Positions 1-57,210 of a DNA stretch of 57,210 nt are shown one piece after another. This stretch comes from Desulfuromonadales bacterium (GTDB lineage Bacteria > Desulfobacterota > Desulfuromonadia > Desulfuromonadales > JAHYIW01). The position numbers and the translations under genes are program-made. A model generated the notes under the pieces. That model was not told the origin of the DNA, made no database searches, and worked only from the letters and a program-made list of their open reading frames with translations. The stretch covers positions 1 through 57,210 of the forward strand of contig JARGFI010000014.1 of the NCBI GenBank assembly GCA_029210745.1. Reading direction: 5' to 3'. Position 1 is the stretch's first letter. Each line of letters begins with the position of its first letter.

Positions 1-37
1 CGACTGAATCTTTCACCTCATTCTCTATGGAGTACTC

Positions 38-343
38 ATGGACCAAACTGAGCTTATTGGACACGTTGCTAAGGAGTTGGGCATCTCAAACACTCAATCG
101 CAACGATTGCTAAAAGCAACGCTGCGAGAGATTCGTGACCTGCTCGCGGTCGGACACGCGGTAACCCTGCCTCACCTGGGCACCTTCGACACGGCGACAT
201 ACGAGGAACACCGGGGTTATCGGCCTGATAGCAAGGACTTTGCCCTGTTCCCAAAGCGACGTGTTCCCGTATTTCGCACCGGAACATCGCTCCGTGAAGA
301 TGTTTACAATAGCGAATCGGACGAGGATGGGACACTGACATGA
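38..343 (+). CDS. HU/IHF-family DNA-binding protein
   Basis: A 101-residue protein with the whole HU/IHF fold: N-terminal helices (MDQTELIGHVAKELG), the GTF turn near residue 48 and a beta-arm followed by a C-terminal helix. HU proteins are small dimeric nucleoid proteins that bend DNA. The arm is unusual: the usual NPxTG tip is replaced by RPDSKD, and there is an acidic tail (SESDEDG). GGAG lies about 6 nt before the ATG. The stop overlaps the start of the next gene as ATGA, so the two are probably translated together. The partner also begins with an HU domain, which suggests a heteromeric pair (inference). Confidence 0.85.
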   Translation: MDQTELIGHVAKELGISNTQSQRLLKATLREIRDLLAVGHAVTLPHLGTFDTATYEEHRGYRPDSKDFALFPKRRVPVFRTGTSLREDVYNSESDEDGTLT

Positions 344-1284
344 CCAACGATAATAAGATCACGTATCACGCGTTTACCGAGCTGGTCGCCAGGCGTGCCA
401 AAGTCAGTCGAGTCGAGGCAGATACCTATCTCCATCAGCTGGCGAGTTCCATGGGTGAGGCTTTGGAAAATGGCAGTGACATTCATCTCTACCGCTTTGG
501 CCGTTTCCATACGACCCTTATCAGCGAACAGCTGGGGACCGACCCCAACACTGGTGCCCCGTTAACAATTCCCGAGCACACCCGTGTCCATTTTCGCCCC
601 TATAGCGCACTGCGTTTCGCGGTCAATGGGCCCTTCCGTAAGTTGCGCATCAAGGAACTCACTGAGGACAAAACGGCATGGCGTAATAGAACCGGCATCT
701 TGATCTTGCTGGCCATCCTTGCCCTGTTGCTGATCCTGTTTGGCATCGGCGTCATGAGTCGAATATTCACTCAAGATGCGCCCGTAGAGCCACCAGCGCA
801 AGCAGCGAGGAGCGTCGAACCGCTGGCACGCCCCGTTAACGAAGCTCTCGTTACAGGCGCTCCCGCGTCCACGATTACAACCACCGCGCCAACAGAAGGG
901 CAAACCGTCACGTCACCCGCTAGTGAAGCCATCGCTTCCGCAGAGCCGCCGTCGCCAATAGCACAGGCGACCGCTACCGTGATGACCGTGTTCTCCGGCG
1001 ATACGCTGTGGACGATTGCTGCGACCACCTGGGGCGATTCTTTTTGGTGGCCGGTAATCTATGCGGAAAACAGGCCAGAGCTGTCTCGTCACAACCCGGA
1101 CCTCATCGAGACCGGTATCACCCTGCGGATACCTGTTTTAGCCGGTAGCGTGAACAGTCCCAGGGCCGCAGACCTCCAACTGAAAACGAAAGCATACCGA
1201 ATCGTCGCCGACGATTACCAAAAACAGGGCAATCCACGCGCCGCAGAGTATGCGAAGGTTGCAGCTCGCGGGTTCAGCAAATAA
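340..1284 (+). CDS. Membrane-anchored HU-domain protein with periplasmic LysM domain
   Basis: 314 residues in clear modules. Residues 1-95 are an HU/IHF domain with a canonical arm tip (DPNTG, residues 68-72). Residues 119-139 form one strongly hydrophobic membrane segment preceded by basic residues (RNR), which predicts the N terminus in the cytoplasm. Residues 145-213 are a Pro/Thr/Ala-rich linker. Residues 215-266 are a LysM domain (SGDTLWTIA, then the LRIP end). A short helical tail follows (280-310). LysM binds N-acetylglucosamine polymers such as peptidoglycan, so the protein could link DNA to the cell wall through the inner membrane. That role is inference. Bacteroidetes have HU domains fused to a membrane segment and a SPOR domain, an analogous layout. 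Overlaps the upstream HU gene by 4 nt. Confidence 0.8.
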   Translation: MTNDNKITYHAFTELVARRAKVSRVEADTYLHQLASSMGEALENGSDIHLYRFGRFHTTLISEQLGTDPNTGAPLTIPEHTRVHFRPYSALRFAVNGPFRKLRIKELTEDKTAWRNRTGILILLAILALLLILFGIGVMSRIFTQDAPVEPPAQAARSVEPLARPVNEALVTGAPASTITTTAPTEGQTVTSPASEAIASAEPPSPIAQATATVMTVFSGDTLWTIAATTWGDSFWWPVIYAENRPELSRHNPDLIETGITLRIPVLAGSVNSPRAADLQLKTKAYRIVADDYQKQGNPRAAEYAKVAARGFSK

Positions 1285-1348
1285 AGCAACAAATAAATTT
1301 ACGTCTTACCGTTCTTGGAAAAACCTCTGACGTATAAAAGGAAAACTC

Positions 1349-1531
1349 ATGAAATCGTTCATTTCGCTCATAATCGTTCTCTTCGTGGTCAGCTTGACTC
1401 TGACGTTCACCGCCTGTGAGAAAAAAGGAACCGCGCAAAAGGCGGGAGAAAAGATCGATCAGGCTGTGGAGAAAACCTCGGAAACGGTGAAAGACACCGC
1501 GAATAAAGTCGAAGAAAGTCTGAAAAAGTAA
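1349..1531 (+). CDS. Small helical lipoprotein
   Basis: A 60-residue protein with a lipoprotein signal: Met-Lys start, hydrophobic core and a lipobox ending at Cys23 (LTFTAC). The 37-residue mature part is rich in Lys, Glu, Thr and Val with heptad-like spacing (EKIDQAVEKTSETVKD), so it should form one amphipathic helix. It resembles entericidin or apolipoprotein-like small envelope lipoproteins but is not assigned to a named family. AAAGGAAAAC provides a ribosome site. It lies 64 nt after the HU-LysM gene and 20 nt before the DUF3096 gene, in the same direction. Confidence 0.7.
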   Translation: MKSFISLIIVLFVVSLTLTFTACEKKGTAQKAGEKIDQAVEKTSETVKDTANKVEESLKK

Positions 1532-1551
1532 AACCCGAAAGGAACCTCAAC

Positions 1552-1680
1552 ATGACAGTGCAATTGCAACCTATCTTGTCAATTCTGGCCGGAATTTTGA
1601 TTCTGGCGATCCCCAAGGCGCTGAATTACATCGTTGCCTGTTACCTTATTCTGATTGGAATCAGCGGCCTGATGAGATAA
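1552..1680 (+). CDS. DUF3096-family micro-membrane protein
   Basis: A 42-codon gene starting MTVQLQPILSILAGILIL, with two hydrophobic stretches around a Pro-Lys turn (AIPKALNYIVA) and ending GLMR. This pattern matches the DUF3096 family of about 40-60-residue inner-membrane proteins of unknown function. GAAAGGAACC precedes the ATG. The gene closely follows the lipoprotein gene and may be co-transcribed with it. From 1681 to 1888 no further gene is supported. Confidence 0.75.
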   Translation: MTVQLQPILSILAGILILAIPKALNYIVACYLILIGISGLMR

Positions 1681-1888
1681 TGCCAGATGCGCCACGTGAG
1701 CCTCCGTAACGACCTTGTTGTTTACATAGAGTTCCTTGACATGGGCTGGTGTCGCGGCAAAAGTGGCAAGAGTGGCAAGGACCAGATTCAAACCGACCCA
1801 TTCAGAACGGTTTTCGGCAAATGCGTCGCCATCGTCGGTTCCGGCGTCGCCGCCTTCGCAGCAAACCCAGCAGGTCGAGGCTGAAAAA

Positions 1889-2710
1889 TCAGATCGTCGA
1901 AGTTTCCCCCAGCGATTGCACCGGACTCGGCAGGGTATCGGCCTGCGCTGTCACCGCCCCCTCCTGAAACATCCACAGGGTCCCAGGTCGCATGTCGACC
2001 CACGACTCGTTGTCGGTCAGCGGCAGCGAGGTGATCACCGCCACCCGGTCGCTGGGAGTGGTCAGTTCACGAAAATCGACGGCGACATCCTCGTCGAGCA
2101 GATGCGCCTCGCCAAACGGTGCCTGGCGCACGATGTAACTGAGTCGGGTCGAGCAATGGGCGACCATCACCCGCCCGTTGCTGAGCAGGAAATTGCTGAT
2201 CCCCAGACCGGCGAAAGCGAGAGTCAGTTCGTGCAGAGCGTCGAAGAGTTGCTCCGCCGCCGGAGGACTGTCGCCAAAGCGCTGCCGCAGGCTTTGCAGC
2301 AGCCAGCAGAAGATCCGTTCACTGTCGGTGGTGCCGACCGGGGTGAAGCTGCCGTCGAGGAGCGGTTGAAAGGAGGGGAGGTGGCCGTTGTGGGCGAACA
2401 GCCAGTGGCGGCCCCAGAGCTCACGCTGAAAAGGGTGGGTGTTTTCGAGACTCACGCTTCCTTCGGTCGCCTTGCGGATGTGGGCGACAACGTTGAGCGA
2501 ACGGATTGGATAGCTGCGCACCAGTTCGGCCAGCGGCGACTGGGCTGAAGGCTGCGGATCGAGAAAAAGCCGCGCCCCTTTCCCTTCAAAAAAGCCGATC
2601 CCCCAGCCGTCGGCGTGGACATCGGTCGCTCCACCGCGACGACGAAACCCGGCAAAGGAGAAACAGATATCGGTGGGGACGTTGCAGTTCATCCCGAGCA
2701 GCTGGCACAT
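1889..2710 (-). CDS. Class II glutamine amidotransferase, YafJ type
   Basis: 273 residues beginning Met-Cys-Gln-Leu-Leu-Gly. Cys2 is the expected N-terminal nucleophile of class II (Ntn) glutamine amidotransferases once Met is removed. Other family marks are HADGWGIGFFEG, the AHIRKAT arginine loop, and FAHNGHL. Such proteins release ammonia from glutamine; the acceptor for the YafJ group is not established. The length is normal and no synthase domain is fused. The start codon lacks a good ribosome site and lies 2 nt after a 20-codon ORF that has one, so translational coupling is likely. An inverted repeat like that before the sulfate operon lies about 130 nt upstream, hinting at sulfur control. 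Confidence 0.85.
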   Translation of the reverse strand: MCQLLGMNCNVPTDICFSFAGFRRRGGATDVHADGWGIGFFEGKGARLFLDPQPSAQSPLAELVRSYPIRSLNVVAHIRKATEGSVSLENTHPFQRELWGRHWLFAHNGHLPSFQPLLDGSFTPVGTTDSERIFCWLLQSLRQRFGDSPPAAEQLFDALHELTLAFAGLGISNFLLSNGRVMVAHCSTRLSYIVRQAPFGEAHLLDEDVAVDFRELTTPSDRVAVITSLPLTDNESWVDMRPGTLWMFQEGAVTAQADTLPSPVQSLGETSTI

Positions 2711-2712
2711 GG

Positions 2713-2775
2713 TCAGCTCTGCGTTTCGCTCTGCCGCTGCAAGCGGTCGATGCCGCCGATCAGTGGGCTCTGCAT
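2713..2775 (-). CDS. 20-codon ORF upstream of the amidotransferase
   Basis: This ORF encodes a 20-residue peptide starting MQSPLIGGIDRLQRQ. It has a strong ribosome site (CAAGGAGAG), while the amidotransferase two nucleotides downstream has none. It may be a leader peptide or coupling ORF, or the remnant of a larger gene. It contains no Cys run or other obvious attenuation signal. No homology is recognised. Confidence 0.4.
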   Translation of the reverse strand: MQSPLIGGIDRLQRQSETQS

Positions 2776-2836
2776 GTTCTCTCCTTGGGGAAAAGATGCT
2801 TTGACTTTCAATTATTCCTTAACGATAATACGTTAT

Positions 2837-2855
2837 GTCTATCGTTTTAATAGAT
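2837..2855. promoter_or_regulatory. Candidate sulfur-regulon operator (imperfect copy)
   Basis: GTCTATC-GTTTT-AATAGAT is an imperfect inverted repeat with a 5-nt spacer. It matches the perfect GTCTATC-GATTT-GATAGAC repeat before the sulfate-binding protein gene (8972-8990) in both arm sequence and spacing. It lies upstream of the leftward amidotransferase unit. The rest of 2776-3095 holds no gene I can support. The regulator is inferred to be the Rrf2 protein encoded at 9006-9467. Confidence 0.5.
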
Positions 2856-3125
2856 TGTTGCGCGAGCAGCCCTGTTCTGTCAACATTTTTCTGCTGTTAT
2901 CAAGAAAATCAGGCGCTCATAGCCGGTCGCAAGGTGCCGAACCCGCACTGCTGGTCGAGGTGTTGTAGCGGATGCGTCTGGCGCTGGGGTGATGGAGGAG
3001 GGGGGCAACCTGAGTGGAGTTATGTGTCTGTGTTCCCCGGAAAATAAATCCATCCCCGTTTTCGCTTTGAAATCTTCCTCAAAGATGCTACATTTGTGTT
3101 AACTATTCACACAGGAGACCAAGCG

Positions 3126-3368
3126 ATGGCCAGAACAACGAGCATCACGATCGGTTCACAACTCGATGATTTCGTCGGTAAATTGATTGAGTCCGGGCGC
3201 TACGGTTCAACCAGTGAAGTTGTGCGCTCCGCCTTGCGCTTGCTTGAACGTCAGGAAAATCAAGCGGCAGCACTGAAAAGTGCTATAGAAGCCGGGGAGC
3301 GCAGCGGGGAAAGCGATTTGTCTCTGCGCGATATTGCCGCACAGGTGAAGCAGAAGCACCTTGTATAA
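3126..3368 (+). CDS. ParD-like antitoxin (RHH)
   Basis: An 80-residue protein starting MARTTSITIGSQLDDFVGKL, a ribbon-helix-helix N terminus typical of ParD/CopG antitoxins, followed by the SGRYGSTSEVVRSALRLLE helix pair and a flexible toxin-binding tail. Start 3126 is chosen over an upstream in-frame codon because CAGGAGA sits just before it and the RHH strand begins there. It overlaps the toxin gene by 8 nt. ParD usually represses its own operon through the RHH domain. Confidence 0.88.
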   Translation: MARTTSITIGSQLDDFVGKLIESGRYGSTSEVVRSALRLLERQENQAAALKSAIEAGERSGESDLSLRDIAAQVKQKHLV

Positions 3369-3654
3369 GCTCTCCAAACTTGCGGCTGAGGATTTCGCGG
3401 CCATCTACGAATACACCTTGCTGAACTTTGGGGCGCGCCAGGCCGATGCTTACACCGATGATTTGGAGAGTGTCTTTCGCCTCCTGTCCAGCTCACCGCT
3501 CATGGGGCATGAGTGTCAGGAAATCGCCGATGGGGTTCGCCGTCACGATCACCAACGACACGCCATTTTTTACCGGCGGCGTGAGTCCCGTATTTTTATC
3601 ATCAGGATACTCCATCAGCAGATGGAACCGATGAGACATTTCTCCGAGATTTGA
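3361..3654 (+). CDS. ParE-like toxin
   Basis: A 97-residue RelE/ParE-superfamily protein that begins at TTG within the antitoxin gene. Family marks: YKLSKLAAEDFAAIYEYT, the GxxQA helix, PLMGHECQEI, and the C-terminal strand pair HAIFYRRRE-SRIFIIRILHQ. ParE toxins inhibit DNA gyrase; RelE types cleave mRNA. The sequence (no RelE catalytic set, ParE-like RRHxxxxHxIFYR end) favours ParE. The coding frame is intact over the usual length, so the module looks functional. Confidence 0.88.
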   Translation: MYKLSKLAAEDFAAIYEYTLLNFGARQADAYTDDLESVFRLLSSSPLMGHECQEIADGVRRHDHQRHAIFYRRRESRIFIIRILHQQMEPMRHFSEI

Positions 3655-3730
3655 GGCCCCCCGGTTTCCCGCCATAAGGACACCCGTACCAACACGCGAC
3701 AGGAACTTGGGACACTCCCCAGTTTTCTTT

Positions 3731-3853
3731 TTAGCGACCCCCAGGTTTCTTTGGTTTGAGTGCCTGATTCAACCCGAATTCCAGCATGTCAACGAAGGAC
3801 TCTGATCCAAATGGCCGTCCGGAGTTAGTGGCGTGGTTTGATTTTTTCGTCAT
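3731..3853 (-). pseudogene. C-terminal fragment of a REP-associated (RAYT) transposase
   Basis: Read leftward, this 40-codon frame ends with the sequence SGRPFGSESFVDMLE and then LKPKKPGGR, the characteristic C terminus of bacterial REP-associated tyrosine transposases (GRPLGSExF...). The catalytic Y1 domain with the HUH motif is absent, since the frame begins just after the NifH-like stop codon. Beyond the stop, 3704-3724 is an imperfect palindrome (AACTTGGGA ... CCCCAGTT) that looks like an associated REP sequence. This is a remnant, not an active element. Confidence 0.65.
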
Positions 3854-3856
3854 CAC

Positions 3857-4633
3857 TCAGATCCCGCCCCCGAAGCCGACATACCCCTCGCCCAGATCGT
3901 AGAGCCGGTCTCCCCAGCCTGCGGCCCAATCGCGAAATTCTTCGTCATCCAGCGGTTCGGCAGCCGCAAAGACACCGGGATTGAGCAGCAGCTTAGCCAG
4001 ATCGCGATAGAGATAAGTCGCGTGGGCCAGTGGTGCGGCTTCGATCACGGTTTCACCCAGGAAGGCGCTGCGGATTACGGCCAGGGCGCGCGGCAGATAG
4101 CCTTGCAGCCCGGTGCCGGTTTTGCGTGCAAAATCTTCAACGATGGGGCCGGCATAAGGTTCGGTCAGGTTGTTGCCGATCAACCCGACTTCGACCGGTT
4201 CTTCCTGCAAATCCCGCCAGAGTTGATTGATCGCGCGGAGCGAGGCTGGTTCGGCATCGGTCACCGCCAGGATCTGACTTGCCAGCCCCGCACTCAACAA
4301 CGCCTCCAGCAGGGTCCGGTCGGCACCGGCGTCGATCAGCACCAGTTCGGCCGCGGGGTGACGCGCGGCAAGTTCCTCACCCAGCAGCCTTACCGGCTCG
4401 GACCAGCCGTTGCCGGATGGGCGGAGAAGGCGACACCCCAGTCGTTTGAATCCGGTCGTCCAGCTATCATGATTAACGGTTGCCCGACTGACCAGCGCCG
4501 GAGCCTGGTCGTCGCCGCAACCGATCAGGATCGTGCCGCGCCCTGCCTCGGCATAGGCCGCAGCCAGATGCGCCGCGACACTGGAGGTGCCTGCGCCGCG
4601 GTGACCGAAGAAGATCAGATGTCGCGTATTCAT
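3857..4633 (-). CDS. Degenerate NifH-like P-loop protein of the sulfate operon
   Basis: 258 residues related to nitrogenase iron protein (NifH/BchL/CfbC). Similarities include IGCGDDQ (NifH: GCDPKAD), the GLIGNNL segment and the TGTGLQGYLPRALAVIRSAF region followed by TVIEAAPLAHA. It differs where it matters: the P loop reads GHRGAGTSS (residues 10-18), so both lysines of the usual GKGGIGKS are missing. Only two cysteines exist (IGC, LGC), so the paired cluster-binding cysteines near positions 97 and 132 are absent. It therefore probably neither hydrolyses ATP nor holds a 4Fe-4S cluster in the NifH manner. GGGAAGGATC precedes the ATG. It is last in the sulfate operon, suggesting a sulfur role. 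Confidence 0.65.
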   Translation of the reverse strand: MNTRHLIFFGHRGAGTSSVAAHLAAAYAEAGRGTILIGCGDDQAPALVSRATVNHDSWTTGFKRLGCRLLRPSGNGWSEPVRLLGEELAARHPAAELVLIDAGADRTLLEALLSAGLASQILAVTDAEPASLRAINQLWRDLQEEPVEVGLIGNNLTEPYAGPIVEDFARKTGTGLQGYLPRALAVIRSAFLGETVIEAAPLAHATYLYRDLAKLLLNPGVFAAAEPLDDEEFRDWAAGWGDRLYDLGEGYVGFGGGI

Positions 4634-4654
4634 GGTTGATCCTTCCCGGCGGGT

Positions 4655-4818
4655 CTATTTCAGCCGTACTTTTTCGCTCTTGTCGATCTGCACCACGTGG
4701 CCGTCCTGGATGACCAGCGTGACGCTGCCTAGCGGATCTCGCGGATCGCCTGCCACAGGCGCGTCTCGATGTCCTTGTGCCAGAAATCCGGAGAGGTCGT
4801 GTTTTCGTTACGCTCCAT
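4655..4818 (-). pseudogene. Frameshifted YezD/DUF2292-like gene
   Basis: Two adjacent frames together give a DUF2292 (YezD-like) protein. The first runs from the ATG at 4818 (ribosome site AAGGAGG) through FWHKDIETRLWQAIREIR to a TAG. The second resumes at once with GSVTLVIQDGHVVQIDKSEK. The family normally has a Tyr or Phe codon before GSV; here only two of its three bases remain, at about 4731-4733. The total of 164 nt is one short of 55 codons, which fits a single-base deletion. DUF2292 proteins are commonly found in sulfate or cysteine operons; their function is unknown. A sequencing error is the main alternative. Confidence 0.75.
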
Positions 4819-4852
4819 GGCGTCCTCCTTGCGTCTGGGCCGGAAAGACCGG

Positions 4853-5908
4853 TCAGATCTGGTAATCGGGGACGAAGACCCGGATGTTGGTGGGTTGGAT
4901 GTACACCTGTTCACCGATTTTCAGCGCCAGCTGCCGGTATTGCTCACGGGGCAGCTCGGCATGCACCGTTTCACCGTTATCGACGCGGCGCAGCTCAACC
5001 CGTGGCAAAGCCCCGGCTCCCTGGATAAAGATCACCTCGGCAGCGATATCCGCGGCCGATTCGGCGCGGCGTAGAATGCGGATATCACCGGGGCGCACGT
5101 AGCCGATATTCACCCCATCGCTGTCGACCGGGAAGGTGCTTTCGCCATGCTGTCCGCCGCTTTCATTCCCCCGACAATGAAACAGATTCACGTTACCGAG
5201 AAATCCATAGACAAACGGATTGGCCGGGCGGTCATAGACCTCTTCCGGGGTGCCGACCTGTTCGACCTTCGCCTGATTCATCACCACCACCCGGTCGGCC
5301 ACTTCCAGTGCCTCTTCCTGATCGTGAGTGACAAAGACGCTGGTGACGTGGATTTCATCATGCAGTTTGCGCAGCCAGCGGCGCAGCTCCTGGCGGACCT
5401 TGGCATCGAGCGCCCCGAACGGCTCGTCGAGGAGCAGCACCTTCGGCTCGGTTGCCAGCGCCCGGGCCAGGGCGACGCGCTGACGTTGGCCACCGGAGAG
5501 CTGGGCTGGATAACGATCAACCAGGTTGTCGAGCTGAATCAGACCCAACAGCTCATGCACGCGGGCGCTGATCTGTGCTTTGCCCGGACGCTCAGCGCGG
5601 GGTTTGACGGTCATGCCGAAGGCGATGTTATCAAAGACCGTCATGTGCCGAAAGAGGGCGTAGTGCTGGAAGACGAAGCCGACCTGGCGCTCGCGCACTT
5701 TTCGTTGCGTGGTCTCCTCGCCATCAAAATGGATGGTCCCGGTATCGGGGGTTTCCAGCCCGGCGATAATCCGCAGCAGGGTGGTCTTTCCCGAGCCGGA
5801 GGGGCCGAGCAGGGCGACCAGCTCGCCGGACGGGACAGTGAGATCGATCTGATCGAGGGCGGTGTAATTGCCAAATTGTTTCGAAATGTTCTGAATTTGA
5901 ATTCCCAT
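4853..5908 (-). CDS. cysA: Sulfate/thiosulfate ABC transporter ATPase CysA
   Basis: 351 residues with Walker [10 protein letters not shown] (35-43), Q-loop [13 protein letters not shown], signature LSGGQRQ, Walker [12 protein letters not shown] and the H-loop [20 protein letters not shown] and the C-terminal regulatory region are typical of CysA. It powers sulfate import with CysT and CysW. It sits 5 nt after cysW and 34 nt before the broken YezD-like gene. Length is usual for the family. Confidence 0.93.
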
Positions 5909-5913
5909 GAGAC

Positions 5914-6798
5914 TTATTCCACTCCAATCGGTTTGGTGGCGGATTTTACTGCGTGCCGCACCTTCTTTTCCAGCAGCGCCTTGGCCACCAGCGTCAAAAT
6001 CGCCAGCAGCGCCAGCAGCGTCGCGACCGCGAAGGCGGCGGCGAAGTTATACTCGTTGTAAAGGATCTCGACATGCAGCGGCAGGGTGTTGGTCAGCCCG
6101 CGGATATGCCCGGAGACAACCGAGACGGCGCCGAATTCCCCCATCGCCCGGGCGTTACAGAGAATAACCCCGTAGAGCACCCCCCAGATGACATTGGGCA
6201 GGGTGACGCGGAAGAAGATCTGCCAGCCGCTCGCGCCGAGGACCAGCGCCGCCTCTTCCTCTTCGGTTCCCTGCGCCTGCATCAGTGGAATCAGTTCGCG
6301 GGCGACAAACGGGAAGGTGACGAAGATGGTGGCCAGCACGATGCCGGGGACGGCGAAGATCAGCTGAATATCGTGGGCTTTGAGCCACGGCCCCAGCCAC
6401 CCTTGCAGGCCGAAGAGCAGCACGTAGATGAAACCGGAGATGACCGGCGAGACCGAAAAGGGCAGGTCGATCAGAGTGATCAGAAACGCCTTGCCGCGAA
6501 ACTTGAACTTGGTGATCGCCCAGGCGGCGGCGATGCCGAAGACCAGGTTGAGCGGCACACTGACCCCCGCCGCAATCAGGGTCAGACGGATCGCCGCCAG
6601 GGCGTCCGGTTCGATAATCGCCGCCCAGTAGGTGTCAACCCCCTTCTCCAGCGCCTGAACGAAGACCGCCACCAGCGGCACGACCAGAAACAGGATGAGA
6701 AAGGTCAGCGCCAGGCCGCTGAGCAGCCAGCGCACCGCCTTTGGCTCGGTCAGGGCGGCGTCGCCAAGCGTGTTCGGAGTTATCGATTGCGTTGTCAT
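5914..6798 (-). CDS. cysW: Sulfate ABC transporter permease CysW
   Basis: 294 residues with six predicted membrane segments and the permease EAA motif region ([23 protein letters not shown]). The phrase [18 protein letters not shown] is diagnostic for CysW. It forms the membrane channel with CysT. AAGGAAA precedes the ATG. Unlike the tight cysW-cysA join, the gap to cysT upstream is 177 nt because a hairpin repeat has entered there. Confidence 0.93.
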
Positions 6799-6860
6799 GG
6801 TCGTTTCCTTGCGGGGGTTATATTGGCTGTTTGCTCAACATCGCACCCGAAACCGGGTGG

Positions 6861-6948
6861 CACGCGAAGCCGCGAAGATCGCGAAGGGAGAAACCAACAA
6901 AAGCACTTTGATTCATGACTTAGCTTCGCGCCTTCGCGTCTTTGCGTG
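6861..6948. repeat. Long imperfect hairpin repeat between cysT and cysW
   Basis: The left arm begins CACGCGAAGCCGCGAAG (6861) and the right arm ends CCTTCGCGTCTTTGCGTG (6948). The two arms are nearly perfect reverse complements over about 25 nt around an AT-rich loop. Repeats of this GCGAAG/CTTCGC type are known as dispersed intergenic palindromes in related genomes (general knowledge, not searched). Here it splits an otherwise compact operon and could form a stable mRNA hairpin between the two permease cistrons. Confidence 0.75.
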
Positions 6949-6975
6949 AGAATATATTTCTGCGTTTTCATCGGC

Positions 6976-7806
6976 CTAACGCTCAGCATGGCGTCGGCTC
7001 CACCACTGGACCAGATTAATACTAAGCAGAATCAGAAACGAAAAGAGCAGCATTACCGAGGCGATGGCGGTGGCGCCGGCGTAGTCGTACTGCTCCAGCT
7101 TGGTGATGATCAGCAGCGGGGTGATCTCCGAGACCATCGGCATGTTGCCGGCGATGAAGATCACCGAGCCGTACTCACCGATGGCGCGCGCATAGGCCAG
7201 GGCAAAGCCGGTCAACAGCGCCGGGGTGATGGCCGGAAAGATCACCCGGACAAAGGTCTGCCAGCGGTTGGCGCCGAGGCAGGCGGCGGCCTCTTCCAGC
7301 TCTTTCTCCAGATCTTCCAGTACCGGCTGCACCGTACGCACCACAAACGGGATGCCGATAAAGGTCATCGCCACCATAATCCCCAACGGGGTGTAGGCGA
7401 TTTTGAGCCCCAGCGGTTCGATAAAACGGCCGATCCAGCCGTTGCTGGAATAGAGCCCGGCCAGGGTGATCCCGGCCACCGCCGTCGGCAGGGCAAAGGG
7501 GAGATCGACCAGGGCGTCGATGATCCGCTTGCCGGGAATTTTGTAGCGCACCAGCACCCAGGCGACCAGCAGACCGAAGACGCCGTTGATCAAAGCGGCA
7601 ATCAAGGCCGCGCCGAAGGTCAGGCGGAAGGAGGCAAGCACCCGCGCCGAAGCCACGGTGCCCCAGAAGTCGACCCAGGAGAGAGTCGCGGTCTTGAACA
7701 GCAGGCTCGACAGCGGGATCAGGACGATCAGGCTCAAGTAGAGAATTGTGAAGCCCATGGCCAGGCCGAAACCAGGCAGAACGCCGCGCTGTTTGATAGC
7801 AATCAT
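6976..7806 (-). CDS. cysT: Sulfate ABC transporter permease CysT (CysU)
   Basis: 276 residues, six predicted membrane segments, and the permease motif EEAAACLGANRWQTFVRVIFP. The segments DLPFALPTAVAGITL and ARAIGEYGSVIFIAGNMP are diagnostic for CysT. It pairs with CysW for sulfate or thiosulfate import. It follows sbp by 84 nt and has a GACAGGAACC ribosome site. Confidence 0.93.
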   Translation of the reverse strand: MIAIKQRGVLPGFGLAMGFTILYLSLIVLIPLSSLLFKTATLSWVDFWGTVASARVLASFRLTFGAALIAALINGVFGLLVAWVLVRYKIPGKRIIDALVDLPFALPTAVAGITLAGLYSSNGWIGRFIEPLGLKIAYTPLGIMVAMTFIGIPFVVRTVQPVLEDLEKELEEAAACLGANRWQTFVRVIFPAITPALLTGFALAYARAIGEYGSVIFIAGNMPMVSEITPLLIITKLEQYDYAGATAIASVMLLFSFLILLSINLVQWWSRRHAER

Positions 7807-7890
7807 AATGGGTTCCTGTCGGGGCGGTCCTTGCGGCCGCCCTCCGAATATTTGGTTCCCGCAAGGGGACCATTAAAAATATCGCGACAA

Positions 7891-8916
7891 TTACCGTGAC
7901 GGCACATAGATCTGGTCAAAGGTGCCGCCGTCGGCAAAATGGGTCTTTTGAGCTTTTTGCCAGCCGCCGAAGACGTCGCCGACGGTGAACAGATTCACCT
8001 TCGGAAAGCGGGCGATGTCGGCCGGGTCGGCATGCTCGGGAGCGACCGGCCGATAGTAATGCTTGGCCGCCAGCTTCTGCCCGACCGGACTGAACAGGTA
8101 GTCGAGATAGGCCTTGGCCACCTCGAAGGTGCCATGTTTTTTCGCCACCTGGTCGACCACCGTCACCGGCGGTTCGGCCAGAATGGAGACCGAAGGGACG
8201 ACAATCTCGAACTGATCGGGGCCGAGTTCGTTGATCGCCAGAAACGCCTCGTTCTCCCAGGAAAGGAAGACATCGCCGATCCCGCGCTTGACGAAGGTGG
8301 TGGTCGAGCCGCGGGCACCGGAATCGAGAATCGGAACATTTTTGTAGAGGGCGGTGACAAAATTGCGGGCGGCTTTTTCATCGCCGCCGTTCTTTTTCAG
8401 CGCGTAGCCCCACGCGGCGAGAAAATTCCAGCGCGCGCCGCCCGAGGTTTTCGGGTTGGGGGTAATGACCGCAACGCCCGTCTTGATGATGTCGTCCCAA
8501 TCCTTGATCCCTTTGGGGTTCCCCTTGCGCACCAGAAAGACGATGGTTGAGGTGTAGGGGGCGCTGTTATGGGGCAGGTGTTTCTGCCAGTCGGGGCCGA
8601 AGTAACCGGTTTTTTCACCGATGGCGTCAATGTCATAGGCCAGGGCCAGGGTGACCACGTCGGCCTCCAGGCCGTCGATGACGGCGCGGGCCTGCTTGCC
8701 GGCGCCGCCATGGGACTGATTCACTTTCACCATGTCGCCGGTTTTCTCTTTCCAGTAATCGGCGAAAGCCTGGTTGTATGTCTTGTAGAACTCGCGGGTC
8801 GGATCGTAGGAGACATTGAGCAAAGTGTATTCCTTCGCCAGGGACAGATTGCCGGTGACGAGGTTGAAGGCAAATAGTGCCAGGATTGTTTTCGTCATTA
8901 GTGAATTCAGGCGCAT
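7891..8916 (-). CDS. sbp: Periplasmic sulfate-binding protein
   Basis: 341 residues with a signal peptide (about 1-27, ending SLAKEY) and the Sbp/CysP fold marks [39 protein letters not shown], and [19 protein letters not shown]. The protein captures sulfate in the periplasm and delivers it to CysTWA. The ribosome site is GAGGAGA. This is the first gene of the leftward operon, and the candidate operator at 8972-8990 lies about 55 nt upstream of its start. Confidence 0.94.
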
Positions 8917-8971
8917 GATTGATTCTCCTCACATGGGGTGCTGCGACGCAATGATAATGTAAGTTAAGCAT

Positions 8972-8990
8972 GTCTATCGATTTGATAGAC
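8972..8990. promoter_or_regulatory. Candidate operator of the sulfate operon
   Basis: GTCTATC-GATTT-GATAGAC, a perfect 7-bp inverted repeat with a 5-nt spacer, lies between sbp and the Rrf2 regulator gene. A second, imperfect copy lies at 2837-2855 before the amidotransferase unit, and a lone GATAGA half-site lies at 9505-9510 inside the Rrf2 promoter. Placement suggests binding by the neighbouring Rrf2 protein (inference). Confidence 0.65.
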
Positions 8991-9005
8991 TAATAGTTAA
9001 AAAAA

Positions 9006-9467
9006 TCAGATGCTGTAATCGATCACTTTTTTTGCTTTTTTTGCCGCATCGCTGGAGCGCACGAGAACTTCTTTCACGCTTGTGTTATCAAGGATATTGG
9101 CGACCGCGTCACGCACGTCCTTCATCACCAGGCGGATGCCGCAACTCTCTTCGTCATCACACTCGGTGCACTTCTGATAGGCTGTTTCGCTGACACAGGG
9201 GACCGGTGCCAAGGTTCCGTCCAGAACCCGAACCGCGCTACCCATGGTGATCTGCGCAGGATCTTTGGCCAGAAAATAGCCGCCGCCTTTCCCCTTGCGA
9301 CTACCAAGGATACCGGCGTTTTTCAGATGCAACAGGATCAGCTCCAGAAATTTCTTGGGAATGCCTTCCTGTTCGGCCAGATCGCCAATCTGCACGGGAC
9401 CCGCGCCATATTTGCGCGCCAGAGCCAGTAAGGCCAAAAGACCGTATTTGGTTTTTTTTGAAATCAT
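9006..9467 (-). CDS. Rrf2-family regulator, probable sulfur/cysteine regulator
   Basis: 153 residues with the Rrf2 winged helix (MISKKTKYGLLALLALARKY; recognition region IPKKFLELILLHLKNAGIL; wing RKGKGGGYFLAK). Cysteines at 91, 100, 103 and 109 give C-x8-C-x2-C-x5-C, different from the IscR C-x5-C-x5-C ligand set, so it may hold an Fe-S cluster or sense thiols, but this is not certain. CymR-type Rrf2 proteins repress cysteine and sulfate genes. It directly precedes the sulfate operon on the same strand, so regulation of that operon is the simplest reading. Confidence 0.82.
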   Translation of the reverse strand: MISKKTKYGLLALLALARKYGAGPVQIGDLAEQEGIPKKFLELILLHLKNAGILGSRKGKGGGYFLAKDPAQITMGSAVRVLDGTLAPVPCVSETAYQKCTECDDEESCGIRLVMKDVRDAVANILDNTSVKEVLVRSSDAAKKAKKVIDYSI

Positions 9468-9492
9468 AAGCTATTATCCCTATGGTTTTTGT

Positions 9493-9521
9493 AGAGTAGT
9501 TGCAGATAGATGATTTGTCAA
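9493..9521 (-). promoter_or_regulatory. Sigma-70 promoter of the Rrf2 gene
   Basis: Leftward TTGACA (9516-9521), 17-nt spacer, TACTCT (9493-9498). A GATAGA half-site like the operator arms falls in the spacer (9505-9510), suggesting autoregulation. Confidence 0.5.
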
Positions 9522-9613
9522 CTGCTTTTTTTCTAACACCGCTTTTTTTAGCTTCAGCGCCAAAGTTACGGGGTGACAGGGTGCTTGCGAAATTGCGGGA
9601 TGACGGTTACGGC

Positions 9614-11263
9614 TCAGCTTTTTATCATTTTCAAAAGCTGCGGAACCAGTTGTTTTTTGCGCGATAAAACGCCTTTGAGTTCGTAAAGGTTGCGGTCGAG
9701 CTGCGGGTAGCCGATGATCAGTGGCAGTTCCTTGGTCCCCAGGGCGAGGAGCAGGCTTGTCCCTTTTACAATATCGGTAACCAGCAACCCGATCATGTCA
9801 AGCTGTTTGATTTTCTTGATTTCGTTCAGGGCAACTTCAATCTCTTCGCGTAATTCGTGAAATTCCTGAAAACTTACCACCTCGATCTGGCCGATACCGA
9901 AGGTCGTGGAGCCGGTGGTAAATTCTTTGAAATCGGACAAAATCAGGGCCTGTCTGGTGGGATAGGCGGCGAGGGTGCTCCCCGATTGAAAGAGCCGACG
10001 CCCGAATTCAGCCACTTCCAGACCAGACAACTCGCCCAGCCATTGGGACAATTCCCGGTCGCTGTCCGTGGTCGTGGGTGACTTGAGGATAACGGTGTCT
10101 GACAGCAATCCGGCGAGCAACAGCCCGGCGTAGCCCGGCTCCGGAACGATGTTGGCCTGTCGGTAAAGTCCGGCGACAATGGTACAGGTACTGCCGAGCG
10201 GCTGGTTGATGAAACGGATCGGCAGGTCGGTGTGAAAATTGCCGAGGCGATGATGATCGATGACCTCCAGGACTTCCACCTTGTCGGCGCCGGGGACCGC
10301 CTGCGACAGTTCGTTGTGGTCGACCAGAATCAGTTTGACCGGGGAGGGGGCAAGAAGGTTGCTTTTGGTTGCCATGCCGACCACCCGTCCATCCCGATTG
10401 AGGACAATGGCCCCCGGATCACGTCCGTGCATGAGTTTAAGACGCAGATCTTCGACCCGGTCAGTCAGGGTGACAGTCGTCGGTTGGCTCTCGATCACCT
10501 GTCCCACCGGAGTCGACAGACGGGTCAGCCAGGCGCTGGTCGCGGAATCAAGGGGGGTCGAGAGGATCGTTACCCGGTTTTTTTGTCCCTGTTCGATTAA
10601 TGCGGCAGTGACCGGCAACCCCCCGGTGACGACAAGAATCCGCACCCCGATATCGATGCACTGCTGCTGAATGTTCTGCCGGTCGCCCGTAATGACAATT
10701 ATGTTGCGGGGGTCAAGCGTTTGCATTTTCTGATGAAAGGTTGTGGCGGCCATGGCACCGACATAGAGCTCCAGTTTCTCGATTTTTTCCGTTTGGTGTC
10801 CGCTTAACAGCTGCGCCCTGAGGCATGCGCGAATTGAGTCCGGCGATGCATTGACCCGACGAATTTCCGCTTCGATTCCCGAAACCAGGATATGTTCGGT
10901 GACACGTTTGAGGATCAACAGTCCCAACGGACGACCGTCGTCATCGATTACTGGCAGTTGGCGGATATCGTGTTGATGAAACATTTCCAGCGCTTGTGAC
11001 AGGGGGGTGTCGGCAGTTATCGTAAAGACGCGGTCCGTAATGACATCCTCGATCCGGGGGTAAACGTCATTGAGCAGTCGCGGTGCGGTCAGCCCCAGTT
11101 CGTTGAGTACAAATTCGGTTTGCCGGTTGAGGATACCCGCCCTGGCCGCATGCACCTCTGCGCATCCTTGACGCTGACGCAGCCGGGCATAGGCCATGGC
11201 ACTGCAAATTGAGTCGGTGTCCGGATTACAATGGCCGATGACGTAGATGGTTTCCTTGCGCAT
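9614..11263 (-). CDS. Family II (Mn-dependent) inorganic pyrophosphatase with CBS and DRTGG domains
   Basis: 549 residues. The DHH-type metal site is split by regulatory domains: GHCNPDTDSICSA (His11, Asp15, Asp17) at the N terminus, then CBS and DRTGG domains (about 65-300), then LVDHNE, VIDHHRLG and the C-terminal DHHA2 domain. It hydrolyses pyrophosphate to phosphate. In related CBS-pyrophosphatases adenine nucleotides bind the CBS pair, with AMP/ADP inhibiting, and the DRTGG-containing types bind diadenosine polyphosphates. This enzyme should therefore tie pyrophosphate removal to energy state. It lies downstream of the PrmA-like gene and ptsP on the same strand. Confidence 0.9.
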   Translation of the reverse strand: MRKETIYVIGHCNPDTDSICSAMAYARLRQRQGCAEVHAARAGILNRQTEFVLNELGLTAPRLLNDVYPRIEDVITDRVFTITADTPLSQALEMFHQHDIRQLPVIDDDGRPLGLLILKRVTEHILVSGIEAEIRRVNASPDSIRACLRAQLLSGHQTEKIEKLELYVGAMAATTFHQKMQTLDPRNIIVITGDRQNIQQQCIDIGVRILVVTGGLPVTAALIEQGQKNRVTILSTPLDSATSAWLTRLSTPVGQVIESQPTTVTLTDRVEDLRLKLMHGRDPGAIVLNRDGRVVGMATKSNLLAPSPVKLILVDHNELSQAVPGADKVEVLEVIDHHRLGNFHTDLPIRFINQPLGSTCTIVAGLYRQANIVPEPGYAGLLLAGLLSDTVILKSPTTTDSDRELSQWLGELSGLEVAEFGRRLFQSGSTLAAYPTRQALILSDFKEFTTGSTTFGIGQIEVVSFQEFHELREEIEVALNEIKKIKQLDMIGLLVTDIVKGTSLLLALGTKELPLIIGYPQLDRNLYELKGVLSRKKQLVPQLLKMIKS

Positions 11264-11311
11264 ACCGAAAATCTCCCGGTGGTTGAATAAATCAGGCAGA
11301 ATGGCGGGGCA

Positions 11312-11911
11312 TTATAGCGGTGCGTGGAGAATTACCGAGCTGAATTCACTCAGCATGCGGTTGGCTATGACTGTGCATCCCAGCCTCTCGTAGCACTGTC
11401 GTACCGGAAAATTGTCTTCCCACAAGATGCCCGACAATAACAGCGTCGCCCCTGGCTGGGCCCGGTCGACAAGGGAAGGGGCCACAGCGACAAGGATGTC
11501 ACCGTAAATATTGGCCAGAATCAGGTCGAAGTCGCGGCTGTCAACATGATTCAACGTGCCGTGAATATGGGTGAGCCGATCAGACAGGTCGTTGCGGTGT
11601 CCGTTAAGCCGGGCGGTGGCAACCGCATCGGCCTCAATATCAACACAGACCGCGTGCGCCGCGCCGAGCTTGAGCGCGGCCAGCGCCAGGACGCCGGTCC
11701 CGCTGCCGAGATCGAGGACGCGGGCGTTACGCAGGGCAGGCAAGGTGGAGAGCAGATTAAGGCAACTGGCGGTGGTTTCGTGTTCCCCGGAACCGAATGC
11801 TCCGCGTGACATGATCAGGTCAATCCGCGCGGAAGGAGGGAAATGCTGGTCAGGGGAGACAATGCGAAACCGTTCGCCGATCAGTAATGGAGGGAAATTA
11901 TTCAGGCTCAT
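11312..11911 (-). CDS. PrmA-like methyltransferase, short form
   Basis: 199 residues with the class I SAM methyltransferase motifs of ribosomal protein L11 methyltransferase: AFGSGEHETTASCL, VLDLGSGTGVLALAALKLG, and DLILANIYGDIL. PrmA is usually about 290 residues with an N-terminal substrate-recognition domain of about 100 residues, which is missing here. It may methylate another protein or rely on a different partner. It overlaps the end of ptsP by 14 nt, so the two are surely co-transcribed. Confidence 0.8.
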   Translation of the reverse strand: MSLNNFPPLLIGERFRIVSPDQHFPPSARIDLIMSRGAFGSGEHETTASCLNLLSTLPALRNARVLDLGSGTGVLALAALKLGAAHAVCVDIEADAVATARLNGHRNDLSDRLTHIHGTLNHVDSRDFDLILANIYGDILVAVAPSLVDRAQPGATLLLSGILWEDNFPVRQCYERLGCTVIANRMLSEFSSVILHAPL

Positions 11912-14282
11912 TGGCTGGATTCATCTGCGGTGCCGCAAAACAGATGTGCGGCAGGGTATCGGTGATTTTTTTCGTCACGCGCGTCAAATGATCGCGAATG
12001 GCGCGACGATCAGTCATCTTCAGAACCGTCGCCGCCGCCTCCTCTGCCGTCCTGATGTCAAGTTGATGCAGAAACGCCTTGGTGCGTGGGACAAACGGTG
12101 CGGCCATCGAAAATTCACGAATCCCCATGCCGACCAGGACGGTGAGGCTGAGCGGGTCAGAGGCCATTTCGCCGCACAGGCAAAGCCCCTTGTTTTGCTT
12201 CCGGGCAACGCGGATGACGTGATGCAGGGCGCGCAGGACGCCGGGATGCAGCGGGTCGTAGTAGCCGTGTACGAGCGGATTGTTACGGTCGGCGGCCAAC
12301 ATGTATTGCACCAGATCGTTGGTGCCCAAGGCGAAAAAGTCAACCTCGTGGGCAAACTCCTCGGCCAGTTGAATGGCCGCCGGGACTTCGATCATAATCC
12401 CGATCGGCACCGAGTCCGTCGCGAGAATCCCCTCGGCAGTCAGTGCCTGACACGCCTCGGCGACAACCTCCCGGCAGCTGCGAATCTCTTCGATGCCGGA
12501 AATCATCGGAAAGAGCAATTTGACCGGGCCGTGCATGGCCGCCATCAGGATCGCTTCGACCTGGGTGCGGAAGATGTCACGGTTGTCGAGTGATACCCGC
12601 ACCGATCGCCAGCCCATAAAAGGGTTGTCTTCACGCGGCGGCTTGAAGTAGGGAAGCGCCTTGTCACCACCGATATCAAGGGTGCGGATGGTGACCGGCG
12701 CGCCATTAAAGCCTTCGATCACCTTGCGGTAAAGCAGGTACTGATTGTCACGATCAGGAAAATCACCGCTGGTCATGTAGGGGAACTCGGTCCGGTAAAG
12801 TCCGACGCCATCGGCACCGTTGCGCAAGGCGACGCCAATGTCGCTGATCAGACCGATGTTGGCGCGCAGGGTGATGACGGTTCCGTCCGCCGTGACCCCC
12901 GCCTGATCGAGAAATTCATCGAGACGGGTTTGCTCACGCTCACTTTCGATTTGGATCCGTCGATATTCCTCGACGATGTCGTCGTTGGGGTCGATGTAGA
13001 GACAGCCGGAATTGGCGTCAAGGATGACCGGTATACCAGGGGAGATCTGATTGCACACCCCCTTGACACCAACCAGCGCGGGGATGCCGAGCGACTTGGC
13101 CATGATGACGGCGTGCGAGTTTTTCTCTCCGGTTTCGGTGACGATGCCGAGGACTTTTTCATGGTCGAGAGCGGCCATGTCGGACGGCAAGATGGTCTTG
13201 GCTATCAGCACTCCGGGAGTGAGCAGGGTGAAGGACAACTTCTGCTGACCAAGCAGGTTGCCGAGCAATCGACGACCGATATCCTCCATGTCGGCGGCGC
13301 GCTCGCGCAGGTAGGGGTCATCCATGCGTTCAAAGATGCCGATATATTCTCCGACGATCTTTTTTAAAGCGTAGGGCGCGCTGTGGTGATTGTTGATTTC
13401 CTGCTTGATGCGTTCGAGAAAGGTGCGATCTTCCATAATCATCAGGTGCGTGTGAAAGATCGCGGCATCATCTTCGGAGAGTTTTTCCGCGACGCGTTTT
13501 TCCAGGTAGATGGTTTGAATCCGGGTCTTTTCAAGGGCCGCTTCGAGACGCTTAAGTTCACTTTCGGGATCAACGCCGGTTTCCATCAGCACGTCGGCAA
13601 AGCCGATATCGTTATCGAGTAAATGGGCGGCTCCGGAAGCCAATCCGGGATAAGCGACCGTTCCGCGGAAAACGTTGACCGCAGCGGGGTGGTCCACTTT
13701 GCCGGGGCCGGATGACGGCAAGAGGCGGTTCGGGTGCGTCATGGCCCGCTGGTTTTCCGTGGCTTGCCGGTTGATTGCGTCGAGCAGGCGCGCGTTGGTG
13801 ACCACCGAGGAAACCTGAAAGGCAATCGTTGCCAGGGTACTGATTTCTTCCGGGCTGAATTCGCGGCGTAGTTTGGTCTGGATCGCCATGACGCCGATCG
13901 GTTGGTTACGGTCAAAGAGCGGGACGCCGACAAAGGAGTGAAAACGTTCTTCGCGGGTTTCCTTGAAATAACGGTAGCGGGGATGCTTTTCCGGATCATC
14001 AATGGAGATGATGCGGCGTTCTTCGATCGCAAGACCGGTAAGGCCTTCATTGATTTTCATGGTGACGCGGCCGACGGCGCGTTTAGAGAGACCCTTGGTT
14101 GCGCGCAGACGCAGGGTTTCTTCATCATCGAGCAGATAGATGGAGCAGACCTCGGTGCGCATGCGTTTGGCAACCAGGGCGACGATATTGCTCAAGGTCT
14201 CGTCCAGATCGTGTGATTGCAAAATCAGCGCACTGATATCTTCCAGAGTGGTGATGCCGAGCGGGGTCAAGCGTCTGGGCAT
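11898..14282 (-). CDS. ptsP: Nitrogen-PTS phosphoenolpyruvate-protein phosphotransferase
   Basis: 794 residues: N-terminal GAF domain (about 10-160), PTS enzyme I N-terminal region, the phosphohistidine swivel (GEKNSHAVIMAKSLGIPALVG region, active His) and the PEP-binding barrel (LYRTEFPYM, SVPIGIMIEVPAA, CLCGEMASDP). It takes phosphate from PEP to an HPr/NPr-type carrier, and the GAF domain senses glutamine and alpha-ketoglutarate in studied homologues. The start at 14282 is chosen over 14312 because GGAGG lies 8 nt before it. A sigma-70 promoter at 14360-14389 serves it. The PTS-Ntr pathway is classically linked to sigma-54 genes, and the next upstream unit is a sigma-54 regulator. Confidence 0.9.
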   Translation of the reverse strand: MPRRLTPLGITTLEDISALILQSHDLDETLSNIVALVAKRMRTEVCSIYLLDDEETLRLRATKGLSKRAVGRVTMKINEGLTGLAIEERRIISIDDPEKHPRYRYFKETREERFHSFVGVPLFDRNQPIGVMAIQTKLRREFSPEEISTLATIAFQVSSVVTNARLLDAINRQATENQRAMTHPNRLLPSSGPGKVDHPAAVNVFRGTVAYPGLASGAAHLLDNDIGFADVLMETGVDPESELKRLEAALEKTRIQTIYLEKRVAEKLSEDDAAIFHTHLMIMEDRTFLERIKQEINNHHSAPYALKKIVGEYIGIFERMDDPYLRERAADMEDIGRRLLGNLLGQQKLSFTLLTPGVLIAKTILPSDMAALDHEKVLGIVTETGEKNSHAVIMAKSLGIPALVGVKGVCNQISPGIPVILDANSGCLYIDPNDDIVEEYRRIQIESEREQTRLDEFLDQAGVTADGTVITLRANIGLISDIGVALRNGADGVGLYRTEFPYMTSGDFPDRDNQYLLYRKVIEGFNGAPVTIRTLDIGGDKALPYFKPPREDNPFMGWRSVRVSLDNRDIFRTQVEAILMAAMHGPVKLLFPMISGIEEIRSCREVVAEACQALTAEGILATDSVPIGIMIEVPAAIQLAEEFAHEVDFFALGTNDLVQYMLAADRNNPLVHGYYDPLHPGVLRALHHVIRVARKQNKGLCLCGEMASDPLSLTVLVGMGIREFSMAAPFVPRTKAFLHQLDIRTAEEAAATVLKMTDRRAIRDHLTRVTKKITDTLPHICFAAPQMNPANEPE

Positions 14283-14359
14283 AAAAACCTCCAACAGGTC
14301 TGCCGACCTCAATAGCCCCCTGACTTAAAAGGTCGAGCAACCAAAAACTGCCAGCGCGG

Positions 14360-14389
14360 ATTATACAATAGATATGGTCGTCTTGGCAA
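14360..14389 (-). promoter_or_regulatory. Sigma-70 promoter of ptsP
   Basis: Leftward TTGCCA (14384-14389), 18-nt spacer, perfect TATAAT (14360-14365). It begins right where the terminator T-run of the unit before it ends, so ptsP has its own promoter and does not depend on read-through. Confidence 0.6.
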
Positions 14390-14429
14390 AAAAAACGCCG
14401 TACGGGGGAGAGAGAGCCCGGTACGGCGT
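14388..14429 (-). terminator. Rho-independent terminator before ptsP
   Basis: On the leftward strand ACGCCGTAC and GTACGGCGT form a perfect 9-bp stem, extended by GGG/CCC, around a CT-rich loop. Eight Ts follow (the A-run at 14388-14395). It ends transcripts coming from the right, either the sigma-54 regulator gene or the short transcript proposed at 14388-14476. Confidence 0.88.
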
Positions 14430-14476
14430 AAAGGGGGCATGAATTCCGCTGTCTGAGTGGATTGCCCGTGCATTTA
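14388..14476 (-). ncRNA. Candidate sigma-54-dependent small RNA (about 89 nt)
   Basis: The predicted start (about 14476) lies 12 nt past the -12 GC of a sigma-54 promoter at 14487-14502, and the transcript ends at the strong terminator at 14388-14429. The 5' half can form a second stem, GGGCA...TGCCC (about 14436-14467). No ribosome site is present, and the only early ATG is 3 nt from the 5' end. ptsP has its own promoter downstream, which argues against this being only its leader. Targets cannot be told from the sequence. The alternative is an attenuated long leader of ptsP. Confidence 0.5.
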
Positions 14477-14486
14477 TCACTTGTTA

Positions 14487-14502
14487 AGCATTAAGTGTGC
14501 CA
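14487..14502 (-). promoter_or_regulatory. Sigma-54 (-24/-12) promoter
   Basis: Leftward sequence TGGCACACTTAATGCT matches the consensus TGGCACG-N4-TTGCW: -24 TGGCAC exact, -12 region ATGCT with the essential GC at the right 10-nt spacing. Inverted repeats proposed as activator sites lie 97-234 nt upstream, a normal distance for enhancer-binding proteins. Confidence 0.65.
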
Positions 14503-14598
14503 AATAAAGAAGAAATGTATAAATATGACGAAAAATATTGAAAATAGCGTCATTCAGGGAGAGGCAATGGCTGAAAACTGCCAAAGGCGTGACATGGA

Positions 14599-14709
14599 TG
14601 GCACAGTTGAGTGTTGTGAAATAGACACAAGTCGGGAAATGGCGGCACATGTGGTCAAATTTCGGCACATTAATTTTAATAAGCGTATTATTGTGCCAAA
14701 CATGGCACA
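14599..14709. promoter_or_regulatory. Enhancer-like cluster of TGTGCCA/TGGCACA sites
   Basis: TGTGCCA-AACA-TGGCACA at 14692-14709 is a perfect 7-bp inverted repeat with a 4-nt spacer. Half-sites or near half-sites follow at about 14599-14605, 14643-14650 and 14663-14669. The same palindrome design occurs before the regulator gene (17123-17140, 17026-17042). The cluster lies upstream of the sigma-54 promoter at 14487-14502. The 14430-14716 stretch otherwise holds no protein gene I can support. Confidence 0.6.
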
Positions 14710-14716
14710 GTCGTGG

Positions 14717-16996
14717 TCATGGGTTTTTGGTGCGAAAATCAGCGCTGTTGATGCCGCTGCGCTGGAGCATACGATAGAAGCTGCGGCGCGGAATGGAGGC
14801 GCGTTGTGCGGCGTTGGTAACGTTGCCGCCCGATTCCAGCAGGCAGCGTTTCAAAAGCTCGGTTTCTGCCTGTCCGGCGCGATCTTTTACCTGATCACGT
14901 AAATCGCTGTACTCGTCGCTTCGTTCCGCTGTGCGAATAAGTTCGGCCAGCGCGACCGGCAGATTTTCAAGCCGGATGATGTTGTCCTGGGTCAGAACTG
15001 CTGCCCGTTCAATGATGTTCTGCAGTTCACGGATATTCCCCGGCCACGGATAGCGAAACATTGCCTGAATGGCCCGTTCGTCGATCCCGGCAATCTCCTT
15101 GTTGAGTCGCTTGCTGGCACGTTTCAGAAAGTGGTGCACAAGTTTTTCGAGTGATTCGATACGGTTGCGCAGCGGCGGCATGGTGATGGTGAAGACATTG
15201 AGGCGATAGAACAGATCCTCGCGAAACCACCCCTCGCGGACACCGTTTTCCAGATTTTTATTGGTGGCTGCGATCAGGCGAACATCAACTTCCAGGGTTC
15301 GATTGTCGCCGACCGGGCGAATCTCGCCGCTGTCGATAACGCGCAGCAATTCGGCCTGCACCTTGGGGGAGATGTCGCCGATTTCGTCGAGGAAAATAGT
15401 CCCTCCGTTCGCCGCCTCGAACAGCCCCTTTTTATCGCTGCCAGCTCCGGTGAAAGCGCCCTTCTTGTAGCCAAACAGTTCGCTTTCGAGGAGATTGTCA
15501 GATAGCGTTGTACAGTTCACCGTGACCAGCGGTTTGTCGGCGCGCAGGCTCTGGCGATGAATGGCCCGGGCAGTCAGCTCCTTGCCGGTGCCGCTTTCGC
15601 CGCGAATCAGCACTGTGGTTGGCGTCGGTCCGACCTGACTGATTAAATTCTGCGTCTCGATGGTGCGTTGATCATTGCCAACAATATTTTCGTCACCGAA
15701 CTTGTCCTCCAGTGCCCGTTGTGCCAGTTCATATTTCTGGGCAAGCTTGATACTGTCTTCACTGAGGTTCTTGATCAGGTAGGGGAGGCACATGGCGTGT
15801 TCAGCCAGCCCCTGATAGACGGCGACGGCATACTCGCGGCACGTTGCGTAACCGCAGGCTCCGCAGTCAAGTTCGTCACTCTGTACAAATTTTCGGGTTT
15901 TTTCGAGGATGCGGCGAATGACCTCTCCTCCGGGGGTCTCCAGGCGTTTGCATTTGTTGCTGAAGCGTCGTGACAGATCGAGCCCGGGGGGTGGCTGCTG
16001 ATAACAGCGGTCGGTGGAAAAGGGAGCTTTACCATTGGCGACAAAATCGAGGATATGACTGCGCTTGGAAAAAGTGGTCAGACGATTGTTACGTCCGGGG
16101 CCGCTGATACAGCCACCGCTGCAAAAACGGATATCGACGTAACGCGGTTTGACACGTCCCGCGGCAAGATCCTTGATGATCTCGATGGTCCCGTCTTCAC
16201 CTTCGATTGAAATAAAGTCGGGTGTAAAATGGTCGTTACGCACGTCAAACGCCTGAAAAGGGCCACCGGAAATGGCAAAAGTGCGTCCAGCTTTTGCCGG
16301 GAGACCATTGAAAGGTGTGGACGGCAAACGGGTCAGGTCGATCCCTTCATTGTTGAACATCTGCCGCAGTTCCTGATAGGTGAGCACAATATCGACCGCC
16401 CCGGCGACCGGTTCAGCATTGATTTCAAATTTGCCGGCGATGCAGGCGCTGATATAAATAACCTTGGTTTTGGCGCTGCGCTGCGCTTTGATAAAACGAC
16501 CAATCGCAATCATCGGTGAAACGATTTTGGCGAGATTGCGGAGCAGCTGCGGCGCGTGCCGTTCGACCAGATCGACGACAGTCGGACAGTGACTGGAGAG
16601 GATCGGCGCGCTTCCGGACTGATTGATGATATCGGTGTAGGGACCGTTGACCAGGTCGACGCCGAACGCCCCTTCATGCACTTCGGCGAAGCCGAGGCGG
16701 CGGATTCCGGTGACCAGTTGCCCCGGTTTGATGTCGTGAAAAAAAGCGGGGAATGAGCAGCCGAGGACCGCGACAACATCGACAGAATCATGCAATAGCC
16801 GCCGTGCTTTTTCAATGCAGTCAGTAATCTGCTTGGCCGATTGAGAACATAATTTGATACATTTACCGCAACCGATACAGCGCTCGTTGATGATCTCGGC
16901 GCAATTGTCCACCATCTTGATTGCCTTGACCGGACAGTTGCGGATGCAGGAATAACATTCACGACAGCGTTCGCGAATTGTGGTGATCGGTTCCAT
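14717..16996 (-). CDS. Hydrogenase-like sensor fused to a sigma-54 activator
   Basis: 759 residues. Order: two 4Fe-4S motifs (Cys11/14/17/21; Cys40/43/46/50), a [FeFe]-hydrogenase-like domain (about 70-340), a Fes Fe-S domain (Cys378/381/386/403), a sigma-54 AAA+ domain (Walker A GESGTGKE at 466-473, GAFTGA at 513-518, DEIGD Walker B) and a Fis-type HTH (about 710-752). The H-cluster loops are SSHCP (Cys137), SACIAGKFE (Cys185) and FCSGGCISG (Cys292, Cys296), so all four cubane ligands are kept. The proton-transfer cysteine of the usual TSCCP is His136, as expected for a sensor rather than an enzyme. It likely activates sigma-54 promoters in response to H2 or redox state (inference). Palindromic sites flank the gene. 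Confidence 0.85.
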   Translation of the reverse strand: MEPITTIRERCRECYSCIRNCPVKAIKMVDNCAEIINERCIGCGKCIKLCSQSAKQITDCIEKARRLLHDSVDVVAVLGCSFPAFFHDIKPGQLVTGIRRLGFAEVHEGAFGVDLVNGPYTDIINQSGSAPILSSHCPTVVDLVERHAPQLLRNLAKIVSPMIAIGRFIKAQRSAKTKVIYISACIAGKFEINAEPVAGAVDIVLTYQELRQMFNNEGIDLTRLPSTPFNGLPAKAGRTFAISGGPFQAFDVRNDHFTPDFISIEGEDGTIEIIKDLAAGRVKPRYVDIRFCSGGCISGPGRNNRLTTFSKRSHILDFVANGKAPFSTDRCYQQPPPGLDLSRRFSNKCKRLETPGGEVIRRILEKTRKFVQSDELDCGACGYATCREYAVAVYQGLAEHAMCLPYLIKNLSEDSIKLAQKYELAQRALEDKFGDENIVGNDQRTIETQNLISQVGPTPTTVLIRGESGTGKELTARAIHRQSLRADKPLVTVNCTTLSDNLLESELFGYKKGAFTGAGSDKKGLFEAANGGTIFLDEIGDISPKVQAELLRVIDSGEIRPVGDNRTLEVDVRLIAATNKNLENGVREGWFREDLFYRLNVFTITMPPLRNRIESLEKLVHHFLKRASKRLNKEIAGIDERAIQAMFRYPWPGNIRELQNIIERAAVLTQDNIIRLENLPVALAELIRTAERSDEYSDLRDQVKDRAGQAETELLKRCLLESGGNVTNAAQRASIPRRSFYRMLQRSGINSADFRTKNP

Positions 16997-17023
16997 CGGC
17001 GCTCCTTGTCTTCATAGGGCTCG

Positions 17024-17052
17024 ATTGTGCCATGCGTGACACGTATAGTCAA
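17024..17052 (-). promoter_or_regulatory. Sigma-70 promoter of the hydrogenase-like regulator
   Basis: Leftward TTGACT (17047-17052), 17-nt spacer, CACAAT (17024-17029), with a leader of about 20 nt to the start codon and AAGGAG as ribosome site. The palindrome at 17026-17042 covers the spacer and -10, so a bound regulator would block it. Confidence 0.45.
17026..17042. promoter_or_regulatory. Autoregulatory operator, imperfect palindrome
   Basis: TGTGCCA-TGCG-TGACAC is an imperfect copy of the TGTGCCA-N4-TGGCACA palindrome with the same 4-nt spacer. It overlaps the predicted promoter of the sigma-54 regulator. Confidence 0.5.
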
Positions 17053-17122
17053 CAATCTAACGTGCTGTTTTACGGTGACAATTCGCTATTTATAAAGAGA
17101 TTTGACCGTGACCTACGGAAGG

Positions 17123-17140
17123 TGTGCCATTAATGGCACA
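17123..17140. promoter_or_regulatory. Operator, perfect 18-bp palindrome
   Basis: TGTGCCATTAATGGCACA is a perfect 18-bp palindrome in the gap between the regulator promoter and oppF. It defines the best site of the TGTGCCA-N4-TGGCACA set. No -12 element at sigma-54 spacing follows on either strand, so it is an operator rather than a promoter. Confidence 0.65.
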
Positions 17141-17151
17141 ATGACGGTATT

Positions 17152-18159
17152 TCAGTCTGCAGGTGCAGTCGTGTCCTGACGGCGGAAACGCCCGACCTCG
17201 GTGCTGTAGTGACATGCGCTCCAGCGCCCCGGCATGACTTCTTCGAGTTCCGGCGCAACTTGCACGCAAAGGGGGCGTGCATAGGGACAGCGCGGAGAAA
17301 GGGCACAGCCGCTCGGTGGGTCGATGGGCGACGGAATCTCACCGCCGAGAATCCGGCGTTTGCCGCGTTGCCTCGGATCAGGGATCGGGGCGGCGTTGAG
17401 GAGTGCTTCGCTATAAGGGTGCAGGGGATGCGTGTAGAGTTCTTCGGTGGCGGCTAACTCAACAATTTTGCCAAAATACATCACCGCGATACGATCACTG
17501 ACATGCCGGACAACCGCCAGATCGTGACCGATAAACAGATAGGTCAGCTTTAAGCGGCGTTGCAGGTCGCAGAGCAGGTTGATGATTTGCGCCTGAATCG
17601 AAATATCCAGCGCCGAAACCGGTTCGTCGGCAATAATCAGCTGCGGGCGGGTAATCAGCGCGCGGGCGATGCCGATCCGCTGCCGTTGTCCACCGGAAAA
17701 TTCATGCGGAAAACGGTCATAATGTTCCTCATCCAGGCCGACGGTACGCAGGCAGTCAACCACTTGAGTGCGCAGATTACTATTTCCCAGCCGGTGGATT
17801 TGCAGCGGTTCACTGAGAATCTGGCCAATCCGCATGCGCGGATTCAGCGCTGAAAATGGATCCTGAAAAATCATCTGCAGTTCGCGCCGCAGCGGGCGCA
17901 TCTGGCGTTGCGAAAGGGTTTGCAGCGCCTGACCGGCGAAACGGATTTCACCGCCATCCGCTTCAAGCAGGCGCAGAATCAATTTACCGATCGTCGATTT
18001 GCCGCACCCCGATTCGCCGACCAGGCCCAGCGTTTCTCCCCGGTAAAGCGCAAAAGAGACCCCCGCAACAGCCTGGAGGCGACGTTTTGGTCCACCGAAG
18101 GCGGTCGCGGAGACACTGAAGCTTTTGCTGAGGTTGGTGACTTCGAGTAGCGGTTCCAT
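17152..18159 (-). CDS. Oligopeptide/dipeptide ABC transporter ATPase, OppF type
   Basis: 335 residues with Walker [26 protein letters not shown]-loop, FSGGQRQR signature, Walker [12 protein letters not shown] and the OppF-type C-terminal cysteine motif ([16 protein letters not shown]), known in some members to bind a 4Fe-4S cluster. The start at 18159 is set by the TGATG overlap with the upstream gene; a longer upstream start would run inside that gene. It works with the OppD protein encoded just before it. No permease or binding-protein gene is nearby. Confidence 0.88.
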
Positions 18160-19115
18160 CAGTCTTCCCAGCAACGAACCAGATGGCGCGGGGCAATTTC
18201 GCGCAGTAACGGCAAGTGGTTGTTGCGCGGAGCGAAAGGCGCGGGGCACAGATCGAGAAAGCTGTGCGTTGCGCTACCGTCGACAGCTGCACGGAGCGGT
18301 TTGTCGATCGTTCCCAGTTTATCGGGAGTTTCATTCAGTCGGGGTAAACACGCCAGCAGTCCACGCGTGTAAGGATGCGTGGGGGTGGCAAACAATTCCT
18401 CTACCGGAGCGGTTTCCATAATCAGTCCGTCGTACATAATCGCCACCCGGTCAGCACTTTCGGCAACCAGCCCGAGATCATGTGTGATCAGCAGCGTCGC
18501 CATGTTGCGTTCACTGCGCAGATCATCGAGTAGCTCCATGATCTGCGCCTGAATCGTGACATCAAGCGCCGTGGTCGGCTCGTCGGCGATCAGTAATTCC
18601 GGGTCACAGGCCAGGGCCATGGCGATCATCACCCGCTGGCGCATCCCTCCGGAGAGCTGATGCGGATATTCTCGCAAGCGTTGACGTCCGGCCGGAATCC
18701 CGACCCGCTGGAGCAGCTGAGCCGCCGCGTCAAGCGCATCGTGACGGCTCAGGCCGATATGGAGACGTAGCACCTCACCAATCTGGTCGCCGATGGTCAG
18801 GACCGGATTCAGTGAGGTCATCGGTTCCTGAAAGATCATCGCAATGCGGTTGCCACGAATGCGTTGCATTTCGGTCAGCGGAATGCGCAGCAGATCCTCT
18901 CCGTCGAAGCGGATGGCCCCGTTGACGATCCGTCCCGGTTCGGGAACCAGGCGCAGCAACGAGAGGGCGGTGATCGATTTTCCGCACCCCGATTCTCCGA
19001 CCAGAGCCAGCGTTTCGCCCCGGTCGATGGTGAAGTCAAGTCCGCGCACGGCCTTGGTCAGGCCGCCGTTGGTGAAAAAATAGGTGTGCAGATTGTCAAT
19101 GTGCAGCAACGGCAT
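18159..19115 (-). CDS. Oligopeptide/dipeptide ABC transporter ATPase, OppD type
   Basis: 318 residues: Walker [13 protein letters not shown]-loop [10 protein letters not shown], signature LSGGMRQR, Walker [12 protein letters not shown] and H-loop [11 protein letters not shown], with the OppD-type C-terminal extension, although its cysteine motif is reduced ([11 protein letters not shown] has one Cys). It pairs with OppF to power peptide or nickel import. The permeases must be encoded elsewhere, or these two serve another transporter; this orphan arrangement is visible in the window. Confidence 0.87.
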
Positions 19116-19286
19116 GGTCGACTATTCGATTCATAAGTAAAGATGCGCAGACAATTTACGCGTAAAATCCCGGCTGGTCAAGTGCTGGAAGAAATTGTAA
19201 ATCTGCTGTGATACGATACTTTGTCTTGGCCCGATTCTGATTTCGGGGTACATTCAAATTATGCTGAGACTGAGGTAACGATAACG

Positions 19287-20144
19287 ATGACCGGTTCAAA
19301 ATATATCGATCTGCATCTTCACAGCAACTGCTCCGACGGCATTCATCCCCCGGAAACCGTTGTGCGCATGGCGGCGGACGCCGGGATATCGGCGGTGGCG
19401 ATTTGCGATCATGATAACATCGCTGCCTGCCAGGCCGCACTGACTGCCGGGCGCGCCGCCGGGATCGACGTCTTGTCGGGGGTCGAGCTGTCGGTCGTCC
19501 ACGACGGCATTTTTGATATCCATCTGCTCGGTTACGGCTTCGACCCCCAACATCCACAACTGGTTGCCAGGCTGAATGAATTTCAGCAATTTCGTCAGCA
19601 CCGCAACGCGCAAATTGTTGACAATATCAATACCCGTCTGCGCGACCACGGTCACGAACCACTCAATTTTGACGCCGTTGTCTCCCGTGCCGGAGGGGCG
19701 CTCGGCCGACCGCATATTGGCCGGGAGCTGATTGAGCGTGGTTATGCCGGTTCGATGGAGGAGGCATTTCAACGTTATCTGGTGCCCTGTAATGTCAAAA
19801 AACGGTTCTTTCCGATCGATGAAGCGATGGCCCTGATTCATCAGGCAGGGGGAGTGGCAGTCCTCGCGCATCCAGCCTTCATCCCCATTGATGATGAACG
19901 ATTCCGGCACATGCTTGACAATTGGGTCGCCCTCGGACTCGACGGCGTCGAATGTCATTTCGGCGGCGTCACCCGCCAGCGGATCGACTGGTACATCACC
20001 GAAGCACGGAGGCGCAAGCTGCTGGTGACCGGCGGGTCTGATTATCACGGCGATGCAGGCAAAAAGATCGGCTATTGCGGGATGGGGAATCTGCGGATAC
20101 CTTATGCGTGTTACGAGGAAGTAGTGGCGGCGTTGGGGCGGTAA
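19287..20144 (+). CDS. PHP-domain phosphoesterase, TrpH/YciV type
   Basis: 285 residues starting MTGSKYIDLHLHSNCSDG, the first PHP metal motif (HxH). Later motifs are CDHDN, GVELSV, HLLGYGF, GRPHIGRELIERGY, AVLAHPAF and GSDYHGD. Members include the RNase AM and nucleotide 3',5'-phosphatase enzymes of the TrpH group. The start at 19287 is preferred over 19221 because GAGGT lies upstream and the fold begins there. It is divergent from the oppDF genes. Confidence 0.85.
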   Translation: MTGSKYIDLHLHSNCSDGIHPPETVVRMAADAGISAVAICDHDNIAACQAALTAGRAAGIDVLSGVELSVVHDGIFDIHLLGYGFDPQHPQLVARLNEFQQFRQHRNAQIVDNINTRLRDHGHEPLNFDAVVSRAGGALGRPHIGRELIERGYAGSMEEAFQRYLVPCNVKKRFFPIDEAMALIHQAGGVAVLAHPAFIPIDDERFRHMLDNWVALGLDGVECHFGGVTRQRIDWYITEARRRKLLVTGGSDYHGDAGKKIGYCGMGNLRIPYACYEEVVAALGR

Positions 20145-20376
20145 TCACCGCAAGAATCGCGCAGGATGGGGAGCAGGTGCGGTGGGATGACTACCTGCTG
20201 ACGTACGTCAAGGTAACTCGGACCGCCATTCGAAAGGTCAAACTCGAGTCGGCGGATCAGCAGAACATTCAAAACAAATAACCACTATTTTTCATTAGCT
20301 TAGGTAGTATGCTTTGAAGTTGAATCTACCCCCAGTGTGACGTTTCTGAAATGTGTAGACGCGACCCCTGTGTCAA

Positions 20377-20619
20377 CTACAAGGCGTCGTCACCCTGGTC
20401 CGTTTGCTGGAAGTCGTTTCGGGGATGTTGGGTCTTGATCCAGAGCCTGTGAGAAGACCGAGTAAAGCCAGAGCCCCGGCGGCAGCGCGGGGAATCATCT
20501 GCCATCTGTCGATATTTGAATGAGGTTATCGGGGATACGTAGTCGGCAGGTTTTTGCACCTTGGCTCTTCGGGTGTCAGTCTTGCGGCAAAGTGGGGGGG
20601 AGAAGATATTGAGGGCTGA
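20377..20619 (+). pseudogene. Decayed C-terminal part of a RAYT transposase with DnaA-like tail
   Basis: One frame reads MLGLDPEPVRRPSKARAPA, then AARGIICHLSIFE, an in-frame TGA, then GYRGYVVGRFLHLGSSGVSL and AAKWGGED before the final stop at 20617. This matches the DnaA-like C-terminal domain found on some REP-associated transposases. The Y1 catalytic domain is gone and a nonsense codon interrupts the rest. The intergenic stretch 20145-20376 holds nothing else I can support. Confidence 0.55.
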
Positions 20620-20686
20620 ACCAGCCATGTTGAGGCAGGTAATGGCTGAAATAGAAAAATAACAAGCAGCGCCCCCCTTTTCCATA

Positions 20687-20890
20687 GATTCCCGTCCCTT
20701 TCTGATGGCGGTTACCTATGCCGCTTCCGCCGTTTTCATGACCCCGGCCGGTTATCAGTCGAACACCCTGATATACGCTCCGGGCCGCTACAAGTACGCC
20801 GACTTCCTCAAGATCGGAACCCCTTTGAATCTGCTCTTCTGGTTGCTGGCCACCTTTTTTATCCTGATTTTCTGGCCATTCGAGCCGTGA
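20687..20890 (+). pseudogene. C-terminal fragment of an SLC13-type anion symporter
   Basis: The frame reads [20 protein letters not shown], then [19 protein letters not shown] and a final membrane segment ending in TGA. This is the C-terminal signature of divalent anion:sodium symporters (TPIGYQTN...YGPGGY). About 65 residues remain out of roughly 450-600, and the fragment starts abruptly 70 nt after the RAYT remnant. A transposition or deletion event probably removed the rest. Confidence 0.7.
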
Positions 20891-20959
20891 TCAGGCTGAT
20901 AATGGAAACATCGATTGAAAAACCGCCACGCGTCCCCCCCTGAATACCTGATAACCACA

Positions 20960-22210
20960 TCAGGCTTGAGCGAAGAGGCACTTGAGATAGCGGCTTTCGG
21001 TAAAGTCGAGGGGATGATCGAGGGCGTGACCGGTCTCATTGATGTGCATCAACGGACGCCCCGCGCGGGCGGCTGCAGCGCACATGGTGTGGCGGAAATC
21101 CTCGGGGGTGACCGGACTGGAACAGGAGGCGAGGACGATATCGCCGCCGGGGGCGAGCAGGCTGACGCCGAGGTGGGCGAGGCGTCCGTAAGCGCTGAGC
21201 GCCTCCTTGATCTGGGAGCGGCGCACCGCGAAAGCGGGGGGATCAATGATCACCAGTTCATAGTGCCGCCCCTGTTTGACCAGTTCCGCCATCGCCTTGA
21301 AAGCATCGTCTTCAATCGTCAGATGACGGGCTGCGGCAATCGCGGGGACGGCGGCGTTGAGAGCAAAATTGCGTCGCGCCGTTTCCAGCGCCGGGCCGCT
21401 CTGGTCAAGGCTGGTCACTTCTCGTGCACCGCCACGCGCTGCGGCGAGGGAGAAACCGCCGCTGTAGGAGAAGGCGTTCAGCACCCGCTTCCCTTTGGCA
21501 AGCTGCTCCACCTGGGCGCGATTGTCGCGCTGATCGAGAAAAAAGCCGGTCTTCTGACCGTGGATCGGATCGACCTCGAAGATCAGGCCGTTTTCACGGC
21601 AGGTGAGGGGGGCGGTGAGCGGCACGCCGTAGATGATCTGCCCGTCCGCCAGTCCGTGCAGTTCCTCCGGGTGCTGTTGCAGCCCCCGGCTCAGGCGCAG
21701 GACGATCCGCTCCAGCGGCTGCTGTTCCAGCAGACAATCCAGACAGTCCCCGAGGTGGGGCAGCCAGGCGTGGGTATAGAGTTTGACCACGGCGGTTGTC
21801 GCATAGCGATCGATTACCAGCCCCGGCAGCCCGTCACTTTCGCCGTGAATCATCCGGTAGCCGTCGGTGTCGGTGTGCAGTAACGGCAGCCGCCGTTCGA
21901 GTGCCTGGGCGATCCGCTCGGCAAAAAACGCCCGATCGATCGGGCCGGGCTTGCCGATGCGCAGGGCACGCATGCGGATCGGCGAGCAGGGGTCGTAGAG
22001 TCCCACGGCAACAAAGCGTCGCTTGCTGTCGAAAACCACCGCCAGATCGCCGGGGCACCCCGCATGGCTCTGGGTTTTGATGCGTTCGGCGTAAAGCCAT
22101 GGGTGGCCGCGATGCAGTCCGGCCAGCGCGGAATTGCTCACCTGGAGCTTGACCGGTTTTTGCCCGCGGGCGGGCCATTCAATGAGTTGCGGGTGCAGCG
22201 TGTTGGGCAT
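20960..22210 (-). CDS. 23S rRNA (cytosine) methyltransferase, RlmI type
   Basis: 416 residues: N-terminal PUA domain (GHPWLYAERIK), central RlmI domain (GESDGLPGLVIDRY) and a class I SAM methyltransferase domain (GQKTGFFLDQRDNR, LNAFSYSGGFSLAAARGGA, IIDPPAFA with the catalytic region, ASCSS). RlmI makes 5-methylcytosine in 23S rRNA. The length matches the family. The DPPAF and SCSS motifs are intact. Confidence 0.88.
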   Translation of the reverse strand: MPNTLHPQLIEWPARGQKPVKLQVSNSALAGLHRGHPWLYAERIKTQSHAGCPGDLAVVFDSKRRFVAVGLYDPCSPIRMRALRIGKPGPIDRAFFAERIAQALERRLPLLHTDTDGYRMIHGESDGLPGLVIDRYATTAVVKLYTHAWLPHLGDCLDCLLEQQPLERIVLRLSRGLQQHPEELHGLADGQIIYGVPLTAPLTCRENGLIFEVDPIHGQKTGFFLDQRDNRAQVEQLAKGKRVLNAFSYSGGFSLAAARGGAREVTSLDQSGPALETARRNFALNAAVPAIAAARHLTIEDDAFKAMAELVKQGRHYELVIIDPPAFAVRRSQIKEALSAYGRLAHLGVSLLAPGGDIVLASCSSPVTPEDFRHTMCAAAARAGRPLMHINETGHALDHPLDFTESRYLKCLFAQA

Positions 22211-22376
22211 TGAGTTGTCCTCGACATGGGGGAAATCTCCTCAGTCTAGCAGATATCGAGCAAAAAACGGCCATTAATCTTGCGCTGCGCCGCTCTGTTG
22301 TTGAACGTCGCCGCACATTCCCCTATACTCCAATCTTCATACGCTTAACGGTCCGCACCTCTTTCGGAGAACAGCC

Positions 22377-22592
22377 ATGGAAATCGATCTGGATGCCCTG
22401 CATTACCTGATTACCCGCCGCGTCGATAAAATCGAAAAGATCGTCGCCGACACCGGCTATCTGCCCCGCACCGTCCTCGGCGTCGCCACGTTTTTGCTCG
22501 ACAACGAGGGGAATGTCGACTTGTTAACGGCTAAACAGCGGGTGACCTTTGAGAAGTTTTTGCAGCCGTTGCTGGTTTCAGCCGAGCGCTAG
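22377..22592 (+). CDS. Small conserved-looking protein of unknown function
   Basis: A 71-residue soluble acidic protein, MEIDLDALHYLITRRVDKIE at the start, with no membrane segment or known motif that I recognise. CGGAGAAC lies before the ATG, and codon use is normal for the window. It sits between the rRNA methyltransferase (divergent) and the IS element. No function is proposed. Confidence 0.6.
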   Translation: MEIDLDALHYLITRRVDKIEKIVADTGYLPRTVLGVATFLLDNEGNVDLLTAKQRVTFEKFLQPLLVSAER

Positions 22593-22668
22593 ACCCTCCG
22601 TCGAACGAGCCCAGCCATGCGTTTCATCCATACCGCTAGTTCCTAGTTCTAGTTCCGGTGACAGTATA

Positions 22669-24225
22669 GAATGGCGCTAGTTTAAGCACTCCTGGCAAGG
22701 TAAAGTTGCTGAAAATATTGGCTAAAAATGGCATAATCGGCCATGAAAAATACAACGCCTATGTTCCCAGGTTTTCACCTGCAGACCCTTCGCCGAAAAC
22801 CTCGTTCAGCCCAGCAGAAACTTGCTGAAAAAATGGCATTGCTCAGGCAAAAGTACTTCAAGCAGATCGGCGAGGTCTTTGAAAAATTCATTCCCAATGC
22901 GCTGTTCAAACCAGAACAGACCGGGGCCATGAGTCGCAGGAGGATTTTCTCCAAAGAAAACACATTCTGGGCTTTCCTCAGTCAGGTTCTGGATGCGGAC
23001 GGCGGCTGCAAAGAAGTGATTCGCAAGCTTCAAGCTTATGCCTCTATTAAGGGGATCAAGATTCCCTCGTCCTCGACTGCTTCATATTGCACGGCGCGCA
23101 TGAAATTGGATGAACAGATGCTCGCTGACATCCTTGACCATACGGCGGATCGACTTGAGGATATGCCGGAAACAGGCTTGCTAAACAACCGGCGAGTTAT
23201 TGTTGTCGATGGCACTGGCGTAACCATGCCAGACACACCCGAAAATCAGGACGTCTGGCCACAGCCGTCGTCTCAGAAGCCAGGATGCGGGTTTCCCTCA
23301 GCGCGCATCTGTGCTTGTTTTTCGCTGGAAAGCGGCGGCTTGCTCAGTTACGCAATCGGCAATAAGAAGAGTCACGAATTGCTGCATTTTCGTCAACAGT
23401 GGGGCACCTTCAAACCGGGGGATATCTTCCTCGGCGACAAGGGGTTCTGCAGCTATTTCGACCAGGCAAGCCTGAAGAAAAAAGGTATCGACAGTGTCAT
23501 TACCCTCGCGCGCAGAGCGCCGGTCAGAGCAGCAAGAAGTCTAAAAGTACTCGGCCCTGATGACCTGTTGATAGCCTGGCCACGTCCGAAATATACTGCA
23601 AAGCTGTCGTATTCCAAAGACGCGTGGGAGGCTCTTCCGGAAGAGCTCGCATTGAGGCAGATCCGAGTCACGGTCAAACATCCGGGATTCAGGACGCAAG
23701 GATTCTACATCATCACCACTCTGCTGGACGCCGAACAATATCCTGCGGAAGAACTTGCTGAACTTTATTTCAAGCGCTGGGATGTTGAACTGTTCTTCCG
23801 CGATATCAAGACGACTATGGGGATGGATGTCCTGCGATGTCGAACGCCGGAGATGATCCGAAAAGAAGTCTCAATGCACTTCATCGCCTACAATTGTGTC
23901 CGACGATTGATGTACGAAGCTGCAGAGGAAGCGGCCATTGAGGTCCGAATTGTAAGTTTCAAGGGCAGCCTGCAAGCCCTTCGTAGCTGGGAACCTCACT
24001 TGAATCAGGCGCAGATCAGTAAGGCAGAGCGGTTCAGGTTAATCAGTGACCTGTATGACGCAATGACCAATACACCAATCAAGCAACGACCAGGTAGAAG
24101 TGAACCACGATGCGTCAAACAGCGACCCAAAAATTACCAGAGGATGACCTCTCCGCGGCATGAGATGCTGGTGGTTCCGCACCGGAGTAAATACTGTGCT
24201 GCGACCCCTTAAACTAGCGCCATTC
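22669..24225 (+). mobile_element. IS4-family insertion sequence
   Basis: A 1557-bp element bounded by perfect 18-bp terminal inverted repeats: GAATGGCGCTAGTTTAAG (22669-22686) and its reverse complement (24208-24225). It carries one intact transposase gene. The outer flanks on both sides contain GACAGT followed by TATAG-like sequence; these look like the two sides of a REP sequence but do not form an exact target duplication. It seems structurally complete. Confidence 0.85.
22743..24212 (+). CDS. IS4-family DDE transposase
   Basis: 489 residues with the IS4 DDE triad: VIVVDGTGV (first Asp), FLGDKGFCS (second Asp) and YFKRWDVELFFRDIK, the Y-(2)-R-(3)-E-(6)-K signature. No frameshift is seen, and the C terminus runs into the right terminal repeat, as is common in such elements. 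The transposase should cut and paste the flanking inverted repeats. Confidence 0.93.
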   Translation: MKNTTPMFPGFHLQTLRRKPRSAQQKLAEKMALLRQKYFKQIGEVFEKFIPNALFKPEQTGAMSRRRIFSKENTFWAFLSQVLDADGGCKEVIRKLQAYASIKGIKIPSSSTASYCTARMKLDEQMLADILDHTADRLEDMPETGLLNNRRVIVVDGTGVTMPDTPENQDVWPQPSSQKPGCGFPSARICACFSLESGGLLSYAIGNKKSHELLHFRQQWGTFKPGDIFLGDKGFCSYFDQASLKKKGIDSVITLARRAPVRAARSLKVLGPDDLLIAWPRPKYTAKLSYSKDAWEALPEELALRQIRVTVKHPGFRTQGFYIITTLLDAEQYPAEELAELYFKRWDVELFFRDIKTTMGMDVLRCRTPEMIRKEVSMHFIAYNCVRRLMYEAAEEAAIEVRIVSFKGSLQALRSWEPHLNQAQISKAERFRLISDLYDAMTNTPIKQRPGRSEPRCVKQRPKNYQRMTSPRHEMLVVPHRSKYCAATP

Positions 24226-24279
24226 GGGACAGTTTATAGAATTGAAATGCGAGGGTTGAGTATACTGTCCACGGAACGT
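24226..24279. repeat. REP-like element, copy A
   Basis: Begins GGGACAGTTTATAG and ends GTATACTGTCC followed by ACGGAACGT, so its outer parts are inverted repeats. About 54 bp align with copy B (30447-30500). It abuts the IS4 right end. The pattern GGGACAG...CTGTCC is typical of REP sequences served by RAYT proteins, of which two fragments lie in this window. Downstream, 24280-24696 holds no gene; a weak stem (CGACC/GGTCG at 24414-24426) before a T-run may be a terminator, and a TTGACA at 24655 may be a -35 for the next gene. Confidence 0.65.
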
Positions 24280-24696
24280 TATATATTGTCCCCGGTTTGA
24301 TGAGGGAGGGCAGGGTGAAACCTGCTCTCTACTCTACCTGGAACGTTTCGTTTACTGAGGAAGGCTGGGGCTGGATGGGGCAGAATGGTTTGTGAGGATG
24401 GATGAAGGTATTTCGACCGGTGGTCGGGGTGTCTTTTTTTTTATGTCCGGGAGATAGCCGTAAATAAGCGGATAAATGATACTCAGCTTCCCAAGTTGCA
24501 ATCCTGGCACCATAGATTTTAATGCGGCAAAATATTAATAACTGGTGAGCGTGCCGTTATCTTTCGATGAATCCTCACCTTTTCAGCTGCTTTGTCAGCC
24601 CGAGCTTTTAAAGATTTCATCTGCTTCTGACACTTTGTTAACAAAACCCGAACATTGACAGGCTAGTCTCCGGATCATTCAAATAAGGAGAATTTT

Positions 24697-27144
24697 TTGG
24701 AGATAGCCATAAATCTACAGGTCGTATCGCAGGATAAAACCGGAAATGATCGCGCGATCAATCTCGAAGACTGCTTCCGGTCCCTGGGGATCACACCGGA
24801 TCTGAAACATTTGTACGATCTGCTCCCCTTCACGGGATCTGATATTACCGCCGGTTCCGAAACCGAACTGCAAGCGGTTGTAATCGGCCATCGCAGCCGC
24901 GTCGACCTGCCTTTGTCGATTCAGGAATCCCGATATTTCAGCAACCTGCAGCGTCGGACTCGCAGTGGCGAAACCAACCAGCGGTTGCTGCATGAACTGC
25001 GCGAGTTTCTTGACGACGCCGATCAGCAGGTCTGGGAAAACAGCTGGGTCCGTTTTCCGCGACGATGTCTTTCCCGTTATGCTGAAAACATCTTTGCGCG
25101 GGATCTGCTGGCGGATAAACAACAGCCGCAGGAAGGGCAACGCGGTGATGCCGGCCAGTTTCAGCTTGTCGGCGGCGACGGTGAGTCCTGGCTGCGGGTG
25201 CCGGTCAGCTATCTGATCAAACTGGCCCTGGCTGATCTGATCGGCCACCAATGGCAGCAGGAACCCGAGTTGAACCGGACTGGTGAGACTCTTCTTGATC
25301 ATTATCTGAACGATAACAGCTCTCCGGAAACATTCTCGTTTCATGTCGCCAACCTGACCCCGGAAACCGGAATGGGGCGCGAGCTGGCCAAGGAAACCGC
25401 CAAGCGTTTTCTGTTCACTCAGTTGCTGATCCGTTACGCCAACCTGCAATTCGGCCTGCTGGAAACGGGGCAGGAGGCGATGGTCTATTTTGCCCCGCAT
25501 CCGCCGTTGCGGCAGAAGCAGCTGAACGGAATCATCCCCGATGCCTTCTATCGCCAACTGTTCATGAGCCCCTGTCTCTCCGGATGGGATCGCGGTGAAG
25601 GGAAGCACCGCTACATGCAGCTTTGTCATCAGGTTCTCAGTCGCAGCCAGCTCAATGCCGTGGCCAAACTGCGAGAGGCGGGAATCATCAGCAACAACCT
25701 GGTCATTCTGCCGAATATCTCCAATACCAGCCTGGCTAATAACGGCGTGCATATCAGTCTGGGCAGCAAGAGACTGACCGAGGCTTGCCGCGCGGACCAC
25801 GGGTTCGGTGCGAGGCACGAAAAGTATCTTGGTGATTTGTCGAGCAAGATCATGGAGCATTTTCTGCCGCTGTTTGTCACCACCTACAGCGCGGCGCCAT
25901 ATCGCCTGGAATTTGCCGATTTCCACCCGGAACGGGCGCTGGGTTTTTTGCCCCATGAACTTGATTTTACCCACCTGCGCATGTTCTGGCGGCGCTGGAA
26001 AAAGAAAGCCAGCCTCTCCTTTTTTGGTCATGCGCTGACTCCCTTCGGGCCGAAAGGACTGGATCGTTCCTTAAGCCGGGCCTTTCGTCTGCGCGGAGAT
26101 CTGGTTCCGGATTTTCGCCTGATCGATTACCCGGTGGCGTTTCTCAGTACTGAGCAGAGCCCGGCTTATAACGGCCTGCTTGGCAATCAGGATCTGCTCA
26201 AGGGGGATCTGGCCGATATGGGAGTCTTCGATCGGCAGATGTCGCTGTACCAGTTTTTCAAACTGCGCGAGCACGCCAACATGGGGTTCAGCGGTATGGA
26301 AGGGCGACATTACAGCCTGTTCCCGGACCTGGATCGGGACCTGACCGGCGCGACCAATCTGCAGGTGCTGCTTTGCGCGCTGGCGTTCAAATACATGGCG
26401 ACCGGACAGGTTCGGCACAGACATATCCCCGATACCCCGTTTGTGGAAAGCGAACGCCGGCAGATTTTTTTCGGCATGTCGATCGGAATCCCGACCTTCT
26501 ACGTCCAGCGCAATACCCGCAACCGCTTCCTGCTGAAAATTCTTAAACAGACGCAAAAAATACGCACCAGCCGTCGTTATCCGGGTTATTTCCGGGTTTA
26601 CCATCAGGACTACTGCCAGGCCTTGCTCAGGGTGCTGCGCGAAGACGCTGCGGACCTGATCGAGATGTTCCGCTTTGCACCATTGCTTGATGATCTTGAA
26701 CAGCGGCTGAATGAGCCGCGGACGTTCTCGGCTGCGGGCAGGTTGATCAAGGCTATCTCCGCAGGACCGGACAACCCCCTCAAGACAGACGCGGTTGAAT
26801 TCAATCGGTCGGCGGAAAAACACTATCGCGAGACGCTGCGACGCCGGCACATGGAACAGGCCCTGAACCTGCTGCGGGAGGATTTGATGCAACTGGAAGC
26901 CGGAACACATCCGTCAGCCGGAGCGCAGCGGAGCAAATTGGGAATGCTCCTGAAGCAAAGCAGCGCCTCGGAATTTCTGGCTGTCACCAGGGGGGATCTG
27001 TTGAGCGACACGCTCGACAAGCAATCTCTGGTGCGTTTACTTAATCTGATGCTGCTGAGTGAGCAGCACGATCGCGTGCTGAATCGGCAGCGGTTGGGGC
27101 AGGAGAGTCATGGAACTGACACACCAATATATCGAGCGCTTTAG
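24697..27144 (+). CDS. Unknown 815-residue cytoplasmic protein
   Basis: An 815-residue protein starting at TTG, with AAGGAG six nucleotides before it. It has no signal peptide, no clear membrane segment and no motif I can assign. Visible features: a central region with aromatic-rich blocks (FLPHELDFTHLRMFWRRWKK; HALTPFGPKG; YSLFPDLDRDL) and a basic helical C-terminal part. It overlaps the phosphatidylserine decarboxylase gene by 35 nt, so the two are translationally linked and probably act together. A role in lipid or envelope metabolism is inferred only from this context. No function is claimed. Confidence 0.7.
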   Translation: MEIAINLQVVSQDKTGNDRAINLEDCFRSLGITPDLKHLYDLLPFTGSDITAGSETELQAVVIGHRSRVDLPLSIQESRYFSNLQRRTRSGETNQRLLHELREFLDDADQQVWENSWVRFPRRCLSRYAENIFARDLLADKQQPQEGQRGDAGQFQLVGGDGESWLRVPVSYLIKLALADLIGHQWQQEPELNRTGETLLDHYLNDNSSPETFSFHVANLTPETGMGRELAKETAKRFLFTQLLIRYANLQFGLLETGQEAMVYFAPHPPLRQKQLNGIIPDAFYRQLFMSPCLSGWDRGEGKHRYMQLCHQVLSRSQLNAVAKLREAGIISNNLVILPNISNTSLANNGVHISLGSKRLTEACRADHGFGARHEKYLGDLSSKIMEHFLPLFVTTYSAAPYRLEFADFHPERALGFLPHELDFTHLRMFWRRWKKKASLSFFGHALTPFGPKGLDRSLSRAFRLRGDLVPDFRLIDYPVAFLSTEQSPAYNGLLGNQDLLKGDLADMGVFDRQMSLYQFFKLREHANMGFSGMEGRHYSLFPDLDRDLTGATNLQVLLCALAFKYMATGQVRHRHIPDTPFVESERRQIFFGMSIGIPTFYVQRNTRNRFLLKILKQTQKIRTSRRYPGYFRVYHQDYCQALLRVLREDAADLIEMFRFAPLLDDLEQRLNEPRTFSAAGRLIKAISAGPDNPLKTDAVEFNRSAEKHYRETLRRRHMEQALNLLREDLMQLEAGTHPSAGAQRSKLGMLLKQSSASEFLAVTRGDLLSDTLDKQSLVRLLNLMLLSEQHDRVLNRQRLGQESHGTDTPIYRAL

Positions 27145-28135
27145 CGGAAAAGTTTGCAATGAACCCCTGTTCGGCGACCGCCTGATTCGTTGGCTTTACC
27201 ACCCGGTGCGGGAAAAAGCCCCGCAGCTTTTTCAGCTGCTGACCGGTCAGCGCAGTTCCCAACTGCTCGGTTTCTTCAATTACGATCTGGCCTTGGCGTC
27301 GAGGATATTCGGCAACCAGCGGTTTCTGCGCGAAGCCGGGGTCGATCTTGAGGAGTGTCTCGCTTCGCTTGAGGAGCTGGACACCGCCCGCAAGGTCTTT
27401 GAACGAAAAATCGACTACGATCTCTATCGACCGATGCCTGAGGATGAACAGGCCGTGGTGTCGCCGGCCGATGCGCGGGTGATCGTCGGATCTCTTGATG
27501 AGGTGTCGAGCGTGCAGATCAAAGGAAAATTTTTCGCCTACGAGGAGCTGCTCGGCAAACAGAATCGGCAGTGGCTCGATGTGTTTCAAAGCGGAGATTT
27601 TGCCATCTTCCGGCTGACCCCGGATAAGTATCATTACAATCATACCCCGGTTGCCGGCAAGGTCGTCGACTACTACGAGATTGACGGCAGCTATCACTCC
27701 TGCAACCCGCAGGCGATCGTGACCGAGGCAACACCGTTTTCGAAGAATCGGCGGGTGGTCACCATTTTCGATACCGACGTCCCCGGCGGCAGCGGTGTCG
27801 GTCAGGTGGCGATGCTCGAAGTCGTTGCGCTGATGATCGGCGGTATTGACCAATGTTACAGCCGCCGCAGCTATGACGACCCACAGCCGATCAGGGTCGG
27901 CATGTTTGTCGAAAGAGGCTGTCCGAAAAGTCTGTATCGGCCGGGAAGCAGTACCGATGTCCTGCTGTTCGAACCCGGGCGGGTGGCCTTTGCCGGAGAC
28001 CTGCTGAACAACCGGCTGCGGCAGGATGTCAACAGCCGGTTTAGCGTCGGCTTCAAAAACCCCCTGGTCGAAACCGATATTCGGGTGCGTTCCCTGCTGG
28101 CCACCGCTGATAAACAGGACTATCTTTTTATCTGA
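27110..28135 (+). CDS. Phosphatidylserine decarboxylase homologue
   Basis: 341 residues with PSD-proenzyme features: VSPADARVIVG (family SPADG), DKYHYNHTPVAGKV (conserved His, PVAG) and YRPGSSTDVLLFEPG, where the GSS corresponds to the self-cleavage LGST site giving the pyruvoyl group. The Asp-His-Ser triad used for maturation appears present. PSD turns phosphatidylserine into phosphatidylethanolamine at the membrane. The longer N-terminal region and the RPGSS variant place it outside the main E. coli Psd form, so a related substrate is possible. AGGAG lies before the ATG. Confidence 0.82.
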   Translation: MELTHQYIERFSGKVCNEPLFGDRLIRWLYHPVREKAPQLFQLLTGQRSSQLLGFFNYDLALASRIFGNQRFLREAGVDLEECLASLEELDTARKVFERKIDYDLYRPMPEDEQAVVSPADARVIVGSLDEVSSVQIKGKFFAYEELLGKQNRQWLDVFQSGDFAIFRLTPDKYHYNHTPVAGKVVDYYEIDGSYHSCNPQAIVTEATPFSKNRRVVTIFDTDVPGGSGVGQVAMLEVVALMIGGIDQCYSRRSYDDPQPIRVGMFVERGCPKSLYRPGSSTDVLLFEPGRVAFAGDLLNNRLRQDVNSRFSVGFKNPLVETDIRVRSLLATADKQDYLFI

Positions 28136-28153
28136 TCAAAATGGAGACGTGCC

Positions 28154-29191
28154 ATGACCAATGAATCGTTCGTTCTGCTGTTGCTGTTCAGTTGCAGCGT
28201 GATGATGTTCTGGGGCTTCAGGGTCTTGCCCCGTGAGGGCTGGCAGATGCTGGCGACCTTGCCGGTTCGACCGTTGGCCAACGGTCAGTGGCAGGGGCTG
28301 AACCTGACCTGGTACGGGCTGCTCACCGCTAACGCCTATCTGGCGGCCTTGTCGGTGCTGATCATCCTGCTGGGAGCGGCGGCGGTTCCTTTGCCGGGGG
28401 TGCTGTTGGTGGCGCTCTTGATGTTGGCGCTCTGCGTTCCGGCCTCCCGGCTGGTGGCACGCATTGTTGAAGGAAAATCCCATACCTTTACCGTAGGCGG
28501 CGCGGTTTTTGTCGGCATTGTCGCTGCCCCCTGGGTGGTGCTGCTGGTCAGCAGGCTGACCGGCTACCAGTTGCCGATAATGACGACCCTGGCAGCGATC
28601 GGGGTCGCCTATGCTTTCGGCGAAGGACTGGGCAGACTGGCCTGCATCAGCTTCGGCTGCTGTTACGGCAAACCGGTTTCACGATGCACTGCCGTGACAC
28701 ATAAAATTTTCTCACGCTGGAATTTTTCCTTTTGCGGAGAAACCCGAAAAATCGCCTATGCCGGCGGGCTGGAAGGGGAGCCGGTGGTTCCGATCCAGGC
28801 GCTGACGGCCATGCTCTATTGCGGAACCGGTCTGCTGGGAACCTATCTGTTCCTGGAGGGAAAACCGGCAATAACCTTTGCGCTGATGGTGCTGGTCACC
28901 CAAGGGTGGCGGGTCCTGTCTGAAACCCTGCGCGATGACTACCGGGGCGGCAAGCGCTTCTCCGCCTATCAGGTGATGAGCGTGCTGGCGATTCCCTATG
29001 CCTTGATTTGTGTTTTCTTTTTCCCGACACTCAGCCGAGCGATACAGCTGCAGAGCGGGCTGGAAAATATCTGGCAGCCGGGAACCCTGATTTTTTTGCA
29101 GCTGATATGGCTGATGCTGTTTGCTTACACCGGACGCAGCACCGTCACTGGCGCGGCCCTGAGTTTTCATATCCATCGTGATCGTATCTGA
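28154..29191 (+). CDS. Lgt-like polytopic membrane protein
   Basis: 345 residues with about eight predicted membrane segments. FGEGLGRLACISFGCCYGKP matches the GR-x-GC-x-x-x-GCCYG motif of prolipoprotein diacylglyceryl transferase homologues, and VPIQALTAMLY resembles the Lgt HPTQLYE region with His replaced by Val. True Lgt moves diacylglycerol from phosphatidylglycerol to lipoprotein cysteines. This one is divergent, so a different acyl or lipid transfer is likely. It follows the decarboxylase gene by 18 nt. Confidence 0.65.
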   Translation: MTNESFVLLLLFSCSVMMFWGFRVLPREGWQMLATLPVRPLANGQWQGLNLTWYGLLTANAYLAALSVLIILLGAAAVPLPGVLLVALLMLALCVPASRLVARIVEGKSHTFTVGGAVFVGIVAAPWVVLLVSRLTGYQLPIMTTLAAIGVAYAFGEGLGRLACISFGCCYGKPVSRCTAVTHKIFSRWNFSFCGETRKIAYAGGLEGEPVVPIQALTAMLYCGTGLLGTYLFLEGKPAITFALMVLVTQGWRVLSETLRDDYRGGKRFSAYQVMSVLAIPYALICVFFFPTLSRAIQLQSGLENIWQPGTLIFLQLIWLMLFAYTGRSTVTGAALSFHIHRDRI

Positions 29192-29687
29192 GGTGACAAA
29201 CTCCACCCCTGTTAAACGAGGGGGGCGGCTGAAGAAAGTTGTTTCGGAACTCCTGCAGCAGGGATTGTCTGCGCGACAATTGGCGCTTGCGTTCGCGGTG
29301 GGTGCGACGATCGGCGTGCTCCCGACTCTCTGGGGGACCAGCCTCCTCTGCGTGATCATAGCCTGTCGCTTCGGTTTGAACCAGGTGGTGGTGCAGATCG
29401 CCAACTACCTGGTTTACCCGTTGCAGATCGCGTTTTTCATCCCCTATGTCGAGCTGGGAGGGCTGGTTTTTTCCCCCCGGGAATTTCCTGAAAGGCTGGC
29501 AGAGTTGTCTGTATTGCTGCAATCGGTTCCTTTGGACATCGCCTGCCAACTTTGGCTGGCCAATCTGCAGGCGATTGCGGCCTGGTTGATCACGTCGCCG
29601 CTGCTGCTGACAGCGAGCTACTATCTCTCGCTGCGACTGATAGCAAGGCTGCCGACGAAAATATGCCCGCCCCCTGCTCAGCATTGA
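29178..29687 (+). CDS. DUF2062-domain membrane protein
   Basis: 169 residues matching DUF2062: GLSARQLALAFAVGATIGVLPTLWGTS, then three hydrophobic segments and a charged C terminus. The family is of unknown function and often lies in envelope or glycosyltransferase clusters. The annotated GTG start overlaps the Lgt-like gene by 14 nt; a second GTG at 29193 is an equally possible start, and neither has a strong ribosome site. Confidence 0.72.
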   Translation: MIVSEVTNSTPVKRGGRLKKVVSELLQQGLSARQLALAFAVGATIGVLPTLWGTSLLCVIIACRFGLNQVVVQIANYLVYPLQIAFFIPYVELGGLVFSPREFPERLAELSVLLQSVPLDIACQLWLANLQAIAAWLITSPLLLTASYYLSLRLIARLPTKICPPPAQH

Positions 29688-29697
29688 ACCGAATGTC

Positions 29698-30375
29698 ATG
29701 AGGGCAAGACCAACGGTGAAAATGCTGGGCCTGCTGGTTTGTCTGATTTCCTCGCCCGGCCTGGCAGCAGAGGCTGTGGCAGAGATGCTCCTTGAGCATC
29801 ATTCCTATCTTCAGACGATCGGGAGTGAGAGCACGCAGCTGGACTGGAGGCTGCTGGAGGCACAACCGCTCAAGGTGAGAACGTCTCTCGGTCACGAAGT
29901 GGATCTGACCAGCGTTGACGCGTCTTTTTCCACCTGGCTATGGGAACTGTCAGATCATAATATCGGCACTGAGTTACGGGTCGAACGGCGGGGGAATGCT
30001 CTTGAAATATCCGGAAGCTTTCGGGGGGAAGTGATCAATCGACAGCTGGCAATAGACGATGCGCCCTGGTTCCAGACCTTATCTCTGTCGCTGCGCGCAT
30101 TTCTCAACGGCTCGCAAAAAATGATCGAATTCTGGTGCTTACGCCCTGCCAGCCTGAAGGTTTACAAATTACGCGCCGTCAAGAAGGGCAGTGAGGCGAT
30201 TGCCGTCCCGCACGGAACGGTGCACGCCGACCGGGTTGAGATTCGACTGGCCGGGGTCGGCGGATTTCTCTGGAAAGCGGATTATTGGTTCCGCCGGAAC
30301 GATGCAGTTTTCCTCCGCTATGTCGGCCCGAGCGGACCACCTGGATCGCCGAACACCATCGTCACTCTTCGGTAA
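29698..30375 (+). CDS. Secreted protein of unknown function
   Basis: 225 residues with a signal peptide (residues 1-26, ending GLAAEA). The mature part, about 200 residues, is predicted to be largely beta-structure (e.g. ELRVERRGNALEISGSF, FLWKADYWFRRND). It should be periplasmic. It resembles DUF3108-like envelope proteins in general shape but I do not assign it. It closes the five-gene unit, 10 nt after DUF2062. Confidence 0.65.
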   Translation: MRARPTVKMLGLLVCLISSPGLAAEAVAEMLLEHHSYLQTIGSESTQLDWRLLEAQPLKVRTSLGHEVDLTSVDASFSTWLWELSDHNIGTELRVERRGNALEISGSFRGEVINRQLAIDDAPWFQTLSLSLRAFLNGSQKMIEFWCLRPASLKVYKLRAVKKGSEAIAVPHGTVHADRVEIRLAGVGGFLWKADYWFRRNDAVFLRYVGPSGPPGSPNTIVTLR

Positions 30376-30446
30376 GACCCTCAGGACGTGAGCCAGTCGA
30401 GAAGAAGACCCTTGTTGAATAAGTCGTGGCTGCGGTCGCGGATTCC

Positions 30447-30500
30447 GGGGACAGTTGATAGGATTGAAATGGAGGGTTGCGTATACTCTACCCGGAACGT
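30447..30500. repeat. REP-like element, copy B
   Basis: Begins GGGGACAGTTGATAG and ends with GTATACTCTACCCGGAACGT. It matches copy A (24226-24279) over about 54 bp with roughly ten differences. It sits in the gap after the secreted-protein gene. The rest of 30376-30625 contains a promoter but no gene. Confidence 0.65.
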
Positions 30501-30545
30501 ACGCGAAAAAGATCCTGCGGACTTCAGTTTTATTGCAAAGGTCAC

Positions 30546-30573
30546 TTGACAATAGATTGGATCATGGTTAAAT
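30546..30573 (+). promoter_or_regulatory. Sigma-70 promoter of the broken TetR gene
   Basis: TTGACA at 30546-30551, a 16-nt spacer and TTAAAT at 30568-30573, about 50 nt before the TetR start codon. Confidence 0.45.
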
Positions 30574-30625
30574 GAAAATCTTAAAACAAACCGAACGGCC
30601 TGTTTTATTTGTGGAGTAATAATTC

Positions 30626-31172
30626 ATGGTGAGCAAAGGTGAACAAACCCGCGAACGTATTCTGACCGAAGCCACAGCGCTCTTTAATCAAAAGTTGGGT
30701 CTAATTCCCCGTAGCTTGCTGCGGGGTAGTTCATTTTTTCGGCAAAGAGCAGGTCGGATTCGAAGTGTTGAATCGAGCCCGCGCAGCCTTCAAGACATTT
30801 CTGGAAAATGCTTTGCAGGGCGAAACCCCCGGTGCCGAGCTTGAGCAGTTTTTCTGCCAGGTGCTGGAGAAAAATCGCGGTAAAGGTTTTGTCGGCGGCT
30901 GCCTGTTCGGCAATACCGCGCTGGAAGCGAGTGACACGGTGCCGCAATTTGCCAATCTGGTCAGTGATGTTTTCGCCGAATGGATTGACAAACTGCAGAA
31001 AATTATCGCTGCGGCGCAGAGTGTTGGGCAGGTTCGTCAGGATCTGCCTGCTGACCCGCTGGCCGAACTGGTGGTCATCATCATCAAAGGCGGCATCATG
31101 CAGACGCGCTTAAACAAAGCAGAAGGGGTACTCACCCGTGCACTGGGCACGTTACGGGTACTGAAACCTTAA
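30626..31172 (+). pseudogene. TetR-family regulator with HTH destroyed
   Basis: The N terminus MVSKGEQTRERILTEATALF is the first TetR helix. The next 25 or so residues, which should form the DNA-reading helix-turn-helix, are replaced by a palindromic hairpin repeat that also shifts the frame. The ligand-binding part then resumes in another frame (FFGKEQVGFEVLNRARAAF ... KGFVGGCLFGNTALEASD) and runs to a normal C terminus at 31172. The DNA-binding core is lost, so the protein cannot act as a normal repressor. It probably once controlled the AhpD-like gene 33 nt downstream. Confidence 0.85.
30694..30735. repeat. Palindromic hairpin repeat inside the TetR gene
   Basis: The core CCCCGTAGCTTGCTGCGGGG (30707-30726) forms a strong stem with one wobble pair, flanked by TTGGGTCTAATT and TAGTTCATTT. 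The same hairpin is a known dispersed repeat in many bacteria (general recollection, not searched). It replaces the HTH region of the TetR gene. Confidence 0.7.
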
Positions 31173-31205
31173 CCGGCACGTTTAAAGCCAATCTGGAGAC
31201 GATTT

Positions 31206-31733
31206 ATGAAACGAATTGATACGGTTGCACCGGGAACAGCCTCACCTGAAGTCGAAGCAATCTTTCAGGAGATCAAAAAAGCCTTTGGGATGATCCCGAA
31301 TCTCTTCAAAACCTATGCCCATCACCCCCCTTTGCTGGAAGCTAACTGGCACAAGGTGAAGCGCGTCATGATGGAAGGGGTCTTGTCGCGCAAGACCAAA
31401 GAAACGATTGCGCTGCTGGTTTCCAGGGATAACGGCTGTAAATACTGTGTGGCCGCCCACAGCGGAGCACTCAAGGCGATCGGCGTCAGTGCCGAGGAGA
31501 TCTCCCGCATCGAAACTGATCTGGATCAGGCGGATTTCACCGACCAGGAGCGGGCGCTGATCCGCTTTGCCCAAAAAGCCAACCGGGCCGCGAATGACGT
31601 CTCCGACGAAGAGTTCCTGGCAGTTCGCGACAAAGGAGCGAGTGACGCAGAAATCATCGAAGCTCTTGGGGTGATGGAAGTCTTCACGGCTTTCAACAAG
31701 TTTCTCGATGTATTAGATGTTGAACTCGGTTGA
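31206..31733 (+). CDS. AhpD/carboxymuconolactone decarboxylase-family protein
   Basis: 175 residues with the CxxC-x3-H redox site CKYCVAAHS and neighbouring TKETIALLVSRDNG of alkylhydroperoxidase D-like proteins. Such proteins reduce peroxides or disulfides through the two cysteines. The start at 31206 has TGGAGACG before it. It lies 33 nt after the broken TetR gene and is probably its former target. Length fits the peroxidase-related subfamily. Confidence 0.85.
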   Translation: MKRIDTVAPGTASPEVEAIFQEIKKAFGMIPNLFKTYAHHPPLLEANWHKVKRVMMEGVLSRKTKETIALLVSRDNGCKYCVAAHSGALKAIGVSAEEISRIETDLDQADFTDQERALIRFAQKANRAANDVSDEEFLAVRDKGASDAEIIEALGVMEVFTAFNKFLDVLDVELG

Positions 31734-31963
31734 TCGGCACGCAAAGCGGTCATGCAGCGCAGCCTCTGGTAGATCACGCCGCACTTTTTTCCAGGCTTCA
31801 GGATGAGGAGTTGCAACGTCTGGCCAGTCGCAGCGAAATAGTCGCCGGCAGGAAGAACACGACACTTTATTCTGCGCACGAACAAAGCGACTGCATTTAC
31901 CTGGTCAAGCAGGGGCGCCCGGACACCCCCCTGCGGGGTTTACGCCTGCACCCTGGTGGATGA
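31730..31963 (+). pseudogene. Truncated cyclic-nucleotide-binding-like fragment
   Basis: The frame reads LVDHAALFSRLQDEELQRLA ... SDCIYLVKQGR, the first half of a CRP/FNR-type cNMP-binding domain. It loses similarity at about 31918 and stops at 31963. No DNA-binding domain follows. It overlaps the AhpD-like stop codon and no proper start is evident. Confidence 0.55.
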
Positions 31964-32117
31964 CGTCAAAGGCTACGATCTCGGCGTGACCCTGAAGACC
32001 GCCATGGATGAGCGGGTCATGCTTGGCCATCACCGCTGTTACTCCTGTTTTGCCTGTAGCGCCGGTTGTTCTGAGAGACCTGATATAATGCTTCTGGGGC
32101 GCTCAAGGTCCGCCTGA
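31938..32117 (+). pseudogene. Short Fe-S-binding fragment
   Basis: Another frame continues directly after the cNMP fragment and ends at 32117 with a CYSC-FAC-SAGC motif (C-x2-C-x2-C-x3-C), like one 4Fe-4S site of HdrC or ferredoxin proteins, though Ser replaces the Pro that usually follows. There is no start codon with a ribosome site. It is probably the tail of a gene whose middle has been deleted. Confidence 0.35.
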
Positions 32118-32152
32118 CACGCCAATCAACCCGAGAAAGGGAGGACAAGAAC

Positions 32153-32647
32153 ATGAAAAAGTTTCTGACGATGGTCGCAGCAACCTGCATGGTGCTGGGC
32201 GCGGGCTGGGGGATGGCCCTGGCCGCTGGTGATTCATTGCCTGATGCGGACGGCAAAGCGGTTTACGACTACATCACCAAGACCAGTCCATACCAGCAGT
32301 GGCCGCTCTGGCCCGGAAAAGACAAATTTTACAAAGGGCAACATCCGCATGGGGCGTTGCTGACAACTTATGTCACCGAATCCGCCGAAGCCACTATAAA
32401 TTCGAAGGCCGGTCAGTTTCCTGACGGCAGCATCATCGTCAAGGAGAACTACATGCCCAACAAAAAACTGGGCGCAGTGACAGTGATGTATCGCGTCAAG
32501 GGCTACGACCCGGAAGCCGGCGACTGGTTCTGGGCCAAGTACAAGGCGAGCGGTGAAATTGAGGCGCAAGGCAAGGTTGTCGGGTGCATCGGCTGTCACA
32601 CGGCCGCTATCCAGAATGACTGGGTTTTCACCAGTCCTGTAAAATAG
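32153..32647 (+). CDS. Cytochrome P460-family c-type cytochrome
   Basis: 164 residues with a Sec signal peptide (cleavage near residue 25) and a single CIGCH heme c site near the C terminus, preceded by YDPEAGDWFWAKY, which is diagnostic for cytochrome P460. P460 oxidises hydroxylamine and nitric oxide or, in cytochrome c'-beta, binds NO. The protein should be periplasmic. GGGAGGACA precedes the ATG. It heads a possible operon that continues to 38406. Confidence 0.87.
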   Translation: MKKFLTMVAATCMVLGAGWGMALAAGDSLPDADGKAVYDYITKTSPYQQWPLWPGKDKFYKGQHPHGALLTTYVTESAEATINSKAGQFPDGSIIVKENYMPNKKLGAVTVMYRVKGYDPEAGDWFWAKYKASGEIEAQGKVVGCIGCHTAAIQNDWVFTSPVK

Positions 32648-32705
32648 AAGAAATTCACGTTTTCGGGGGAGATCAAAGCGCCCCCGATGAAACCAAGAGG
32701 TCATC

Positions 32706-34847
32706 ATGTCGGGTCGCTGGAAAAAAATCCTGGTTATTATTGCCATCGCCGTACTGATCGTGGCGTTCTTTGTTTTCGATCTGCAGCGCTACCTGACCCT
32801 CGCCGAACTGAAGGCTCGTCAGGCGGAGTTTCAGCAATTCTATGCGGCCAACCGCCTGCTGACTTTGGGGCTTTACTTTGGGCTTTATATTCTGGTCACC
32901 GCTCTGTCGCTGCCGGGGGCTGCCGTCATGACCCTGGCCGGTGGCGCTTTGTTCGGGTTTCTGCCAGCGTTGGTGGTCGTCTCCTTCGCCAGCAGCATCG
33001 GCGCAACCCTCGCCTTTCTGGTCAGCCGCTTTCTGCTGCGGGACTGGGTGCAAAACCGTTTCCGGGATCGACTGGCGGCCATCAACCGGGGGGTCGAAAA
33101 AGAAGGGGCGTTCTACCTCTTCACCCTGCGCCTGGTACCGATCTTCCCCTTTTTTGTCATCAACCTGGTGATGGGGCTGACCTCCATGCGCACCCTGACC
33201 TTTTACTGGGTCAGTCAGGTCGGTATGCTCGCCGGAACAGCGGTTTACATCAACGCCGGCACCCAGTTAGGTCAGATCGAGAGTTTGAGCGGAATTCTTT
33301 CGCCGGGGTTGCTGTTTTCTTTTGTATTACTGGGTCTCTTTCCACTACTGGCTCGCAAGGGGGTCGATTTTATGCAGAAACGCACGTCACTTAAAGCGTT
33401 CCAAAAGCCAAAAAGTTTCGATTACAACCTGGTCGTGCTTGGCGCCGGTTCAGCCGGACTGGTCTCCAGCTACATCGCAGCGGCCGTGAAAGCCAAGGTC
33501 GCGCTGATTGAAAAACACAAGATGGGCGGCGACTGTCTGAATACCGGTTGCGTACCGAGCAAGGCGCTGATCCGCTGTGCGAAACTGCTCGCCTACGGGC
33601 GGCGGGCCGAAGAATTCGGCTTCCGCAAAACCGAAACTGAATTCGAGTTCGGCGAGGTGATGGAGCGGGTCCAGCGGGTGGTGGGGAAGGTCGAGCCACA
33701 CGATTCGATCGAGCGTTACACCGATCTCGGTGTCGACTGTATTGAGGGGGAGGCTCGGATCATCTCCCCGTACACAGTCGAGGTGGGTGGCCGTACGCTG
33801 ACGACGCGCAGTATTATCGTTGCCACCGGCGCCTCGCCATTTGTGCCGCCGATCCCGGGACTTGACCAGGTGGACTATCTGACCTCCGATACCCTCTGGC
33901 AACTGCGGGAGTTGCCGCAGCGGCTGGTGGTGCTGGGTGGCGGGCCGATTGGCTGTGAAATGACACAGGCGTTTGCCCGTTTCGGTGCCCAGGTAACCCA
34001 GGTTGAGAGGGCAGCGCAGATCATGGGGCGGGAAGATCCGGATGTCGCCGCATTTGTCCGTCAGCGTTTCGAAGCCGAAGGCGTCAATGTCCTGACCGAT
34101 CATGTCGCCGAACAGGTCGAGGTTGAAGGTGGTGAGCAAATTCTCGTCTGCGAGCATCAGGGTGAGCAGGTACGCGTCCCCTTCGACCGGATTCTGGTTG
34201 CGGTCGGACGCCGTCCCAATGTCAAAGGTTTTGGTCTGGAAGAACTGGGGGTGCGTCTGAGCGAGCGCGGCACGGTCGAGACCGACGGCTTCCTGCGTAC
34301 CAACATCCCCAACATCTTCTGCGCCGGAGATGTCGCCGGCCCCTATCAGTTCACCCATACCGCCGGGCACCAGGCCTGGTATGCCAGCGTCAACGCTCTG
34401 TTCGGTGGCTTCAAGAAGTTCGAGGTCGATTACCGCGTCATCCCCTGGTGCACCTTCACCGATCCCGAGGTCGCCCGGGTCGGCCTGAATGAAACGGAGG
34501 CCAGACAACAAAACATCCCTCACGAAGTGACCGTGTTCGAACTGGCCGAGCTTGATCGCGCCATCGCCGAGGGAGAAACGCACGGCTGGATCAAGATCAT
34601 TACCCCGCCCGGCAAGGATAAAATCCTTGGCGTCACCATCGTCGGCACCCATGCCGGTGACCTGCTCGCCGAATACATCCTGGCCATGAAACATGGTCTC
34701 GGCCTGAACAAGATCCTCGGCACCATCCACCCGTATCCGACCCTGGCTGAAGCTAACAAGATGGCGGCCGGGGAATGGAAGAAAGCACATGTGCCCGAAA
34801 AGTTGCTGGCCTGGGTGGAGAAGTTCCACGCCTGGCGACGGAAGTGA
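32706..34847 (+). CDS. VTT (TVP38/TMEM64) membrane domain fused to a FAD disulfide reductase
   Basis: 713 residues. Residues 1-225 form a VTT/DedA-like membrane domain (SLPGAAVMTLAGGALFG; TLRLVPIFPFFVINLVMG). Residues 238-713 form a complete lipoamide-dehydrogenase/mercuric-reductase-type protein: GAGSAG FAD motif (247-252), redox pair Cys277-x4-Cys282 (GGDCLNTGCVPSK), NAD domain GGGPIGCE, FCAGDVAGPYQF, and a C-terminal dimerisation region ending HPYPTLAEANK. The active site appears intact. The fusion would place a disulfide reductase at the inner membrane. Its electron acceptor is unknown. Confidence 0.88.
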   Translation: MSGRWKKILVIIAIAVLIVAFFVFDLQRYLTLAELKARQAEFQQFYAANRLLTLGLYFGLYILVTALSLPGAAVMTLAGGALFGFLPALVVVSFASSIGATLAFLVSRFLLRDWVQNRFRDRLAAINRGVEKEGAFYLFTLRLVPIFPFFVINLVMGLTSMRTLTFYWVSQVGMLAGTAVYINAGTQLGQIESLSGILSPGLLFSFVLLGLFPLLARKGVDFMQKRTSLKAFQKPKSFDYNLVVLGAGSAGLVSSYIAAAVKAKVALIEKHKMGGDCLNTGCVPSKALIRCAKLLAYGRRAEEFGFRKTETEFEFGEVMERVQRVVGKVEPHDSIERYTDLGVDCIEGEARIISPYTVEVGGRTLTTRSIIVATGASPFVPPIPGLDQVDYLTSDTLWQLRELPQRLVVLGGGPIGCEMTQAFARFGAQVTQVERAAQIMGREDPDVAAFVRQRFEAEGVNVLTDHVAEQVEVEGGEQILVCEHQGEQVRVPFDRILVAVGRRPNVKGFGLEELGVRLSERGTVETDGFLRTNIPNIFCAGDVAGPYQFTHTAGHQAWYASVNALFGGFKKFEVDYRVIPWCTFTDPEVARVGLNETEARQQNIPHEVTVFELAELDRAIAEGETHGWIKIITPPGKDKILGVTIVGTHAGDLLAEYILAMKHGLGLNKILGTIHPYPTLAEANKMAAGEWKKAHVPEKLLAWVEKFHAWRRK

Positions 34848-34859
34848 GAGGAGGACTCA

Positions 34860-35675
34860 ATGAACAGAGGCATTGCCCTGTGGCTTATCATCCTGTTGGT
34901 TCCGATTGCAACCTTTGCAGCCCCGCAGCCGGAGCTCTGGTCGCGCTGGCAGGCTCATGACAACCGCAGTTTAACGCAGCTAGATCATTCCGCATGGGCC
35001 GATTTTCTCGGTCGCTATCTGGTGACAAAACATCCTTCCGGAATCAACCGGGTGCGCTATGCGGTAGTCACCGGCGAGGACAAAAAGTTGTTGACAGACT
35101 ACCTCGACAGACTCCAGGGGACTGCGGCGTCCGGGTTGAACCGCCAGGAGCAGAAGGCCTACTGGATCAATCTGTACAACGCCCTGACCGTCAAGACTAT
35201 TCTCGAACACTATCCAGTCAAGAGTATCCGTGATATCGATATCTCCCCCGGCTGGTTCAATAACGGGCCCTGGGATGCCAAGCTGCTCACTATCGAAGGC
35301 GAGAAACTCTCGCTGAATGATATCGAGCATCGCATCCTGCGGCCGATCTGGCAGGACAATCGGGTTCACTACGCCGTCAACTGCGCCAGTCTCGGCTGCC
35401 CCAACCTCCAAGCAGAGCCGTTTACGGTCGAAAATCAGGAAGAGCTTCTGGATCAGGCGGCCAGAGACTACATCAACCATCGGCGCGGCATGAAGGTCGT
35501 TGGGGACAAGGCCGTTCTCTCGTCGATCTACGACTGGTTTCAGGTCGATTTCGGTGGCCATGCAGAGGGTGTGCGCCGACATCTCCTGAAGTATGCCGGG
35601 GCAGATCGAGCCGAATATCTCAGCGCCGGTAAAGTGGATTTTTCCTATAACTACAACTGGGATCTGAACGAATAG
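34860..35675 (+). CDS. Secreted DUF547 protein
   Basis: 271 residues with a signal peptide (1-20, ATFAAP) and the DUF547 core: KAYWINLYNALTVKTILEHYP, LSLNDIEHRILRP, RVHYAVNCASLGCPNL and the AARDYINHRRG tail. The function of DUF547 is unknown. The conserved CASLGCP cysteines could be redox-active or bind metal, which fits a neighbour of a disulfide reductase (inference). It starts 12 nt after the reductase gene; AGGAGGAC precedes it. Confidence 0.85.
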   Translation: MNRGIALWLIILLVPIATFAAPQPELWSRWQAHDNRSLTQLDHSAWADFLGRYLVTKHPSGINRVRYAVVTGEDKKLLTDYLDRLQGTAASGLNRQEQKAYWINLYNALTVKTILEHYPVKSIRDIDISPGWFNNGPWDAKLLTIEGEKLSLNDIEHRILRPIWQDNRVHYAVNCASLGCPNLQAEPFTVENQEELLDQAARDYINHRRGMKVVGDKAVLSSIYDWFQVDFGGHAEGVRRHLLKYAGADRAEYLSAGKVDFSYNYNWDLNE

Positions 35676-35686
35676 AGAAGGTTGCC

Positions 35687-36469
35687 ATGGGGCTGTTTTC
35701 CAAAAAAGCCAAACAACAAACCGAGACCGCCGATATTGCCGGGCAGGTACAGCAATTGCTGCTGCCCAAATCCCCGCCGGTCTGTGACTGGAGCTGCATC
35801 GGTGTGCGCAACCGGATGGCGGAAGGTCTGGGGGGCGACTTTTTCGATTTTTTGCCGACCGCCGACGGCTGCCAGGCAGTGATGATCGGTGATGTCGTCG
35901 GCCATGGTCCCGCCGCCGCCGTGGTGATGAGCCTCCTGTCTGGCTACATCCATGCCAAGCTCCAGGCGGTTTGCTCTGTGCATCATGTGGTCGATCAGGT
36001 CAATGCGTTTCTGAAGTCGTTCGCCGCACGCTCACAGACCCATGATCACCTGTTCTCCGCGGCCCTCTTTTTCGGCATCATCGATCCCATGACCCTGAAG
36101 CTGGATTACATCAACGCCGGACATCCGCCGCCGTTGGTCAGACGTGGTGAAGAGATTCTGGCTCTGCACTCGACCACCCAGCCGCTGGGGTTTTTCGATA
36201 TTCCTGAAGATTCCGTCAGATCGGTTCAATTCCGCCAGCACGACCGCTGCCTGCTGTATACCGACGGGATCACCGAGACGACTGCTGTTGTCGATGGCGA
36301 ACTGTTTGGTCGACAGCGATTGGACAACCTGCTGCTGAATCATCAGGGAGATCATCTGGAATTCCTGGATACTCTGCTGGCAGAGGTCATGGCTTTTAAT
36401 GGTCAGGACCGGCCCCAGGACGACTGCACGGCAATCGCCATCGATTTCCACAGGGAGCGCATCGGCTAG
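35687..36469 (+). CDS. SpoIIE/PP2C-type serine phosphatase
   Basis: 260 residues with the PP2C-like SpoIIE fold: GGDFFDF, MIGDVVGHG (metal-binding Asp), YINAGHPPP, LLYTDGITE and DDCTAIAIDF. No REC, GAF or membrane domain is attached. Such phosphatases reverse kinase-anti-sigma partner switching or act on other phosphoserines. The target is not in the window. It lies 11 nt after DUF547. A 25-codon frame (36512-36586) after it is of unclear meaning. Confidence 0.88.
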   Translation: MGLFSKKAKQQTETADIAGQVQQLLLPKSPPVCDWSCIGVRNRMAEGLGGDFFDFLPTADGCQAVMIGDVVGHGPAAAVVMSLLSGYIHAKLQAVCSVHHVVDQVNAFLKSFAARSQTHDHLFSAALFFGIIDPMTLKLDYINAGHPPPLVRRGEEILALHSTTQPLGFFDIPEDSVRSVQFRQHDRCLLYTDGITETTAVVDGELFGRQRLDNLLLNHQGDHLEFLDTLLAEVMAFNGQDRPQDDCTAIAIDFHRERIG

Positions 36470-36587
36470 AAAAAGGTCGGTGCCCGAACGACCAACGATG
36501 AAGAGATTATGCCCCTGATCCTCTACTGGTTCTTCTGCAGCAGCATGCTCCCGGAGTCCCGCCTGTTCAAGGTTGAAAAGGAGTGAC

Positions 36588-37292
36588 ATGGCCGGTTGGA
36601 ATAAATTGATAAAAATCATCATCGGTGGACTTTGGCTCGGTCTCTTCGGGAGTGCGCTGATCTTGTGGTGGCGTTCGGCGATGCCCTTGACCGAGATCCC
36701 CCGTTTGCTGGAACAGTGGCTGAGCGAATTCGGTCTGTTCAAGGCGGCTTCGATCTACGTGGTTATTTATGCTGTCCGTCCCTTGATCCTTTTTCCAGCG
36801 ACGCTGCTGACGGTGGCCTCCGGCCTGGTCTTCGGCCCCTGGCTGGGGGTTCTGTTCACCATCCTCGGTGAAAACGCCAGTGCTAATCTGGCCTTTGTCA
36901 TGGCCCGTTGGTTCGGTCGGGAGACGGTTGCCAAATACGCGGACCTGCATTGGCGCCGCTGGGATCAAAAACTCGAACGCAATGGGCTGGTCTCGGTGCT
37001 GATCATGCGGCTGGCCATGCTCCCCTTCGACGCGGTCAATTTTGGCTGCGGCCTGACGGCGGTCCGCCAGCGGGACTTCGCGCTCGGTACCTTTTTCGGC
37101 ATCCTGCCGTCATTGATCGGCTTCGTATTGCTGGGTGGCACTGTCGCTTCGGGGGTCGCGCATCGCGGCGCAATTATCGGCCTGTCTGTCGTTTTTCTCG
37201 TCGTTGGTTTCGCCACGGCGCATATTTTGAAACGCCGAGAACGAAAGAATGCCCTGCTGCCGGGGGAGAGCATACCGGTCAGGAACAGCTGA
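36588..37292 (+). CDS. VTT (TVP38/TMEM64) family membrane protein
   Basis: 234 residues with about six hydrophobic segments and the family core YAVRPLILFPATLLTVASGLVFG, GENASANLAF and MRLAMLPFDAVNFGCG. The ATG at 36588 with AAGGAG upstream is preferred to a TTG 15 nt earlier. It is a second VTT gene close to the VTT-reductase fusion; in several bacteria VTT proteins act in lipid transport. Confidence 0.85.
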   Translation: MAGWNKLIKIIIGGLWLGLFGSALILWWRSAMPLTEIPRLLEQWLSEFGLFKAASIYVVIYAVRPLILFPATLLTVASGLVFGPWLGVLFTILGENASANLAFVMARWFGRETVAKYADLHWRRWDQKLERNGLVSVLIMRLAMLPFDAVNFGCGLTAVRQRDFALGTFFGILPSLIGFVLLGGTVASGVAHRGAIIGLSVVFLVVGFATAHILKRRERKNALLPGESIPVRNS

Positions 37293-37362
37293 TAGCAGTT
37301 CGATTGAACAATTGAACAGGACGCGGCCCATGAAAGATTTGTTGTGTATTGAGGAAGAGTTC

Positions 37363-38406
37363 ATGAAGTTTGCTGTCAAATTACTAATTATGACAATCAT
37401 TCTGGTTGCTGGTTTCGCATCGTTCGCTACGGCCGCAACCCATGAGTCATTTCAAGAAAAAAGAGACAGCTATTTCGATACATTCACGGTCTATTTGGAG
37501 AATGATCTTTTTGCCGGGACAGACCGAGACTACACGAATGGAATTAAGTTTTCCTGGAGCACACCGTTCGGCGACATCGAAAAAACCAGCCTCCCCGCAT
37601 GGAGTTTCCCTTTTTTTAAGCAACTCCCTTTTGTCGGAAAGCCAAACAGCAAGCATGCCGTCAGCCTCTCCCTGGGGCAGGACATGTTTACTCCGGAAGA
37701 TACGGAATCGGTTGCAGTGGTCAAGGACGACCGTCCTTATGCGGGCTACACTTACCTGGCGGCCGGATTTCACAGTCGCAAAGATCACCGCAAGGACAGT
37801 TGGGAGATCCGCCTCGGCGTTATCGGCCCCGCCTCGCAGGCAGAGGAGACGCAAAATATTGTTCACGATCTGATCGGAGCGGACCGGGCCAAAGGCTGGG
37901 ACAACCAGCTGGAGAACGAACTGGCCATCGATCTGATTTGCGAAAGTCAATGGCGCTGGTGGTCAGCCTCGATCGGAAAGAGCCTGGGTTTTAATGTGAT
38001 TCCGCATCTTGGCGGGAGAATCGGCACGGTCAATGTGTACCTGAATACCGGTGCGGAACTGCGTTTCGGTTGGAATCTGCCGAACGATTTCGGCAGCTGC
38101 CCAATCCGCGGGGGGTGTGAAACCAACAGTGCATTTTATGATCACTCTGTGAGCGGTTCGACCTTTCACTTTTTTCTGTCGGCAGACGGCAAGGCCGTCG
38201 TTCATGATATTTTTCTTGACGGCAACCTGTTTCACGACAGCCATAGTGTCGACAAAGAGCCGTTTGTCGGTGAGCTCATGGGTGGGGTTGCCTGGCAACA
38301 AGGTGTAATGAAACTGGTCTACTCGTATATCTATCGAACCCGTCAATTTAAAATTCAGGACGAGAATCAGACCTTTGGCTCTCTGAGTATAGCTTTGTCA
38401 TTTTGA
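37363..38406 (+). CDS. LpxR-like outer-membrane lipid A deacylase
   Basis: 347 residues with a signal peptide (1-25, SFATAATH) and a predicted 12-strand barrel. YLENDLFAGTDRDYTNG carries the Asn-Asp pair of the LpxR catalytic region, with DRPYAGYTYLAAG and DQLENELAIDL-like regions following. LpxR removes the 3'-acyloxyacyl group of lipid A in the outer membrane. The ATG at 37363, with GAGGAAGAG before it and a clean signal sequence, is preferred over 37330. The final residue is Phe, usual for outer-membrane barrels. Confidence 0.78.
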   Translation: MKFAVKLLIMTIILVAGFASFATAATHESFQEKRDSYFDTFTVYLENDLFAGTDRDYTNGIKFSWSTPFGDIEKTSLPAWSFPFFKQLPFVGKPNSKHAVSLSLGQDMFTPEDTESVAVVKDDRPYAGYTYLAAGFHSRKDHRKDSWEIRLGVIGPASQAEETQNIVHDLIGADRAKGWDNQLENELAIDLICESQWRWWSASIGKSLGFNVIPHLGGRIGTVNVYLNTGAELRFGWNLPNDFGSCPIRGGCETNSAFYDHSVSGSTFHFFLSADGKAVVHDIFLDGNLFHDSHSVDKEPFVGELMGGVAWQQGVMKLVYSYIYRTRQFKIQDENQTFGSLSIALSF

Positions 38407-38619
38407 AATCCGGCAGGGGCAGTTTAATCTGCGCTTCGCCTTTTGCAACTCACCACAAAAGCATGAAGCGTTTATCGAGAAGCTACGCCGGTTGCCGGAA
38501 ATGTCGGCAGTCGATATCGAACATTGATACGGTCATTCTCTCGACATTCAGCGGTAGCCACCATACTGGGGGCGGCTCGTGTCGAGGTTATTCGAGCGCT
38601 GGAAATGGAGTTTTTGCTG

Positions 38620-40209
38620 ATGTTGGAAAAATGGTCACGAACGGTTTTTCTGGTCTGCATGCTGCTGGCGGCCGGAATTGTCATCTCTCTTGGAATTGTC
38701 GACAGGGGGATTTTCTGGTTGCTGCTGCCGCTGGCGTTGTTGTTGGGGCTGGGCTGCTATGACATCTTGCAGCCCCGGCATGCCATTCTGCGCAATTTCC
38801 CGATATTGGGACATTTTCGTTTTCTGCTCGAATCGATCCGTCCGGAAATCCAGCAGTACTTTATCGAGTCGGATGATGAAGAACACCCCTTCAGCCGCGA
38901 GAAACGTTCGGTTGTTTACCAGCGCGCAAAAAAAACCCTCGACACGATCCCCTTCGGCACGCATCGCGACGTCTATCGGATCGGCTACGAGTGGATCAAC
39001 CATTCGATCCGACCCGGCAAAGCCGATCCGGAAAAAGCCTGGACTCTGATTGGCGGGCCTGACTGCAGCCAACCCTACCGCGCCTCGATCTTTAACATTT
39101 CGGCCATGAGCTTCGGTGCGTTGAGTCATAATGCGATCCATGCCCTCAGCCAGGGGGCTAAAACAGGCGGATTTTATCACAATACCGGAGAAGGGGGGAT
39201 CAGCCCCTATCATCTGGCGGGGGGTGCCGATCTGGTCTGGCAGATCGGTACCGGTTATTTCGGTTGCCGTGATCGAAACGGAAATTTCTGCTCTGACACC
39301 TTCCGCCAGCGCGCAACACTTCCGGCGGTTAAAATGATCGAAATCAAAATTTCGCAGGGGGCCAAGCCGGGTCACGGCGGGATCCTTCCGGCCTCCAAGG
39401 TCACGCCGGAAATTGCTGCAATTCGCGATGTCCCACTGGGGCAGGACGTGCTGTCGCCCCCCGCCCACTCCGCTTTCAGCACGCCGCTGGAGCTACTCGA
39501 ATTTGTCGCTGAATTGCGGCGATTAAGTGACGGCAAGCCGGTCGGCTTCAAGCTCTGTGTTGGTGAGATGCGTGAATTTTTCAGTATCTGCAAGGCGATG
39601 TTGCAAAGCGGCATCAGCCCCGACTTTATCACCGTCGACGGCGGCGAAGGGGGGACCGGCGCGGCACCGCTCGAATTCACCAACTCGGTCGGCTTTCCAC
39701 TCTACGACGGACTCTTCTTTGTCCACAGTGCTCTGGTTGGGGCGGGACTGCGCGACCAGATCCGGATTATCGCGGCAGGGAAAATAACCACCGGTTTTCA
39801 TCTTCTGACCCGCATGGCTCTCGGCGCCGATGCCTGTTGCAGCGCACGAGCGATGATGTTTTCTCTCGGGTGCATTCAGGCACTGAAATGCAATAACAAT
39901 ACATGCCCGACCGGGGTCGCGACCCAGACACCGCACCTGGCCCGAGGGTTGGTTGTGGCCGACAAGGCGCCGCGTGTCGCCAATTTTCAGCAGGCGACGG
40001 TTGACGCCGCTCTTGAGCTGATGGGTGCCTCTCAAAATGGCGACGTGCGCGACAACCTGCGCCAGAAAATCTATCGCCGCACCGGCGCGGCTCAATGTGA
40101 ACCGTTGGCAGCGATTTATCCCTCCCTTGAGAGAGGATCGCTGGTGCGCAAAACCGCCCCCGAAATTTATCAGAAGCTTTGGCAACAGGCCGCTGCCGAA
40201 CATTTTTAA
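38620..40209 (+). CDS. FMN-binding glutamate-synthase-like protein
   Basis: 529 residues. Two N-terminal membrane segments precede the FMN/Fe-S domain of glutamate synthase (ISAMSFGALSHNAIHALSQG, NTGEGGISPYH, QGAKPGHGGILP, DGGEGGTGAAP, CNNNTCPTGVATQ). The last motif is the 3Fe-4S-binding cysteine loop of GltB. No glutaminase domain is attached. These stand-alone GltB-like proteins act with unknown partners. GGAG at 38607 supports the start at 38620. It is followed by a TPP enzyme gene and an aldehyde dehydrogenase gene. Confidence 0.82.
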   Translation: MLEKWSRTVFLVCMLLAAGIVISLGIVDRGIFWLLLPLALLLGLGCYDILQPRHAILRNFPILGHFRFLLESIRPEIQQYFIESDDEEHPFSREKRSVVYQRAKKTLDTIPFGTHRDVYRIGYEWINHSIRPGKADPEKAWTLIGGPDCSQPYRASIFNISAMSFGALSHNAIHALSQGAKTGGFYHNTGEGGISPYHLAGGADLVWQIGTGYFGCRDRNGNFCSDTFRQRATLPAVKMIEIKISQGAKPGHGGILPASKVTPEIAAIRDVPLGQDVLSPPAHSAFSTPLELLEFVAELRRLSDGKPVGFKLCVGEMREFFSICKAMLQSGISPDFITVDGGEGGTGAAPLEFTNSVGFPLYDGLFFVHSALVGAGLRDQIRIIAAGKITTGFHLLTRMALGADACCSARAMMFSLGCIQALKCNNNTCPTGVATQTPHLARGLVVADKAPRVANFQQATVDAALELMGASQNGDVRDNLRQKIYRRTGAAQCEPLAAIYPSLERGSLVRKTAPEIYQKLWQQAAAEHF

Positions 40210-40245
40210 GTGAAATCACTGCATCTAAAAGCAAAAGGGGAAATG

Positions 40246-41888
<1,643 letters not shown>

Positions 41889-41892
<4 letters not shown>

Positions 41893-43334
41893 TCAACAAA
41901 CCGGATCGGAATAAAACGGGACAAATAGACGTTGTCTCCCCCTTTGACCTGCGCCTGCTTGCAACCCTGCCCCTGCAGACTGCCGCCGATGCCGAACGGA
42001 TGCTGGCGACCGCGACCCGCCTGGCACGGGATCGGGACGGCTGGCTGGAGGTCGATGAACGCATCGCCATCCTGCAGAGACTCGCTGAACTGGTGGCTGC
42101 CGAAGCGGACGATTTTGCCCGGCTGATCGCCGCCGAAGGGGGGAAGCCACTACGCGATGCACGGGTTGAGGTCAGCCGCGCCATCGACGGCATCGGACTG
42201 GCGGTCCGCGAGCTGCTGCGGGTGATGCGCGGCGAAGAGATCCCCATGGGGCACACCGCCGCGACCCGCGGCCGCTCAGCCTTCACCGTCTGTGAACCGA
42301 TCGGCGTGGTGCTGGCGATCAGCGCCTTCAATCACCCTCTCAATCTGATCGTCCATCAGGTGATTCCGGCGGTGGCGGTCGGCTGTCCGGTGATCGTCAA
42401 GCCGGCGCTGACCACGCCATTAAACTGCTTGCGGCTGTGCGAACTGCTGCAGCAGGCCGGACTCCCCGAGGGGTGGTGCCAGCCGATTGTCTGTGACAAT
42501 GATGTGGCCGAAAAGTTGGTCACTGATCGGCGGCTGGCCTTTCTGACCTTTATCGGCTCGGCCAAAGTCGGCTGGTCGTTGCGCGCCAAGCTGGCACCCG
42601 GCGTGCGCTGCGCGCTGGAGCATGGCGGCGCGGCCCCGGTTATCATCGACGAGACGGCCGACCTCAAACAGGTCATCCCCGCGCTCCTCAAAGGCGGCTT
42701 CTATCATGCCGGCCAGGTCTGTGTGTCGGTGCAGCGGGTCTTTGCCCCTGCGGCCCTGGCCCGTAATCTGGCCGAACAGCTGGCCGCCGGTGCGGCACAG
42801 CTGGTGGTCGGCGACCCTCGTGACGAAGCGACCGAGGTCGGTCCGCTGATTCTGCCGCGCGAAGTCATCCGGGTCCACGAATGGGTCGAGGCAGCGATAG
42901 CCGGTGGCGCCCTGCGACTGACCGGCGGCGAAGCGCTGGGAGAGACCCTCTACCCGCCGACGGTTCTCTACGATCCCCCGGCTGACGCGCTGGTCTCGAC
43001 CGCCGAGATCTTCGGCCCGGTGGTCTGCGTTTATCCCTGTCAGGATCGGTGCGAGGCGATCCGGCGCGCCAACAGTCTCGATGTCGCCTTCCAGGCGGCG
43101 GTTTTCAGCAATGATCTGGAGGCAGCTTTTGACACGGCCCGCCGACTTGATGCCGCGGCGGTGATGATTAACGATCACACCGCTTTTCGCGCTGACTGGA
43201 TGCCCTTCGCCGGGCGGCGCGCCTCCGGATATGGGGTCGGCGGCATCGGCTACACCATGCGCGATATGCTGCAGGAGAAGCTGATCGTGCTGAAATCGGT
43301 TCCAACCGACCCCTGTCATTCACCCTGTGGCTGA
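41889..43334 (+). CDS. NAD(P)-dependent aldehyde dehydrogenase
   Basis: 481 residues. Visible motifs are the NAD-binding IGSAKVGW, the EHGGAAPVII catalytic Glu region (ELGG in most family members) and the active-site Cys in GQVCVSVQRVF, followed by AEIFGPVVCVY. ATG at 41889 overlaps the preceding stop (ATGA). It oxidises an aldehyde to acid; the substrate is unknown but may be made by the TPP enzyme before it. Confidence 0.87.
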
Positions 43335-43489
43335 TCACAACCTATAGTGAGATCGTCACAGAAACTATTCGTCTTCTGAGTAACTTCACCACAAGTAGCT
43401 AATTTTTCACAGCATTGTCCGGTTAGGTTTTGCACCACGTCGTTTTCGCTTTAATCGTTTACCCTTGCTTTTTTTATTGTTTCAACTCG

Positions 43490-43656
43490 CTAGTACCCTG
43501 TAACCCATAGGATTTCGAGGGATTGCGCAGGGCTTTGACGTGTCAGCAAGGCGCGATTTCTGTTGCCTAGCCGTAGCTAAACAGCTGAAATCGGAACGTA
43601 GCTGACGCGGCAAAGAACAAGCAAGATGTGAAAGATTATGGGTTACAGGGTACTAG
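43490..43656. repeat. MITE-like element with 20-bp terminal inverted repeats
   Basis: A 167-bp stretch bounded by a perfect 20-bp inverted repeat: CTAGTACCCTGTAACCCATA at 43490-43509 and its reverse complement at 43637-43656. Internal arms also pair (CTTTGACGTGTCAGC with GCTGACGCGGCAAAG), so the whole could fold into one long hairpin. No coding frame is seen. It looks like a miniature transposable element. Flanking target duplication is not obvious. 43335-43489 holds nothing else I can support. Confidence 0.75.
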
Positions 43657-43744
43657 TCCAAAACTATGGACTTTAAGTCCAAGCCTTTCAGGTGCTACTC
43701 ATTTTTTAAGAATTATGGTTACATAGCCCTCAGGAAATGCGGCT

Positions 43745-43972
43745 ATGAACGATTTTCGATATGGTCACACAGTAAGCCGATTAACGGTTCACCTCGTTAG
43801 GGTAACAAAATACCGGTATAAGGTTCTTGATGGTGATGTCCAAAAACGATGCAGGGAGCTTCTGATCCAAATTTGTGACAGTGAGGATGTGCGGATATTG
43901 AGCGGGGTGGTGAACACTACAACGTTATTGGTCGGGAACTGGGCAGGGATCAATTTGACGCCAGCCGGTTAA
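43745..43972 (+). pseudogene. IS200/IS605-type TnpA N-terminal fragment
   Basis: The frame reads MNDFRYGHTVSRLTVHLVRV, then TKYRYKVLDGDVQKRCREL, the conserved start of Y1/HUH transposases of IS200 (TVHLVFVTKYR...). After VRILSGVV similarity ends, before the HUH motif, and an unrelated frame closes at 43972. Upstream, CCAAAACTATGG and GGACTTTAAGTCC (43657-43682) are palindromes like IS200 subterminal hairpins. It is a truncated remnant. Confidence 0.72.
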
Positions 43973-44049
43973 GAATCTCCTTTTGTTCCGCGGTGACCGA
44001 AGTTTGACACTTTGACGGCCAGATTTTGAGTTATTATTATCCCGCTGAG

Positions 44050-47000
44050 TCATGTGAGTGGCAACGAAAAATGTACCGTCGTGCCCTCGCTGAGAGCACT
44101 CTCCATCCAGATCTTTCCGCCGTGTGCCTCAACAATATTTTTACAGATACTCAGTCCGAGACCTAACCCCCCGACCGCCGTATCACTGCTGTCCGCCCGA
44201 TAAAACTTGTCGAAAGCACGCTCCATTTGCTCCGCCGTCATCCCAATGCCCTGATCGGTGACCGAGATGAGCAACGTCTCTCCCTCAACCTTGCCGACCA
44301 CGTTGATCAAACCACCAGCGGGAGAGTATTTGACGGCATTGCTGAGCACGTTATCGAACACTTGACTGATTTTCTGCTGATCGATATTGATCACCAACCC
44401 GTCGGTATGACAATCCATTGCAAAACGATAACGGGGATTTTCCTTACGTAAATGTTCCAGCGTGCTGCGCACCAGCTGGACTATTTCACAATCGGATTTT
44501 TCAAGGATAATCGGTCGGCGAGACTCAATCCGCCCAAGGTCGAGCATGTCATCGATAATCCGTTTTAAAATTTCACCTTTATCATAGATGTATCCCAGAA
44601 ATTCGCGTTTTTGTTCACGATCGAAACCGTCTGTATCGGCTTCGTTGAGCAACAGTTCAGCATAACCGAGTACCGTTGTCAGCGGGGTGCGTAACTCGTG
44701 AGCAGCAATCGAAACGAACTCGCTCTTCATGCGATCAATTTCCCGTTCGCGCGTCACGTCACGCAAAATTGTCACTGCTCCGGAATAATTTCCGGATTTT
44801 CTCCGCACCGGCGCGATACGCGCCTCAACCGAACAGGCTTCATCGCGCTCACCCCCTTCCATCTCAACGACTATCGTCAAAAACGGCTTCTCTCCAAGCA
44901 ATACCGAAGTTAAACTACCCAGAATTCGGGTGTCACTCAGCACCTTTTCAATCGATTGGCCGACGACTTCGCTGGACATCGACCCGATCAACCGCTCAGC
45001 CGCGCGGTTAATCATGACCACATGATTGGCGGTATCGGTAACGATCAGGCCATCCGCAACTGAACGCAGAATGGTATCGAGCCGCTCACGCGATTGACTG
45101 ACATCGTTGAGCGCCACCAGCAATTGCGCCTCGGTATGGAAACGTGCCAGTCCGATCGCCAGTTTGTTCATCACTGACCCAATCACCTCAAAGGTCGACT
45201 TGCTCACCTTCTCGTTGAAAAACAGGGCAACCGCACCCATCAGTTCCCCTTTAACCAAAAGCGGAAACCCGGCGTAAGCAACGATCCCCTGCTCCCGTAT
45301 CCAGTCCGGATCACTGATCAATGCATCACTCTTTGCAGCGTTCGTCAAGTAAGGGCGTTGGCCCTTGATGACGTCGTCGATTTTCAACTGATCAACGGAA
45401 AGTCGCGCCGGGGCTCCGTCAAGATAACGTGAATGCCCGACACTGCACCTGAGCTGCAAGTCATTATCAGCCGCATTAAAATCCCAGAAACGTCCGAAAA
45501 CCGCGCCGGAGTAATCAATAAGCGCGGCGCAGCATCGATCGAACGTTGCTTCCATGATTCTGCCTTCCACCAGTGCGATACCAATTTCCGCTTCCAGATC
45601 GGCCAAACGTGCCCGTTCTTCAAGATCAACCTCCGACTCACGCCGCTCGGTAATATCCCGCGCAATCCAGACCAGCATGCGCGCCTGCTCCTTGATTTCA
45701 GGCATCGGCATGATTCGCGCCTCGAAATATTTTTCACCCGCCGGAACGGTCAAAGGGTATTCAAACACGATTAAACCAGCAGCGTTCAGCGCATCATCCA
45801 GCTTGCTTTGGAAAAGAGCCGCCATAAACGGGGGGAAAATCTCCGTCAGCGAACGCCCCGTAATTTCATCAACGTTGACGTATGACAGTTCGCTACTAAC
45901 AGATAAAATCTTCACAAAAGTGCCGTGCTCATCGACAATGAACGCCAGATCGGGCAACGCATCACAAAATGATTTCAACAAGCTCTGGCTGGAACGCAAG
46001 GCCTTCTCCGAGCGTCGCCGATACAGGATATTCACAATAAGGAAAATGGTCGTCGTCGCCAGAATGGCAAATGCAACGGTAGAAGCTAACAGATATTTTT
46101 TATCGATTTGATAGATCGAAGACGGACCAAAGCGTACCTCGCTTCCCTTCGGCAACAACGATGCCGAAATATTAAACTGCCGCAATTCACGATCATCAAA
46201 AAGATAGCTGGCTCCCTCGGCGAAAATTACCGGTAAATCTTCAGGCCGGGCACCGCGTAAAATTTCAATGGCCTGTTGTGCCGCCATCTTCCCCTGTGCT
46301 TCACCGTTGATCAGCTTGCCACCGACAATGCCATGCCCGAGAAAAAAATCCCACGAGCCGTAGAGCGGAAGCGGTGTTGCATCGCGCAGATGATCGGCGG
46401 TCTCTTCAAAGGAGTAAATGCGTCCGGAACGATCACTGATCACACTATTGAGATAAAGGATCCGTCCCTCCCCCAGCGTGGCGAGACGCTCAAACAAGAT
46501 TTCCAGCGGCAGGTCGTTCCAGTAGTTGAAGCGCAGCGCGGGGAAATTCGGTGCCAATTCCAGAAACAGGGCATAATTCAGGCGACCGGTAACGCTCTTT
46601 TCACTGCCGATCACAATCACTTCTTCCAGATCAGGATGAAAGTTCCGGGCCAGCGCCAGCGTGGCTGCGGCCTGCGGGGATTCCGCAACCCCGGTTATGG
46701 CACTGACACCGGCAATGAGCTGCGGGGTAAAACCGTTGACACCGCAGAAAACAATCGGCTTGTCGCGCAATAGATCGGAACGATGGTTGAGGGCAAAATT
46801 AAAGGCATCGTTATCGGAGAGAATGACCAGATCAAATTGCAGCTGACTCAGTTTGTAACTCAGCAAACGATCGAGATGGGATTGCATTTCCGGATTAAGC
46901 TGGAAGCGCTTGGCATCGAGGAATTCAGTGTGCAGGTTAACCGCTTGACCCGCTGCGGTAAACGCATTGCGGAGCCCCGTCTCGATGTCGGTAGTCCATT

Positions 47001-47139
47001 GCAGCTCCGCATGATACGAGTGCAAGAGCAGAATATTCGCCTCACCATGATGCCCGGCAAAGACGGGCGAAGCCGTGCACACAAGAAAAAGCAGGAGCAA
47101 AATCATTCGACGCGAAGAGTTGATGGCCGCCGCATTCAT
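44050..47139 (-). CDS. Membrane sensor histidine kinase with ABC-substrate-binding-like, PAS and GAF domains
   Basis: 1029 residues. Signal peptide (1-29), then a periplasmic substrate-binding-like region (about 30-345; ILLLHSYHAELQWTTDIETG, the pattern of the ABC-sub-bind sensors), a membrane segment (about 355-380), PAS, GAF, PAS, HisKA (FVSIAAHELRTPLTTVLGYAE, phospho-accepting His) and HATPase (DNVLSNAVKYSPAGG; GGLGLGLSICKNI). The start at 47139 has AGGAAGGG before it. No response regulator gene adjoins it, so its partner is elsewhere. Confidence 0.88.
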   Translation of the reverse strand: MNAAAINSSRRMILLLLFLVCTASPVFAGHHGEANILLLHSYHAELQWTTDIETGLRNAFTAAGQAVNLHTEFLDAKRFQLNPEMQSHLDRLLSYKLSQLQFDLVILSDNDAFNFALNHRSDLLRDKPIVFCGVNGFTPQLIAGVSAITGVAESPQAAATLALARNFHPDLEEVIVIGSEKSVTGRLNYALFLELAPNFPALRFNYWNDLPLEILFERLATLGEGRILYLNSVISDRSGRIYSFEETADHLRDATPLPLYGSWDFFLGHGIVGGKLINGEAQGKMAAQQAIEILRGARPEDLPVIFAEGASYLFDDRELRQFNISASLLPKGSEVRFGPSSIYQIDKKYLLASTVAFAILATTTIFLIVNILYRRRSEKALRSSQSLLKSFCDALPDLAFIVDEHGTFVKILSVSSELSYVNVDEITGRSLTEIFPPFMAALFQSKLDDALNAAGLIVFEYPLTVPAGEKYFEARIMPMPEIKEQARMLVWIARDITERRESEVDLEERARLADLEAEIGIALVEGRIMEATFDRCCAALIDYSGAVFGRFWDFNAADNDLQLRCSVGHSRYLDGAPARLSVDQLKIDDVIKGQRPYLTNAAKSDALISDPDWIREQGIVAYAGFPLLVKGELMGAVALFFNEKVSKSTFEVIGSVMNKLAIGLARFHTEAQLLVALNDVSQSRERLDTILRSVADGLIVTDTANHVVMINRAAERLIGSMSSEVVGQSIEKVLSDTRILGSLTSVLLGEKPFLTIVVEMEGGERDEACSVEARIAPVRRKSGNYSGAVTILRDVTREREIDRMKSEFVSIAAHELRTPLTTVLGYAELLLNEADTDGFDREQKREFLGYIYDKGEILKRIIDDMLDLGRIESRRPIILEKSDCEIVQLVRSTLEHLRKENPRYRFAMDCHTDGLVINIDQQKISQVFDNVLSNAVKYSPAGGLINVVGKVEGETLLISVTDQGIGMTAEQMERAFDKFYRADSSDTAVGGLGLGLSICKNIVEAHGGKIWMESALSEGTTVHFSLPLT

Positions 47140-47324
47140 TCCGTCGGTCCCTTCCTGGCAGAATTGAAACAAACAGGTGTTGCAGAATATCGCGCAGTAC
47201 CCGTTTTGTCTACTGATTCGTTTCAGTCCTTCGCCATCTCACCAATCTTGACGAGGAGACGAAGCTGGGTTAAAGTGCTGTTCAGCCGATTAAAATTACA
47301 CGTTCTTGCGCCGGGGAGACAGCT

Positions 47325-48038
47325 ATGAATGCTGCGTCGTTCGAGATCATTTATCATTTCACCTTGCCGGATCGTTCTGCGACAACGGTGGAGCTTTGCA
47401 TTGACGCGGAGCAGCTTAACCTGCTCAATGAGTTACCCAGGCCGCTGCCTTCCTGGACCATGCTCGGTTTTCACCAATGCCCCAACTGTACTCTTGATGC
47501 GCAAACCTCAGCGATCTGTCCAGTAGCGGCACACCTGGTACAGATTTTACCCTCCTGCAATAAACTGATTTCGTACGACGAAGTTGATGTCGACGTAGTC
47601 ACCAGTGAACGAAAGATGTCGGTTCACACCAAAGCAGAAATGGCGATCAGCGCCATGATGGGTTTGATCTTCGCGACCAGCGGCTGTCCACATATGGATT
47701 TTTTCAGACCGATGGCGCGTTTTCACCTCCCTTTTGCCACCCAGGAAGAAACGCTCTTCCGCTCCACCGGAACCTACCTTATCGGACAATATCTGCGCCA
47801 GCGCCAGGGACACGAACCTGACTTCGACCTCAGCGGACTTGAAGTCATTTATGAAGAGATTAAAACGGTCAACCGCTCGGTTGCCGCTCGTCTGCGCGCC
47901 GCGACAAAAACGGACTCGGCCTTGAACGCCCTGGTACTGCTTGACATTCACGCGCAGATTCTGCCGTACGCATTAAAAACCTTCCTCGACAAACTCGACT
48001 ATCTCTTTATTCCGTTCTGGATGAGTCAGTGTCGTTAA
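47325..48038 (+). CDS. Unknown cysteine-containing protein
   Basis: 237 residues with a good ribosome site (GGGGAGAC). An N-terminal strand-rich part (FEIIYHFTLPDRSATTVEL) leads to FHQCPNCTLD ... ICPVAAHL, and SGCPHMDFFRPMARFHLPF follows. The cysteine and histidine pairs could bind metal or Fe-S. No family is assigned with confidence. It lies directly upstream of an LpxH-like gene and is divergent from the sensor kinase. Confidence 0.65.
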   Translation: MNAASFEIIYHFTLPDRSATTVELCIDAEQLNLLNELPRPLPSWTMLGFHQCPNCTLDAQTSAICPVAAHLVQILPSCNKLISYDEVDVDVVTSERKMSVHTKAEMAISAMMGLIFATSGCPHMDFFRPMARFHLPFATQEETLFRSTGTYLIGQYLRQRQGHEPDFDLSGLEVIYEEIKTVNRSVAARLRAATKTDSALNALVLLDIHAQILPYALKTFLDKLDYLFIPFWMSQCR

Positions 48039-48054
48039 TCTCCGGTCGACGCAG

Positions 48055-48789
48055 ATGACAACAACCATGCGCCACATATTTATCGCCGATGCCCATCTGC
48101 GTGATCCTGCCGACGAAAATTACCGCCGTCTGGTATCTTTTCTCAATACGTTGCGCGGCAATACAACAACCCTGGTGATGTTGGGAGATATTTTTGAATT
48201 CTGGGCCGGTTATCGCCATGTGGTCTTTGCACATTACATCCCGCTGCTTGACGCCTTGAGCAAACTTCAAACATCAGGGACACAGCTGATCTTCGTCGAG
48301 GGCAATCACGATTTCGACCCTGGTCCGTATTTCAGCGACGTCCTCAAGTGTCAACTGATTCCGAACAGCGCGGAGATCACGCTTGACGGTCGCACCTTCC
48401 ATCTCACACACGGTGATTTGCTTGATCCCGCCGACATTGGTTATCGCCTGCTGCGCCGCCTGCTGCGCAGCCCGTTGCGCCGCGCCATCCAGTCACTGCT
48501 GCCACCGGATTTGATCTGGCAGCTCGGCTACCGCTGGAGCCTGCGCAGTGACCGCTACCAGCAACCGGATTTCACTCCGTGCGACCCGCGTCAGTTTATT
48601 GAACCGTACACCCGCAAGCAATGCAGCAACGGGGCGGATGTCGTGGTTAGCGGGCACTTTCACAATCCGTGTCGAGGACAGGTACCGGGGGGCGAATGGC
48701 TGGTCGTGGGGGACTGGATTACGCAGTATTCCTATGCGGAATACAGCAACGCAGAGCTGTCCCTCCATACCTATCAGGCCACAGACTGA
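48055..48789 (+). CDS. UDP-2,3-diacylglucosamine hydrolase-like phosphoesterase (LpxH type)
   Basis: 244 residues of the calcineurin-like metallophosphoesterase fold: IFIADAHL (DxH), MLGDIFEFW (GD-x2-E), FVEGNHDFD (GNHD), LTHGDLLDP and GHFHNP. GDIFEFW is the LpxH-type variant. LpxH cleaves UDP-2,3-diacylglucosamine in lipid A synthesis at the inner membrane face. The start could also be at 48067. It overlaps the convergent YihY gene by 16 nt. Confidence 0.8.
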   Translation: MTTTMRHIFIADAHLRDPADENYRRLVSFLNTLRGNTTTLVMLGDIFEFWAGYRHVVFAHYIPLLDALSKLQTSGTQLIFVEGNHDFDPGPYFSDVLKCQLIPNSAEITLDGRTFHLTHGDLLDPADIGYRLLRRLLRSPLRRAIQSLLPPDLIWQLGYRWSLRSDRYQQPDFTPCDPRQFIEPYTRKQCSNGADVVVSGHFHNPCRGQVPGGEWLVVGDWITQYSYAEYSNAELSLHTYQATD

Positions 48790-50135
48790 TCATCCTCGTC
48801 ACTATTCAACTCGCGCGCCAGCGTCTCCAGGGTCAGCCCGACAAACGCTGTCTGCGCCAGCGTGGCGATCTGCTCTTCCAATTTACGCGCAACCGCCCAG
48901 ACTGGTCGTTTGCCGAGTTTGGTAAAATCAAGACCATCATGACGCAACGCGTTGACAATCCCGTCAAGAGGCAACGTTGCCGGGTCACACAACGGCAAAA
49001 AGGCCGTCTCTTCGTTCCCTTTGCGAACTTCGGAAAGAAACCCCAGTTCACACAGCATCCGCAACAGTTCACGCCCCAGGCGCGGGGGGATGCCCAGCCG
49101 CCGACAAATATCCTCCAGCGTCAACGGCGGCAAACTGCGTTGAAAATTATCAGCCACTGTCAATAAAATCGTCAGTGCGGCGACTTCACGGCTGGCGAAG
49201 CTGAGCGCTTCACCGCGCACTTCCAGGCGAATAATCGACATGTTTTGCCAGGCGTAGGTCAATTCCAGCCCCAGCAGTACAATCAACCAGGACACATAAA
49301 TCCACACCATAAAGATCGGCAACGCCGCCAGCGCTCCGTAAATGGCATTGTAACGTGCCACACCGAACTGAAAATAGATACACAGCCACTGCGCGAACTG
49401 CCACAGAGTTCCCCCGACAATTCCGCCGACCAGTGCGGCACGAAACCGCACCTTGATATTGGGCATGAAAATATAGAGCGAAGTAAATGCCGCCCACATA
49501 ACCAGATAAGGCAGAAAGTTGAACATCACCAGCAGAGCATCCCCGAGGTACTCAATATGAAGCAACCAGTTCAGCAGGTGCTGGCTCTCCAGAGTCGTGG
49601 TCATCGAAATTGCCGCCAGCAAAAAAACCGGCCCGACAATCACGACCGAAGAATAGTCGGCAAAACGCCGAAAGATCGAGCGTGTTTCCCTGACCCCCCA
49701 GATATGGTTGAAACTCTCTTCGATATTGGAAAGTAGCATCAAAACGGTAAGAACCAGGATCACCAATCCGACCAGGCCAAGCTGGCCAAAGCGGGTATTG
49801 TCGATATAGAGCAAAATCGCCGCGACAATTTCCTCCGAGCCGAGCGTCAGTTGTTTCAGCAAAAAACGCCCCAGCGTTTCCTGCGCCCCCACGCCTTTTA
49901 ACAGCGAAAACATCAATGTCAGCAGCGGCACGATCGAGAGCAACGTGGCATAGGTCAACGCCGAGGCTCGCAACATGCATCTGTCGGCAAAAAAATCGCG
50001 GAAAACCAGTACGGCAATCTGTATCTGACGGAGAAAAAACAGTCGCACCGTGCTGGACTGTTGATGATCGACCTCCCAGAACAAACGATCAAAATAATTT
50101 TTGAGTTTTTCGCAAATTTCAGTCGCGTTCAACAT
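48774..50135 (-). CDS. YihY/BrkB-family membrane protein with C-terminal winged-helix-like domain
   Basis: 453 residues. Six hydrophobic segments with the YihY core ASALTYATLLSIVPLLTLMF, IEESFNHIWGVRETRS, and WQFAQWLCIYFQFGVARYNAIYG. After residue 300 there is a soluble region with an Rrf2-like winged helix (LTLEDICRRLGIPPRLGREL LRMLCELGFL). YihY proteins have no settled function; they were once mislabelled as RNase BN. The C-terminal domain is an extension found in many proteobacterial forms. Confidence 0.8.
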   Translation of the reverse strand: MLNATEICEKLKNYFDRLFWEVDHQQSSTVRLFFLRQIQIAVLVFRDFFADRCMLRASALTYATLLSIVPLLTLMFSLLKGVGAQETLGRFLLKQLTLGSEEIVAAILLYIDNTRFGQLGLVGLVILVLTVLMLLSNIEESFNHIWGVRETRSIFRRFADYSSVVIVGPVFLLAAISMTTTLESQHLLNWLLHIEYLGDALLVMFNFLPYLVMWAAFTSLYIFMPNIKVRFRAALVGGIVGGTLWQFAQWLCIYFQFGVARYNAIYGALAALPIFMVWIYVSWLIVLLGLELTYAWQNMSIIRLEVRGEALSFASREVAALTILLTVADNFQRSLPPLTLEDICRRLGIPPRLGRELLRMLCELGFLSEVRKGNEETAFLPLCDPATLPLDGIVNALRHDGLDFTKLGKRPVWAVARKLEEQIATLAQTAFVGLTLETLARELNSDEDDQSVA

Positions 50136-50304
50136 CGGTGATCGCTTTCATCACGCAGTTCGTTGCGGTCCGTGTGTCGTTTAAACAAAAAACCCCGCAC
50201 CTCGTACCCTTCATCTTCTGAACCACAAAGCCGCAAGAGAAACCTGAATGATTTCCCCGGCGGCTTCGTGAACAACTAACAAACCGGTCCCGATTTTACT
50301 GTTG

Positions 50305-50613
50305 TCAGGATTTTTTCCCCGCTGTCGGTTTTGCCTTCTCGAACGCTTCTTTCCCGGCCGCTACCGCCGAAAGAAAAACTTCCTTGTTCTGATCAAGGGC
50401 CTCCTTACCTTCCTCGACAACTTCACGTACCCGGTTTTCGGCCTCGGTGACGAGCGTCTGTGACCGAACTTTCAGCTCTTCCGCCGCATCGAGAACCTTT
50501 TGCCGCGTCTCCGCGCCACTGCGAGGAGCCAGTAACAGCGCGGCAACGCCACCCACCGCCGCCCCCGCCAGAAAAGCCAGCAATGAAGCACCACCGTGAT
50601 TATGATCAGACAT
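50305..50613 (-). CDS. YtxH-domain small membrane protein
   Basis: 102 residues starting MSDHNHGGASLLAFLAGAAV, a YtxH domain with one glycine-rich membrane segment (GAAVGGVAALLLAPRSG) and a charged coiled-coil tail. AAAGGAG precedes the start at 50613, which is preferred over a much earlier in-frame codon. The function is unknown, though YtxH proteins often join stress operons. It follows the DUF948 gene by 4 nt. 50136-50304 has no supported gene. Confidence 0.8.
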   Translation of the reverse strand: MSDHNHGGASLLAFLAGAAVGGVAALLLAPRSGAETRQKVLDAAEELKVRSQTLVTEAENRVREVVEEGKEALDQNKEVFLSAVAAGKEAFEKAKPTAGKKS

Positions 50614-50617
50614 ATCT

Positions 50618-51004
50618 CTACTCCTTTCGCTCCCGTTCTTTCGTGATAACCTTTGCTGCGGCCCTGATCCCCATCCACACCCCGACGGCACTGCCCAGGT
50701 GTCTGTTGAGATCACAGCGGACAAAATTGTGCATCGTGCGTACTGAGTCGCCAACCTCCCCGACCGCCTGAAAGAGTCCCTGGGCCTTCCCCAGCCCGTC
50801 CTCTGCCTGGCCGAGCATCTGGTTCAGGCGTGCCGTCGTTGTCCGCAATTCACTCAGGATCGGCGTCAACTCGCAACGCGTATCCTCAGTCAGGTCGGCA
50901 ACTTTCGCCAGGGTTTTTTTTAATTGGATGAGGGTTGGAATAATAAAGGCAACCAGCACCGCCGCCAACACCACCGCAATAATTAAAATGACATCTGTCT
51001 GCAT
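50618..51004 (-). CDS. DUF948-like membrane protein
   Basis: 128 residues: one N-terminal membrane segment (ILIIAVVLAAVLVAFIIPTL) followed by a helical region (QLKKTLAKVADLTEDTRCEL) typical of DUF948. GGGGGAGA lies before the ATG at 51004. DUF948 and YtxH genes frequently occur as a pair, as here. Confidence 0.8.
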   Translation of the reverse strand: MQTDVILIIAVVLAAVLVAFIIPTLIQLKKTLAKVADLTEDTRCELTPILSELRTTTARLNQMLGQAEDGLGKAQGLFQAVGEVGDSVRTMHNFVRCDLNRHLGSAVGVWMGIRAAAKVITKERERKE

Positions 51005-51106
51005 GAAAGATTCTCCCCCGGTACTCTGAATAATCACAAACAACACCCTAATTAGAGCACAATCGCTTGAAATTGCAATGGCGATTTAAACGAAACGGAC
51101 ACTGCT

Positions 51107-52516
51107 TCAGTCGAGTGACACGTTGGTGACTGGCAGATTCAAACTCTTTGGCGCACGATCAAAATCATCAACTTTGCCGACCAGCACCAGCAGTTGTTGA
51201 TCGGGGTGTAAATAAGTTTGCGCCACCCGCTGCACATCAGCAATACTCACTGCGGCAATGCGTTCCCGATAGCGCGACAGGTAGTCGGGGGGATAGTCAT
51301 AAAAATCAAGTTGCATCGACTGTGAAACCACCGCATGACTGTCATCAAAACTGAACACAAAGGAATTGATCAAACTTTCCTGTGCCAGCACCAATTCTTC
51401 ACGACCGACCGGCTGGTCACGCATCAACCGCAGTTCGGCACGCAGCAGGTCAATGGCCTCCAGGGTTGACGCACTTTTCGTTTCGCAGCCGGCATAAAAA
51501 ACGCCGGGCAAACGTCGTCCGGGGCGAAAACCGGAATAGACGGAATAGGCCAGACCACGATTGGAACGGATTTCACGCATCAACCGTGAATTGAACCCGC
51601 CGCCGCCAAGAATAAAGTTCATGACCTGTACGGCATACACATCCGGGTTATCTTTGCGGATACCGAGTTCGCCGATCATCACCGTCGTCTGCGGCAAGTC
51701 TTTGTTCGTGACTAACACCCGCCCTTGTGCCTGGGTCGTAACTGCTGGGACAACCTGCTTCTTTGGCGCTCCGGTGGCCCAATCACCAAAAACCGCCGTC
51801 AGCTTGCGCAGCAGATCGGCGCGCTCGAAGTCACCTGAAATCGCCAGCCAAAGATTGTCCGGATAGAAAAATCGTTGCTGAAACGCAAGCAGATCAGCGC
51901 GTTCGATGGCCGTGACACTTGCGACACTCGGCGTTCGTCCGAACGGATGACCGGCATAGAGGGTTTCGCGGAACAGGCGGCTGGCCACGGCACCGGGCTG
52001 ATCGTTACGCCGCCGGATTCCTTCGAGCATCTGCTGCCGCGTAATGTCGATCCGTTGTGGCGCGAATTGCGGCCGGCGTACCATGTCCGCGAGAAGCTCA
52101 AGGGCCGGTTCCAGATCAGCACTACGGGCCGAAAGACTGAAATTCGTGGCGTAACTGTCGACACTTGCCGACAGGTTGATGGCCAGATCCTCCAGCGCCC
52201 GATCGAATTCTTCAGGACCGCGTTCCCCGGCACCACCGGTGCGCAACGTGCTCCCGAACAGGTCGGTCAGGCCAACCTTGTCATCCGGTTCGCCGAGGGC
52301 ACCGCCGTCAACCATGCCGCTGATCCGCACCATCGGCAGTTCGTGATCTTCGCGCAGATAGAGTCGCATACCGTTCGGCAGGGTTATCCGATCAACCACC
52401 GGAACAGTAAATGTCATTGGTGCAAAAGTCAGCTGGCGCGGGTCGACGGGAGACGATGCGGGCAGACACGCGGCAAGCAAAAACAGGACAACAAGGGCAA
52501 TAAGCAGCCGTTTCAT
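51107..52516 (-). CDS. M16-family zinc-peptidase-like lipoprotein, non-catalytic partner
   Basis: 469 residues with a lipobox (LFLLAAC) and the two-domain M16 fold (LPNGMRLYLREDHELPMVRI; GGGGFNSRLMREIRSNRGLAYSV). The zinc motif HxxEH is replaced by GLTDLFGS, so it should be inactive. The RGLAYSV motif of the non-catalytic subunit is kept. It overlaps the active M16 gene by 4 nt and the two likely form a heterodimer. Confidence 0.87.
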   Translation of the reverse strand: MKRLLIALVVLFLLAACLPASSPVDPRQLTFAPMTFTVPVVDRITLPNGMRLYLREDHELPMVRISGMVDGGALGEPDDKVGLTDLFGSTLRTGGAGERGPEEFDRALEDLAINLSASVDSYATNFSLSARSADLEPALELLADMVRRPQFAPQRIDITRQQMLEGIRRRNDQPGAVASRLFRETLYAGHPFGRTPSVASVTAIERADLLAFQQRFFYPDNLWLAISGDFERADLLRKLTAVFGDWATGAPKKQVVPAVTTQAQGRVLVTNKDLPQTTVMIGELGIRKDNPDVYAVQVMNFILGGGGFNSRLMREIRSNRGLAYSVYSGFRPGRRLPGVFYAGCETKSASTLEAIDLLRAELRLMRDQPVGREELVLAQESLINSFVFSFDDSHAVVSQSMQLDFYDYPPDYLSRYRERIAAVSIADVQRVAQTYLHPDQQLLVLVGKVDDFDRAPKSLNLPVTNVSLD

Positions 52517-54009
52517 TCTTTTTCTCCTGCAACTTTCACCAGCGTCGCAACGGTGCGATTTTCAACGGTCAGCCGCTGGCGGGCGACGTCCCGGATCTGC
52601 TCGGCGGTAATTTCCGCCAGACGCTGGTCATAATCAACCAGATAGCGCCAGTCCCCCCCAATCGTCTGATAGCTGGTCAACAACCGGGCCAGTCCGGAAT
52701 TGCTCTGCAAGTGGCGCAACTGATCAACCTCCAGACGGCGTTTGACCCTTTCCAGCTCCGCAGCGGGCACAAGTTCCTCCTTAAGACGTTGCAGCTCACG
52801 ATAAATCGCCGTCTCAACCTCCGCAGCAGTGTGCGGATAACGCGGGGCGGCGCTGATCACAAACAGATTCGGATAACGGGAACCGGGAGCGCCGTAGGTT
52901 GCTACCGAGGTCACCAACTGCTGTTCGAGAACCAGCGCCTGATACAGTCGCGACAAACGCCCCTGCGAGAGAATGGCATCGATCAGATCAAAAACATAAT
53001 CCTCAACGGCGGGGAGCGTCTCTTTGTGAAAGGCAATCTTCACCTGCGGCTCGGCATCAAAACGGACGTTTACCCGCTTTTCGCCACGTTGCTGCGGTTC
53101 CAGCGCGGCAACCGGAGGAATCGCTGTGCCGGACAGAATCGTGCCGAAATAATCATCGACCAGGGCCCGCGCGTATTCCGCCTCGATATCCCCGACCAGC
53201 GCAATCACCGTATTGATCGGCGCATAATAGTGCCGCAGAAAATTGCGGGTCTTTTCCGGCGTCAAACCACGGACATCCGATTCCCAGCCGATAATCGGTT
53301 GACCGTAGGGGTGCATCGCGTAAGCGCTGTTGACCAATGTGCTGTAGAGCAGGCGCTCGGGGTTCGATTCGTAGGAACGACGACGCTCTTCGAGGATGAC
53401 ATCGCGTTCGGTGTAGAATTCACGCAACACCGGCTGTTTCATACGGTCGGATTCAATCGCCGCCCACAGTTCAATCTTGTTGGACGGCAGCGAGATCATA
53501 TAGGTGGTCAGATCGGTACTGGTAAAGGCGTTATAGCCGACGCCACCATTTTCTGCGTAAATGCGCGAGAACTCGTCTTTAACAACATATTGCTTATGTT
53601 CCCGTTGCAACTGACTGAGCTGATCAGCCAGCGCGGCAACTTTTTGCGGATCGCTGCGGGGATCACGGCGCAAGCGATCAAGTTGCTCTCCAATTGCCTC
53701 GATTTTTTCCAGCAGCGGTTTTTCCCTGGCGTAATCAGTCGTGCCGAGGGTTTTGGTCCCTTTGAAAAGCATGTGTTCAAGTAAGTGGGCAACACCACGC
53801 TCGGCACTGGTTTCATCAACAGACCCGATACCGATGGTCATATAGGCACTGATCGTCGGGACATCGTGACGCTCGACAACCAGCAGCGTCAGGCCATTCG
53901 CAAAGTTAAACTCGCGAACCTTCTCTGCCAGGGTCGCTGCCGTGGCCAGTGAAAGTCCTCCGAGGAGCAATACGACAGCCATCGCTCCGATTCTGCACAT
54001 TTTCAACAT
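52513..54009 (-). CDS. M16-family zinc peptidase, catalytic partner
   Basis: 498 residues with a signal peptide (1-25, LATAATL) and the zinc motif HLLEH (His75, Glu78, His79) followed by a downstream glutamate region (ELWAAIESDRM). M16 peptidases degrade short peptides; secreted bacterial pairs of this kind act in the periplasm. Its coupled neighbour lacks the motif. Confidence 0.88.
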   Translation of the reverse strand: MLKMCRIGAMAVVLLLGGLSLATAATLAEKVREFNFANGLTLLVVERHDVPTISAYMTIGIGSVDETSAERGVAHLLEHMLFKGTKTLGTTDYAREKPLLEKIEAIGEQLDRLRRDPRSDPQKVAALADQLSQLQREHKQYVVKDEFSRIYAENGGVGYNAFTSTDLTTYMISLPSNKIELWAAIESDRMKQPVLREFYTERDVILEERRRSYESNPERLLYSTLVNSAYAMHPYGQPIIGWESDVRGLTPEKTRNFLRHYYAPINTVIALVGDIEAEYARALVDDYFGTILSGTAIPPVAALEPQQRGEKRVNVRFDAEPQVKIAFHKETLPAVEDYVFDLIDAILSQGRLSRLYQALVLEQQLVTSVATYGAPGSRYPNLFVISAAPRYPHTAAEVETAIYRELQRLKEELVPAAELERVKRRLEVDQLRHLQSNSGLARLLTSYQTIGGDWRYLVDYDQRLAEITAEQIRDVARQRLTVENRTVATLVKVAGEKE

Positions 54010-54147
54010 ATTTCCTTTCCTCCAACTAATCGATGGTAATCATTATAGGGTGCACAAGACTGAATGTACATGGACTTTTGACAAACCGTGTGCGGGCTGG
54101 TTAACTTCGTGGGGACGCACATTGAATACGAATGGAGAACCATAAAC

Positions 54148-55110
54148 ATGAAAAGAATTGCAGTATTAACCAGTGGCGGCGACTGTTCGGGCATGAATGC
54201 GGTAATTCGTGGTGTTGTCCGCACCGCCCTGGCCAATGACATGGAGGTCATCGGCATCATGAAGGGCTATGCGGGGCTGATCGAGGGACTTCACGAACCG
54301 TTGACTACCCGCTCGGTCAGTGGCATCCTCCAGCGCGGCGGCACCTTTTTGCAGAGCGCCCGTTGTCCGGCGATGCTCACCCCCGAGGGACAGCAACAGG
54401 CGCTTTCCACCGTGCGGCGCCTGAAGGTGGAAGGGCTCGTTATTATCGGCGGAGACGGATCATTGCGCGGCGCGCGGGTATTGCACCAGCTTGGCGTACA
54501 GACCGTCGGCATCCCCGCCTCGATCGATAATGATATCCCCTGCACCGACATGTCCCTCGGCGTCGATACCGCGCTCAACAATATACGCTACGCCGTCGAT
54601 TGTTTGAAGGACACGGCTTCATCGCATGACCGTACCTTTGTGGTTGAAACGATGGGACGGAACTGCGGGTATCTGGCGGTCGCGGCGGCGATCAGCTGCG
54701 GTGCCGAGTTCGCACTGATCCCGGAGCAACCTTACGCTATTGATGAGATATGCCGCAAACTCAACCAGCGCTTCAAGGAAGGGCGTGACAATTCATTGAT
54801 TCTGGTTTCCGAGGGGGTCGCCAGCGCACGGGAGATCGCCGATCAGCTCAAGGACTGCGTCGGTTTCGAAACCCGCATCATGGTTCTGGGGCACTACCAG
54901 CGCGGCGGTTCACCCACGACCTTTGACCGGCTGCTCGCCGCGCGGTTCGGAGTGGCGGCGGTCGAGGCACTGATCCAGGGGGGATCGGGAGTCATGCTCG
55001 CGCTCAGTTGCACGCAGCTGGTGAGGGTCGATCTCAACAAGGTTCTGGACTCCGGGCTGAAGCCGATCGATCAGTCGTTACTCGACCTGTTAAGCCCGCT
55101 GGGGAACTGA
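54148..55110 (+). CDS. pfkA: 6-phosphofructokinase, ATP-dependent type
   Basis: 320 residues: MKRIAVLTSGGDCSGMNAVI start, IGGDGSLRGA, PASIDNDIPCTDMSLG, ETMGRNCGYLA and LGHYQRGGSPT. The Gly in GGDGS (Asp in PPi-dependent enzymes) and absence of the PPi-specific Lys near IDND favour ATP as donor. It phosphorylates fructose 6-phosphate in glycolysis. GGAGAA precedes the start. A TTGACA box lies at 54078-54083, but the -10 is weak. Confidence 0.88.
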   Translation: MKRIAVLTSGGDCSGMNAVIRGVVRTALANDMEVIGIMKGYAGLIEGLHEPLTTRSVSGILQRGGTFLQSARCPAMLTPEGQQQALSTVRRLKVEGLVIIGGDGSLRGARVLHQLGVQTVGIPASIDNDIPCTDMSLGVDTALNNIRYAVDCLKDTASSHDRTFVVETMGRNCGYLAVAAAISCGAEFALIPEQPYAIDEICRKLNQRFKEGRDNSLILVSEGVASAREIADQLKDCVGFETRIMVLGHYQRGGSPTTFDRLLAARFGVAAVEALIQGGSGVMLALSCTQLVRVDLNKVLDSGLKPIDQSLLDLLSPLGN

Positions 55111-55403
55111 CGTTCTTCTTTGCCCGTAACCCCTCGCGATGCGCAACATACGTCACCGAAGCGAGTCCAGAAGAGATGGAATTTCTCAAGAATTAATGTT
55201 TTAAAAAAATGCATTTACAGGGTCTTGACAACCATAAAATCATAATTATTGTTTTGACAAATGCACTTAACAGATTTCCTGCCAGGCGCATAATATTTCA
55301 GCATCGTGATACACATCGGACGGGCTCATTGGTAAGTTTTAATATCTGGTTCAACGAGGTGGTGCCCCTTGACCCACCAAAACGACGAGAGGAGGAGATC
55401 ACA

Positions 55404-55847
55404 ATGGCCATAGATATTTTTCGAGAAATGGAAGATCTGCGCCGAGAAATTGATGGTGTCTTCAAAGGCTATGGAGCGAGGGGCTTACTCGAACCCTCAT
55501 TTATTCCGGGCGTCGGCTTGCAAAGATTTCCACAGGTCAACCTTGCCCAGGACGAGAATCACGTCTACGCAGAATTTCTCATGCCGGGTATTGACCCCAA
55601 AGATCTTGAGTTGACCGTGATGCGGGGAGTTTTAACCCTCTCTGGAGAACGCAAGGATCAGACCGACGGCAAAAAAACCTGGCATCGTCGCGAACGCGGC
55701 CATGGAAAATTCATGCGTACCATAGAACTGCCCTGTGAAGTCGATGCTGACAAGGTTGTCGCCAAGTATAACAACGGCATTTTGCTGGTAACGCTCCCCA
55801 TCCATGAGAAAGCCAAACCAAAGAAAATCAGCATCAAGGCACACTAG
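55404..55847 (+). CDS. Small heat-shock protein (Hsp20)
   Basis: 147 residues with the alpha-crystallin domain: PQVNLAQDENHVYAEFLMPG, LTLSGERKD, RRERGHGKFMRTIELP, and the end NNGILLVTLPIHEKAKPKKI. The IXI-type C-terminal motif is reduced (KKISI). These ATP-independent chaperones hold unfolded proteins. The start at 55404 follows GAGGAGGAG. 55111-55403 holds possible -35/-10 boxes (TTGACA at 55225, TATTGT at 55247) but no gene I can support. Confidence 0.9.
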   Translation: MAIDIFREMEDLRREIDGVFKGYGARGLLEPSFIPGVGLQRFPQVNLAQDENHVYAEFLMPGIDPKDLELTVMRGVLTLSGERKDQTDGKKTWHRRERGHGKFMRTIELPCEVDADKVVAKYNNGILLVTLPIHEKAKPKKISIKAH

Positions 55848-55874
55848 GACTTAATGAATTGAGGAGGTGACATC

Positions 55875-56258
55875 ATGGGACAAAAAGAGATCTCCGTAAG
55901 CAACAACAATAAAGGCCGCGAAGAGACGCGTGATTTTTTCATCAGACCCGCCGTCGATATTTTTGAAACCGAACAGGGCTTGACCTTGATGGCTGATTTG
56001 CCGGGAGTGACCAAAGAAGACTTGCAAATCGATATAGATCGGGGACTCTTGACTGTCCAGGCCAAGGGCAAATCACACGTACAGTGTGATCCGGTTCGAC
56101 GTGAATTCCTGCATGGAAATTACTATCGTCAATTCCAGCTGCCGGACGAGATTGATGCTGACAAAATTGCCGCAGACGTAAAAGACGGGGTTCTGACTCT
56201 TCTGTTACCCAAGGCTGAAGCAGCCAAACCCCGGCGTATTGAAATCACAACATCATAG
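55875..56258 (+). CDS. Small heat-shock protein (Hsp20), second copy
   Basis: 127 residues with the alpha-crystallin fold (RPAVDIFETEQGLTLMADLPG, VTKEDLQIDIDRGLLTVQ, REFLHGNYYRQFQLPDEID, DGVLTLLLPKAEAAKPRRIE). It lacks a long N-terminal arm and differs from the first copy, so the pair probably forms mixed oligomers. GAGGAGGTGA lies before the ATG. It follows the first gene by 27 nt, forming one operon. Confidence 0.9.
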   Translation: MGQKEISVSNNNKGREETRDFFIRPAVDIFETEQGLTLMADLPGVTKEDLQIDIDRGLLTVQAKGKSHVQCDPVRREFLHGNYYRQFQLPDEIDADKIAADVKDGVLTLLLPKAEAAKPRRIEITTS

Positions 56259-56365
56259 AAAACCTGTGCCGGGAGAGACGGTGACCGGGGTACGCGACGA
56301 GTCTTGATTCGCCCAAAGATCACCGGAAAATTACCCGGAAACAGGAAACAAGGAATCGCCAATTT

Positions 56366-56399
56366 AAAGGGTCTACAGTTTTTTCACTGTAGACCCTTT
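56366..56399. terminator. Bidirectional terminator between hsp20 and nhaA
   Basis: AAAGGGTCTACAGT and ACTGTAGACCCTTT form a perfect 14-bp stem around a TTTTTC loop. Because the stem ends in A/T runs on both sides, it can end both the hsp20 operon and the convergent nhaA transcript. Confidence 0.88.
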
Positions 56400-56426
56400 C
56401 CATGAGCGCCCCGACAAAGACTGATC

Positions 56427-57210
56427 CTACCTCCGGAGACCAGGATCTGGCGGATCCGGGGTGTCTTTGTTTCCCGTGACAAACAATATCAAAAAACCGA
56501 TGATTCCGGAGATTATCGACCCGGAAAGAATCCCCAGGCGGTGGGTGGTCAGGTAAGAGACGGGCTCTCCGCCAGTGTGTTCAAAAGCCAGGCCGCCAAT
56601 GAAAAGGCTCATCGTAAAACCGATGCCACAGAGTGCGGCCACACCGAGCAGATGGGGCCATCTGGCGCGGTCGGGCATACGCGCAAACCCCAGCTTGATC
56701 GCGATGATAGAGAACCCGTAGACACCGGTCAGTTTGCCGACGACCAGCCCGAGCATGATACCCAGAGGCACCGGGTGAAACAGGTCGCCAAACGACATGC
56801 CGGCCAGGGAGATTCCCGCATTGGCAAAAGCGAAGAGCGGCAGGATCAGATAACTGACCCATGGGTGCAGGTCATGTTCAAGGTGTTCAAGGGGTGAATG
56901 CTCAGCAACCTTGCGGCTTTTAAGCGGTATGGCAAAGGCCAGGGCGACCCCGGCCAACGTCGCATGCACGCCGGATTTGAGGACAAAGATCCAGAGAAAT
57001 ATCCCTACCCACAGGTAAGGGGCGGTTCGCTCGATACCAAGGCGATTGAAGACGAAGAGGAGAGTCAGACAAATCACCGAAAGGATCAGCATGGTCGAGG
57101 AAAGATCGCTGGAATAAAACAGGGCGATGATGACGATGGCGCCAAGATCGTCCATGATCGCAAGGGCCAGCAGAAATATCTTGAGTGATGACGGAACCCG
57201 GTTGCCGAGC
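56427..57210 (-). CDS. nhaA: Na+/H+ antiporter NhaA (5' part outside window)
   Basis: The leftward frame runs in from the window edge, starting LGNRVPSSLKIFLLALAIMD, then DLGAIVII. The paired Asp (MDD) is the ion-binding site of NhaA (Asp163/Asp164). About 260 residues of the C-terminal portion, some eight membrane segments, are present, including the FANAGISL and KLTGVYGFS segments. NhaA exchanges Na+ for protons across the inner membrane. Its start lies beyond position 57210, so the internal Met at 57155 is not the real start. Confidence 0.92.
   Translation of the reverse strand, partial: LGNRVPSSLKIFLLALAIMDDLGAIVIIALFYSSDLSSTMLILSVICLTLLFVFNRLGIERTAPYLWVGIFLWIFVLKSGVHATLAGVALAFAIPLKSRKVAEHSPLEHLEHDLHPWVSYLILPLFAFANAGISLAGMSFGDLFHPVPLGIMLGLVVGKLTGVYGFSIIAIKLGFARMPDRARWPHLLGVAALCGIGFTMSLFIGGLAFEHTGGEPVSYLTTHRLGILSGSIISGIIGFLILFVTGNKDTPDPPDPGLRR

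Follow-up and report, generated by a model that had tools for sequence, protein, structure and literature searches.

A predicted sigma-54-dependent small RNA of the Desulfuromonadales that may connect a hydrogenase-like activator with the citrate cycle

Between the gene of a hydrogenase-like sigma-54 activator and ptsP, a stretch of 57,210 nt from a Desulfuromonadales genome (contig JARGFI010000014.1 of assembly GCA_029210745.1, here called the window) very likely carries the gene of an order-specific, trans-acting small RNA, which would be transcribed from a sigma-54 promoter fired by the activator and would use a CU-rich loop to block the ribosome-binding sites of citrate-cycle genes, thereby taking the role of the protein HgtR. 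The sequence-based support comprises the anatomy and conservation of the RNA, its linkage to the activator, a shared activator site, the complementarity of loop and targets, and a reciprocal distribution with an HgtR-like protein. A self-contained RNA gene controlled by the neighboring activator had already been proposed for this position in an original prediction made from the letters of the window; new here are the conserved CU loop, the citrate-cycle targets and the exchange with the HgtR-like protein. Desulfuromonadales couple the oxidation of acetate or H2 to the reduction of metals and sulfur and to electrodes. If the reading is true, a hydrogen-responsive small RNA governs the citrate cycle across an entire order of bacteria that reduce metals and sulfur. 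We found no description of this RNA in the literature.

Table 1. Features of the predicted small RNA locus and its neighbors (window positions).
Feature	Position	Strand	Basis and remarks
ptsP, downstream of the RNA	11898–14282	−	own sigma-70-like promoter at 14389–14360
Predicted small RNA, about 89 nt	14388–14476	−	promoter-to-terminator distance; extends from the predicted first base through the T run
Terminator hairpin P2, followed by U run	14395–14429	−	fold; compensatory changes in 5 of 11 consensus pairs
Apical CU-rich loop CUCUCUCUC, proposed seed	14408–14416	−	near-invariant in the family; complement GGAGAGAG at target ribosome-binding sites
Weaker 5' stem P1, GGGCA/TGCCC	14435–14467	−	suggestive only
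Sigma-54 (-24/-12) promoter TGGCACACTTAATGCT	14487–14502	−	motif match; conserved in 57/59 genomes examined
Second, degenerate activator site (UAS) TGTGCCATCCATGTCACG (10/12)	14588–14605		read from the sequence; some 100 bp ahead of the -24 element
Palindromic probable activator site (UAS) TGTGCC-N6-GGCACA	14692–14709		perfect copy, about 8 bp past the activator stop codon
Sigma-54 activator, 759 aa	14717–16996	−	Pfam; alignment to [FeFe] hydrogenases; linkage to the RNA
Other perfect UAS, ahead of the activator gene	17123–17140		palindrome search of own genome

The RNA locus lies on the minus strand between the activator gene and ptsP (Table 1), and the predicted transcript folds with -29.8 kcal/mol (z = -3.4). 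Its terminator agrees with the original prediction, having a stem of 12 pairs (9 + 3 with one mismatch between them) and eight U's behind it; a simple terminator scan of the window did not detect this hairpin, because the scan permits loops of at most 8 nt and the loop in this genome has 9 (CUCUCUCUC). What marks the family is a terminator loop of 10 nt, ANCUCUCUCC, with GGG/CCC as its closing pairs. In an alignment of relatives (A1) this loop is the best-conserved portion of the RNA, and the stem that carries it covaries with compensatory changes. Stem P1 also varies in a compensatory way among relatives (GGGG/CCCC, GGGAG/CTCCC, AAGGGAT/ATCCCTT and similar), yet no better than in shuffled controls. 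No Rfam family, including RsaE, Qrr and atoC, matched the window at its gathering score. The atoC RNA (RF01733), which showed only weak covariance similarity over a full-length alignment, was rejected with 18.2 bits, its gathering score being 50, and was seen in none of 17 loci of relatives, and Pseudomon-1 was likewise rejected as a weak similarity.

When 58 relatives were searched at the DNA level, the element turned up at 95% identity within the genus and was still recognizable across the order. Alignment A1 and the covariance model R1, which omits the promoter, were built from 34 RNAs, and R1 matches the window at 14388–14480 with an E value of 8e-15. The covariance search in related genomes that had been suggested as a check returned R1 matches in 93 of 136 Desulfuromonadales genomes (E ≤ 0.01), about 87 of them convincing; such counts of genomes are not counts of independent events, because relatives share the arrangement by descent. 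Among 141 genomes from the class's other orders, R1 matched 3, all near the threshold. The usual neighborhood is oppD-oppF-activator-RNA-ptsP, and weak matches in five genomes, which lie off the activator/ptsP locus, were not accepted as members.

The promoter motif TGGCAY-N6-TGCW has a single match in the 57 kb, where 0.64 would be expected by chance, so that the promoter alone proves nothing and the case rests on comparison. Among the RNA copies examined, 57 of 59 keep a -24/-12 element whose GG and GC are correctly spaced, a promoter score that shuffled sequences attain in 0.13%, and the placement of the promoter predicts RNAs of 87–122 nt across the relatives. One of the two exceptions has no good element in the fixed search window, and the other is without both promoter and activator. 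In the latter genome the RNA is retained despite these losses, and another promoter may drive it.

In most genomes ptsP lies downstream of the RNA, an arrangement that would also suit a cis-acting leader or attenuator, with sigma-54 transcription conditionally reading through into ptsP. The signals between the two genes speak against such a leader: the terminator is strong and its U run long, ptsP has a separate sigma-70-like promoter (TTGCCA-N18-TATAAT, 11/12) that begins where the T run ends, as originally proposed, and no alternative antiterminator fold was seen in the RNA. At six loci, moreover, the RNA is retained without a nearby ptsP or with ptsP 0.6–3.5 kb away, and it is because the RNA occurs without adjacent ptsP that we reject the leader, which we hold to be very improbable. 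With conservation across the order, a kept promoter, no complete ORF longer than 14 codons and retention independent of ptsP, the locus is very probably a self-contained RNA gene, in line with the original prediction.

The Pfam domains of the activator are ferredoxin, Fe-hydrogenase large-subunit, FeS, AAA+ and Fis-type HTH. Aligned with solved [FeFe] hydrogenases, it appears to retain the cysteine ligands of the H-cluster, and two H-cluster motifs are altered (TSCCP to SSHCP and PCTAKK to ACIAGK). The changes affect the cysteine of the proton relay and a lysine that is otherwise conserved, and they suggest that the protein is a non-catalytic sensor. Orthologues were counted by near full-length matches of the N-terminal half. 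Among the matches listed, all 79 within the order have the RNA; in 78 it comes immediately after the activator gene and on the same strand, and in the last one the two are on separate contigs. Without the activator gene the RNA persists in six or seven genomes (six loci in the comparison of neighborhoods). Genomes of this kind that also keep the promoter would need another activator. At two such loci, in genomes without the activator gene, both the palindromic site and the promoter are retained.

Upstream of the promoter, the palindrome TGTGCC-N6-GGCACA is the probable binding site of the activator. A UAS lies 80–250 bp upstream of -24 in all 52 activator-bearing loci examined and in 2 of 7 loci without the activator, and many relatives have UAS-type sites at -80 to -125. 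The genome itself contains exactly two perfect copies, one on either side of the activator gene, for which reason the RNA looks like the dedicated output of this activator. The comparison of loci thus lends support to the proposed control by the neighboring activator. The copy upstream of the activator gene suggests autoregulation, and no clear -24/-12 element was seen in that region. Four more copies of the palindrome in this genome have one mismatch each.

Downstream of the orthologous activator, the sister orders have the same palindrome, then a -24/-12 promoter and the gene of a 61-aa ribbon-helix-helix protein. This HgtR-like protein is present in 136 of 141 genomes of the other orders, as against 1 of 136 in the Desulfuromonadales, a weak match. 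In Geobacter sulfurreducens an activator gene precedes GSU3364, for which an RpoN promoter is predicted (PMC2725144). GSU3364 is HgtR, which is induced by H2 and lowers gltA, atpG and nuoA (PMC7894505, PMC7726332), and from the gene context (PMC2725144) the 61-aa protein is probably HgtR. Geobacter offers an orthologous activator, the same palindromic site, the same -24/-12 layout and an output that lowers citrate synthase under H2 (PMC7726332, PMC7894505); the difference is that HgtR is a protein that represses transcription, whereas the output here is an RNA without coding capacity. As the syntenic slot in the sister orders is a protein gene, a small protein might be thought to be encoded here as well, instead of an RNA. 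We consider this extremely improbable: most copies contain no complete ORF at all, the longest has 14 codons, no reading frame is conserved, and conservation is concentrated in the hairpin and its loop. The shared activator, site and promoter, the reciprocal distribution and the HgtR literature together suggest that one task is performed by a protein in one lineage and by an RNA in the other. It is reasonably probable that this is a non-homologous swap between a protein repressor and a regulatory RNA, with the same hydrogenase-like activator, site, promoter and target citrate synthase, and that an H2-responsive citrate-cycle small RNA operates order-wide.

The proposed targets come from an unbiased search of the window's own genome for GGAGAGAG-N2-10-ATG, with the reversed motif as control. 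The motif has six matches and the control none; four of the six start citrate synthase (gltA), isocitrate dehydrogenase (icd), malate dehydrogenase (mdh) and fumarase, and the other two belong to no plausible gene. The chance of all four real genes being citrate-cycle genes is roughly 4e-9, taking about twenty such genes among some 2,500. When seven genomes with the RNA are compared, no genes but gltA, mdh, fumarase and a NiFe hydrogenase subunit recur in at least three (some of the genes having been named by reading their N-termini), and matches in single genomes include sucD, pyruvate dehydrogenase E2, nuoE, nuoL and succinyl-CoA:acetate CoA-transferase. As a recurrent candidate target, the NiFe hydrogenase subunit does not fit any simple H2 story. 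Among the matches that the same scan recovered in three genomes without the RNA, no gene recurred and none belonged to the citrate cycle. The duplex of loop and target is predicted at -15.5 to -15.8 kcal/mol, beyond all 59 ORFs of the window that were tested (median -5.1, best -11.4 kcal/mol).

At gltA, at least 7 bases match the loop in all 49 RNA-bearing genomes scored and in none of 20 genomes of other orders, whose site, AAAGGAGA, matches 5–6 bases and is the ancestral gltA site. Within the order the presence of the RNA and that of its target site agree poorly, for 11 of 12 genomes scored as RNA-negative still carry GGAGAGAG at gltA, with 8 matching bases; unrelated CU-loop hairpins found at other places in some of these lineages may or may not explain it. 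The same retention could mean that the citrate-cycle GGAGAGAG is an inherited variant of the ribosome-binding site and that a sigma-54-dependent small RNA under the neighboring activator has other or broader targets, as would be conceivable for a CU loop that could pair with many GGAG-type sites, of which larger genomes hold 17–32. We regard this as unlikely, given that the motif before ATG is rare in the window's own genome with every real gene it marks belonging to the citrate cycle, that mdh, fumarase and icd have it in common with gltA, and that the pattern is absent from every scanned genome without the RNA.

With citrate-cycle mRNAs as the preferred targets, the following mechanism can be proposed. 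A reductant, H2 by analogy with HgtR, would alter the hydrogenase-like domain of the [FeFe]-hydrogenase-like Fe-S activator, which would bind TGTGCC-N6-GGCACA just downstream of its own gene and, from there, open the -24/-12 promoter, so that an RNA of about 90–110 nt ending at the terminator accumulates. Its exposed 10-nt CU loop would pair with GGAGAGAG at the Shine-Dalgarno regions of mRNAs from the citrate cycle, those of gltA in nearly all genomes and then of mdh, fumarase and icd, and block ribosome binding; the citrate cycle would go down, and acetate oxidation would fall, at times when electrons come from H2 or another strong reductant. By the same analogy the small RNA is probably responsive to H2 or redox state. 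Such a mechanism would be a concrete switch between the electron donors acetate and H2, would give a function to an uncharacterized family of hydrogenase-like sigma-54 activators, and would be a natural example of related lineages that apparently rely on an RNA and on a protein for one regulatory job.

Parts of this scheme have counterparts in other bacteria. The Qrr small RNAs of Vibrio are transcribed by sigma-54 with an activator; they differ in serving quorum sensing with LuxO and Hfq, and the RNA described here has no Rfam match. RepG of Helicobacter pylori uses its own C/U-rich terminator loop. It targets a G-rich mRNA sequence (PMC8295292), which is a homopolymeric G-repeat in a leader, whereas the predicted sites here are Shine-Dalgarno regions of metabolic genes, and the two RNAs are unrelated. 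RoxS/RsaE of Bacillus and Staphylococcus is a C-rich, redox-controlled small RNA that lowers citrate-cycle enzymes including citrate synthase (PMC8216469), and it is a precedent for a C-rich seed directed against such enzymes with no sign of common descent: control there is by a two-component system, here by sigma-54 and a hydrogenase-like sensor, the seed here lies in the terminator loop, and there is no match between the sequence families.

Four loci with weak R1 matches, in genomes without the activator, carry terminator hairpins with CU-rich loops that are not syntenic with the RNA described above, and two of them have two such hairpins in tandem. These hairpins are possibly a second family of anti-Shine-Dalgarno small RNAs in lineages without this RNA.
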